Source: Epinephelus fuscoguttatus
Taxonomy: Eukaryota > Chordata > Actinopteri > Perciformes > Serranidae
Length of the DNA stretch: 64,000 nt
Assembly (NCBI RefSeq): GCF_011397635.1
Contig: NC_064753.1
Coordinates: forward strand, 25,878,322 to 25,942,321
Direction of reading: 5' to 3'
Numbering within the stretch: position 1 is the first letter of the stretch; every line of letters begins with the position of its first letter. Of the stretch, positions 1 to 64,000 are shown piece by piece. The translations under genes and the position numbers were made by a program. The notes beneath the pieces were generated by a model. It made no database searches, was not told where the DNA came from, and saw nothing but the letters and a program-made list of their open reading frames with translations.

Positions 1-629
1 AGCAGCCGAGCTTTAATCACGTCCTATGAAAGATTATTCAAATGAAAGAGCTGTTTAAATGGCAACTGTTGCCCTCTTGTCTCCTGGTATTAGTGGGAAA
101 TGTGCTGTCGGTGAAATTAAAACGCTCCAACACCGATATTCTCCAACTGCACGGACATTAAACAACACAGACAGGCCGAAAACACATGCAGTGTTGTGTT
201 CAAGGAGCATAAGATAAACTCTATTTCTTTTTCTTTCTTTTTTGTTTGTTTGTTTGTCATTTAGGCTATAATTCGGATATCACATTTGAAAGAGCAGCTT
301 TACAAAAAACTAAAACCCTGTATGGATATTATCCAGCTTTAAATAGTAGCAGTAAAATGCACTTAAAGTAGGCTATCAAAAGTACAATTATTTAGGCTAT
401 ATACTGTTGAGTAGCTTATATTAACATGGCATTGCTTTGTATTTGTAAAAAAAAAAAAAAAAAAAACACTTTAATTTGAAGTTTGAATTTTCGACACAGA
501 GCTATTAGTTTAATGATGCTGTAAAGTGAGTTAATAACAGACAGTTAATTAACAGAGACAGCAAATTAGCTCAAGGACATGGCCAACTCAAAGTAGGGCC
601 TATTATATTGAATATATATGTGACAAATG

Positions 630-1158
630 TGGGCTGCAACTAACAATTATTTTCATTGTCATTTAATGTATCCATTATTTTCTTGATTAATCAAATAGTT
701 GTTTGGTCTGTGAAATATCAAAAAGTGGTAAAATGTCTTGTTTTGCCCACAACCCAAAGATATTCAGTTTACTCTCACAGAGAGGTCAAGAAACCAGAAA
801 ATATTCACGTTTAAGAAGGTGGTACGAGAGAATTTTGACTTTTTTTTCTTAAAAATAATTACAGCAGTTAATCAATTGTCAGACTAGCTGGCAATTAATT
901 TAATAGCTGAAGCTAATTAATTAATTACAGCAGCTTTGGTGCCAATGACAGTCTCATGAACAGGCATTCAGATTTTCAGGGTTTGTGATGTCACAAAGGA
1001 GCCAGTCCCGTCAAATTGTGGTGTGGGGCGTTCAATAACACCATGGGGATTCAAGGAGAAGCCAGATGAATATATGTATCATAGTTAAAGGAGCTGTATG
1101 TGACATTCAGAGCAGATCTATGACTTAGAGTCTGAGCTGAGGTTGTCTGCACACAGCT
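630..1158 (+). repeat. Compound interspersed repeat, copy 1
   Basis: This begins with 'ggctgcaactaacaattatt' and continues through the A/T-rich body ('acaacccaaagatattcag') of a very common fish MITE. It runs directly into a second sequence containing 'ttcaataacaccatgggga' and 'gacattcagagcagatctat'. The same two-part unit recurs in the same orientation at 4647-5212 with roughly 85-90% identity by eye. The MITE part alone recurs at 11693-12000 and, inverted and partial, near 35730-35826. Confidence 0.8.
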
Positions 1159-1471
1159 CTCAACATGGAGGTGGCTGATCCAGTGGCTAGTAGCTAACAG
1201 TGCTAACAGCGCAAACAGTGCTGACAGAGCTAATGGTGTTAACTTGTGTGTTTATGTGTGTGGGGTGGGAGGGGATTTCGTTGTTGGCGGACCAGCAACC
1301 TTTGTATTTTATAAGCTCATCATGGTTTTGTATATATTTACTTGATCTGCAAAGTAATAAATACTTACAAATATTAAATGAGTGCGGTGGAGTAAAAGGA
1401 TAAAGTACAATATAATGGAAATAAATACTGTGACTGTGAAATAAGTGACTAAAATGTAAGGTCCACTAATG

Positions 1472-2179
1472 CAATGGTTCCCAACAGGTGGGTTGCGCTC
1501 CAAAAGTGGGTCACAGGTCCATTCTGAATGTACCACAAGTGACTCTCGAATGTGAATGTGGCAAGATGTTTATCTGCCGAGGAATAAGTTAATAACAGTT
1601 ATTTAACAGAGAAGGCAAACTAGCTCAACAACATGGCCAAATTTAAGTATGATGCTGTTGATATTAGTCATACTTCTACTATTATTTAACATGGTTATTA
1701 TTGTCACATACATATACTATCATATATTAATATATACTTACAACATATGGTACCACAGTTACGGTTATTATTATTATATTACTACTAAAATTAATGTCGT
1801 TAGCTATTTTCATTACTGTCTTCCCTACATCGCTCTCTGTCTCAGTTTTTTTACAACATCTATTGCACATCTGTCCGTCCTGGAAGAGGGATCCCTCCTC
1901 AGTTGCTCTTCCTGAGGTTTCTACCATCCCCCCCCCCCCCCCCCATTTAAGGGTTTTTCTTTGGGGGAGTTTTTCCTTATCCGCTGAGAGGGTCCAAAGA
2001 ACAGAGGGATGTTGTCTGCTGTAAAGCCCTTTGAGGCAAAATGTGATTTGTGATATTGGGCTTTGTGAATAAAATTGAATTGAAATTGAATGATGCTGAA
2101 TATATTAAACTGTGAGGACCATGAACTAATGACTCAGGAGAAATCTGGACCCTGCGGCTGGATCAGTTGGGAACCACTG
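1472..2179. mobile_element. hAT-like MITE carrying a nested LINE-tail insertion
   Basis: The termini are inverted repeats: 'caatggttcccaacaggtg' on the left and the complement of 'ccactg' preceded by 'agttgggaa' on the right. Flanking 8-bp sequences 'cactaatg' (1464-1471) and 'cactacag' (2180-2187) match at six of eight positions, as expected for an aged hAT target-site duplication. A second copy of the element without the inner insertion lies at 62844-63115. The inner insertion occupies 1658-2089 and is listed separately. No transposase is encoded. Confidence 0.8.
1658..2089 (+). mobile_element. LINE 3' tail nested in the hAT-like element
   Basis: The insertion interrupts the hAT-like element and is flanked by a perfect 9-bp direct repeat, 'atgatgctg', at 1649-1657 and 2090-2098. 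The body contains the motif series 'ggaagagggatccctcctc', a C-homopolymer and 'gtaaagccctttgaggcaaa', ending in 'aaattgaattgaaattga'. This is the 3' untranslated tail that many fish non-LTR retrotransposons leave after 5'-truncated insertion. There is no coding capacity. Confidence 0.78.
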
Positions 2180-3980
2180 CACTACAGTACAGTACATGAG
2201 TGGATAATTACTCATTATTAGTACAAACATCCCATTACAAATAAAAGTCCTACATTCAAAATCGCATATAAAACTACACAAGTAGCTTATCAGCAAAATG
2301 TTCTTGAGGGCTGAGTATCAAAAGTAAAACTACACACAATGAAAATGTGCATATAAAATCATATAATCTACAAAGAAACTAATAACTATAGATGTCAGAT
2401 AAATGTAAATGAGCACAATGTGCAATTTGTTTAATCTAGTAGTGCAGCAGAAGTATTAAATAGCAGAAAATGGAAATAAGTATTTGACTTTACTACAGAT
2501 CATAAGCAAATATATTTAATAAAGGACAGTTTGTCTGGTGTGTGTGTGTGTGTGTGTGTGTGTGTTAGTATTGTTAAAGACAGGGGCACAGGTAATACTC
2601 AAAGGTCACACCAAATCTGACCAGCAACACCCAACACATCTAAGACATTATAGGCTAGCCACTAACCAAATACAAACAGAAAAATGCTGTATTTTAAAAT
2701 GATTGAGTTAATTTTATTGCCCTTCATTACGGTCTAAATATAGTTTCAAAGCTGCCTTTTCTACACTGCCGGGTGCCAATTATTTTTAAAAATTAAATGT
2801 AAAAATATTTAGTCTTTAGTAATCCCAGAATCAGCTTTAAAAGCCCAACATGTGCAATATTTGTTACAGTTTGTAATGTAGGCTCCTCCTACATTACAAA
2901 CAACCCCAGAAAATTCCCAGAAATATTACAGAGGATGTAACCACAGTTTCCTGGTTACAGCAGACGTAAAGAGAGAGATGGATATATTTATCATAACTTA
3001 TAAAACTGTATATGTCCATGTTGGGGGTTGTGTGTGTACCATATAGCAGTAATAAGTGTTTGTGTGTGTGATAAAAGCTTCTAATCCACACATCACATCT
3101 GGATGGATGGTCAAGTGGAGTAAAAAGGGGGGTTGGGCTTTCACAGTGGACCTTGAATGGAAACCAGCAGAGGAGCTCAACCTGAAGAGACTCCATCCAT
3201 CAGTGAATTTCCTCTTTGACAGCCGAGCTGAGATAAAACCTCCAACACAACACACACAGACACACACAAACACACACACTCAGCTGCAACCTCCACCTCT
3301 CTGCCCTGAAGCTTCCGCAACGTGACACATGCAGGCACACACACACATTCAGCAGCAACATCAGTAATCAGCACAGTTTAATCATATGAGCATGTGCACG
3401 TGTGTGTATGAGTGACAGGGAGTAATGGTGGGGAGGGAGCAAGGATTAACACTAAATTATACCTGAGGGAATTTTGACAAAATTATGTTTTCAGTTTTAA
3501 TTACACTAATGCATCAAACACAAACATGAAGACTTTGGGTTTTTTTTTTTTTACAACCATTTAATTTGTTTGCACCCATTTTGTAGAAAAAAAAAAAATC
3601 AATAACCTTTAATTGTGGCAGGTTTTATCTGTAAATTGACTTATAAAGCTGAAATAAAAGAAGTTTGAACAGTGCATTAAACTCAAGACAGTATATCTTT
3701 TAAAACAGTGATGACAGATCATTTCATCTAAATGAAAACAATAATAATTGAAAAGCAAATCAAGACTCAATTCACACAGATATGTTGAAACATACACACA
3801 CACATGCACACACGCACACACAGACTCAGGAATGATTTTGCATGACAGTCAATCAAGAACAAACATACTGTATATTAACAGTAGGCAGGACAAAGTCCAC
3901 CGCTCCCCATGCAGAGAGGACCTGTCACCCCTCAGTTTTCACGACTCGTACACGCAGAACAAAAGCATACAGAGTTACTC

Positions 3981-6900
3981 TCATGGCTGTAAGTCCAGAA
4001 TATTTTCAGCCAGGTTGGTGAGTTTGCAGTCCTCCAGTGCTTTGACCAGCCGGCTCAGCTTCGCCGCTCTCCCCTCTGCCTGGATGAAGCGGTTGAGCAG
4101 CTGATAGGCTTGCTCATACAGCCCTTCTCTCTCATACTCGTAGGCCAGGTTGTCTATAGCCGGACCCTTCAGAGCACGGCAGCTCTTCCCCAGGGCCCTC
4201 CCTACATGCTTCCACTGACGGCCCACTCCATTGGAAAAGCTCTGAACATCTGCCGCTGTCAGCATTCGGTCCTCTGACAGGCCAAAGGGTAAAGGATGAA
4301 GGAAAAGACATTAATGCAAACTGTACTTAACTGGGGTTACATAAACTATGGTTTATGAGCATATGTAGACAGTAAACATTTCCAAGAATAACTTACAGAC
4401 TTGCACCTTAACCTCATCGGCACATCAACAGGACGTTTATATACATTATCCTTTGTCCAGAGGAACAGACAGTATCTTTCCCCGACTCATTAAAACAGCA
4501 TTAAACACCGCCTCCACTGAAAGTTTCTAACCTTGCTGACATGTTCACATGGTGTTTTTTATACGCTACAAGAAATATCATGAGCAAAATAACCAGTTAA
4601 CGCTATGGCTGAGCATTTCCCACTTCTAACTGTAGTATACCAATTAGGGCTGCAACTAACAATTGCTTTAATTGTCGTTGAATCAGTCAATCGTTTTCTT
4701 GATTACTTGATTAGTTGTTTCATATATAAAATACCGGAAAATGGTAAAAATGTTCATCAGTGTTTTCCAAATCCCAAGATTAAGTCCTCAGATGTCTTGT
4801 TTTGCCCACAACCCAAAGATATTCAGTTTACTATAATAAAGAAGTCAAGAAACCCCAAAATATTAAGGTGGAACGAGAGAATTGTGTCCTTTTTTGTCTT
4901 AACAAATACTCAAAGCAGTTAATTTAATCCCAGATTAGTTGGCACTTTATTTAATAATTGACAACTTATTGATTAATCATTGCAGCTGTGGTGCCAATGA
5001 CAATCTAAAGAACAGGGATTCAGACTTCCAGGGTTTCTGATGTCACAAACCTAATGAGCCAATCCTGTCAAATTGTTGTGGGGGACATTCAATAACACCA
5101 TGGGGAATCGAGGAGAAGCCAGGTGTAGATATGTATCATAGTTAGAGGAGCTGTATGTGACATTCAGAGCAGATCTATGATTCAGAGTCTGGGCCGAGGT
5201 TGTCTGCACACAGACAGAGGCAGCAACCACAACAATGAACAGGGAAGCTGGGATTACAACACACACAGACAGTGTGTGATTTCTTTCTCTGCTCAGGACG
5301 CCATTACTCCACTATACCTTTAGATAGCAAATAGTGGTTTGCTTTTATATCAATGCTTTGAATGTTGCATACAGAACCTTTAACTTGTCAGAGCTGGCGA
5401 TCAGGAACAAGGTTTATCTAACATTAGCAACACATCATTAGATGTTGGGCCGAGGCTCATGTTATCTATTACTATTAACAAGTGGGGTTTGTGTGTTGAT
5501 GTGCCAAGTGAAGGTGAGTAGGTACACTCGAGTGGCAGGTGAGGGACCGAGGGTCAGGGACAAATTGCATATTCATAGATCCATGCATGCTAAATAAGGC
5601 AGAGGTGCAGTTATATCTAAGCAATTTTAAGGCATGAAGGGATTTTTTTCATAGAAAAAAAACTTCTAAATATCTGGTTTGGATAAACAGAGGTGAACAT
5701 TTAATAGGTTTAATCAATGCCTGGAGTAGAAATTTAATTGTTTGAGGGAAATATGTGGCTCTTTAGCTGCCAAATGCTCCACTGTGTTCACCAGATACTC
5801 CCAAACTGTGTCTGTCTGCTGTGTGGCGTGGAGCAGGTAGTTTACAGTGGGTATCAGAGGTCTTTAGCTGAAAACAACGCTGATGAGAGCAGTGAAAAAT
5901 AGCTAAAACAGTAAAGTTGCAGGTCATAAAATCGAAACAAGCTGAAAAATGGACATGCTCCTTAGAGCTGAATGGAGCTGAAGATCCTGTTACCCATAGT
6001 CATTTATTCCATTGTCGGCACAAAAATATTGATCAGAGCAGCTTTATAGCTGTAAATGTGCGTGAATGACTACATAAGAATCAGATATTTTTAATGAAGA
6101 CAGACTGTCTCTGCCTGCTCTTTGCTGTTTGAAAACCAGCTTAGAAATTTTTGTAAATATCTCTGGTGGCACACTTCTCTACTTGGCCTTGTCCCATCAA
6201 AAGCACCAACATCAATTTACAAATCCCTGGAGAAGAAGTTAATGTGAGCTGCTGTTTTATTTTTGTCCCTCTGAAGTGGACCATATTCCTAATTTCTCTC
6301 ACACTACTGAGGGAGTTTGATGAGTTTCATAGATTGACGCCTGAAGCAATTACTTTAAGAAAAAGCCAACACATTTTAGTCATTGCTGCTTTCATGTGGC
6401 AGCGGCTAGACTACACAGAGTTTACACATGTGGTCACCCAGCAACTGACTGATAAAAGAAATTAGTGAAATCTAGAGGTGCATAAATCTGAATCAATGAA
6501 TTAAACAATATGTTTCAGTTTTTATTTAAAATTCGGTTGAGCCACAATGAAATCAGTTTTTATCACTCAACCTGAAACCAGGTCAGCCAAGGCTGCTGGA
6601 GCCACTCAGGGAACATAAGTCCCTGATGAGGAGGCTGAATCTACATTTACATGAACTGAAATCAAATCTTTAATTAACTAAATTAGGAAATCAAATTAAC
6701 TTTCAAGACATCGTGGCACCTCTTCAGTTAACGTTAATTTAACACTTCAATAAGAGGTCGACAAATTAAAATCAAGGCTGGATAGTTCAAAGCTTTATTC
6801 ATACACTGACAGCTGAATTCTAAATCAACATTAGAACGGTGCACAGCTTTTTCTTTCTGTCTTTTCTTTTGTATGCCTATTCCTTCTGTTTAAACCTGGT

Positions 6901-9900
6901 ATTTCTGCATAGCTGCCGGTAAAGATTAGACTACTATAATATTATTAGTTTTACACTGTTTATATAATAAGGATCCAGTGGTGGCTGCGTAGGATTGCTT
7001 CAAACCCGTGTGATCCAAACATTTCCAATAACCCCAGAGCATTGTTAAGTCCAAGTCAAACATTAGTTAAAAAAAAAAAAGACAGATGTAATCAATCATT
7101 ATTTCTTTCGATCCTTATTTGTTTGCACGAAGCCTTTCAAAAACATTTATACTGCTGTCAAAAATCTGTTTGCTCTCCTGCTGCTGCACACAATGGAAGA
7201 CACGCACCTGTATTAACAGGGCGGTCCAGCAGCAATCTAACAGCACCATAAATTACATTTGCTCATTAAAGAAAGCTGATTTAACAAAAACAGACTCCCT
7301 TATTTAATCTGATAAATCACTTTAGTTTGAGGGGTTTTTTAGGGTGATCATCAAATAAGACATTCAAAGCCTCATTCAAAACTTCAATAGACACTTCAAA
7401 TGTAAAAAAAGAAACTTGATACAGTCCTATTCAAATCAATACAATTCAGATATATTATCTGCTAGCCCTAATCTCTTCGTAAAGACTGACCATCAACTAC
7501 TATAAGGTTGGATTAGAGAGTCAGCTGTCAAACAGCATTAAATTCATATACTGTCAGAAAATCTAACACAAGACAATCCATCTGCAAGTTGTATGTTGTG
7601 AAAAAGACGACATGAATTTGTTGGCTTCTCACATTTAAACCTTTTTAATGGCAGACCAACAAATCTCAGATGCTGAGGCTTCTGATGAGGACATGAACAC
7701 ACCGACATTAAAGAGGTTTCAAAAGGACACCTCCTTCAGACTGTATGACTATTAGGGCTGCATATGTAGTCGAATTAGTATTGAAATCATAATATGGCCA
7801 AGTGTGATATCCAAATTGCAATATTTTTGATAACGGTAAAGTTTTGTGGGGTTTTTTGCATACTGTGTAGCCATGTACCCAGAAAGTCTGAGGCCATAGT
7901 TCTCTGCCGGAAAACAGTGGATTGCCCCCTCCAAGTTCAAGTATCTCGGGGTCTTGTTCACAAGTGAGCGTGGAATGGAGCGTGAGATGGATCGGCGGAC
8001 TGGCGCAGCGTCTGCAGTGACAATCCGTCTTGGTGAAGAGGGAACCAAGCTGGAAGGCAAAGCTTTCGATTTACTGGTTCATCTATGTCCCAACCCTCAA
8101 CTATGGTCATGAGCTCTGGGTAGAGACTGAAAGAATGAGATCGCGGATACGTGTGGCTGAAATGAGTTTCCTCCGTGGGGTGGCTGGGCTCAGCCTTAGA
8201 GATAGGGTGAGGAGCTCGGAGTAGAGCGGCTGCTCATTCGCATCGAAAGGGGTCAGTTGGGGTGGTTCAGGCATCTGATCAGGATGCCTCCTGGGTGCCT
8301 CCCACTGGAGATGCTCTAGGCACGTCCCATTGGCAGGAGGCCCCGGGGCAAACCCAGGACACACTGGAGGGATTATATATTTCGTCTGGCCTGAGAACGC
8401 CTCAGAGTCCCCCAGGAGGAGCTGGAAAGCGTTACTGGGGAGAGGGACGTCTAGAATGCTTTTGCTTAGCCTCCTGCCCCTGTGTCCCGGCTTATGATAA
8501 GCGGTTGAATATGGATGGATGAATGTATATTGTGCAGCCCCAACAACCATGTGGCAATGACGCAAAAATGATGTAAAAATAAATAACAGCTGATGCTCAG
8601 TCTCACAGATCATATAATACAGGTAAGTTTCTAATTTCAACTACACTTTAACATGTTCTTGGATGAACTGAAACAAGCGGCTGTCTTGAGGAAAGGAAAT
8701 CAATTCACAAATCTTATGGCATGCTTTGGAAAATGACTGGAAGTAATGTGGTGTGCACAAACTTTGTAGTAGAGTTCTACAACACACAGAAACAATCGTA
8801 CGGTCATTTAAAGGTTACAGCATGGTTTCTTCACCATTTGTAACTGACCCGTGTGCTTCTGGTGAATCTGATAAAAAAAGACACAAAGTACCTAAAAATG
8901 GAGAAAAAACGTTTCTCTAACTGATATAAAAAAGTTTTTAAATCTCTACTGTGACCTCTTTGGGCCCAAAGTCTGTGAAGGACACACTAAACAAGACTCA
9001 AAAGTAGAAACGGTTGACTCAACTTACCAAACACTTTATTCTGAAACTTGAAGCAGTTGCTGGGGATGGGAGACTCCTCCTGTGCGAGGGGAGGAGGTTG
9101 TGGTGCAGGGCCGAGGGCCTGATTCTGCAGCTGCTCCTCCAGGTGATCGATCTCTTCATCGCGCAGACGCTCCGGCTGACAAAGAATGACAAAGATCACT
9201 TTTAATTTTTTCATTTTTGAGTGTACAACCTGCCACCCACAGGACTCACAGTCACGTTTTGTATGGTTTTACTTTTCTGCTCTCGTCTGTTCTTCTCTAC
9301 CTGAGCTTTGTGCATCTGGCCTGTCAAAACACCAGTAACACTGACTCTATCTTTATACTACAGACTATCAGACTACTTTATATCAGTATAGTGTGACACA
9401 TTTTACCTTAATCAAAAAGGCCAATGTAGCTATTTACACCTAGGTGTATATATCTGCCTGGGCGTCCTAGCAACGTCAAAATACAACGTTAACACTAACA
9501 GGTCTATTCAGCTATTCTGCTAAGATTTATGTACACAGTGTGCATTCAGCAGCTTTATACATCCTAAAAACCTTAAGTCTAACCCAGTGTTGACTCATAC
9601 AGAGCTTGAACTTCAGTCTCCTGTTTGACAGTCCTGTGTTTAACCCATTCAGACTGTGTCACTCTTCTTTATTCTGCGCCACCTTTCTCTCTGGCTGTAC
9701 ATTTGTGATTTTCTTTTTTATTCCACTTAAATCTCAGAGAATATCAAAGATTGGCAAGTGCTAACCCTAACCGTGACCTCCTTGCCCTAACCCTAATCAC
9801 CTTTGACCTTGAAGCATTGATGTGATGGGTGCTAGCCAATCACAGTGCGCAGTGGGATCCATAATAATAAATTGTAGGGGTGGGTGGGTGTAGCCAAATA

Positions 9901-10900
9901 GCTGCGGTGTGACCTCTCACCCTGATGCAAGTAGAAACTCCAAATATTCTATACCAAGAGGAAATAATAAATTGCATGTGGCGTCAGATTTCAATTAAAC
10001 TTCAGAAAGAGAATGCAAAGTGATTTTCCAAAGATTTTCTTTTGATGCTGTTATTCAAGATCTTTCTGGATCTGTTTAATTAATTTTGTTACACTTCTTT
10101 TTTTTGCATCTGTGAGATGTAGTATATGGCCTCTTGCTCCCGAACTCATGGAGGCTATTGAGTGACTTTTTTCTTTGATCCATTTGGAAAAAGGTAACTG
10201 CAGCCTGGGGCAGGCAGGATATGTCACTCGCAAGTGACAGGTTAGGCCAAAGCTAAACAAAATGAAGAAATCAGCTGACATGAGCACAATATGAATGAAT
10301 GAAGACAAATAAAATGGCAAGTTAGTCTGTTAACACAGCTAAGTACACCCAGTATACCTGTGACAGGTGGATGTGCTGTAGGCAAAGCTCCAGCTCGTCC
10401 AGATAGAGATCCAAAATGTGTGTGCCTGCCTTGAGCTGAGTTTCCACTGTGAATTCCTGGGGAAGAGCAAGGAGCCGGCAGGCGTGTTGAGAGAGGGACT
10501 GACGCACCGCTCCAGAGCTGTAGCTCTCAAGGAACTGCTGACATGCTGCCACATCCTCAAACTTCACCTCCACCCCCAGAAAGGGGTCGGCGTCGTGGAC
10601 TTTAAGTATCTGATAACCAGCCAGACCTCCTGCAGAATCTGACCAAGAAAAATGTGACATAGAAGAAAACAGATTTGTGATAAATGCGTCTCTTATCTTA
10701 GTAAGTATACTAGGATTCCCTAATGGATCTTAACTGGAGCACTCACCTATAAGTGTCAGCTTGATGACTTTGAAAACGATGAACTTTCCCTGTTCTCTGT
10801 CTTTGAAGAGAGAGAGCAGGTTGACACCAGGACAGAGTGACTGCAGAAATATGACGGCACATCCTGTCCACGGTCCATGATCCACATTCTTGTCTGCCAT
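3981..10900 (-). CDS. tradd: TNFRSF1A-associated death domain protein (TRADD)
   Basis: TRADD is the cytoplasmic adaptor that couples TNF receptor 1 to RIPK1, TRAF2 and FADD. Coding exons on the minus strand are 10747-10900, 10358-10638, 9028-9175 and 3981-4273. They total 876 nt and encode 291 residues, close to the usual length of about 300. Residues 1-145 form the TRAF2-binding N-terminal domain (start [18 protein letters not shown]). A Pro-rich linker follows [16 protein letters not shown]. The C-terminal death domain, about residues 200-285, contains '[18 protein letters not shown]' and '[16 protein letters not shown]', near-identical to the family. The start is the only in-frame ATG of exon 1 and matches the family N-terminus. 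All four exons join in phase with canonical splice sites. The 4.75-kb last intron contains several mobile elements. The call is secure; transcript ends are inferred. Confidence 0.96.
4647..5212 (+). repeat. Compound interspersed repeat, copy 2
   Basis: This is the same two-part unit as at 630-1158: the 'ggctgcaactaacaattgct' MITE followed without a break by the 'caataacaccatggggaatc' and 'gacattcagagcagatctat' segment. Both copies have the same orientation and lie about 4 kb apart. Small indels separate them throughout. Confidence 0.8.
7754..8543. mobile_element. MITE split by a LINE fragment
   Basis: The outer element starts 'agggctgcatatgtag' and ends 'tattgtgcagcccc', an inverted pair like the ends of the element at 14581-14919. 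The interior from about 7870 to 8525 is a different sequence and is listed separately as a LINE fragment. No convincing target-site duplication was found for either insertion. Confidence 0.65.
7870..8525 (+). pseudogene. 5'-truncated non-LTR retrotransposon, C-terminal fragment
   Basis: Frames on the plus strand encode fragments such as '[19 protein letters not shown]', '[19 protein letters not shown]' and, further on, remnants of the '[12 protein letters not shown]' and 'RRPRGKPRT' blocks. These are highly typical of the region after the reverse transcriptase in an abundant family of fish LINEs. The copy lacks everything upstream, has an in-frame stop near 8223 and changes frame after that. 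It ends in 'gaatatggatggatga', the usual short tandem tail. It is dead and probably moderately old. I do not assign it to a named LINE clade. Confidence 0.82.
9241..10357. other. Second coding intron of tradd (gene-free stretch)
   Basis: This is intron sequence between the N-terminal-domain exon and the linker exon. A few telomere-like 'ccctaaccctaa' units occur near 9765-9805, too short to be a telomeric tract. I see no exon or recognisable mobile element. Confidence 0.5.
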
Positions 10901-11692
10901 CCTCTGAACACATGTTGAGACACAAAGTACGTGGTTTCAGTGGTGAGCAGACAACATCAATTGTGCGGATGAAGACAACACAAGTCTACGAAGACACTAA
11001 AAGCTTAGAGTGATGAGTTAAAGCCAAAGAGGGGTCTGTGTGGTGAGTTGCTGTAAAATATCCTGTGGGAATAATTATTATCTTTAACTTTGTTTTGGAT
11101 GACCTCCTCTTCATAACATCATACAAAACAACACTGACTGTTTACTTAGGTCATGTGTCCATAGCTCTCCCAAACATGTGTGTTAACTCTATGAAGAATC
11201 ATATAACCCTGGAGAGGAAAAAGACTGCATAACTTCAAAGAAGTTCAAAGTAAAGACCCCGAGGAGTTTAAAAGTAAAGTTATCAAACAGCCCAATGTAA
11301 CACTGAGTTCAAAGGTCAAGAGGTTACCATCTTCTAGATCATCAGGAGGATGTTTCATTTACTTAAAAGAGAAATCAGGATGTTTTCCATCCCAATGAAA
11401 TGCCTAGATTATGCTCCATTTCCTCCAGCAATGTCGTCTCCTTAGATTCTTCTCTTTATATATTTTAGAGCTGTAATCGACTTTTTTTTAAATTTTTTTT
11501 TTTTTAGTCAAATCAGATTTGGCTGTTTAATACAAAATTTCGACCCTTCCTCCCTGCATTTTTCATAAAGACTTTTGAGCAAAACTTTATTGAACTGCAA
11601 GTTTTTGAATGGGTTGAGTTTGGTTTTCAATCTCACATTTGCTGGTGATACTGTTAACAAACTTTATTGACAAACCAAACACAGAATACAGT

Positions 11693-12000
11693 GCTGCAAC
11701 TAACAATTATTTTCACTGTCGATCATTTCCTCGACTGGCAGAAAATGATGAAAAATGTCTATCAGTGTTTCCTCAAGTGCAAAATGATGTCTTCAATTGT
11801 CTTGTTTTGTTCACAACCCAAAGATGTTAATTTTACTGTCATAGAGGAGTTAAGAAATCAAAAATATTTATATTTAAGAAGTTGGTATGAGAGAATTTTA
11901 ATTTTTTTCCTTAGAAAATTACTCAAATTAATGAATCAATCATCAAATTGAATGGTAATTAATTTACTAGTTGTCAAATAATTGATAAATTGTTGCAGCA
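11693..12000 (+). repeat. Interspersed MITE copy
   Basis: This shares 'gctgcaactaacaattattt' and the 'cacaacccaaagatgttaat' body with the repeats at 630 and 4647, and ends 'ataaattgttgcagc', an imperfect inverse of its start. Unlike the other two, it is not followed by the second compound segment. Confidence 0.78.
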
Positions 12001-14580
12001 ACAGTATACCTTTAAGGATTTTTGAGAAGGGCTATTATTACATAATACTGCAACCTTTTCATATGATGACATCATGAGACCTGAATAACATTAAAACCCA
12101 CAAAGGTCAACACTGACAAAGGATTAGAGTTGAAGCAATTCACAATATTAATCGATTAAATTCAATATTTCATTGTCACGTGACAACTTAATTCATTTTC
12201 AGTAGAATAAAAATAAGAAGACAATTTTAATATGCGATTTAACAGCAGTTGATCTTTAAGTGGAGTTTTGAGGGGACGTGGTTGAGTGGTTTCTATGGGT
12301 CACACAACATGTTAGAGTGTAATCCTTAAAGTCAGTGAAGTTGCCAAACATCCAGCGGTGCGGCTTCTTAAATGTGAGGATTTATTGAATTCCATGATTG
12401 TAAATTGTATATCTTTGGTCATCTATTTCATCACTTTTGGCTCTGTTATATTGTGACAGGCATTTATCACCATTTTCTGACATGTTATGGACCAAATTAT
12501 GAAATGAAACAAATATGTAATGACAAAATCAGTTGAGATTTTCTCAGGTTCACAACCATTACCTTGAACTGTTCATCAGACTCTGAACTTCAGACATGAT
12601 GAAACATTCAATTTACTTTTCCCTTTCATCTGAGGCATATGATATGATTTTCAATCAAAGCAAAGAGGAAAAGAAATCATATAACCTTTCTAAATATAAC
12701 TGCCTTTGACAGACAGAAATATGTCTCCTCCTGGAACTAAACCCACTTCAGACCTAGTGGTCCCTGGTTGTTGTGGCCTCACTCCACTCTACCCTTTTTC
12801 ACCCCAGCCTCCTTTTGAAACCCTCATTACATAAAAACATGTTTAATCTCAGCCCTCCCCTCCCCCAGTTCAGCCCCTAACTCCTGTACTCTGAATGAAC
12901 CACCCAGGCCCGTTAGCTCACTCTTGGTGTTGTCTCCGTGCACGGGATGCGGATCTCTCTGCGTGGAAAGAGCATCCTCTGAGCTGGATTATATGCATGT
13001 CCTCATATTTCACTAATACACAGTATGCTTGGGGTCTACAGGAATCCTCACAACTTAGCCAGTATGTAATTATATGCTATCCTATCTACCGGTGCTGTGG
13101 AAGTATACTGTGAGATTTGTTCAACAGCTGTATGAGGATTAAGTGATCATCGGGAGCTTAAAATATATCATTTAGCTTCTGCTGCCAAAAGGCAACCTCT
13201 AGTATTCCCTGGACAGCTCGACTGACATTTAGGTGGAATAAATATTTGATTCACACAAAGATGTACTGCTGCAGATTGGCAATTTTGCCTTTTTAGTGAT
13301 GACGCGAGATGGTGCTTGTTTCTCTCTGTTTTGTGTTGCTGTGTTTTATAGCTCCAGATGTAAACTTAACGGACCCATTAGCTCTGTTAATTATCTTTTA
13401 TTGAATCATTTAGTCACTGGAAAAATGCCCGTCATAATTCCCAATGTTAAACATGCTTGTTTTGTCATGGTATGAAACAGAGAAATGCTAAAAAATCCTC
13501 ACATCTGAAAAGCAAAGCCAGCAAATCTTTTGATAATAATTGACCTACATTATTAGGTCGACTAATGAACCACTAATCAATGAGTCCACTTATAGCTGAA
13601 TGTTGACTTATAATAGACTTTCAGGGCTAATAAAAAAGTGTGCTTTACCCTATAATCTAATGATCTCCATGCAGTTCAGAGACAAGAAAACATAAAAACA
13701 AAAAAAAGTTAACATGAAGTACCACTTTACTGTAAACCTCTGAAAACCCCAGTTGTGAAGCAAAACAGTTAAAATGTGTAATTTTCTAATTAACACACCA
13801 CCTGTGGGATTGTATGTGTACTAAATATAAAAATACACATAAAGGCCCTGCACACCAACATATACACTTACTGTAAGAATCTCAAACATGGATGCCTCAT
13901 GTCAGCCAGAGTTCATCGCTCAAGGCAAATAAACACTAAATTTAATGAATATACTGTTATGTTGTAAATGCACAGTATTTGTAACCCTCACAAATCCAAC
14001 AAATATATGAATGTTCTGGGTTGTCCTGTAATGTAAAAACTTGCAAGTTATTAGCATGGGAATTAGGTTAGAGTTGGACGGCGGTATCAGCAGCAGTAAA
14101 GTAAAGGAAACATGACCACAGTCCTGAGGAGAGGTCTAATGAGGCAGAATACACAAAAACACGTGTGTAAGTTATGCTTTCTTAAAAGCAATTCTAGGCA
14201 TCGCAGTGTGATTTGACCAACATAACATAGGAATTGTCCATTTAGTAAATAGCAAATTGACAGACAAGGTAAGTGACAACCATGAATTACAACAAGGAAC
14301 CTGTATTACTTGTATAGGTGAACAGAGTGCTGAAATATTTACTTAATTAACTGTTCAACAGAAAAATGATCAACAAAAATGGATACAAATTGCTAAAATA
14401 TCAAATGAAAGTTTTTCAAAGTTACAGTTTTTTCAGTCTGAAATTCCCTTTGATTTATTTTTTTTTACAGAGATGTTTCCTTACCTGAACTGCATCATAT
14501 TGATGTCAGCTGAACTGTCGCATAGATTTATGTACGGAACAAGGACTACTGATTTCTCTATCTCCCCCTAGATACATGTA

Positions 14581-14919
14581 GGGCTGCATGATTGGTGGAA
14601 AATATGCAATGTTGAATATCAGGATAATGGTGTTATGTGCGATAAATAAACAGATATTGAGGTGTACTCAGTTCTGTTTTTCAAATTATTTTCGACATTC
14701 TTTTATTTAATAAAAGACAATATTGCGTTCATTTAACTGAACGCAAAAGCCACAAAAAAAGAATGACAGTTTCATTTTAAAATGCATCTTTCTACTTTTC
14801 TTCTTTCAACCAACTCAAAAAAATCAGAGTGCAATCCCACTCTCTGAATGTTCGCACAAGATGACAACACGATGACAATAAAAAATGTTTTAAAAAGAGA
14901 CATTGTGCAGCCTTATAGT
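14581..14919. mobile_element. hAT-type MITE with perfect 8-bp target duplication
   Basis: The element starts 'gggctgcatgattgg' and ends 'cattgtgcagccttatagt', forming short inverted ends. It is bounded on both sides by 'tacatgta' (14573-14580 and 14920-14927), an exact 8-bp direct repeat as hAT transposases make. The 339-bp body is A/T-rich and non-coding. Confidence 0.78.
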
Positions 14920-15967
14920 TACATGTAAGGAGAGGATCTCTTCACAGCCAGTCCTGACAAGAGGAACAATTACAGCGACTAATGATGCTTTCGATATAGG
15001 TCACATAGGCGTGTAAGTATAGGCTATTGTTTTGAGACTTAAAGGGGAAATACGCACATTTTCAAAAGCCATACATGTTATTCCTATGGTCTACGGCAGT
15101 CCAAAAATATAAGTAAACATGGACAACGCTCTCCCATATCCAAAACTAGAGTGCTAAAACACAATTTTGTGTTGTCATAGGGTAAAAAGCCTGGAGCTGT
15201 ACCATAGACAATGAAAGTGAAATATATTCTAGATGACACTGAGAGCACTCGGGGGTATGTTCTCAGTATATGGGTACATTTTCTGTTTCCAGACTGAGAA
15301 CACTACCATAGAATAAAGCTGATTTGGGTATAAAAAAAAGAAATCAAACATTCTGTGTGTCTATGGAGCAGCTCCACACTTTAAACCCCATGACATCACA
15401 AGTTTTAGACTTACTTCTCTGGTTTCATGTTTTGTAAAGCATTAAATTAGTGTGTTCAGTGTCCAAAATCAACATTATTATTACTTTTACAGTACAGTAC
15501 ATTAGAGATAATATTGTTACAGTAAAATACAGGTTGTACTATAATGTCAGGTGTGGTTGCTAAGCGACCCAGACGGACAGGTACACGTGATTTTCTGTAA
15601 GAGGACGTAAAGTTAGCTAGTGTCCTGCCACAAGTGTGAAACTTTTATTAATAAACTTTACAGCAGCATCACAGGTTGATTTGCTCAAACATTGTTATGA
15701 ACCCTCCGTTTAATATTCTCAACAGTTGTGTTATAAATATAAAAACATAAAAGTAATCCGGGGGGTTAGTGTGAGAGCACAATCCGTGTTAGTAACGTAA
15801 ACCTCACTTACAGTAGTAAAACGTCGGTCACGGTGCGACCAAAAACAAACTGCTCAAGTGTTAACTTTACAGCTACACTACACGGGACCACACAGACATA
15901 GTTTCAAACGCACCATTCCTTACATTCACTGTACTATAACTCTTTGTTAAAGTCGGTACAAACTTAC

Positions 15968-16090
15968 CTTAAAACTTTGTATATTGTTCGATGACGCTTC
16001 CGCCTGCGGGATCACACCCACTGACACAGTAATAACTTCCTGGCCTCCCATTGGCTGAGCAGGACTCAAAGAACGCTCTGATTGGTGGAA
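15968..16090 (-). promoter_or_regulatory. tradd: Probable tradd first exon and promoter
   Basis: On the minus strand a good donor (AAG followed by GTAAGTTTG) ends a presumptive non-coding exon at 15968. Just upstream on that strand are two CCAAT boxes (complements of 'attgg' at 16050-16054 and 16081-16085), about 30 bp apart as in NF-Y-driven promoters. Local G+C is higher than in the surrounding DNA. The transcription start itself is not defined by sequence. Confidence 0.55.
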
Positions 16091-16560
16091 ATCAACATGC
16101 CGCCTAGGAAAAAAAAAACATGACAGGAAGGAAGTGATTTTTTTTTTAAGTACGGATCCATATGTAGGGCAAAACATCTTGGTTATTTAACATGAACACT
16201 TCCCTGTTATTGTTCCTTTCTAATTAAATATAACCATCAGTGTAGGTAGCTTAGGAAACTGATGAGGGTATGAATAATAAGTGAAATAGGACAACAAGGA
16301 AGTGGCGGAGTGAGACAGACTGTTTGGTCAAGTGACCAAATCAGTGGTACTTTACCTCATAGCAACTCTGTGCTGTCAGTTTTAAAAACCATTACCAATA
16401 TCCCATGTTTGGCCTTGTGTTTTTGTAATGTACTACTTGGAAAGTAACAAAGTGGGCTACATCTCGGGGAAATACTGTACTTTTTACCACACAGTATTTA
16501 TCTGATACCTTTAATTACTAGTTATTTTGTGCATTCACAGTCTTAAAACAAAATGTAGCT

Positions 16561-16968
16561 ATAGTGTTGGGTAGTAACTACTTACTTGTAACTATAACGT
16601 GATTAAATTAAAAAATAAATGTAACTGTAATCAGTTACAGAGGGGGAAAATGTAATTAAATTACAGTTACTAATCAAAATGTTGATAACAAAGGGGTTAC
16701 ATCCAGAATATTATTTTTGGTAAAAAGTTTATCAGTAAAATAAAAAATTCACTCTGTTGCTTTACATAAATTCACCATGCAGAAATGTCCTCTTTTGGTA
16801 AAGACCATTTCCAGACATTTTTCAGCATTAAAACATTTGTCAAAATCAAATGTACTAAGTACATTACGCTAATGAAGCAATTAAAATAGCTACATTACTT
16901 ATTACATTTTAATAGGGCAACTTGTAATCTGTACCCTTCTCTATTTCAAAAGTAACCTTCCCTACACT
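16561..16968. mobile_element. MITE with inverted ends
   Basis: The left end reads 'agtgttgggtagtaacta' and the right end is the complement of 'agtgtagggaaggttac', giving an imperfect inverted pair about 17 bp long. The interior 'gtaactgtaatcagttacag' and the related 'aaattacagttactaatc' are characteristic of a widespread fish MITE. It is non-coding. Confidence 0.72.
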
Positions 16969-18464
16969 GAATATGGTGTATTACTATGGGTAAAGATAAG
17001 ACATGTTACCCAGCGGTGCATGTAGTAACAAGTAAGGCCCACCTTTTTCCTTTTTAAAGTGATGAACACATGAATGCACCAATGAATATAGTTAAATGAT
17101 ATGTAATATATATTATTCTGAAATGAAAGGTTCTGCAAACTGAGGACTTTTACTTTTGGTACTTCATGTTCTGTATTTTGATGCCAATACTTTTGTCATT
17201 TTACTCAAGTAAGATTTTGAATGCTCGACTTTTACTTGTAACACAATATTAACACTGTAGTATTACTGCTTTTGCTTAAGTAAAAGATCTGATTACTTCT
17301 GTCACTACTGCTTGTTATTATGAAAATATTTGCTGTTTTTATGTGTTTACAGGTGTAAAAAAAAAAACTGCTAGAAAAACCAATAAACATGCAAAGCAGG
17401 TATGCAGCTGAAAGAGCAGGTAAGTGTGACAGCATTAAATTACAAGAGGGAACCTTTGTTACTTGGAAATTTTAGCCACTGGTGCCAAATTGAGTAGTCA
17501 ATTAATTGATTATAGACAGAAAATTGATCAGCAACTTTTTAGAAAATCAAATTAAGTTCCAGCATGCCTGGTGTGAGGACATCTGGTTTTTCCTCTGTGT
17601 TATATCATTATACTAATAAACATTTTAGAGTTTTAATTGTTGGTGAGATAAAACAAGCATTCTGAAGACATTTCTTTTACTTTTTTTTTTCTCCCCATAA
17701 TGGAGCAATTAATTGCTCATGGAAACCATTATTTTTACTTTTAATAAATACTAAGAGAACTTTAAAGAAAATGCCATGTGACATGAAATAAAGAGGTCCT
17801 ATATCTGTCAGTGATAATGGTTTCACCACTACATCAAAGATAGCAGTGTCATTCCCTGATGTAAAAATTATTTTCCATCTAATACCCAGTGATGCGACAG
17901 TTAAAGATGATGAGCACATACAAAATATTTTTAGCTACAGTTACTTAAGTGTACCACATGTTCTCATTAAAAACAGGACCAAAAGGAGTAATCAAAAAAA
18001 AAAAAGTTTCTTCCTTGTTTGCCATGATGGTTATCTGACTACACTTTTTAGCACTGACTGTGTTGATATCAGACAAACTGTAATGTTTAATAATTTACTT
18101 TAATTTAAGACAAGAGCTAGGTTCAGAGCTCCCTCATCCCAGCTACACCCACTTGTCTTCTCACTCTTGGGCTGATTCCAGCTGCAACTACAATAACAGT
18201 GCCAATTCAACCAAAATCTTCAAAAAATAATTTTCATGAAATGAAGACACACAAAAAGGCATCATCTAGCCTGTCTGAAAAACTTCAGCAGACTTTTAGG
18301 AGAATTTGCAAATGGCTATGCCTGAACAATATCTATCAAACCCTAACTGAATAAAACTTAACCGGTGCTGCTCTGGTAATGAAAGGGTTTGTTTTCCTTG
18401 AGCAAAACAAGTCTAGGGTTTTCCCCAAGGAGTGGGGAAACATCTGCGAACCCCCAGTGGTGGA

Positions 18465-18897
18465 GGAAGTGTTCAGATCTTTTAATTAAGGCAGCAATAT
18501 CACACTGTTAAGATGCGCTGTTACAGGTACTAATCCTGCATTCAAACTTCCATTTAAATAAGAGAAGTATTAGCAACAAAATGTGCTTTAAATATTAAAA
18601 GTACAAATACTCAGTAAGCAGCACAGTGGCTCCTATGAGTGTTATATTACTGTAACATTTTCAGATTATTCCTGATGTATTTATGTTAGCAGCATTTTAA
18701 TGTTGTAGCTTGCAGACATTTGCAATTTTAACTAGTTTATATACTGTTAAGTAGTTACTCAATAATGTATCATTTATAAAAATGATGTGGAACAATGTGG
18801 AAATTTTCCTTTGGTATCACCATACCACATGCCATAAGACATCTACTAAACTGCATGAAAAGGTAATACTCAAGTCACTTTGTTCATTTCCACCACT
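18465..18897. mobile_element. MITE of the 'agtggtggaagaagt' family
   Basis: This begins 'agtggtggaggaagtgttc' and ends 'catttccaccactg', giving inverted ends. Internal sequences such as 'cagcattttaatgttgtagc' and 'atactgttaagtagtt' match the very common fish element. It ends about 65 bp beyond the ogfod1 stop codon. Related fragments are at about 300-440, 1310-1470 and 2190-2490. Confidence 0.75.
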
Positions 18898-18957
18898 GAC
18901 AACACCTTCAAGATGAAACAAAGATGTCAAGAAACCCACAAGATAGATATATACATA

Positions 18958-18967
18958 TTTATTTATT
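18958..18967 (-). terminator. ogfod1: Tandem poly(A) signals overlapping the ogfod1 stop
   Basis: On the minus strand the last codons read TAT GAA TAA followed by ATAAATATG, giving two overlapping AATAAA hexamers (18962-18967 and 18958-18963). The first contains the stop codon. If used, the 3' UTR would be only a few tens of bases. A downstream signal could of course be used instead. Confidence 0.6.
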
Positions 18968-19333
18968 CATAATACACAAAAGAGAAGTCATGAAATGCTC
19001 TGCAGGTAGAGCCGTTAGCAGAACCAGAGGAGCTTTTGTGGTTGACATGTTTGACAAATTTGAGGGTTTCTTTGTCTCTGTAGACAAGAGCGAGGGAATT
19101 ATCTTCTGGATACACTGTCAGGAGCTGTGATGAAGAGAAAACAAGAGGAGTGATGATGATAACTTATTGCCCACACATTTACGACTACATTTTATACTAA
19201 AGTCAAAACTCACCTCCTCATCCTCTTCATTGGCAACATAACACGTGAAGCCCCCAAACTCTGACTGCCAGTCTGTGAAAGGAAGTTTTGTAACAGTCAC
19301 AACATTGATTGATTTGTTCTTAGAATGTGTGTG

Positions 19334-19377
<44 letters not shown>

Positions 19378-22300
19378 GACTCACCTGCACCACAAAAAGG
19401 TAAAACGAGGTCCAGAGCGTAGTCCGCCTGCGCTGCTTCTGCATCATGCAACAGAGTGTAGCTGCCATGAGACCATCGGCGCAGTTCACCACAACACACG
19501 GGCGTGCTCAGTTCTAAAGAACAAACAAAGGTCAAACCACACACACACAGCTGTGAAGACTCGGGGCTGAAGAAACCCATTCACACTGAAACACACACAC
19601 ACACACACACCTTTCTCTCTGCTCGTGTTTGCTGATGGGGATTCAGTCGAAGACCCAGTGGCTTCTCCCTCCTGTACGTTGTCTTTCTCTTCATCTTTAT
19701 TCTCATCGTCGTCGTCGTCATCAGCGGGACACAGGAAATGCAATCGAAGGCCGGTGAAGTTGGACAGAAGGAGGAAGAACGCCTCTGATCGAAGCAGCTC
19801 CCAACATGCACTCACACACTCTGGGAAGGTTTCCAGAGAGGCCACTTCATAGCATCTAAATGCACACAGATACAGCACCTGTAAACACAGTCCAAAGGCC
19901 TTCACACACCAAGTCTGTGTTTTTTTTAAAACTGTCATCCGATGACAAACGTTACGCACAGAAACCTTGCACACGGTTTGATGTGTTTTACCATTCTATT
20001 ACTTGTAAAAATTAACAGACAAAATGTAAATGCACATTTTCTCACTTACATCTCTGCACTGGCAGTACCTGCCTGGTTGTCGCCACTCTCTTCCTGTGTC
20101 TTACATTTGGCACCGCAGCTTCCTGTAGGGGCCGAACTGTCCTCCCTCTCTGTCTCCACACTGTCACTCTCGCTGTCTGTCTGTGTGCAGTCCTCATCCT
20201 CCATTACATCCTCCTCATTTTCATCATAATCCACCTGAATATTACTATCGGATTTGTTAAAAGTAAGCTGTCTGAGTTATGAAATGATACTGTGCGCCCC
20301 GTTCCTCTCTTTTGTTGCAGATGTGCGAAAAAAAACACAGAAAATTGAACCTGCTCCAAAAACTTTAATGACGGACAAACGATGCTGAGTCAGTGTGTAA
20401 CCGTGATTAACCCAAGGTTGTATTCTTCTTTAAACATTCGACAATTTCGGACAAAAAATATGGACTTGGTGAGCAAAGGTCTTTAGAATATGCTCCTTAA
20501 CACAGAAGACATAAAAAATGTTAACAAGTCAAATGATCTCTGAAACATGTCCCACCTTTTATTAGGCGGACCTCTCTTCGTCCACTCAATCTGAGTGAGT
20601 CTCAGTGCTTCACTCACCTCCCTGAACTTCTCCTCCTGAGGACAGACACATAATCAGCCGACAGGAGCGAGTGGACATGTGCGAGGCAGGAAAAAAAAAA
20701 GTTACCTTGAGAAAATCTTTGAGCTGAATTTCAGAGCTCTCCTCAAACTCCTCCTGAATCTGCTCTTGGTAGGATATGTCCAGGTACACTGGATTGACCC
20801 ACTCCAGCAGCAATGTTTCCTGTAATAAACACAACAAACACATGTCAGCAGAAACATACAGCAGGCTGTCTGCTAAAGGAATAGTTTGACATTTTGGGAA
20901 ACCTATTCACTTTCTTGCTGAGAGCTGAATCTGTCTGGTAAATATGAAGTCTGAGTCAGGGGATGAGTAGCTTTGCTTCTATCGGGAAGTTACCTCATTA
21001 CCAAGGTTGAAATTGAAATAAAGAAGAAATATGGGCTACGAGTCACACAAGTAAAACAAAACCCTCCTGTCCACTCATATTTTTTAACATGAATCTCAAT
21101 TAGTATGACTGTATGAAAATAACTGCTAAATTTATGGAAGATTGGCTCTTTGTTTTCATAAACAGCTGAACAGTGTGACACTTTGAATGTTGCCCTAAAA
21201 GTATTACTGGCCACCAGTGTAGAAGAGATGTCTGTAAAACTGTTCATAGGACACTTCAAATTGCATATAAGGTAAATTATATCTCTTTATATCATGAGTT
21301 TTTTAATCCATTGAGATGTTAAATTTGTAAAATTTGAGCCAAGAAAAACACTTTAGAAATATGCGATGTTATCATAATGTAAAATCTATGAGCCGAGCGG
21401 GAACTCACGACAGGGCCAGTTGGAAAACACAACTCCACATATTCAATGGGCTGCATACCGCAGAAGTAAACCTGTAAGCTAGAACTTTTTTGACAAATGC
21501 GCCTGGCGAGCAACTCCATTGCAATGCACCATCTTGAGGTCCAGTATCTCGTTATTAATCTACATATATGGATAAGAAAAGAAGCATTGAAGCACCTTTC
21601 CATAGCATTTAGAGCATGGATGTATGAAGACACCTGTATACAGCATTAGAGGTGTGACTCTGTTCATTTCTATGAAAGTTGCTCAGTGCCACATGAAACC
21701 AAAATGGTTCAACTGCCGTGTGTAAAATTACCCGATGATTGGTACTGCTTATGCACTCTGTGGGCCACAAAGAAGGCGCGTTTGAGAATTTCATTGGCCG
21801 AGCCCCGTACTTTCAGTTTAGCGCTCTGTTAACTTGAATGGAGATAAAAGGATTCAATCGTGCACCTCTTATAGACTTTTCAAATGTTACCCAAGCGGCA
21901 GTCTGAGTGGGCGGAAGTTCGCTGCAGAGATCAGCCTCTCATTGGGCAGAATGAGCCACCCGCTGAAGTCCCGCCCTACCACCTCCGGTTGTGTAGCAGT
22001 TTTCAACCGTTATCAACACATCCTTTACTAACTTTTGCGGTGTTTGATCTTGCGGGGATGTAGCCATTTTTCTGCCATGGTTCGCGTCCTGTAGGTGATA
22101 TTTTTGTGGGCGTGTTACACCAAAACCTGTTTCCCCCCGGCAATATTTTTGCAAGCGCACCGTTGCTGTGGCACCGCCCAGAACGATTGTGATTGGTTGA
22201 AAGAAGTACAAGCAGCCGGGGCGATTTTTTCTCCAATCTCAAAGTGAGAGTTGGCCCAGCCAGACCTTTCTTTTCTTGAGAAAGGTCTGGTGAGCAAGAC

Positions 22301-25300
22301 TACCCAAGCAGCAAACTCCAAGGCTGAAAAATGAAGCCAACTTGAAGTGTCAAACACTGTGGTTTATTAATGAAGGCTCCATGATGGAAATCCTCAAAGA
22401 CCCTTGTGTTAAAATGCCCAACTACACAGTAGGAATAAACATGTTTACAGCCTGGTACAAAGAACAGGTTTGGTCTATATAGCTTATTTCCCCATTCATG
22501 ACAACTGTACGGAGGGTGAATACTTTAGTAACTCACCCGTTTACATTTTATTAGACCCAAAGTTATGCATATTTAAGGGTGGGGCCGCTTGACTGACAGG
22601 CTGTCTGGGAGGCATCGCTGAACTCTGTGAGTCAGATCCAACCCTCGCTCCTCCACAGCTCTACCCTCTTGTCCAAATATCTTTTGGCTTCTAAAAACCA
22701 AGATGGTGATGGCCAAATAGCCGAACCGGAGGCTTCAAAATGGCAGTCTACAAACCAGTGAGTGACATCACAGTAGCTCTGTCCATTATTATATATAGTC
22801 TATGATGTGATCAGACTGAGGGGATTAAATCCTGATAGTGAAACAAATCATTTCACAGGGGTTGCGGCATTCAAAAAAATGTATCCACTAATTATCATAC
22901 ATCTCTTTCACCATGTGAAAGACAGGGAAAAGGTTTTTTAGGCCACAGGGCATCACACTATGATGTAATTACACTGTTTGTCCACTCTGACAATTGGCTT
23001 TGAAGCCTGGTGCACTTCTTGCGGGCCTGATTTAGAGAATTTGACCAGCTCTTATCATGGTTGCAACTTAGACACATCCAGGTCATTTCACTCACTTGGG
23101 AACCTTCCGAAGCAAAACAGGCTGCAGCTATAATGTGTTAATAATTCGTAGAGAGCCAGGCTAGCTGTTTTCCCTTGTGTTCATTCATTAGGCTGAGCTA
23201 AGCTAAACAGCTGCTCACTGTAGCTTCATATTTGCCTCACAAACACAGGAGTGGCATCAATCTTCTTATCTCACTCTCAACAAGAAACCAACTGTATCTC
23301 CCCATATTTCAGACTATTTACAAAAAGACAGTTAAATAAAAACTGTACACGTCTTTGACCACACTCACATCTCTGGGTAAGTGTGGGCTCCGTGGGATGG
23401 GGGCCTCTATGTGGCGAGGAGGACGCTCCAAAGATGGCCCGTGAAACCAGCCGCTCAGAGACAGACGACACTTGTCCTGCGTCAAAATCTCTGACACCTG
23501 GACAAACACAACAATCTGGAATCACAGCTGCTTCTTTGGTGCAACAGTGGTGAAGAAAGGCAGCAGAGGTTATTCTTACCTGGTGAAAGGAGACCGGAGA
23601 CACTTCAAAGAGAACGAGTGTGTTCAAAGAAGGAACGAGCGACTTCACTATGCTCTGCGGTTGGAAATTACCTGTGACAAAGACGTAAATTATACAAGAC
23701 TTGTGTTGTCTAAATGCACAGAACAACACACACACAGCAGGACACTCACTGTCTGTTGTGTAGAGATCGAGGGTTCCTCCATCACTGCTCTGCCACGGAG
23801 GCACGAGATACAGAATGAAAGCAACGCGCCTCCCCTCCAATTCATCATCATGACACAAAAGAACATCTAGACAGACGAGAGAACGTTACATATAAGAAAA
23901 AGGGGAAATTCACAAGATTAGTCGTCAAAAATCTGATCTACAAAGCCAAAAACTAAATCAGTCATTCCTACAAGACTTTGAAACAAAGCTCACCTGTGTA
24001 CTCATATTTGGCACAAGAAATATCCACTGTGGGCTCCAGTTCAACCCCCAACACATCCCCGAGCCAGGAGCCGAAATGCCCGAACAGTGCTGCCCTGAAA
24101 ACAGAAAAATGAGTATACATTTACATTTTATGGTGCAACCCTGTTTTGTATTGACGGTGACAGTACGGCTTAACCTTTAACCTCGTATAAAATGAGAAAG
24201 CCTCCCCACACAGACAGATTGTTTGACTGCTCAAGCCTACAGTGACATTTTGTTGTGACATAAATAATAAATGATCACGCATGAGGAGGCCGTTATTGTG
24301 TATTTAATTATGGTATTCATTCCCCAGGGCTGTATTTCTTCACCGTATACATAATCACAAACACATCTTTAGAAGAAATTACATGTTGCAGTCTCTCATT
24401 GTAAACACAGCTTGTCATAAATATGATGAAAGAACTGCATATCATTTCTAAATAAAGTAAAATTTTGAACATTATTTTGCTATCTGGGTAAAGTGCGAGT
24501 CTCAGAGGTGATGTCTTGGATTTATACACTGAGATCTTAGTTTTTCTTGGACTTGGTTCAAACACTGAACCTCTTGGCAGCTTTTACTGCTCAATAATTT
24601 AACTATGATAGGTCCAACATTTGCACTGCTGTAATACCAGCTCTCTCCTGTGAGTGATACCCCGTGTCTATGAGATTACATGTTTAAATAAAGGTTAAAT
24701 CAAATGATAACTTACAGTGTGCTGTCTTTGTGTTCACTGCAAAGCTCAGCACTGTAACCAGACTGAAAAAGAAACAGTCCTTCTGCTTCAACAAGGATCA
24801 CCTGTGAGCAACTGCAGCTGAATCCATTCTTATTAAAGACTACACTGTTCCACCATGCTAAATGTTAATGCTAGCAGAGTCGACAGCACTAAATTCAGAC
24901 AATGTAATGAATAGGAGGCAGATGTGATCTCTGGCTCCACCTGCTGGAGCTGATAAATAACCTCCAACATGTCTCATCACCATTGGGCCAACTTCAGCTT
25001 ACTTTAAACCTACTTAACAATGCAGACATTGATAAATAATATTAATTTTGCCTTGTTGACTTTTAGATATGAAATGTAATTCCCCCAAGAGAGTTCTGTT
25101 AAACACCAATCATTGGTTGTGAGGCGGGAACAGCATTGGTATTTGTTCATTTATAAAGCTTTGATGCAGATGCTTCCACCACATATTTCATCCCTTTTAA
25201 CTCTGACCTCACATAATCTTGGTACTCATTCACGGAAAAGGTTTTTGCTTCACACTCCCTTAATCAGAACTGAACTAGGAAGACTGTCACTCTCTTACAG

Positions 25301-28300
25301 TGCACCTTATACATGGAATAATCTGCAAAAGACCTTAAACTAGGACACTGTCACCCTTATGGCTGTTTAAATACCTTTTTTCTGATCTTGTTCTACACAT
25401 TTACATGTTATCCTAATGTTTATCATCCTGCATGTCTACTTTTAGCAATCATATATTGCTATTGTTGTTTGTATGATTTAATTTCAGGTACACATGATGG
25501 TTCTTTCTTTGCATATTGATTGCTTTAATGTCTTAAGTCATGATCAGCGTCACTGAAAATGAGGGTCTCCCTCTATTGATTTCCCGAGTCTTAAATAAAG
25601 GTTTGAATGAATGAGTATTAAGCGTCTCTTTCTTGACTGTTTGTGGGAATGAAAGCAACACGCAAAGCAAAAAAGGTTTAAGAGGCTTAAACTATGTTTA
25701 GACCTCATCTGTTGCACATTATATCAGCAGGGCTGGACAGTATATCAACAGTGTGATAGGAGACAAGATATTGTCTGGGATTTTTGATACTGTAATATCA
25801 TGAGAGTTGTCTTTCCTGGTTTTAAAGGCTGAATTGCAGTAAAGTGATTTAATTTTCTGATATAATCAGACTGGTCTTCGTCTGGGTCCAGACCTCTGAA
25901 TCTGCCGACTCCACTGAGCTCGAGCTGAAAATTCTGGCAAGACTGTTACAACTGTTCTATTGCTGCCTAGTGTTGTCATGATACTGGAATTTCTAACTTT
26001 GATACACTACCTTGAGAAATATCAATATTTGATACCATTTTTGATACAACAGGGAAAAAATACAAATATAAATTAAGGGCATAGAATTTTATTTTTTTCA
26101 TTAAAATCTAAATATAATAAGGCTGTAACATGACGACGATGACTTCTCTTTATTTGGTTAGTAGCAGAGAAAAGCAGAATGACTGTGGTAAACATTAACA
26201 GTAAGAGAGAAAGCAGCACAGCTGGTGCTGATGTATCAATATGGCAGGAAATGAGTATTAAAACACTAACCTTTACCCACTCAGTCATTTCATTATATTC
26301 ACATTACTGATGATTATTTATGAAAAATCTCATTGTGTAAATATTTTGTGAAAGCACCAAGAGTCAAGCCTACTGATTACAGCAGATTACCAGTGGGTAA
26401 AATGTGATTTAAATACAGCTGCAGATTGGGGGGAGAGGTTAATTGGCCGTTAATTGTTGTGTTAGTGGTTTAATACCGACTCTTGACCAATACAACTCCC
26501 ACTGAGTGTGTAGATGGGCATGAAAATCGACTGAATCAGAGCAATCTGTAGTAAAAATCTGCACAAAACAAGTTTGTTAGCTTGTTTTGCACCTGTTATA
26601 ATGAGCTTCCTCTCTTAAGAGAATTTCCTTCCACTTACAGATCATGCTGAGATCTTACATACAGTTTATGGCTGACATCAACTATTACCCACACTTCACC
26701 TTTCTCTACATCTATCCTATTTTACTCCATAACTCCATATACAACACACACAAGAATACAAGTTAGTTTTTACCTCAGTCCTGCGATATGTGGCTCTGTT
26801 CTCTTCTTCAGGTCATCCGACTGTGTGGGAGCAACAATAAAGTGAAGCTAATAAGACAACAACACAAACCCACAGGAATAAATCAATGTGTTTGATAGTC
26901 ACCTGTTTGAATTTGTACAGATCGTTTGACTTCTCGTGGAAGTTAAGCTCCAGCAGTTCTTTCTGCAGGTTCTCCACAAAGGTCTCGCTGCTGAGGAAGT
27001 TCCTGATGATGCAGTGAGGGAAGGGGTGGAAGTCCAACTCCAGATCCCCTGCACATAAATAACAAAAGATAATGTGTAGACCTAATATCTTGACAAATAA
27101 CTCTTGCATTTGCAAAGGCTCTGCTGAACATCTTAGTAAAGCTTCAGCCACAAAACATAAACTTGACTGGACTAATAAGAAACACACATTTAAAGTGAAA
27201 CATTGTTTGGACCACGTAAACAAAGGCGACCTGCCACTTTCATCTGTCACAGTTCATCAAATGACCACTTGAGACCGGCTCCAAAACAGAATATATTCCC
27301 ATAGCCATGTGCTGTATGTTATAATGCCCAACTTTACAGCAGAAATAAACATGAACCTTCATTAAACATACATTTAATGAAATGTGATGGCAGTAACTTC
27401 TACCCACGAGCTGTTACTGCCATCACCCCTGATATCCAATGACGTGCACTGAACTGAATTGCACTGAACTGTCTGCACGAGTTGCACTTTTAATCTCTTT
27501 TTACTGTTATTTTATTTATGAATGAATGTATATATGATGTTTGCTGCTGCAATTCTGGAGTTGCCAAACTGTTTTTCATTGTTTTCTTCTGGAGCAATGA
27601 CAATAAATTTCTATTCTATTTTAGAAAGGGATGGACATGGTCAGATAAACACGCTGGGGTAGGCTGTGGTGTTTAAACCATGCTCAGTTGGTACTAAGGG
27701 GCCCAAAGTGTGAAGAAAATATCCTCCATTACACCACCACCAGCAGCCTGAACCGTTGATACATGGCAGGATGGATCCATGCTTTCATGTTGTTTACACC
27801 AAATTCTGACCCTACCATCTGAATGTGGCAGCAGAAATCCAGACTCATCAGACCAGGCAACGTTTTTCCAATTTGGTGAGCCTGTGTGAACTGTAGCCTC
27901 AGTTTCCTGTTCTCAGCTGACAAGAGTGGCACCCAGTGTGGTCTTCTGCTGCTGTAGCCCATCTGCTTCAAGGTTTGACCTGTTGTTCGTTCAGAGATGG
28001 TCTTCTGCATACCTTGGTTGTAACCAGTGGCTCTTTGCATTACTGTTCCCTTTCTATCATCTTGAACCAGTCTGGCCATTCTCCTCTGACTTTTGGCATC
28101 AACAAGGCATGTTCACCCAGAGAACTGCCGCTCACTGGATATTTTCTCTTTTTCAGACCATCCTCTGTAAACCCTAGAGATGGTTGTGTGTGTAAATCCC
28201 AGTAGGTCAGCAGTTTCCGAAATAATCAGACCAGAATGTCTGGTTCCAACAACCATGCCACATTTAAAGTCACTTTAATCACCTTTCTGTCCCATTCTGA

Positions 28301-29115
28301 TGCTCGGTTTGAACTTCAGCACGTCGTCTTGACCATGTCTACATGCCTAAATGCATTGAGTTGCTGCCACATCAGTGACTGATTAGCAATTTGCATTAAT
28401 GAGCAGTTGAACAGGTGTACCTAATAAAGTGGCTAGTGAGTGTATAGTCACTTCTGGCTCTAAAAAGCCAACACAGTGCTGAATTCAAGGCTTCAAACCA
28501 CAAACCAATGTGTAACATCATGGTAGCTATGTCCATTACTTTTAATTTATATTGTACTAAATGTGTTATTTATATATACAGTTGTGGCATTTCATTTATT
28601 ACACATCTGTACAGTACACTGTGTAGCTGTACTTAGAATTAATAATATAATGTAGCAGGAAATAAGTTTGAGTTTTCAAATTCTGAGCAAAACATTTTTT
28701 TGAGGTGGGGTGGGGGGCAGATATGGTCCCCCTCTATGTTGGCTCCATAGCTACGGCCTTGGTCTCTCGTATACGTCGTTATATTAATGATGTCACAACT
28801 TTACAGTGTGTCAAAAGAGCAGCACGCGCTGCTAACAAACAGGACACAAAGTGCGTGGTTCACAGGCTCACTTCTGACTGACTGTCAGTTCAGTAAATTA
28901 CAGTTTCCCGTTACTTTATTAAAGGTGTTGCATTCACTGCCCCTTCACTAACCGTGGGCGCAGTCAGTCCTCTGTCTCCACGCCTCCTTCACGGTCCTCT
29001 TCACCTGCTCGTCTCCCAGCACCGGACAAAGTTCAGCTGTCTCCTCACAGCTCTTCGTCTTCTTCTTCTTCTGCTCTGTCTTCACGCTCTCACCCGGCCG
29101 GCGTTTAGACGCCAT
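18963..29115 (-). CDS. ogfod1: 2-oxoglutarate and iron-dependent oxygenase OGFOD1
   Basis: OGFOD1 hydroxylates a conserved proline (Pro62) of ribosomal protein RPS23 and affects translation and stress granules. Thirteen minus-strand exons (28953-29115, 26903-27048, 26774-26820, 23994-24094, 23750-23866, 23580-23671, 23369-23497, 20706-20819, 20556-20635, 19611-19855, 19385-19513, 19214-19272, 18963-19124) join in phase to 1584 nt, 527 residues (human about 542). The N-terminus has a Lys-rich nuclear signal (EQKKKKTK). The catalytic domain shows the HxD iron motif in [10 protein letters not shown] (H158, D160), the distal histidine in SFHQ (H221) and the 2-oxoglutarate arginine R233 before SGWFHG. 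The C-terminal second barrel contains '[17 protein letters not shown]' and ends DFSFVYYE. An Asp/Glu-rich insert follows LHFLCPA. Several exons are shorter than 120 nt, and introns as short as 70 nt sit beside one of about 3 kb filled with repeats. Confidence 0.97.
19325..19375. repeat. (GT)n microsatellite in a short ogfod1 intron
   Basis: About 25 GT units, with one interruption (gcgtgt), fill nearly half of the 112-bp intron between the last two internal exons of ogfod1 (19273-19384). Confidence 0.95.
19589..19610. repeat. (AC)n tract forming an ogfod1 splice donor
   Basis: Read on the minus strand this is a GT run starting immediately after the exon that ends ANTSREK at 19611. Its first GT is therefore the splice donor of the 97-bp intron 19514-19610. 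Confidence 0.85.
20050..20244 (-). CDS. ogfod1: Possible acidic cassette exon of ogfod1
   Basis: Between the exons at 20556-20635 and 19611-19855 the minus strand has an open, strongly acidic stretch ([20 protein letters not shown], then [13 protein letters not shown]). It has a strong donor (AGAT followed by GTAAGTGAG) at its end. An acceptor AG at 20245-20246 makes the exon 195 nt long, starting and ending in phase 2, exactly the phase of the intron it lies in, so inclusion would add 65 residues without breaking the frame. An alternative AG ten bases further in (exon from 20234) would not keep the frame. The human protein has its acidic insert at a different, later place. Whether the exon is used is unknown. 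Confidence 0.5.
20836..23368. other. Repeat-filled ogfod1 intron
   Basis: This 2.5-kb intron lies between the exon ending at 23369 and the exon starting at 20819. It contains half-copies of one fish repeat in opposite orientations near its two ends (20876-20965 and 23105-23286). A G+C-richer block at about 21850-22290 resembles a fish DNA-transposon derivative. A dispersed element at about 22300-22805 is related to those at 27270-28545 and 41270-41800. No exon is seen. Confidence 0.6.
22300..22805 (-). repeat. Dispersed fish repeat
   Basis: On the minus strand this includes 'agctactgtgatgtcactca', 'ctggtttgtagactgccatt', 'ccatcaccatcttggttttt' and 'cagtgtttgacacttcaag'. The same components occur, in the opposite orientation, at 41270-41800, and its other end recurs at 27270-27350. 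It is non-coding and its family is not assigned. Confidence 0.65.
25095..25615 (+). pseudogene. LINE 3' end, C-terminal fragment
   Basis: The frame at 25113-25343 encodes '[19 protein letters not shown]' followed by '[20 protein letters not shown]' and a stop. This is the typical C-terminal end of L2/CR1-type non-LTR retrotransposons of fish. The tail ends 'cgagtcttaaataaagg' and 'tttgaatgaatga'. Only the last part of the element is present. It lies inside an ogfod1 intron (24095-26773), in the antisense direction to the gene. Confidence 0.78.
27440..27625 (+). mobile_element. LINE 3' UTR remnant
   Basis: Contains 'tgcactgaactgtctgca', 'gagttgcacttttaatctc' and the end 'agcaatgacaataaatttct' with 'attctatttt', the terminal tail of an abundant fish non-LTR element. 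There is no coding sequence. It abuts the Tc1 remnant at 27626. Confidence 0.6.
27626..28442 (-). pseudogene. Truncated Tc1/mariner transposon
   Basis: The right end on the plus strand is 'gtacctaataaagtggctag' plus 'tgagtgta', the standard terminal repeat of a common fish Tc1-like element. On the minus strand the transposase N-terminal half is recognisable: '[20 protein letters not shown]', then '[20 protein letters not shown]' and '[19 protein letters not shown]'. The C-terminal third and the other terminal repeat are missing, and the frame is interrupted before this part. The copy is dead. It sits inside another dispersed repeat, whose flanks are at 27270-27350 and 28445-28545. Confidence 0.85.
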
Positions 29116-29119
29116 TACT

Positions 29120-31060
29120 AAACTATCCGGTGTGAAACCAGACAGACATGTAGGTTATAAACAGCTCTGACAACTTCCACACTACTGACGTGCGTGAGTA
29201 TGAAGCACGACTCGTGCGTCGCTGGAAAATGACGTTGGTGAATGTGCTCTTTCCCCGGAGTTCAGACTGACAGGCAGGGTTGGCAAACTGACAGAAAATG
29301 CTGTCGAGGAAATTTAAGCCTTAGAAATTTATTTGAAGAGTAAATCTCGTTCATAATGGCAACTTTAGCAGGGTTATGAATTATATATACATATATTTCC
29401 TTGATTTTCCAAGCAACCAGGTCAGAAAAAATATCAAAAATATAATTTCTGTAATATAGATCTTGTAACCACAGATCTTAGATCTTTTTAGTTAAATATT
29501 TCTGGTGCCACCTGAACTGGTTTAATTCTATACGTCCTTAGATGTTTGCACCTTTTACAACAGCAAAAGTAACTTTCAATATCAGTGCCAATATTTACTT
29601 TTCTATTCTATTTGAGTTGGTTTATTTTACTATATGTATCTTACTGTTGTTGACTCTTATCCTGACACACTATGACATTATGTTAAATGCACATCCTACC
29701 ATCATTAATATCAATCCCTCTTGTATATATATTTGCACTGTACTGCAGTACTGTACTGTATTTTTATTTTGTGCCCTGTTTATTGTTATGCACCAAATCA
29801 CCAAGTCAAATTCCTTGTAAATACAAAGTTACTTGGCAGTAAAACATTTCTGATTCCAATTCTCCTATTATGTACTTATGTTTGCTTTGTTACTCAGCTG
29901 TTTCTATTCTTATGTAATTTTTGAGTAATCTCTAGCATAAGAAGTTCTCTTTTATCTTATAAAATGTTAATTTTGGAGAATATGGTGTTGAATAAATCAA
30001 AAATAAATTATTTTTGCCAACTTCAAATGTGCCAATGGTACAAATTGAGTGCAATCTTGTTTGGTAGCATTGAAGAATGAAATTCAGACTTAAAGCTCAT
30101 AGATGTATGATATACTTGCACCACAGTATCATTTAACTATATGTTTAATGTTATATTGAGTTCAGTATCAGTTATTTCACCTTGCTTTAGATAATCAGTC
30201 CACTCAGGTCTGTACTGCAGTGTGAATAGCCCTCCTACAGGTATGTGCATTGTAACAAGCCCAGTATGTGGTCTAATGTTCTATAAAGGCATGGTTATGA
30301 TAATTTGTTTTTATCAGATTTGACTTTAACAATATATAGCATATAATAATGTTGCAGTGTGAGCTGGGATGACCCCTGCTACCTGCAACCCTGAACAGGT
30401 TAAGCAGTTTAGAGAATTAATGGATATTAAATCATGCAGGCTGCATTCAAATATGGGCACAGTCAATTCTATTATTATTATTACAAAATATAAATTCTGT
30501 GTTGCAGCAAGACCACAGTGTACATCTACACAACACACTGCCAGTATTATTTTGTCATTCTTCCAGTGTGATGTACTTAAACCATCTTAGAGTCAGTACT
30601 TAGTATGCGATTGCAACACAGCATGTATCTAACTTTAACCCCAGACAATAACAAGTGGCTGGCGGAGTTTATTGTGGCAGCACTCAGCTGCAGGTGAGGT
30701 AAACTTCAAGGCAAAGTCAGTCAGTTAACCAATGGATCAATTCTTCTGTCCAACACTTGAAGGCTGTGCACACTTAAGATCTGTGAGGCAGGTCTAATAA
30801 AACATCAGCATTTGTTTTTCCATCAGAAATATTTCTGATATTGTCTACGCACAGAGCAATAGTACATAACACCATGATTCACATGGAGAGTGATGTGTTC
30901 TTTAGTTCATTAGTTTCTCTTGTGTTCAAAAATGTACCAGTGCCTTCATCTCCGTTTTGAATTTTGGGATAAACTGAAGAAAAATTAGAACTTTGTATTT
31001 ACTTTGAAACTTATAAGGTGTCAGTCAGCCACTCACTTGCTCTTTGTACTTTATAAAAAC
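29120..31060. other. Spacer between ogfod1 and nudt21
   Basis: Immediately upstream of ogfod1 (29116-29260) is a moderately G+C-rich stretch that must hold its promoter; a TGACGT occurs near 29231. Around 29600-29870 is a LINE-type 3' tail ('caccaaatcaccaagtcaaa', 'cttggcagtaaaacattt'). The remainder to 31060 is A/T-rich with no supported gene. Confidence 0.6.
29600..29870 (+). mobile_element. LINE 3' tail remnant
   Basis: The sequence 'gcactgtactgcagtactg', then 'caccaaatcaccaagtcaaa' and 'acttggcagtaaaaca' corresponds to the 3' untranslated end of an abundant fish non-LTR retrotransposon. The hydrophobic open frames across it are chance products of A/T-rich DNA. Confidence 0.62.
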
Positions 31061-31076
31061 ATACTCAAAAGACCGC

Positions 31077-31082
31077 TTTATT
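31077..31082 (-). terminator. nudt21: nudt21 polyadenylation signal
   Basis: A minus-strand AATAAA lies about 375 bp after the nudt21 stop codon at 31456-31458, in A/T-rich sequence with no other gene between. This is the likeliest nearby 3' end. Longer 3' UTRs, as known in mammals, cannot be excluded. Confidence 0.55.
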
Positions 31083-31455
31083 AAAAAGAAAAAGAAACTA
31101 CACAGCATTGTTACAGGTTAAAACAACAGGAAACGCAATGATGTAGTTTGTTTAATCAAACATTGGCCTCCTCTGAGAGGACATAAAATCAGACTCTTAA
31201 TACACTGGAATACAGACTTGCTTACTACAAAACCAGAGTTTCTCAAGATAAAAAAAAAAGACACATGACATTTTCATTATCTTGTAATAGTACAAACACC
31301 CCTGTGAACTGTCAATATACCTGACATGACAAGCTTTTCTTTTGTGAAAGCTGAGCCAAAGGTGAGAAGTATTTTTTTCTCCATATTGTCTCTCATCTTC
31401 ACTCACACAGGACTGCACTCACAGAGACAGCCAGACGTACTTCTGCTCACTCAAG

Positions 31456-36337
<4,882 letters not shown>

Positions 36338-36570
36338 CTCTAAGGTGAGCACGACGAGGCTAAACCCTCCTGCAAATGTACCTGGGGTGGTAGTTGGTTT
36401 GTAAGTAGCTGGATTATCTCAATAGCAGAATAAACGCTCAACACTTCTGCAGACAGTCCACAACAATTTCGCTCCCGACGTTTCCCTCGGCCTCCTCTTC
36501 CGGGTGACGTGCGTTTTCCTGGGCGACATCCCCGACAGCGACACCTGCTGGTCTGGATGATGAACATCAG
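36338..36570 (-). promoter_or_regulatory. nudt21: nudt21 promoter region
   Basis: This G+C- and CpG-rich stretch lies directly upstream of the nudt21 start codon. It contains an ETS-type 'cttccgg' at 36498-36504 directly followed by 'tgacgt', a CREB/ATF core (36505-36510). This is typical of housekeeping promoters. The transcription start is not resolved. Confidence 0.5.
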
Positions 36571-38202
36571 CTAGTGCATTTTTATGGTTTCCACTTTTTT
36601 CCTCTGATTAAATTAAATCAAATTCAAGAAACATTTTGTGAATGAAGCCCAGGATACTCTCTTTTACTCCTCCAGCTGTTGTGTGACAGGATGATCCCCT
36701 TCATTACATTCTGTACTACAGCCGTTGTCACAGGAATACACAGTAACTCCTTATTAGTATCTAAGTTGTTGATTTGAACTGCAAATTATAAAGTAAAGAA
36801 CATTTTGGCCTGAATAAAATGCCACTGTACTCAAGTTGTGAAAATGTTAATTGTCTTTAATTACCCCAATTTCAGCATTTGAATTTTATTCTGCTGTGCA
36901 ATCTAACCCTGGGAGGGTGATGGAGCACTAAAGGCTTTCATAACAAGAGGTAATACGGCCTAATATGTAACATCTCTTATGTGTCTTTGATAAAACTGCA
37001 GTGCTGTAATGTAAAACAAAATATGACCTTGTCATATGCACCAATTTGAAAATTACCTTACATTTGTATTACAAGAACAGAAATAAAATGAAGAAATACC
37101 ATTTAGCACCCAGGGTTATACTTTCCCAACTGTATGGCCTGTGATTTTAAATTATTTTATGACAGGTTTGAAATACTTTTAGTCTACCAATATCAAGTTA
37201 TAAATCAGATTTTAATTCCCTAATAGAACATTATTTATATCATTCAACATTGATTTATTACTGTAGTAGTTTGATTAACTGGCCAGATCCAAACAGTTTC
37301 TCTATGACGATCATATTTCTTTTCTCTCAAAAAAGTACTTAAAGGTCTGTTTCCTCTCTGAGCGGGTAACTCTAAACCCAACTTAACCCAGGAATACAGT
37401 AACTTCCTTTCCACTCATGAACCTATGTCAGCTTTTCCATGTGGAGTAATGACATCAGCTATTCTCAGTGCCAGGGTGCAAATGTAGTAGATCTAGGTTA
37501 TTTTAGCTGAGAGGCAAGTTGTGGATTAACATTTTAACCCCAGAAAGCTTCAAACAAACATTAATTTCAGGATAAAACTGAACTATTGACCTTTGAGACA
37601 GTAGTTTGGCTAAAAGCCTTAACTCAATGCTTGCTTACTAGCTTTTTCCAGAGCTTTTAACAACTTTGATCAGGGACAACGATATAACCACCTTTGACAA
37701 CAACTGAACTATCTTCATGGCAACTGAGGAAGACCATGGGCTCCAGAAAAAGCAAGTGCACCTTGACTTAAAGTTTTCTTGTCAGATAACGTGAATTATT
37801 GTTAGAAATAATGTATCACACATTAAAAAAGCAGAGGGAGTGACTCAGTCAATTCAATATTCCATTTAATAGTCATAACTATGTCTCTTATCCATCTATT
37901 GTAAACATGGTGTATTTTACCACAGTAGTTGTCTTATGGTACATAATCATACGTGCAATGCAAAAATTCAAACATAAGTTAAAAAAGGACAAAGACACTG
38001 CTGGATTTGTTGATTACATCACACCAAGGGGATCTCAGTTCTTTGGTCCAGTGGCCCACCCTTTGTGGTGTGCTGCTGTAATGTGGTGGTCCCTGGAGGA
38101 AGTGCCATGGATCGTCTCCCCCCCTTTTACCCTTTACTGTGGTCTCTCCTGCCCCCGTCACAGTAGTTGGTCCCATGTTTTAGACATTTATCTATTTTTG
38201 AA
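36571..38202. other. Spacer between nudt21 and carmil2
   Basis: A/T-rich spacer containing one copy of a duplicated segment (37165-37590; see 45020-45650). carmil2 ends at 38203 on the minus strand, so its 3' UTR extends leftward into this spacer. No gene is supported on either strand. Confidence 0.6.
37165..37590 (+). repeat. Duplicated segment, left copy
   Basis: From 'atatcattcaacattgattt' through 'ccatgtggagtaatgacatc' to 'taatttcaggataaaact', this segment recurs in the same orientation at 45020-45650 with perhaps 80-85% identity. It contains no open frame. The two copies bracket the carmil2 fragment. Confidence 0.8.
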
Positions 38203-41200
38203 TTACTTCTCACCCTTTGACTTTGTTTCTTCTTGTTTTTGACCCTCTGTCGTCTCCTTGTTGCTATGCAGATCACCATCTTTCCCTGATGCAGGTTCAG
38301 GCATTCCCACCTCTGCTTTCACTGTGTCTTCTTCGGGTTTCACTTCTGTCATTATCACTTCACTGTTAGAAGTGAGAGCCGGTTTCTCATTTTCACTCTC
38401 GCTCTCCTTCCCACCGTCGACGACTTTCTTGCTCTCATCCACCTCAATTTGCTTGCTCTTATGAACCATCTCAAGCTTGTCATCTGCTGTTGAGAGGGGA
38501 AATCCACAAAACATGGCATTCAGCATACATCTATGTACATGTTGAAGTAGACAATTACATACAAGCATACATTATATACTCACAGATCTCATGACTTACC
38601 AGTGCCCCTTTCTGTAGGCTCTACACTGGGTCTTTCTTCAGGAGATGCCTGCACATCATTATCTTGGCCTGAACTATCATTAGGGGGGGCTGGACTGGTC
38701 AAATGGTGAGAAGTAGCACTTGAGTTATCAATAGTTGATGTGAGGGTAGTGCTGACGTTGTTAGTGTAAGGTGGGTCTGAGTCAGTCATGAGTGGCGAGC
38801 AAATTGCAGCTGTGGTGGCTGAACTGGCGGTGGACATGGTATCTGCACGGTTTAAACTGGTGGCGGTGGAAGGGGTGTCTGTGTGGTTTGTTTCACTGGA
38901 GGAGGTGGAGGGAACAGATATATCAGCAGGGCCAGGGGTGGCTAGGTGAGTAATGGTGGACGTGGAGATGCAGTCAGTGGATGTTGGGCTTGTAGTGGTG
39001 GTGGGAGAGGTGGAGATGGTGGGAGGGAGGGTAGAAGAGATCAGGGTGGAGGCAGTGGTGATGGAGGCAACAGGTGAAACTGCAGTTGTAACGATATCAC
39101 TTGTGTTAGGAGGTGGAGATGTTGTTTGAGTGACTGATGAAACTACAGTTGCAGAGCTAGTGGAAGTGACTGAAGTGGAATCATCACAAGCTTCGGCAAC
39201 TGAAGTGGTGGCAGCAGACGAGCCTGGCGGCATATCTGATATGCTGGTGGAGGGTGAAGAAGCGGTGGTGATGACAGAAATAGCTGCACCACCACCAGCA
39301 GCAGGAGCAGCATCGACTGAGAGAACACCATTTGGCTCTGAGAGAGTCAATTTAGTTGACAGGTTTGTTGATGTTGTGGAAACAGAGCTTTCATTGCCGG
39401 GAGCAGAAACTGTTTCCGAGGTGGTAATGGAAGGCGTAGTTACTGTTGTTGAGTTTGATGTGACAGAGAGGCTTGGAGTGATGGACTCAGAGGAAGTGGA
39501 AGTAACTAAGACAGAGGTGGGGGGCTCTGTGGGTGTAGTGGTGCTTGATGTTAAGGTTGAGGTGGGTGGTTCAGTGGTAGTAACATTAGCTTCAGCGATA
39601 GAGGGTTTGCTGTCAGGCTCTGTAACATTCGTGGGTGTTGTAGCTGCTGCAGTGGGGTTAACAGAGTCAGTGCATATATCTGTGTCAGAGGGAGGTACAG
39701 TACTTGTAAAATCAGCTGAGTCAGGGACTGAGTTTGAGATTGTCGGTACAGTAGAAGCGGTGGTTGTAGTGAGTGCAGGAGTAGGTGGAGCTGCAGTTGG
39801 ACTCAGTTTAGTGGGCGTGTTTGTCTCCCCTTCTTGTATTTGGGCTAGCTCGTTCTCAGGTGTGTTGCGGCCAGATGTTGTGGGGGGTGGACCTGGCTTG
39901 AGAACGGGCTTTGGAAGCAAAGCAGGTTTCCCAGCTGACTCGTGTGCTGACACACTTGGGCGGATTTGATGCCTTGTGTCTATAGAAAAAAATGAATGTG
40001 CAAATTATTTTACTATCATACACGTACTATATGAGCGATTGAATCAGTGTTTGTGTTTTACCTGATGATGCAGACATCGTTCGAGGTTTTGTGAAAGTAG
40101 GCGGTGGCTCAGGTTTACTGTCAATGATAGTACCTGAGACACAAAGATCATTAACCAGAGGAATTAATTCACTATTATGTCACTATTATGGATGAGAGCA
40201 GCCTTATCAGTCTGAAGAGATATTACATCCTTGTAATGGAGTAGTGATCCATGTTAGAAAGTCTCTCCCTTTGATACAAACCCCTCAACTTCAAAGATTA
40301 ATTCTGCTTCATTAATGCTAAGCTGGAGCAGAGAGGAGTTTAATCATATTACACATCAAATAGATAAAGGAACCTACCTTCAGATTCTGCTTTTTTCATC
40401 TCTCCCTCCGGATTCTACAAGAATGAAAGAGGCAATTAAACACTTCTGAGACTCCTACAGTATACCAGGCTTGGGTGGTATCAAGGTATTAGAGTATACC
40501 CAGGTATGTAGAAATCCCAAAGATATGATTTTCATTGCCATAAAAAATACAGACGCTCCTCTTTCTATTAAACTGATAGGGAGATGCTGTATTGAGTTGA
40601 TGTAATACACAGCACACACCACCAGAGTGTCTCTACGGGTGGAACAGGCAGCTGAGGTGAGAAAGATGCCAACTGCAAGTGGTGGGGATAAGGTAGTACC
40701 ACATAGCCACACCTATCTCCACAGCACTGTGTCAGTGCTAGAGAAAGGTTTTTACTCACAGATTCGTTTTCTGCTATGGGGGAAAAAACACTCTGGCTTG
40801 TTTATGTTTCTTAAAACCAATCAGGATTGTCTTAGGCGACACTTAGCACTGGGTGGATACAGCGACAGTGCTCTTGCAATAAAGGGGCAGGGGTGAACTT
40901 GTTTTGGTGGAACTTTATAGACAAAGATAATTCAATAACCAGTACCCTAGGTGAAGCATGACTATACTTTAGCTCTGGAAGAACTCACTGGATCTGTTAA
41001 AACCCCTGACAATTTGCTGGCTGTATGTGGCTCTAGCAGAACATTATTACGACAATATTACAGAAGCGCATGTGAAGTAGAACGGATCCTTACATTAGTG
41101 AAGTCAACTTGACTCAGTCACTTGTGCCTGTCGCAACCAGAGTTAAAAGATGTGGCTAATCAACTCCGAGTGGTCATGTCAGAAAATGGATCACTAGCAG

Positions 41201-42290
41201 GCAGAGAAGTCCTCCAAGATCAAGTCTGGGCTTTTCTGAGGTGCGTTAATTAGTTGTTAAATTTGTTGTAGATCTTAACAACAATTCACAGGACTGTAAA
41301 AATAATGGATGCAACAGCTGTGACATCACCTATTGGTTTGTGGACTCCCATTTTGAAGCTTTGAGTTTGCCACCTCTGCCGTCACCATCTTGGTTTTTGA
41401 AGCCAGAAGTGACCACATTTGGGTGAGAGGCTGGCGATGTGAAGGAACAAGGGGTGGATCTGACTGAGAAGAAGAGGACACTATCGGCAAACAGCCCTTC
41501 ACTCAAAGTGGCCCGGCCTTAATGATGTGTAACTTTAAGCCTTAATAACATGTTAACAGGTGAGTTTTATAAAAATTTACCAACCGTAAAGTTGTCATGA
41601 ATGCTGAAAATAAGCTAAGCAAGTAAAGATGGGCATTTTAACATTAGTGTCAATAGAGATTGACTCACTTCTGGAGCCAGCCTCCAGTGGCCATTCAAGG
41701 AACTGCAGTTTTTAGCACTTCCATGTTGGCTTTATTTTTCAGCCCCGGAGGTTGCTGCTTGATCAAAACGTGCCATTTCCACTATATATATATTGTTAGC
41801 TTGGAGGTTGTTGTTGCTTACCGTAGTGAAGGGGATTAGGAAACAGTAAGATGCAGATAGCGGCAGGAAGGGAATGGTGGCTGAAATCAGCAGCCCAATA
41901 GCAGGCTTATAGCCACAGTCTACATCTGGTGAGTCAGACTAGGGATAACAATAACAGAATGAGTAAAAAAGAAAAATGTCTCTGCCCCTTTTTGGGAGTA
42001 TTGCCACATATAACTTTATCTTGACATGACTACAAAAGCAGTTTATTAGCCACATGATTTTTTTCAACACATCATCCCTGTTCAGCCCACTGATGTGTCG
42101 AATCCGCTGTGGCAATAGGTGTCATCAGCTCCTCCAGCAAGAAGGGCGCTTATTTCCTATCTTGTGTGGACCATAAGTATTTAAACCCAGCAAGACTTGT
42201 CAAAGTAGGCTGATAGCATATTTGAAACATAGCATTGTGGGCTAGACAATGACATACATGCTACAATGACTTCTATGACCAGTAGCTCAG

Positions 42291-42330
<40 letters not shown>

Positions 42331-44532
42331 CATTACCATATACCCCAATGAAATGTCAGGAAAGTGTGAAGGTAAGAAAAAATAGATAGCACCCAAGCTC
42401 ACGCTATACATATATTAATTCAGACATACACATTCACACACCTGTGTCTCTCCAGGCTGGGCTTTAGAAACTCCAATACGTTGAAGCATGAGATGGAGTT
42501 TCTGTTCAAAGCTATGTTGGCCTTCGAATTGTTTCTGAAATAAGCAACACAAAGTAGTGAGTGCTTTTCAAAACTTATCTGCTGATATAATTGTATATAT
42601 GACTTTATTCTACTAACACTCACCTTTGAAGTGTTTCGGGCATTGGTAGTCCCTGCTGCTGCTGATCCTGACAGCAAAATGAGAGACTGGGACTTCCCCT
42701 CTCTGAGAGCTCGGCGGGGAGGCACTGCTTCACCCCTCAGCGGCGCGCCAGGTGTCTCCTGAACAGCTGACTCTCCAGTAACAGCACCGGGATGTTCTTT
42801 CGCTTTCTCCTTTTCATTTTCCTTGTCGTGCTCCTTGACTCGGTCCTTATCTTTTTCTTTCTCCGCTCTGGCAACCTCCCTGAGCGGACGAATGAGATCA
42901 GCGATAGAGGCCTTTTTGGGTCGCCCCTCGTGGCTTGTTTCTGATTTCAGACCTCGTCTCTTTTTGAGTGTAAAGAAGTCACCAAGCTTCCTCCTGAGTG
43001 TTTTCGTCGGGGGTGGACAAGGGACAGAGCTGGCAGGAGCCACTTCGTGCACTGTGATAGATTCCTCATCTTGCTTTTTCCTACATAAAGGATCATAGTC
43101 TGTATATCAAGCCAATAATGTGTACAACCAGCTTACTTTTATTAAAGTATTATTAGGAACTAAATTAGCTAAGTATCAAGGAACTATAAAGAGGCTAATT
43201 AGGCAGCTGTTGATACTCACAGTGTATCAGTAGGAAGTACTCTCTTAGTAAAGAACTCTTCAACTCCTTCATCCACTCTCCCCATGAGCTCAAGGACTTC
43301 ATTGTCACTCTCAATTATTGTCTCCTGATTTCCACACACATACACAGAAAAACATTTCACACCAAAGATCAAACAAACTGATGCTGAAGAGCAACTTGTA
43401 TCATATGTAACTTTACATTACATAACCCTCACCTCTGAAAAACCCACACACTCTGGCACTAGTGTTTCTCCTGCCTCTATAGGTGTATTTTGGTTTGAAT
43501 CTCTCATCCAGTCATGCTACAAACCAGCCTCCTGGGAGTCAGTTGCTCAGTAACGTACAATGGGGGGGCGTCACTGGTTTTACATGCAGAATGAGAGCAA
43601 CATAACTCATTTTGCCAATGTAGGTAATGTGATATCAAAATTGCAACCATACAGTGTTGCATCATCCTGATCATATTAACATCTGTAGACACAAGTAGCA
43701 ATAAAAACCAGGAGGTTGACTGCAGAACACAAATTTAGCAGAAGTCACCGATACATGATATCCTGTCAGGGGAATTGCTTGAATTTGGTCTCCCTGGCCA
43801 TTGGCTCCAAGGGAGTGACTCTATGTCTACAGCCTAATAGCTCTGTGACAACATGATCAGCTCAGTGGAAAATGGAGATGATCACACACATTTTGATATA
43901 ATTCCCTGAAAAAATACAAACAGCAGGAGATTTTTTCAGTGAGAGAAAGAGAAGACATTCAGACCAAACTACCACTCGCTCTCATACATACTCATCATGC
44001 TCTTACACACAGAAAATACCAAGTGTGGGTTCATCAAACAGCCGGTGACCGGTACAATGGGACTGCCTTATTCAAGCAGGGACCAGGCATCTTTTACAGC
44101 ACTCCCCCTCCATCCTTCCCTTCCCCCTGCCTCTCCCCTCTGTACCCTATTACATCTCTCCTCTCTCCCCCCCTTCCATTTTCTCTCCTCACACACACCA
44201 CCTTTCCCTCACACTCCATTTTTACAAAAACCTCTCTGATCCTCCTTCACAGTACCTGTGGTCTGCTGGGACGATAGTTCAGTTTTTGTCGGTGAGGTCT
44301 CGGTCTGCTCTGGGTGTAGTGCCTGAGCGCTGGTCCGCCCAATGGCAGCTCCATTGGGGAGACACGGCACGCTGTTGCCGTGGAGCTCTGTTGCCGTGGC
44401 TCTGTTGCTGAGGCACCGTTGCTAAGAGCACGAGCAGCAGCAGTATGTAATGCCTCCACTGAGGTGGGAGGGGCCAGGCTGGCTAGACTGACAGATCTGA
44501 CAACAGAACCTTGCCTTTCTCTGCCCCCTCCC
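38203..44532 (-). CDS. carmil2: CARMIL2-like capping protein regulator, C-terminal half (5' partial)
   Basis: CARMIL2 (RLTPR) binds and regulates actin capping protein at membranes and supports CD28 signalling. Nine minus-strand exons (44256-44532, 43433-43516, 43221-43324, 42624-43080, 42442-42534, 40378-40414, 40062-40133, 38600-39979, 38203-38486) join in phase and encode about 929 codons to a stop. Motifs appear in family order: capping-protein site 'ALRHYTQSRPRPHRQ', then 'LMGRVDEGVEEFFTKRV', 'TLRRKLGDFFTLKKRR' with 'KASIADLIRP', 'QSLILLSGS', and 'SFEQKLHLMLQRIGVSKAQ' with 'GEMKKAESEG', matching human CARMIL2 rather than CARMIL1. A 460-codon Ser/Thr-rich exon has no counterpart that I recall. 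The exon at 43433 is the least certain. The first exon starts in phase 2, so coding sequence should precede it, yet no PH or leucine-rich-repeat exons are visible before ctcf. Neighbouring ctcf fits human synteny. Confidence 0.85.
38600..39979 (-). CDS. carmil2: Long Ser/Thr-rich exon of carmil2
   Basis: This single 1380-nt exon encodes about 460 residues, from DTRHQIRPSVSAHESAGK to VEPTERGTG. It is dominated by Thr, Ser, Pro, Ala and Val in irregular low-complexity runs (for example TSTLTSSTTTPTEPP). The start keeps family-like 'KPALLPKPVLKPGPPP'. It has a good acceptor (TTTTTCTATAG) and donor (GTAAGTCA), no stops, and phase 1 at both ends. Codon composition creates a long chance open frame on the opposite strand. 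The segment is probably disordered and may be heavily phosphorylated or glycosylated, which is inference. Confidence 0.85.
41270..41800 (+). repeat. Dispersed fish repeat in a carmil2 intron
   Basis: Contains 'agctgtgacatcacctattg', 'gtttgtggactcccatttt', 'gccgtcaccatcttggtttt' and 'cttccatgttggctttattt'. It is related to the inverted copy at 22300-22805 and to flanks at 27270 and 28445. It lies in the 2-kb intron 40415-42441. It is non-coding. Confidence 0.65.
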
Positions 44533-45019
44533 CTCCAAGAGGAAAACCATGAGAAAAAGATGGTGATAAAATAAGAAGGGGAAGAGAGAGGGAGGAATAA
44601 AGTGACCACACTAACATCTGTTTCATCCCTGCATCCAAGCCTATGACAAGTATATGCATACGAGTTGACTGCAAAGGAAACAGCTGAAATGAACAAAATG
44701 TTCTATTGGTTATGTAACAAATTAATAATTTATTTTATATGCGGAAAAGATGCTCTGAAATTCTGTAATTCAAAATGAGATGTCTCACCAATACTAGAGG
44801 AAACTGTACTAAATAGTCCTGAGAGGATTGTTAGATATCTTGATAATTAGCTGTAAGACTTGCTCAGAAACCATAAAATAAGACACAGGCACACACCCAC
44901 AAGCACCAATCTCTATGTATCTTAATTATACTACTAATACCCCTGAAGGCGCGTGTAGGGAGTTTCATGGGAACTGTTTTTGAATATTTGATATTCAAAT
45001 CCAGCAACTCAATTCCCAG

Positions 45020-45650
45020 TTTGAAACACTTTGATATAAATCTATCATTTACACTGGTTTTAGTGGCAGATAAGGGAATTATTCATATCATTCAATGTTG
45101 ATTTATGACTGTAATTGTTTAATTAACTGGCCTAATCCACACAATTTCTATTTTCTCTCGAAAAGTATTCAAAGAACCATAGGCGTAGATAGCAGGGGGG
45201 ACACAAGGGAAACACCCACCTCAATATTTAGAACCCCCAATAGTTAGAGGACTTCTTTGGATCAAAATTAAAGACATTTACACCATAAATTGACGCAGAG
45301 AAGGCACAAACTGGTGCATACAAAAATCACTAAAATGCAGAAAATTAAGTGTTTGACACCCCCAACACCCTGTTCCAATGATGAAATGAAACCCATGCCC
45401 CTGGAAAGGACTGTTTCCTTTCTCAGCGCTTAACTCTAAACCTAACTCAACAACCTAGAAATACAGTAACTTGTTTTCCACTCATGAACCCATGTCACAT
45501 TTTCCATGTGGAGTAATGACATCAGCTATTTTAATGCCAGGGTGCAGATGTAATACACCAAGGTTATTTTAACTGAGAGGCAAGTTGTGTATTAACATGT
45601 GTATTAATATTTTAAACCACGAAAACTTAAAACATTAATTTCAGGATAAA
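45020..45650 (+). repeat. Duplicated segment, right copy with insertion
   Basis: This matches 37165-37590 from 'atatcattcaatgttgattt' through 'tccatgtggagtaatgacat' to 'taatttcaggataaaact'. An insertion of about 227 bp (45183-45409, starting 'cgtagatagcaggggggac') interrupts it and is absent from the left copy. The insert looks like a short mobile element, but no clean target duplication was identified. Confidence 0.78.
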
Positions 45651-46223
45651 ACTTCACTCTGGTCAGCTAGGTAACTATTACAGTCATAAATCAGTGTCTA
45701 AATTATACTTTTATATCAAAGTGTTACAAATTCTGAATTGAGTTATTTTAACTGCAGAAGCTGGATGTGTCTGTCATGTAAATATGATCATACAGCCATA
45801 TATAAATATATAAAAGAATGTTTATGTAGAACAGTTAGCTGGCAAAAGATTCAGTAAAATGTAAAGTCACTGTCCAGATATCGGCAGGGGAACAGAAGAA
45901 TGATGTGCAGCAAAAGTGCCCAGCCAGACTGAACCAGGGACATTGAAACTGATGGCCAGTATCATTTAACTCCTAAACCACCAGAGACCCCATGGTTTCA
46001 GTTTTGCTCTTAAATATTCCATATCCCTAACTTCCACTGAGGTCAGGATGTACTTAAATAAACTGTAAACAGTGCAGGGAGTGTAATAAACAGTAATAGT
46101 AAAACCCCAGCAGCTCATTTGTCCCTCCCAGACCATGGTATCAGGATTTTAGACCATACCAAATGAAAGGCATAACAGAGACAACACTGTGTGGGGGACA
46201 AGATGTGGAAATTAATGTTTTTG

Positions 46224-46364
46224 TATGTAACTGTGTCACATATTAGATTGAAGGTGACATTTTTACACCCAAATAAAAACCTGCAACCCACTATGACTAA
46301 TACATGTGTTTATTTGGATGTGTAAATGTCACCTTCAATCCATTCTGTGACACAATTACACATA
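46224..46364. repeat. Long near-perfect hairpin
   Basis: The left arm 46224-46277 ('tatgtaactgtgtcaca' through 'gattgaaggtgacattttta' to 'cccaaataaa') is the reverse complement, with a handful of mismatches, of the right arm 46309-46364 ('tttatttggatgtgtaaat', 'gtcaccttcaatccattctg', 'tgacacaattacacata'). The loop is 31 nt. It could be a small palindromic MITE or, less likely, a hairpin RNA gene. Confidence 0.85.
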
Positions 46365-46699
46365 AAGACCTCGAGGATAGTGTATAATCACGACTTTCTG
46401 TGTAGTGGGGCCCGCCCTTCACCTACAATATTCACACTGCCCTCTAGTGACTGTTTTTAAGAATTACTTTTATTCACAAAATCACTTGTAACCTCGATTT
46501 AACATGGGATAAGAGGTGTTGAAGACCTATTAGTCATGCTCTGGTAAAACCGATCTGCATTTCTCGTGAGAAAACTAATCAGTACTCTCTGTTCTCTCGG
46601 TCATTGTTGCTCTTCTTCCCACCACCACGCCCACGCCTGAATTCAAATCTGGCGCCCATCACCTTCAGCTCACAGCTCGACCACTCCCCTTTACGCCCT

Positions 46700-46890
46700 C
46701 GGGTGCTTTGTTTGCGCAGGCGCGGTAGCTCATAAGGGCCGCCATTTTGTGTTAGGCCCACTCTTCCTAAGCGGGAGAAAATTTTTAGTCCGGCGCGCAG
46801 CACGTACGGACGTTCACACCGGAACTTGGAGGAACAACCACATGCACCGAGCATCCAGCTGAATATAACGGGGAACAGAAGCAGTCGGGA
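46700..46890 (+). promoter_or_regulatory. ctcf: ctcf promoter and probable first exon
   Basis: This CpG-rich stretch has an NRF1-like 'tgcgcaggcgcg' (46713-46724) and 'ggccgccattttgtg' (46737-46751), a YY1-type site often found at transcription starts. A non-coding exon probably ends at 46890 ('gcagtcggga' followed by GTAAGTGAAG). The first coding exon follows about 1.5 kb downstream. Confidence 0.6.
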
Positions 46891-48449
46891 GTAAGTGAAG
46901 CCGTTACTTTGCCTCCAAACACGGAAACGTTTTTGTAGGAGCCGTCGCCGGCCTCTAGGTGTCACGGTAGGGCTTACCGACCAGGCGGCTGGCGGGGGGT
47001 GTTTGTCTCCCTCTATCGTTATCCAAAATACACTAAATCTGTCTATAAACTGTAACTCCCAGTCTCGGTTGAGTGTTTTGGTGCTTTCCGGCTGATATTT
47101 TGGGGTAATGGCACAGGGATGGCTGTGTTTATCAATATTTCTGTTTTAAGTTTGTTCAGGCCTGACGTCCATCTTATCGTGCCCTTTGTTTCCTGTTTTC
47201 AGACGTACTCGCGCCTCCCGAGTTAACACGAGTTGATGTCTAAGTAGTTTGTACCGTCTAAACAATATATCGTTTGTTTTGACTAATAAACTGTGACTTG
47301 ATAACAGGATGCCATAAAGTAAGCGTTTTAAAAAACAGGCGAACGAGTGACTCCGAAGTATCGATTGATTGATCGACAGATATCAATGTCTAATCAACAC
47401 AGGAAGACGTAAACGGTCACTTTTCTCAAACTTTAACATTACCTCACTGTCGTACAATGCTATAGTAGGATTGCAGATGATGAATTAACACGGTTTGTTC
47501 ACTTAATTAAACTCTAGGCTCCATGTACTACTTTATCTGACCCATACTCTCCACAGTCGGCCAGATGTGCAGTGGATTATCTTTATATAAAACTCAGTCT
47601 AGAAATCAGAGTATACCAGGGTGTCCTTCATTAACGTTACATATACCTCGGGGTTCTAATGGTGAGATGAATGCTGGATATAGTCGAGGGACTGTCTCTA
47701 TTTGGCACGTTTTTAGTAACCCAGTGCACTACATAACATCTAAATTACACTTAAATTTAATCTATTTCTGGCACTTTAACTAGCAGTCACTTGCTTGGAG
47801 TATAGGATTCCACACTGGGTTGGAAGTTAGCACCAAATGCTAGTAAAATATGCCAAAACCAATGCCAATCTGTTGAGTGGTTGGCAGATTTAGGACTCCA
47901 CCAGCCACAGTGGTAGGTGGTCAAAAAGTATTTCCAACCCTGCTCCCACACGTGGATAGATTGACTAAAACTCGATAATCCATATCACAAAGACTTGTAG
48001 TTTGAGTGTTGACTCTGTATATGTATGAAGTGAAACGCGTCGATTGCTAGCAATGTATAAAGTATTCTCTGATTAGATCATTAAATGCTAGAAAATCAGT
48101 TGCCCCTCTCATCTGTTGAAGGGTCAGGTTATCAAAATAAAACAACACACTGGCTCCCAGTGGAGTTTAAGTATCCACATCTGGTACTACCACTTCCTTT
48201 AGAGGCAAAAGGACATGCAGTCATTTGTTGAGCTCATGGCATTTGTAAAAACCAAACAACAAGAAGTTCCAATTACTGAGGGAAACCCCCTCACAGAGGA
48301 CTGTTGGCAGTGTACTGATGTATAGAAACCGGCTCCACATGTACAAACAACATATTTTCAGCTCCTATTTTTTGTTATCAAAATTATAAGTCATTCTCAC
48401 TTTCTGATAAATTGCTTCTCCTTTTAAGGGTGTTAGTTACCCCCTTGCC

Positions 48450-52741
<4,292 letters not shown>

Positions 52742-55420
52742 TGGATGTGAGGGTCAAACCTGTAAACACACACAGACCCCTGATCACGTCTTCATTTTTT
52801 TAAATTCTTGGCATTTAGGATTACAAACACTTGCATCCTGCACAGAAAAAACATCACTGTTCGTAATTTAAGATTTGCTTTTTAATCATGTATTGATAAA
52901 GAGCTGGATGAGTGAAAAAGATTTTTAATAAGGACTTACCTACCAAAAAAAATCATGTCAGTACATTTGAGTTTGGGGTGGCTGTAATTGACAGCAGTAT
53001 CTAGCTCTGTCGTGTGGTATGCTACATTAAATACATTACAAAATCTCTTCTGAATACATTCTGTTTTAACATAGTAGAGAGACTCTTCCCTGAATCTAGA
53101 CTGTGTGCGTGTAATTTTACAAAACATCTGGGCAATTATTTTAATCTCTGTTCTTTCTAAGTCCTTCTGTTTTTTTGTTTTACTTGTTATGCATCTGTGT
53201 GCCGTTAAGTTGAGGTTGTAAGTAGATAGTTGTACAACCATAATGTGGACCATAAATCCAGTCAGTGTTTCCTCACTGAAGAGCTCCATATAGTGTAACT
53301 CTCAGTTAGGGCAGAAAACTGCTCTCCAGTCAGATTTGGAGATGAAAATTTGCTGTTTGGGTTTGACATTTTTGAGCAGCAGAAGAAAAGTACAATTAGG
53401 CCGCAGTTTAAAGTCACTGAATCAAATATCATGAGAAGAGAAACACGATACTGCTGTTAATCACAGCCACTGTAAGAGAGAATATTTCTTTTTTGGTTTC
53501 TTTTTCTGTGGTTATTAATTACTTTTTTAAAGCCAATTCTAGTTTTTAAGAGCTTAATAGACTGCTTATCTTACGCTCCTTTGTTGCTACTGTAACACCC
53601 TTAGATGACTTTTATGTACTAAACATTGTCACTTGATAGGTGCAAGGAAAGAATGTTGTTTCGCTCCCTTTTGTAGCCATTCCACTTTGGGTTGATGTTT
53701 TTTCTTTTGTACCATTGGCAATGCAATGCAACATAGCAGCTTGAATGACATTTTAATAACTGTTGAGGACGGGAACAGATGTATGACTGTACAACCAATT
53801 TAAACAAAAAAAAAAGTAGACATTGAGACTGATGTTTTAGGTTTCTGCAGCTGTAATAATCTAAATCATGGATATTTAAAATCAGTCTAGTTTTGGAGAA
53901 GTTAACGTGTTAGTTGTACAGTTACAGCCCCCAAAAAACTAAGGGTAGAAGCATTGTTAATGGAAATAAGCTGAGAAACAACTGAGTGCTAATACAGAAA
54001 TGTCAGTGTATTTTGCTTGCAAATCTATTTTATTAAATGGACAACTTGATACAAAGATCTTCACTCATTTGTTTGTCTAAAGAACACATGAACTGACGTG
54101 ACACCAGTGGATTTGTCTCAACTACTCTGTTCTTCACACTGGTATTCTTCAGATGTCGAAATTTGATGACTTTTTAATTTAAGCCATTTATTCTCATTCT
54201 GCTTAAACTGGGATTTGACTCAAATCACTTTTTTTTTTTTTTTTTTAAACTTGGGAATTGTGACTCGAGGTTCAGCTTCTGCAGTCACAGGATGCATCTT
54301 GTCTACATGACCATGGGCTGTGGTGGCTGTTATTCACTGTAGGGTCAACCAGGAGTTTTGCAGCTCTCTTGCAAACAAACAAGACCATACGTCCTCCATC
54401 TTTACACTTTTTATCTCCACTTAATTTTGACAAATATTACCCACCAATAAAACGGGTGTCTATCATTAATAGGATCGTCAGTCACACTTTCATTCAAAAA
54501 TTGTCTGCTGTGGCATTGATGCATACTGTCTCAAATTTGACTGAAACCAATAGACAAAAACATGACGCAAAAGCACTGACCAACTTCTCTGCATGTGACA
54601 TGTCACATGAGGTCATGTGGGAAGAGCCTGTTGGGCAAATTAAAATGCCTTCACTGGTATTCCATTATATTTTTCCATATTCCTCAGGTTTTCTATTACT
54701 CTAGTGCTGTTATTTATACCAACAAAATCTGTAAATGGCTGCAGTGTGCTTCAGTGGAAAGCCAGATTGGTAATGTGCCTAAAATCATACTGGAATAAAG
54801 GACATCTTTATTCTCAAAATCCTAATTCCCATTGTATTAGCTGCTAGAGAGCACAAAGAGCAGCTTCACACTTGCATTGAGCCCCAGGTATTGGCTCCAG
54901 ATGATTCTGTTTACATGGTATCAGTGCTACTATAACAAACATGGAGAAACACAGTATTATAGTTAAACTTCTGTGCCAACCAGTTTGTAAAACATACATT
55001 TAGCATGTTTTAGTTGTTAATACAGTATTTAACTTGATACTCTGAACTACTTAGCTCCATGTTTTCTGTCGATCCTGACGACACAGACGTTTTGAGTCTT
55101 GGTGGTTTTGTGGTTTGGGAACCTCCTAGTCATGCAATAGCTGTGCAAGTTGCTGTTACTTTAGCTAATTAGCTAAAGCTAAGTGTTGTAGCTAGCTGTA
55201 ATGCTAATAAAAACAACAATGGACTGATTCGAAACTTGCTAACGTTCAGTGACGTTAATAAAACTAATTAGCTTAGTTTAACTAACGTTACTTAGTTTAG
55301 TTTGCTAGTGATAGTGGTAGGAGACTTTTAGTTGCATTAAATTGTTAAAACTTAGTTAACCCGTGAGTAGTGGTATTTAACTTAGCTTTTTCCAGCTTTT
55401 CTATCGTCCACTTAGCTCGA
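52742..55420. other. ctcf 3' UTR and following spacer
   Basis: The first part should be ctcf 3' UTR. Its end is not certain; a plus-strand AATAAA occurs at 54793-54798 in 'tggaataaagg', and other weaker signals precede it. No further coding exon is supported on either strand. Confidence 0.5.
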
Positions 55421-55429
55421 CCCTCCGTC

Positions 55430-55900
55430 TGTGTAAATACTATTAAACGCGCAGTTAAGTTTTAAACGACAGTGGGAGTTATTAAACTAGTTAATGTGGC
55501 AGATTAATAGCAGCACTCTCGGTTGTGCCAGCTGCTACGTCCTGTTTTGGAGGAAATCTGGAGGAAAAAGCGCCACATGCTGTCCTTCATCGCCGCCCCC
55601 TCCCCGGCTCGGTCAAACTTTACACCAACGGCCAGACACCGCCGCACCTGATAGATTTCACTGCTAAAACTGAACCTACACGTTGTACTGGGCCACCCAT
55701 GGGTGACGGCTGAGGCTGTGGGAGACGCTGACACTTTTTCTCCTTCCTCTTTTTCGGAAACTCCTTGTGTCTGTTTTTTTCCGTTGGATTCACCGTGGCG
55801 TCGCCAGCGAAGCACAAGCAGCAACGGGGAAAACAGTGACAGACCGAGGGACATCCATCCCTGTTGCCACAGCAACTAGCCGAAACATGATTTCCGGTTG
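55430..55900. promoter_or_regulatory. CpG-rich block, possible promoter
   Basis: A G+C- and CpG-rich block (for example 'catcgccgccccctcccc', 'caccgccgcacctgat') stands out from A/T-rich flanks. Open frames on both strands cross it but neither has recognisable similarity. It may be an alternative upstream promoter of ripor1, which lies downstream in the plus direction, or an isolated CpG island. Confidence 0.35.
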
Positions 55901-56149
55901 GGCGAGCGACATTTCAAAATAAAATAAATGCTTTTATTTTACTTTTTTTTTTTTTTTTTTTGTTACTCCTAAGGGTGATTTTCCATGAAAGTAATGGCCC
56001 AAACTGTATTTTCATGTACATATTCTGGAACGTTGCTGGCTTCTAGTATATAAAGTAGCTTGGCTGTATGTTTCTAAGGCACAGTAAGCCAAGTGAGCCT
56101 TTCCCAGTGAGACTGTGTACAATATTGTTGTATATTAAGCAAAGCTTTC

Positions 56150-56760
56150 CTGAGTTTTGATATCTGGTATCCATCGCAAAATGTCAAAGTACTCCCAACA
56201 GCCTATGTCGTCTATCAACAGTGTTGTACATATGGCATGTCTTGTTACAATATCAACCCCAACCCCAAAGGAGTATCAAACATTCCACATCAAATCAAAT
56301 CAGGCTATAATTGTCATCTCACCAAACATACAACAGTAATGCAGCTAAAACGAAACAGTGCTTGCAGAGGGTCGTTCCAACACTAAATACCATAAAGTAG
56401 ACAGCAATAAAATACAATAAAACCCTAACTATCTAAAATTCCAGTGTGACACTCACACATCACACATCAGCAGTGACCTTTTTCAGAAAAAGTGACACTT
56501 GGCATTTAAAGTGACCATGTGCAGTGCTGTGCAGTATTTATAAGGTGCATGGAATACAGAGTCCAGTTTAGCTGTGTAACATCCCAACAGCCTCTGGGAG
56601 GAGGCTGTTAAGCAGTCTACTGGTCCTAGATTTGACACTCTGGTAGCGTTTGCTTGATGGCAGCAGTTCACAGTGCCTGTTGACTACTGACAATGGAGGC
56701 CTAAGCGTGTCAGGTATTAACAACTGACACAAATTTAGTGTAGTTATAATACTTAATATA
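56150..56760. repeat. Probable degraded LINE-derived sequence
   Basis: Contains 'aatcaggctataattgtcat', 'cctctgggaggaggctgtta' and 'ttgatggcagcagttcacag', which resemble dispersed non-LTR remnants in fish genomes read in antisense. No frame is preserved. Family assignment is uncertain. Confidence 0.4.
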
Positions 56761-56796
56761 ACAAATGTCTATTTGACTTTATTATGACTGCTGTCC

Positions 56797-57239
56797 CCAG
56801 TAGGACAATGCGCTATACCACACCGCAAAAACTACTCAGGAATGACCCAAGGAACATGACAAAGATCTTAAGGCATTGACCTGGCCTCCAAATTTCCCAG
56901 TTCCCCATACGACTGAGCATCTGTGGGATGTGCCAGTACCCCAGACATACTGCCCATCCACGGTGGGGCCTCTATGGATTGGACATAGCTCTGACATGTC
57001 AAAGTATGGACGTAGGAAGTCTGGGGATGCCCCGTGGTGTCTGGCACTAGGAGCTTCATGGCAGATCCTGTGAGTCCTGTGGGTTGCGAGAAAACATACC
57101 AGCATGTCCCAAGGATGCTCGATCAGATTTGGATCTGGGGAATTTGGAGGCCAGGTCAAGGCCTTAAGCTCTTTGTCACGTTCCTTGGGCGATTTCTGAG
57201 CAGTTTTTGCGGCATGGCATGACACATTGTCCTGCTGGT
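56797..57239. pseudogene. Fold-back Tc1/mariner-type transposase remnant
   Basis: On the minus strand from 57239 the sequence encodes 'QQDNVSCHAAKTAQKSPKER' and 'LTWPPNSPDPNLIEHPWDML', the second DDE block and end of a Tc1/mariner-type transposase. The left arm 56797-56934 is an inverted copy of the right arm 57103-57239 at roughly 85% identity ('gacaatgcgctataccac' against 'gacaatgtgtcatgcc' when complemented). About 170 bp of related sequence lies between. Only a piece of the gene is present. A (GT)n-rich tract follows at 57245-57283. Confidence 0.78.
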
Positions 57240-57289
57240 GCAAATATACATATATATATGTGTGTATGTGTGTGTGTGTGTGGGCGCGC

Positions 57290-57575
57290 AGTAAAATATA
57301 CATTTAAATACGTAACACCGTTGATTTTTGCGCATTATGTGCTTTCAAATCAGTTGCAAATTTCTGTTCACGTGGGGAGCTTTTATAGTGAAAACCTGTT
57401 ACCGGAAGTCGTTTCCAGTAACGGCTGCTAACTTGACTGTGGACACAAAAAACTGCGAAATCAAGGAGAGGGACAGCGCCCAGAATAACTGTAAACCTCT
57501 GCAAACTGTGTGGAGCATCGCGTTGGAAATGAGACTGCTGTCATATTCTCCGGGTTGTCGGACGTTAAAACAGAG
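57290..57575 (+). promoter_or_regulatory. ripor1: Probable ripor1 promoter and first non-coding exon
   Basis: A CpG-containing stretch ends in 'gacgttaaaacagag' followed by GTAGGAGG, a fair splice donor at 57575. G+C stays raised to about 57900. It is the nearest promoter-like sequence upstream of ripor1 coding exons. The exon start is unknown. Confidence 0.4.
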
Positions 57576-60070
57576 GTAGGAGGACCCGCTGCTTTTATCG
57601 GCAAGGTCACAACAAGAAGCCTGTTAAATTTTTCTCTACATGGGCATGAGTCCGTCCGACGTGAAGTTGCTTTCCTGTGATGTTATCGACATTATATCCG
57701 CCAGCTGGCTGTGACTGGCCTTGTCCCCGTTTTTCCCTGCTCTTTTCGGTGTTTATTGTGAGTTGGTGGACGGACACTCTCAGGGAACAGGGTGTTGGGG
57801 GTCCTGGTGTGGTCGGGAGTGGACTTTTTTTGTGGCCTGTGATGAGCTCCGGGGGCTGGGGTGGGATATGTGCGGAATACAAAATCTGGCACGACAGCGT
57901 TTCCTTTGAATTTGGTATCTGAGCTCCATCCTTTTACTGTTTTTCCTCCAAGTTAAGAGCCGTGATGTGTGAGCGTGTTGATCCGACTGAGTGGCCTGCT
58001 GCCGCCCGGTTAGGCTAATCCAGTAATCTGGAGAAGAGGTGGTTGCATTTTATTGTAACACCATTACCCCTCATCCTCCTCCTCTTCCTCCTCAAACAGA
58101 CCCACAAAGTGTGGATGGACGCCGGTCTGAGGGCTGCGAGCTTACGTAGTTGTTTATATCGGCTGTAATGCTCCCTGAACCCAGTGATTAGTCGATTAGT
58201 GAATCATCTGATCAAGAGCACATTGATCACTTCCAGTAATGAACATGACTAACATCTAAACGTCACACGCATGACTGTCTTTTCCCCATTTTGTATTATA
58301 ACATATTGAACACTGGGTTTTTGGCATTTGGTCAGACAGCAATTTGGTTGTGGCACATTGTGATGACACATTTATTCATCAGAAAATTAATTCTGTTTTG
58401 ATAATTGACTAATGGTTTGGCCATTTACCACAGAGGAATGCCAAGGATTCACTAAGATGAAATGATTTGCTGCTTTTATCCTTAACCAATTATATGTGGA
58501 ATATCTTTCTCTTGTCTAATCAGCCAATGAGATGGATATTTTTTTTTACTATTTTGTGACTTAACAATAAGTTGAATGACAAAACAACCAGCTTGTAATA
58601 AAAGTAGTCACAGCCCCGTTCACTTTACATGAATGATTAATGGATGTGTCAAAATAGCCAATGAATAAAAATGATTGTGAGATTGTTGTAGGCCCCAGCT
58701 ACGAGCCGAACAGGGCTGCATGTGCGTGTGAATGCAGCCAGTGCACCAAAGGCTTTTTAAAAACAAAACTCCAGTCTTGTGAGGTGATTGAAAACAGTGT
58801 CCTCTTTGTTCACTCTGTTCCGAGGAGAGCATTAATCCAGTTAATGATCTCTAATGTAAGGCCGGGGATAAAAGCACATCTGACAGAGAGGAAACTGACC
58901 GATCGGCACTCACAATTATCAATAATACTGAGCTATTTATGGGTGGGTGGGAGTGTGTAAGATGTGTGTTTCATCATGATGACTTTGCACTTTCATAGCT
59001 GTGCACACCTCAGGGGGCAGATCCCCGTCGTGCACATGTTCTGTGGCATGTTTGGCAGAAGGTGGTTGGTGGTGGGGTGTTCTCTGGTATGACACCTTTG
59101 TTCTAACCCCTGACCAACCCCAGTTAATCCTCCCAGTGCAGCTAAGATTAGCAGTTTAACTGGACCCCCGGCCTGGTGTACCCCGAGCCCACGTCCTCGC
59201 TGTGTGGTAGGAGAACACAGAAAGACAGCAGGGTGCAAACAGCTTATTCTCACATCAGCAGTGTTGTCCCCTAACAAGGCTCTGATCATATTAAACTATA
59301 ATCTATTTGTTTTTCCAACAGGTGGAACATTTGATCCCGTAATAGACGCATTTCTCCGCTGGTTTTGAGTGTAGTGTAAGACAATGGAGAGCAGATGTCA
59401 CCAGGAGCGCTGTCCTGTGCTGCTGGCTCATTCTCAGATACCATGTGTTAATATGGGTTTGGCTCCTGCTTGACAGCTTTACTTTGGTTTAAGTCTGTAA
59501 TCTCTTTTGTGACTAGATTAGCTCATGCACGACCCTCTCTTGCTATGGTTTCCCCCGACCGTGGCGTCACACTAATCTGCACGTTTAATGGCTTATCTTG
59601 GAGAAGAAAAAGGGTCAATTTTTACACCCTGGCACACAGCGGAGGGATGGTTTTTATATTCTCGGGCCAAACTTCTGTGTAGAATTTCCTGTGTAGAGTC
59701 AGCCATGAGACTTCCTGTGCTCTGGTGTTAGATGTGGAGGGGGGTGGAGAAGTAGGGAAGGAAGGGGAAGAGAAGCAAAAGCAGACTGTACTCCTTGCTG
59801 TTGTCAGTCAGTGGTGGCCACAGCGGTTGCTGCATGCATGTCGTTCTCCGTCTCTGACTTTCAGCAAAACAATGTGGCCAAACTGGGGAAGTGAAAGAGT
59901 GGTTTCTGTCCTCCTGTTTTTGCCCCACCATTTTTTCCTCCAGTGACCTCTGTAATTATCAGAATCCTTGATAATCACAGAGTAGGAGCAAAAATCCTGT
60001 CAGGTACAGCAAGGTATGAATTGACGAGGGACTTTTTTGTCTCTAATGTCTCCTTTTTGTGTAATTACAG
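57576..60070. other. ripor1 5' intron
   Basis: No coding exon was found in this 2.5-kb stretch between the presumed first exon and the next presumed untranslated exon. Open frames of 60-99 codons here lack splice context and similarity to known families. Confidence 0.5.
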
Positions 60071-60158
60071 GACATGTCCTTCGGTTTGTTAAAGCCACAG
60101 TGCTACACTCAACTCTCCAAGCATGCTACAGCAGTGACAATCTCTCTCTACTCAGCAG
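60071..60158 (+). other. ripor1: Possible untranslated exon of ripor1
   Basis: This 88-bp segment lies between a good acceptor ('gtgtaattacag') and a good donor ('cag' followed by GTGAGCAG). It is about 125 bp upstream of the acceptor (exon from 60282) that precedes the start codon. Open-frame content is not needed if it is 5' UTR. Confidence 0.4.
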
Positions 60159-60323
60159 GTGAGCAGACCTCTTCCTGTCTCCCTCTCTGTCCAGCCGGTT
60201 TTTCCCATTTTAATGTGTTTTAACTGAAATAATCACAAAGGCCTTATCAGAAACGAGCCCATGTTCCTCTCCCTCCCTCAGCACTGTTTGATCCAAGAGA
60301 AACGTGCCTTGTAAGGAAGCAGG

Positions 60324-63300
60324 ATGTTCACAGGCTCCACCAAACTGCCACCTACTAAAACCCCGCAGCCTGAGCGGCTGGATGAAGTGTACGCTGCCTT
60401 ACGCAGAGGCTTACAGTGAGTAAACACATTTCAGGCTCTGTTTGCATTGATTCCAGTGGATGGCTGCCAGGTGGAGGAATCACTGAAAGATACAGCTGCT
60501 TTTGAGTCTGAGAACGAAGACGTAACAGGGATGGGGTTTTTGTTGTCAGGTCGTACCTGCAGGTCCACCAGCTGGAGCTGGACAGTCTGGGTCAGCAGAC
60601 CAGAGAGAACAAGAGGAACGGTCGCCTGGTGAGAGCCCATGTAGTCAAACCGGTCATACCAGTACAGACAATCATTCAGCACCAGGCCGGATGCTGTCGT
60701 CTCCGGTACTCAGTCAGGATGTGAATTTGACATTGTGATGCTAAATGTTTTAATCTTGTTTTCTTTGCAGGGGTCTCTGTATGAGTTAGATAAGGTGAGT
60801 TTCATTCACACCTGTTGTATACAGACATGAGTGCAGCACATTGAAACTGTAGAAGGTGGAAGAGACTTTCTGAATGAGTTTGTCAAGTTTCACTTTTTTT
60901 ATTTTTGCAGCAAGTGAAAGCCATAGAGAGGTTTATGCGTCGTCTGGAATTCCATCTCAGTAAGGTGTGTATTTATGTGAAGACCTGATTTTTTTTTTTA
61001 ATTTAAAGTTGCACTAAGCAAAATTTGAATTAAAACACTAGATCAAAGCACCTTGTGTAATGTGAAAATGTGTTATTCATAGTGAGAAAACCACAGAGAA
61101 TTATCACCTGTCAGATATTTCTCTCAGGAGTTGGTGGAGACCAAATCAAAGCTAATAGGAGGGACAATATTGGACTTAAACATGTTAGATGAGCACAAAC
61201 AGGACTCCAAACGAATGCTAATGTTTCCATATTACTGTTACAAGGTAACATTGTGTCAACATTGTGTTAACAGCTTGTTGCAACGCTCCAGAGTGCTTTA
61301 ATTAGTACATAGAAATTGTAGTTACGAGGGTCGTAACGGTAGAAGATTTTCACAGTAGAATAGCTATCTAAGAAAATATCACAGTGTATTATTATCATTA
61401 TTATCAGTTACAATGACCCTTAAAGAAATGACAACAGAAAGGTTTTTTTGGTTGAACATGTTCTTTATTTTAAGTCAAACTTGAGGCCATTTTCTTAAAT
61501 GGGAGGTAAAATAAAATAAAGGTGAGATTCTCAGCTTGTTTTTTTTTAAGTACTGTAAATAAATATATTTACATGGCATGTTAACCTCCCGTTTTCACAC
61601 CACAGTGTAGAGTGAAACTGATGTACTGCTGCAACCCTGCAAGCCATGAAATAAAAATAACTGTATAATCATTTTCACTTTCATATTCTCCTCAGGTAAG
61701 ACTCTAACATCACATCCATTTGTTGAAACCTGTGTTATATCTGCTCCTCCAGGTTGAGGAGCTGTACGATGCATATTGTATACAGCGGCGACTGCGTGAT
61801 GGAGCAAGTAAGATGGTGGCGGCCTTTAACTCCGCCACTGGCAGCAAGGAGGCCAGAGAGAGCCTGAGTGAAGCCAACAAGGGCTACAAAGAGTGCACAG
61901 AGGTATGTGACCGACCTGAGGTCAGTGTGTTTGAATGTTTCAGCATGTACACCAGGCTCTCTGGGCTGGATTTTACTTCTGTTGAAAATAGATATCAGAC
62001 TGTGTACTGTAAATGTTCTAACAAATCTCTGCTACATTATTCACATCCTTCCCTCCATCTGTCTCTGCAGCACATGTGCTCACTTGAGAGTGAATTAGAA
62101 AGCCAGATGGGAGAATTTCATGTCAAGATGAAGGGTGAGTCATTTTTTTTTTTACCACTTCCTATTTCCTCTGATCTGCATTAGCCCAGTTCTCATTTTT
62201 CTTGTCCATTTTGGATGTTTCAGGCCTCGCTGGCTTTGCACGGCTCTGTGCTGGTGATCAGTACGAGGTAAGAAACACAAACACAAGCACGTAGACACAA
62301 ATTGTGACCGAGTCTGTGCGCCCGATGAACTACATCCGCTGTTTTTGGCCCCATCAGGTCCTAATGCGGTATGGGCGGCAACGCTGGAGGCTGCGAGGCC
62401 GCGTGGAAGTCAGCAACAAGCAGATATGGGACAGTGAAGAGTACATCTTTCTGCCACTTGTCACAGAGCTGCTGTCAATCAAGGTAATGAAATCAGCTTT
62501 TAAAGGCCAAAGCCAGTGATACTTATGATAAACAAATCCCATGAAAAGATCAAAAGCCAAGTATGTGTTACTTTCCTAACCTGTCTGTGCCCACTGGTTC
62601 CTACTCAAGACGTCAAGCTTTAAACAGGTCACACATCATTATTAAAAAGGCTAAACATTTACCTAAAACAGTTGGGATGTTTTCAGCAATCATAATTTAA
62701 ATGGCAGTAAACAGTCCACATGATTTCAGCTGTACATTAATATTTAGTTGTTTGTTTATTGAGCCGCAGTGATGTTGTGTGTGGGACTGAGTCAATATAA
62801 GCTACAGCACAATATATTTTATCAGCAGCCTGATCCTTTAACTCAGTGGTCCCCAACTGGTGGGTCGTGGTCCAAAAGTGGGTCTCGGGTCCATTCTGTA
62901 TGGACCGCAAGTGACTTGCAAATGTGTCAGATTTGCAAAAAAACACAGTTTATATTTAAGTATGGTGAATTCCAGCTACTTCACAGAGACAGCAAAGTAG
63001 TTTGATGACATGACCAAATGCAAGTATGATGCTGACTGTATTAAATTGTCTAGACCTTGAACTAATGACTAAGGAGAAATCTGGGCCCCGAGGCTGGACC
63101 AGATGGGAACCACTGCTTAAACTTATTACATGCATTCTCACAAGCTTCAGCTAATTGTCAACTGTGTTAAAGGAACAATGTGTAAGATTTAGGGAGATAT
63201 AAGGGGATTTAGTGGCATCTAGTGGTGAGGATTGCAGATTGCAACCAGCTAAAACTTCTCCAGCTTAGATTTCCTTCAGTAGTCTTCGTTTAGGAGGTTT

Positions 63301-63950
63301 TTACTGGGAATCGAATTATCCATGGAGGTCTCTTCCTCTCCAAAAATTAAAAACTAACCATGGTGATCCCCGTAGACAAGGACCTGCTCCCTCTGTAGAT
63401 ATAAGTGGCTCGTTCTAAGGTAACGAATGATTATTTTCAGATGATTATACACTGAAGAAAACATACTAATTATATTATATTCCATTTCTGCCAGTATATC
63501 CCTCTAAAGCCTACACACTGGACCTTTAAGTTCCCATGGTCTCTGCCTGTCCTCACCTCTCTCTGCTTGCTTTGGTTGTCAAGGTGACGGAGCTGAAAAG
63601 CCTGGCTAATCATGTAGTGGTGGGCAGCGTGTCCTGTGAAATGCTCGACCTGTTCTGCCCGCTTCCCCAGACGCTTGCTGTGGATATCAACGACCTCGGG
63701 ACAGTGAAGCTGAACTTGGAGGTCACGTGGAGGTACTTTAACCTCTCATGGCCTCTTTTGTTTTTGTTATTTTACACTTTTCACATGTTTATTTAAGAGT
63801 GTTTGGCTCTGTTTCTCACTCTTTGTCCTGCTGTTTTTCAGTCCATTTGATAAGGATGACCAGACATCGTCCACCAGTACAGTTTCCAAACGGCTGCTGT
63901 CTAATCAGAGCCCTCCTGACACGCCCTCTATGCGGGAGCAGGTGTTTTAT
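60324..63950 (+). CDS. ripor1: Rho family-interacting cell polarization regulator 1 (RIPOR1/FAM65A), 5' part
   Basis: RIPOR1 binds active Rho GTPases and links Golgi positioning and cell polarity. Ten coding exons are visible (60324-60415, 60550-60628, 60771-60794, 60911-60964, 61753-61902, 62071-62134, 62224-62267, 62358-62483, 63584-63732, 63842-63950). They join in phase to 297 codons and end at a good donor, so the gene continues past the window; the family is about 1200 residues. The start [14 protein letters not shown] precedes '[16 protein letters not shown]'. The N-terminal Rho-binding coiled-coil region shows '[18 protein letters not shown]', '[19 protein letters not shown]' and '[19 protein letters not shown]'. 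It is followed by '[15 protein letters not shown]', '[19 protein letters not shown]' and '[20 protein letters not shown]', a C2-like region typical of RIPOR proteins. One exon has only eight codons. Synteny with ctcf supports RIPOR1 over RIPOR2 and 3. Confidence 0.95.
60965..61752. other. ripor1 intron with MITE-like sequence
   Basis: At about 60998-61260 the sequence 'gttgcactaagcaaaatttg', 'ggagttggtggagaccaaat' and 'acaggactccaaacg' matches a dispersed fish element. No exon is seen in the remainder. Confidence 0.55.
62844..63115. mobile_element. hAT-like MITE in a ripor1 intron
   Basis: This is the uninterrupted relative of the element at 1472-2179. It starts 'cagtggtccccaactggtg' and ends 'ccagatgggaaccactg'. 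The flanks are 'ctttaact' (62836-62843) and 'cttaaact' (63116-63123), an 8-bp duplication with one mismatch. It is non-coding. Confidence 0.82.
63167..63529. mobile_element. piggyBac-like MITE with TTAA ends
   Basis: The left end is 'ttaaaggaacaatgtgtaag' and the right end is the complement of 'ttaaaggtccagtgtgtagg', so the element lies between TTAA sequences with inverted ends of about 20 bp. TTAA targets are characteristic of piggyBac-type transposition. The 363-bp element is non-coding and sits in the ripor1 intron 62484-63583. Confidence 0.75.
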
Positions 63951-64000
63951 GTGAGTCACTTAACAACAATCCATCACACCTGCTCTGTTACACCACTAGT

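What the first reader, a model, noticed from the sequence alone, without database searches (positions are those of the whole stretch)
38203..46890. carmil2 appears to lack its 5' half at this locus
Nine in-phase exons encode the C-terminal regulatory half of CARMIL2, beginning in phase 2 just before the capping-protein motif. Only about 2.2 kb separate the first of these from the ctcf promoter, and this space shows no exons for the PH domain, leucine-rich repeats or helical region, some 950 residues in human. The C-terminal frame is intact, so it does not look like an old pseudogene. Possibilities are an inversion or translocation break through the gene, an alternative short gene with an unseen first exon, or an assembly error.
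Basis: partly seen in the sequence, partly recalled or inferred. Interest (0 to 1): 0.72.

Follow-up and report, generated by a model that had tools for sequence, protein, structure and literature searches.

The report
Half-length duplicate of fish carmil2 gene
A fish chromosome carries a second copy of carmil2, an actin and immune-cell regulator gene, that has lost its front half but kept an intact back half, while a far more complete copy lies on another chromosome; it is probably an old duplicate cut down to its actin-regulating end, and whether it is still used is unknown.

Summary
On the minus strand at 44.5-38.2 kb, eight exons with AG/GT borders join in one frame of 896 codons that encodes the C-terminal half of CARMIL2 (CPI, CSI, membrane-binding and Thr/Ser/Pro-rich parts). 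No PH, LRR or helical-domain exon was found in the window or the next 40 kb; a planted control shows such exons would mostly be seen. The window has no N.

The genome search changes the interpretation. The CARMIL LRR exon occurs at five places in the held 26-contig assembly, CARMIL C-termini at six. The five N-terminal loci (a carmil1 pair, a carmil3 pair, one carmil2 on C4) each have their own C-terminus. The C4 carmil2 runs from about human residue 139 to the C-terminus and lies near a ripor copy. So the window holds a second, diverged carmil2, probably the teleost genome-duplication partner, that lacks its 5' half. No orphan 5' half was found, so this is not one gene split in two.

Expression cannot be decided here. 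The open frame, and conserved motifs despite scrambled synonymous sites, indicate long purifying selection; the age of the truncation is unknown.

The parts
44256..44458 (-). Exon 1 of the retained half (could start at 44520 or 44532 instead): CPI motif LRHYTQSRPRP at about 44327-44295, preceded by a Met codon at 44354
   Evidence: Pfam CARMIL_C; tblastn to CARMIL2 971-1005; acceptor choice
43221..43324 (-). Exon 2: CSI motif GRVDEGVEEFFTKRV
42624..43080 (-). Exon 3: membrane-binding region KTLRRKLGDFFTLKKRRGLK (about 43004-42945), then SIADLIRPLRE and LREGKSQSLILLSG
   Evidence: same peptides in the C4 copy
42442..42534 (-). Exon 4: SFEQKLHLMLQRIGVSK
40378..40414 (-). Exon 5, 37 nt: EGEMKKAESE
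   Evidence: resembles human DGEIKKAGSDG (alignment)
40062..40133 (-). Exon 6: GTIIDSKPEPPPTFTKPRTMSASS
   Evidence: same borders in C4
38600..39979 (-). Exon 7, 1380 nt, Thr/Ser/Pro-rich (T 102, S 87, P 56 of 460 aa)
38203..38486 (-). Exon 8, to the stop codon
46601..47400 (.). CpG-rich promoter region upstream of ctcf; could also drive minus-strand transcription (one YY1-like match on the minus strand at 46748)
   Evidence: CpG o/e 0.92 and 1.04 at 46601-47000 against 0.39 for the window; use in either direction not tested
45006..45744 (.). 739-bp element with about 57-bp inverted ends in the gap; a partial copy lies at 37230-37579
   Evidence: a genome search for more copies did not complete
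46217..46369 (.). hairpin-forming repeat in the gap
48411..52741 (+). ctcf coding exons, head to head with the carmil2 half
60318..64000 (+). ripor1, 5' part; continues to about C2:25,945,859

Best explanation
The window (C2:25,878,322-25,942,321 of a 1.05-Gb fish genome) holds a second copy of carmil2, most likely the partner left by the teleost-specific genome duplication, that has lost all exons upstream of the CPI exon (some 950 residues in human). Another copy with both halves survives on C4 next to ripor. What remains here is a complete CP-regulating module (CPI + CSI + membrane-binding) with a long disordered tail, in an open frame. I think it more likely than not (about 0.55, inference) that it is or was until recently expressed as a short protein, started from the Met at 44354 just before the CPI motif or from a new first exon near the ctcf CpG island, acting as a capping-protein regulator without the PH-LRR-dimerisation part. 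Shown: anatomy, open frame, absence of the 5' half here and of an orphan 5' half in the held assembly, the C4 copy, the ripor neighbour on both contigs. Inferred: genome duplication as the origin, expression, start site, function.
For: No N-terminal CARMIL exon in the window (control) or in the 39,979 bases to its right. The C4 LRR exon searched genome-wide gives five loci at E 4e-11 or better (C4, C17, C8, C10, C15) and then E 0.156; 23 of 23 candidates scored. Human CARMIL2 1-864 gives the same five loci, the remaining rows being weak LRR-like hits on C6, C11 and C21. CARMIL_C rings at six loci, those five plus C2; only C2 lacks profile positions 1-148. C8 and C17 are closest to CARMIL1, C10 and C15 to CARMIL3. 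C4 shows human residues 139-291 and 444-663, then CPI, CSI, membrane-binding, FEQ and PPPT-KPRTMS segments in order with the same borders where I compared them. A ripor gene lies on C4 at 3.845-3.883 Mb, about 85 kb before carmil2 and on the same strand. In 123 codons of shared motifs C2 and C4 keep 72% of residues, 75/83/46% of codon positions 1/2/3, and 13 of 41 fourfold sites: old divergence with the protein kept.
Against: The 123 codons were chosen because they are conserved. In some N-terminal exons C4 is closer to CARMIL1 or CARMIL3 than to CARMIL2 (LRR exon: 59% to CARMIL2, 64% to CARMIL1); its naming rests on the C-terminal segments, other exons and the ripor neighbour. The first 138 residues of the C4 gene were not seen: Carm_PH found only C10 and C15 and C4:3,972,001-3,992,000 and the stretch before 3,962,001 were not fetched. 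No RNA, reads or other fish were available. Candidate first exons were listed without a chance control.
Confidence: 0.8

Rival explanations
1. A dying duplicate: the 5' half was deleted recently and the rest, no longer transcribed into anything useful, has not had time to pick up a stop or frameshift.
For: Promoter and N-terminal domains are gone; another copy exists on C4; the neighbouring ripor1 may also be incomplete.
Against: No stop or frameshift in 896 codons and AG/GT at every junction. No relic of any upstream exon in the 2.2-kb gap, which a very recent small event would not clear unless it was one clean deletion.
Confidence: 0.3
2. Assembly error: the 5' exons exist in the animal but were dropped or placed on a scaffold that is not held.
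For: Only 26 contigs are held, so unplaced scaffolds may be missing. No reads could be checked.
Against: No N in the window and an uninterrupted ctcf-carmil2 interval with ordinary repeats; the missing exons would have to be lost without trace, although the five other CARMIL loci are recovered.
Confidence: 0.08
3. Nested or split gene: the 5' half lies further along C2 beyond ripor1 on the same strand, or on another chromosome, and is spliced to this half.
For: The orientation relative to ctcf differs from human (recalled), so rearrangement occurred; two inversions with one break inside carmil2 would place the 5' half beyond ripor1.
Against: No N-terminal CARMIL in the 39,979 bases right of the window, which instead hold vrk3-, rab27- and pigb-like genes, and no sixth N-terminus in the held assembly.
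Confidence: 0.03
4. A new functional gene: the half has been kept for a long time as a CPI-CSI-membrane regulator with its own promoter, a subfunctionalised short CARMIL2.
For: Open frame and conserved motifs with scrambled synonymous sites; a Met directly before the CPI motif in C2, in C4 and in human CARMIL2 (alignment); a CpG-rich promoter 2.3 kb upstream.
Against: No expression data; the conservation may date from when the copy was still complete; the shared Met may simply be an internal residue.
Confidence: 0.45

Closest known systems
Human CARMIL2 (RLTPR)
   Same: Order and sequence of CPI, CSI, membrane-binding, FEQ, DGEIKKA and PPP-KPRTMS segments; ctcf and ripor1 as neighbours (human order recalled)
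   Different: Human has some 950 more N-terminal residues (PH, LRR, dimerisation domain); here ctcf is head to head with the gene instead of in tandem (human arrangement recalled)
carmil2 on contig C4 of the same genome
   Same: Same C-terminal segments and, where compared, exon borders; a ripor gene near by
   Different: Keeps the LRR and helical part; spans about 80 kb instead of 6.3 kb
Proteins with a CPI motif but no CARMIL N-terminus, such as twinfilin (title and abstract start seen)
   Same: A capping-protein-binding motif outside a PH-LRR protein
   Different: This one has the CARMIL-specific CSI motif and membrane-binding domain directly behind the CPI motif

Membership tests
CARMIL family (vertebrate CARMIL2) | CPI motif | tested here: met
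   LRHYTQSRPRP in exon 1
CARMIL family (vertebrate CARMIL2) | CSI motif (vertebrate CARMILs only, PMC13208823, passages) | tested here: met
   GRVDEGVEEFFTKRV in exon 2
CARMIL family (vertebrate CARMIL2) | membrane-binding domain with basic-hydrophobic motif | tested here: met
   KTLRRKLGDFFTLKKRR aligned with human RTLRKKLGTLFAFKKPR; by sequence only
CARMIL family (vertebrate CARMIL2) | PH domain, leucine-rich repeats, helical dimerisation domain | tested here: not met
   absent from the window and the 39,979 bases to its right
CARMIL family (vertebrate CARMIL2) | CARMIL2 rather than CARMIL1 or 3 | tested here: met
   FEQ and KPRTMS segments match only CARMIL2 in the alignment; CPI exon found with CARMIL2 but not with CARMIL1
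Partner from the teleost genome duplication | paralogous block with shared neighbours | tested here: met
   ripor and carmil2 on both C2 and C4; two genes only
Partner from the teleost genome duplication | age of the split and copies in other teleosts | not testable with these tools
   no other fish genomes held
Pseudogene | stops, frameshifts or broken splice sites | tested here: not met
Expressed short gene | transcript with its own first exon | not testable with these tools
   no RNA data; candidate first exons only, without a control

The most novel reading that the evidence does not exclude
In this fish a carmil2 duplicate has been pared down to a stand-alone capping-protein regulator (CPI + CSI + membrane-binding + Thr/Ser/Pro-rich tail) freed from the PH-LRR-dimerisation half, expressed from the ctcf-facing promoter and kept by selection: a natural separation of the two halves of CARMIL2.
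Probability: 0.4. Interest if true: 0.6.

Novelty: new variant of a known kind. Interest (0 to 1): 0.38.

Why it matters
CARMIL2 uncaps actin and, separately, links CD28 to CARD11 in T cells (PMC7960730 and PMC12097149, passages). A natural copy reduced to the half that carries the capping-protein and membrane-binding motifs would let these roles be studied apart in an animal that also has a copy with the LRR half. If it is only a dying duplicate, it is an ordinary consequence of genome duplication.

Tried and rejected
Inversion with the 5' half downstream of ctcf on the plus strand: no N-terminal match there. ctcf and ripor1 nested in a giant carmil2 intron: no N-terminal match in the next 39,979 bases, which hold other genes, nor a sixth locus in the assembly. 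Composite transposition between the two direct repeats that flank the fragment: the 45.0-45.7 kb copy has its own inverted ends and looks like an ordinary element; the gene being beside ctcf as in human (recalled) makes transposition unnecessary; copy number in the genome could not be obtained. Complementary split (N half only on C4, C half only on C2): rejected, C4 also keeps its C-terminal segments. acd as a landmark: recalled human ACD gave no clear match in the window and only two weak ones in the genome. Rfam: nothing at gathering threshold in the window. A second ctcf: the search listed high identity (84-91%) at C2 only, but it was swamped by zinc-finger genes (126 of 1479 candidates scored, list cut), so a second copy is not excluded. 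Seven paper searches listed no account of a truncated fish carmil2; they cover only the held open-licence papers.

Full report
Setting. The window is C2:25,878,322-25,942,321 of a genome of 1,046,998,120 bases in 26 contigs. Gene content by Pfam, ORFs and recalled proteins: tradd (-), ogfod1 (-), the carmil2 half (-), ctcf (+), ripor1 (+) (ogfod1 rests on Ofd1_CTDD in one ORF, and on my reading of others). It is a fish by gene content and arrangement (my judgement); the species is not known.

The retained half. Eight minus-strand exons from 44520 (or 44458) to 38203 join in one frame of 896 codons with AG/GT borders and a terminal stop. CARMIL_C covers only its profile positions from 148 on. 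The order of motifs is that of human CARMIL2: MELPLGGPALRHYTQSRPRP (CPI), GRVDEGVEEFFTKRV (CSI), KTLRRKLGDFFTLKKRR (membrane-binding), SFEQKLHLMLQRIGVSK, EGEMKKAESE, PPPTFTKPRTMSASS. PMC13208823 (passages) states that CPI, CSI and membrane-binding motifs stand in tandem in all vertebrate CARMILs and that PH, LRR and dimerisation domains precede them. Exon 7 is 1380 nt of Thr/Ser/Pro-rich coding sequence without a stop; none of 500 shuffles was stop-free.

The missing half. tblastn with recalled CARMIL1 (itself checked against PDB) and CARMIL2, and an HMM of both with filters off, find nothing above noise upstream of the CPI exon anywhere in the 64 kb. Planted controls were mostly recovered: for 35-aa pieces at 45% identity 24-27 of 28 at E<10 and 15-19 of 28 at E<0.01; at 40% identity 22-25 and 8-12 of 28. 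The gap to ctcf contains a 739-bp element with inverted ends and a hairpin repeat, and no N.

Where is the 5' half? Human CARMIL2 1-864 hits five CARMIL loci: C8, C17, C4, C15, C10; the other rows (C6, C11, C21) are weak LRR-like hits. The best-conserved LRR exon of the C4 gene gives the same five at E 4e-11 or better and nothing else below 0.15 (23 of 23 candidates scored). CARMIL_C gives six loci: these five and C2 (25 of 25 scored; one further weak row on C6, E 0.56). By exon identities C8 and C17 are a carmil1 pair and C10 and C15 a carmil3 pair, and C4 is carmil2: human residues 139-291 and 444-663 in the fetched stretches, CPI exon at 4,014,507, CSI exon at 4,028,401, membrane-binding at about 4,033,317, FEQ at 4,039,713, KPRTMS at 4,043,249. 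Its first 138 residues were not seen (Carm_PH rings only on C10 and C15; part of the C4 locus was not fetched). So each CARMIL gene has two loci, and only the C2 copy lacks its N-terminus. No orphan N-terminus is left over.

Why a genome-duplication partner. A ripor gene lies on C4 at 3.845-3.883 Mb, same strand as carmil2 and about 85 kb before it, as ripor1 and carmil2 lie near each other on C2. carmil1 and carmil3 also come in pairs. C2 and C4 carmil2 keep 72% of residues in 123 codons of shared motifs, while only 13 of 41 fourfold sites agree. This fits the teleost duplication (recalled) but does not date it.

Rearrangement. In human RIPOR1, CTCF and CARMIL2 lie in tandem (recalled; PMC12097149, passages, confirms only that mouse Carmil2 ends on Acd). 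On C2 the carmil2 half and ctcf are head to head. ripor1 on C2 can be followed to about 25,945,859, then come vrk3-, rab27- and pigb-like genes (names from my reading plus Pfam zinc ribbon, Ras and Glyco_transf_22). The RIPOR1 C-terminal region was found on C4 only, so ripor1 on C2 may be cut as well; but that search also missed the ripor loci on C1 and C17, so its sensitivity is limited.

How it would work. If expressed, the short protein would carry both capping-protein motifs and the membrane-binding motif. In vitro a CARMIL1 fragment of just these three inhibits capping, binds liposomes and promotes Arp2/3-based assembly on beads (PMC13208823, passages), so this half could act alone. It would lack the PH and dimerisation parts, which the same paper mentions as having potential roles in membrane localisation of CARMIL1. 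A start at Met 44354, which aligns with a Met directly before the CPI motif in C4 and in human CARMIL2, or a new first exon near the CpG-rich ctcf promoter are the options; several ATG-open first exons with a donor-like site exist (seven for phase 2, four for phase 1), with no control for chance, so none is claimed.

Verdict. Observation confirmed with small corrections. The most likely reading is a 5'-truncated second carmil2, not a translocation break through the only copy. Expression and age are open.

Noticed in passing
window 60318-64000 and C2:25,942,322-25,945,859 (L025): ripor1 on C2 may lack its C-terminal region: recalled human RIPOR1 C-terminus matches only C4:3,878,348-3,882,971 and gives nothing convincing past 25,945,859 within the fetched 40 kb. 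The same search also missed the ripor loci on C1 and C17.
   Followed up: partly
window 37230-37579 and 45006-45744: Two copies of a repeat in the same orientation flank the carmil2 half, about 8.07 kb apart, 81-85% identical; the right one has 57-bp inverted ends.
   Followed up: partly
window 36001-36500: CpG-rich stretch (26 CpG in 400 bases, o/e 0.89) between ogfod1 and the 3' end of the carmil2 half, with no gene that I recognise.
   Followed up: no
window 38600-39979: Very long Thr/Ser/Pro-rich exon (460 aa); the C4 copy has a shorter Thr/Ser-rich stretch before its membrane-binding region instead.
   Followed up: no
C2:25,952,500-25,982,300 (L026-L028): vrk3-like (-), rab27-like (-) and pigb-like (+) genes follow ripor1; in human these are not neighbours of CTCF (recalled), so this side of the block was rearranged.
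   Followed up: partly
C23 and C17 of G000: Many zinc-finger loci with 300-900-aa open frames turned up in the ctcf search, most of those listed on C23 and C17.
   Followed up: no
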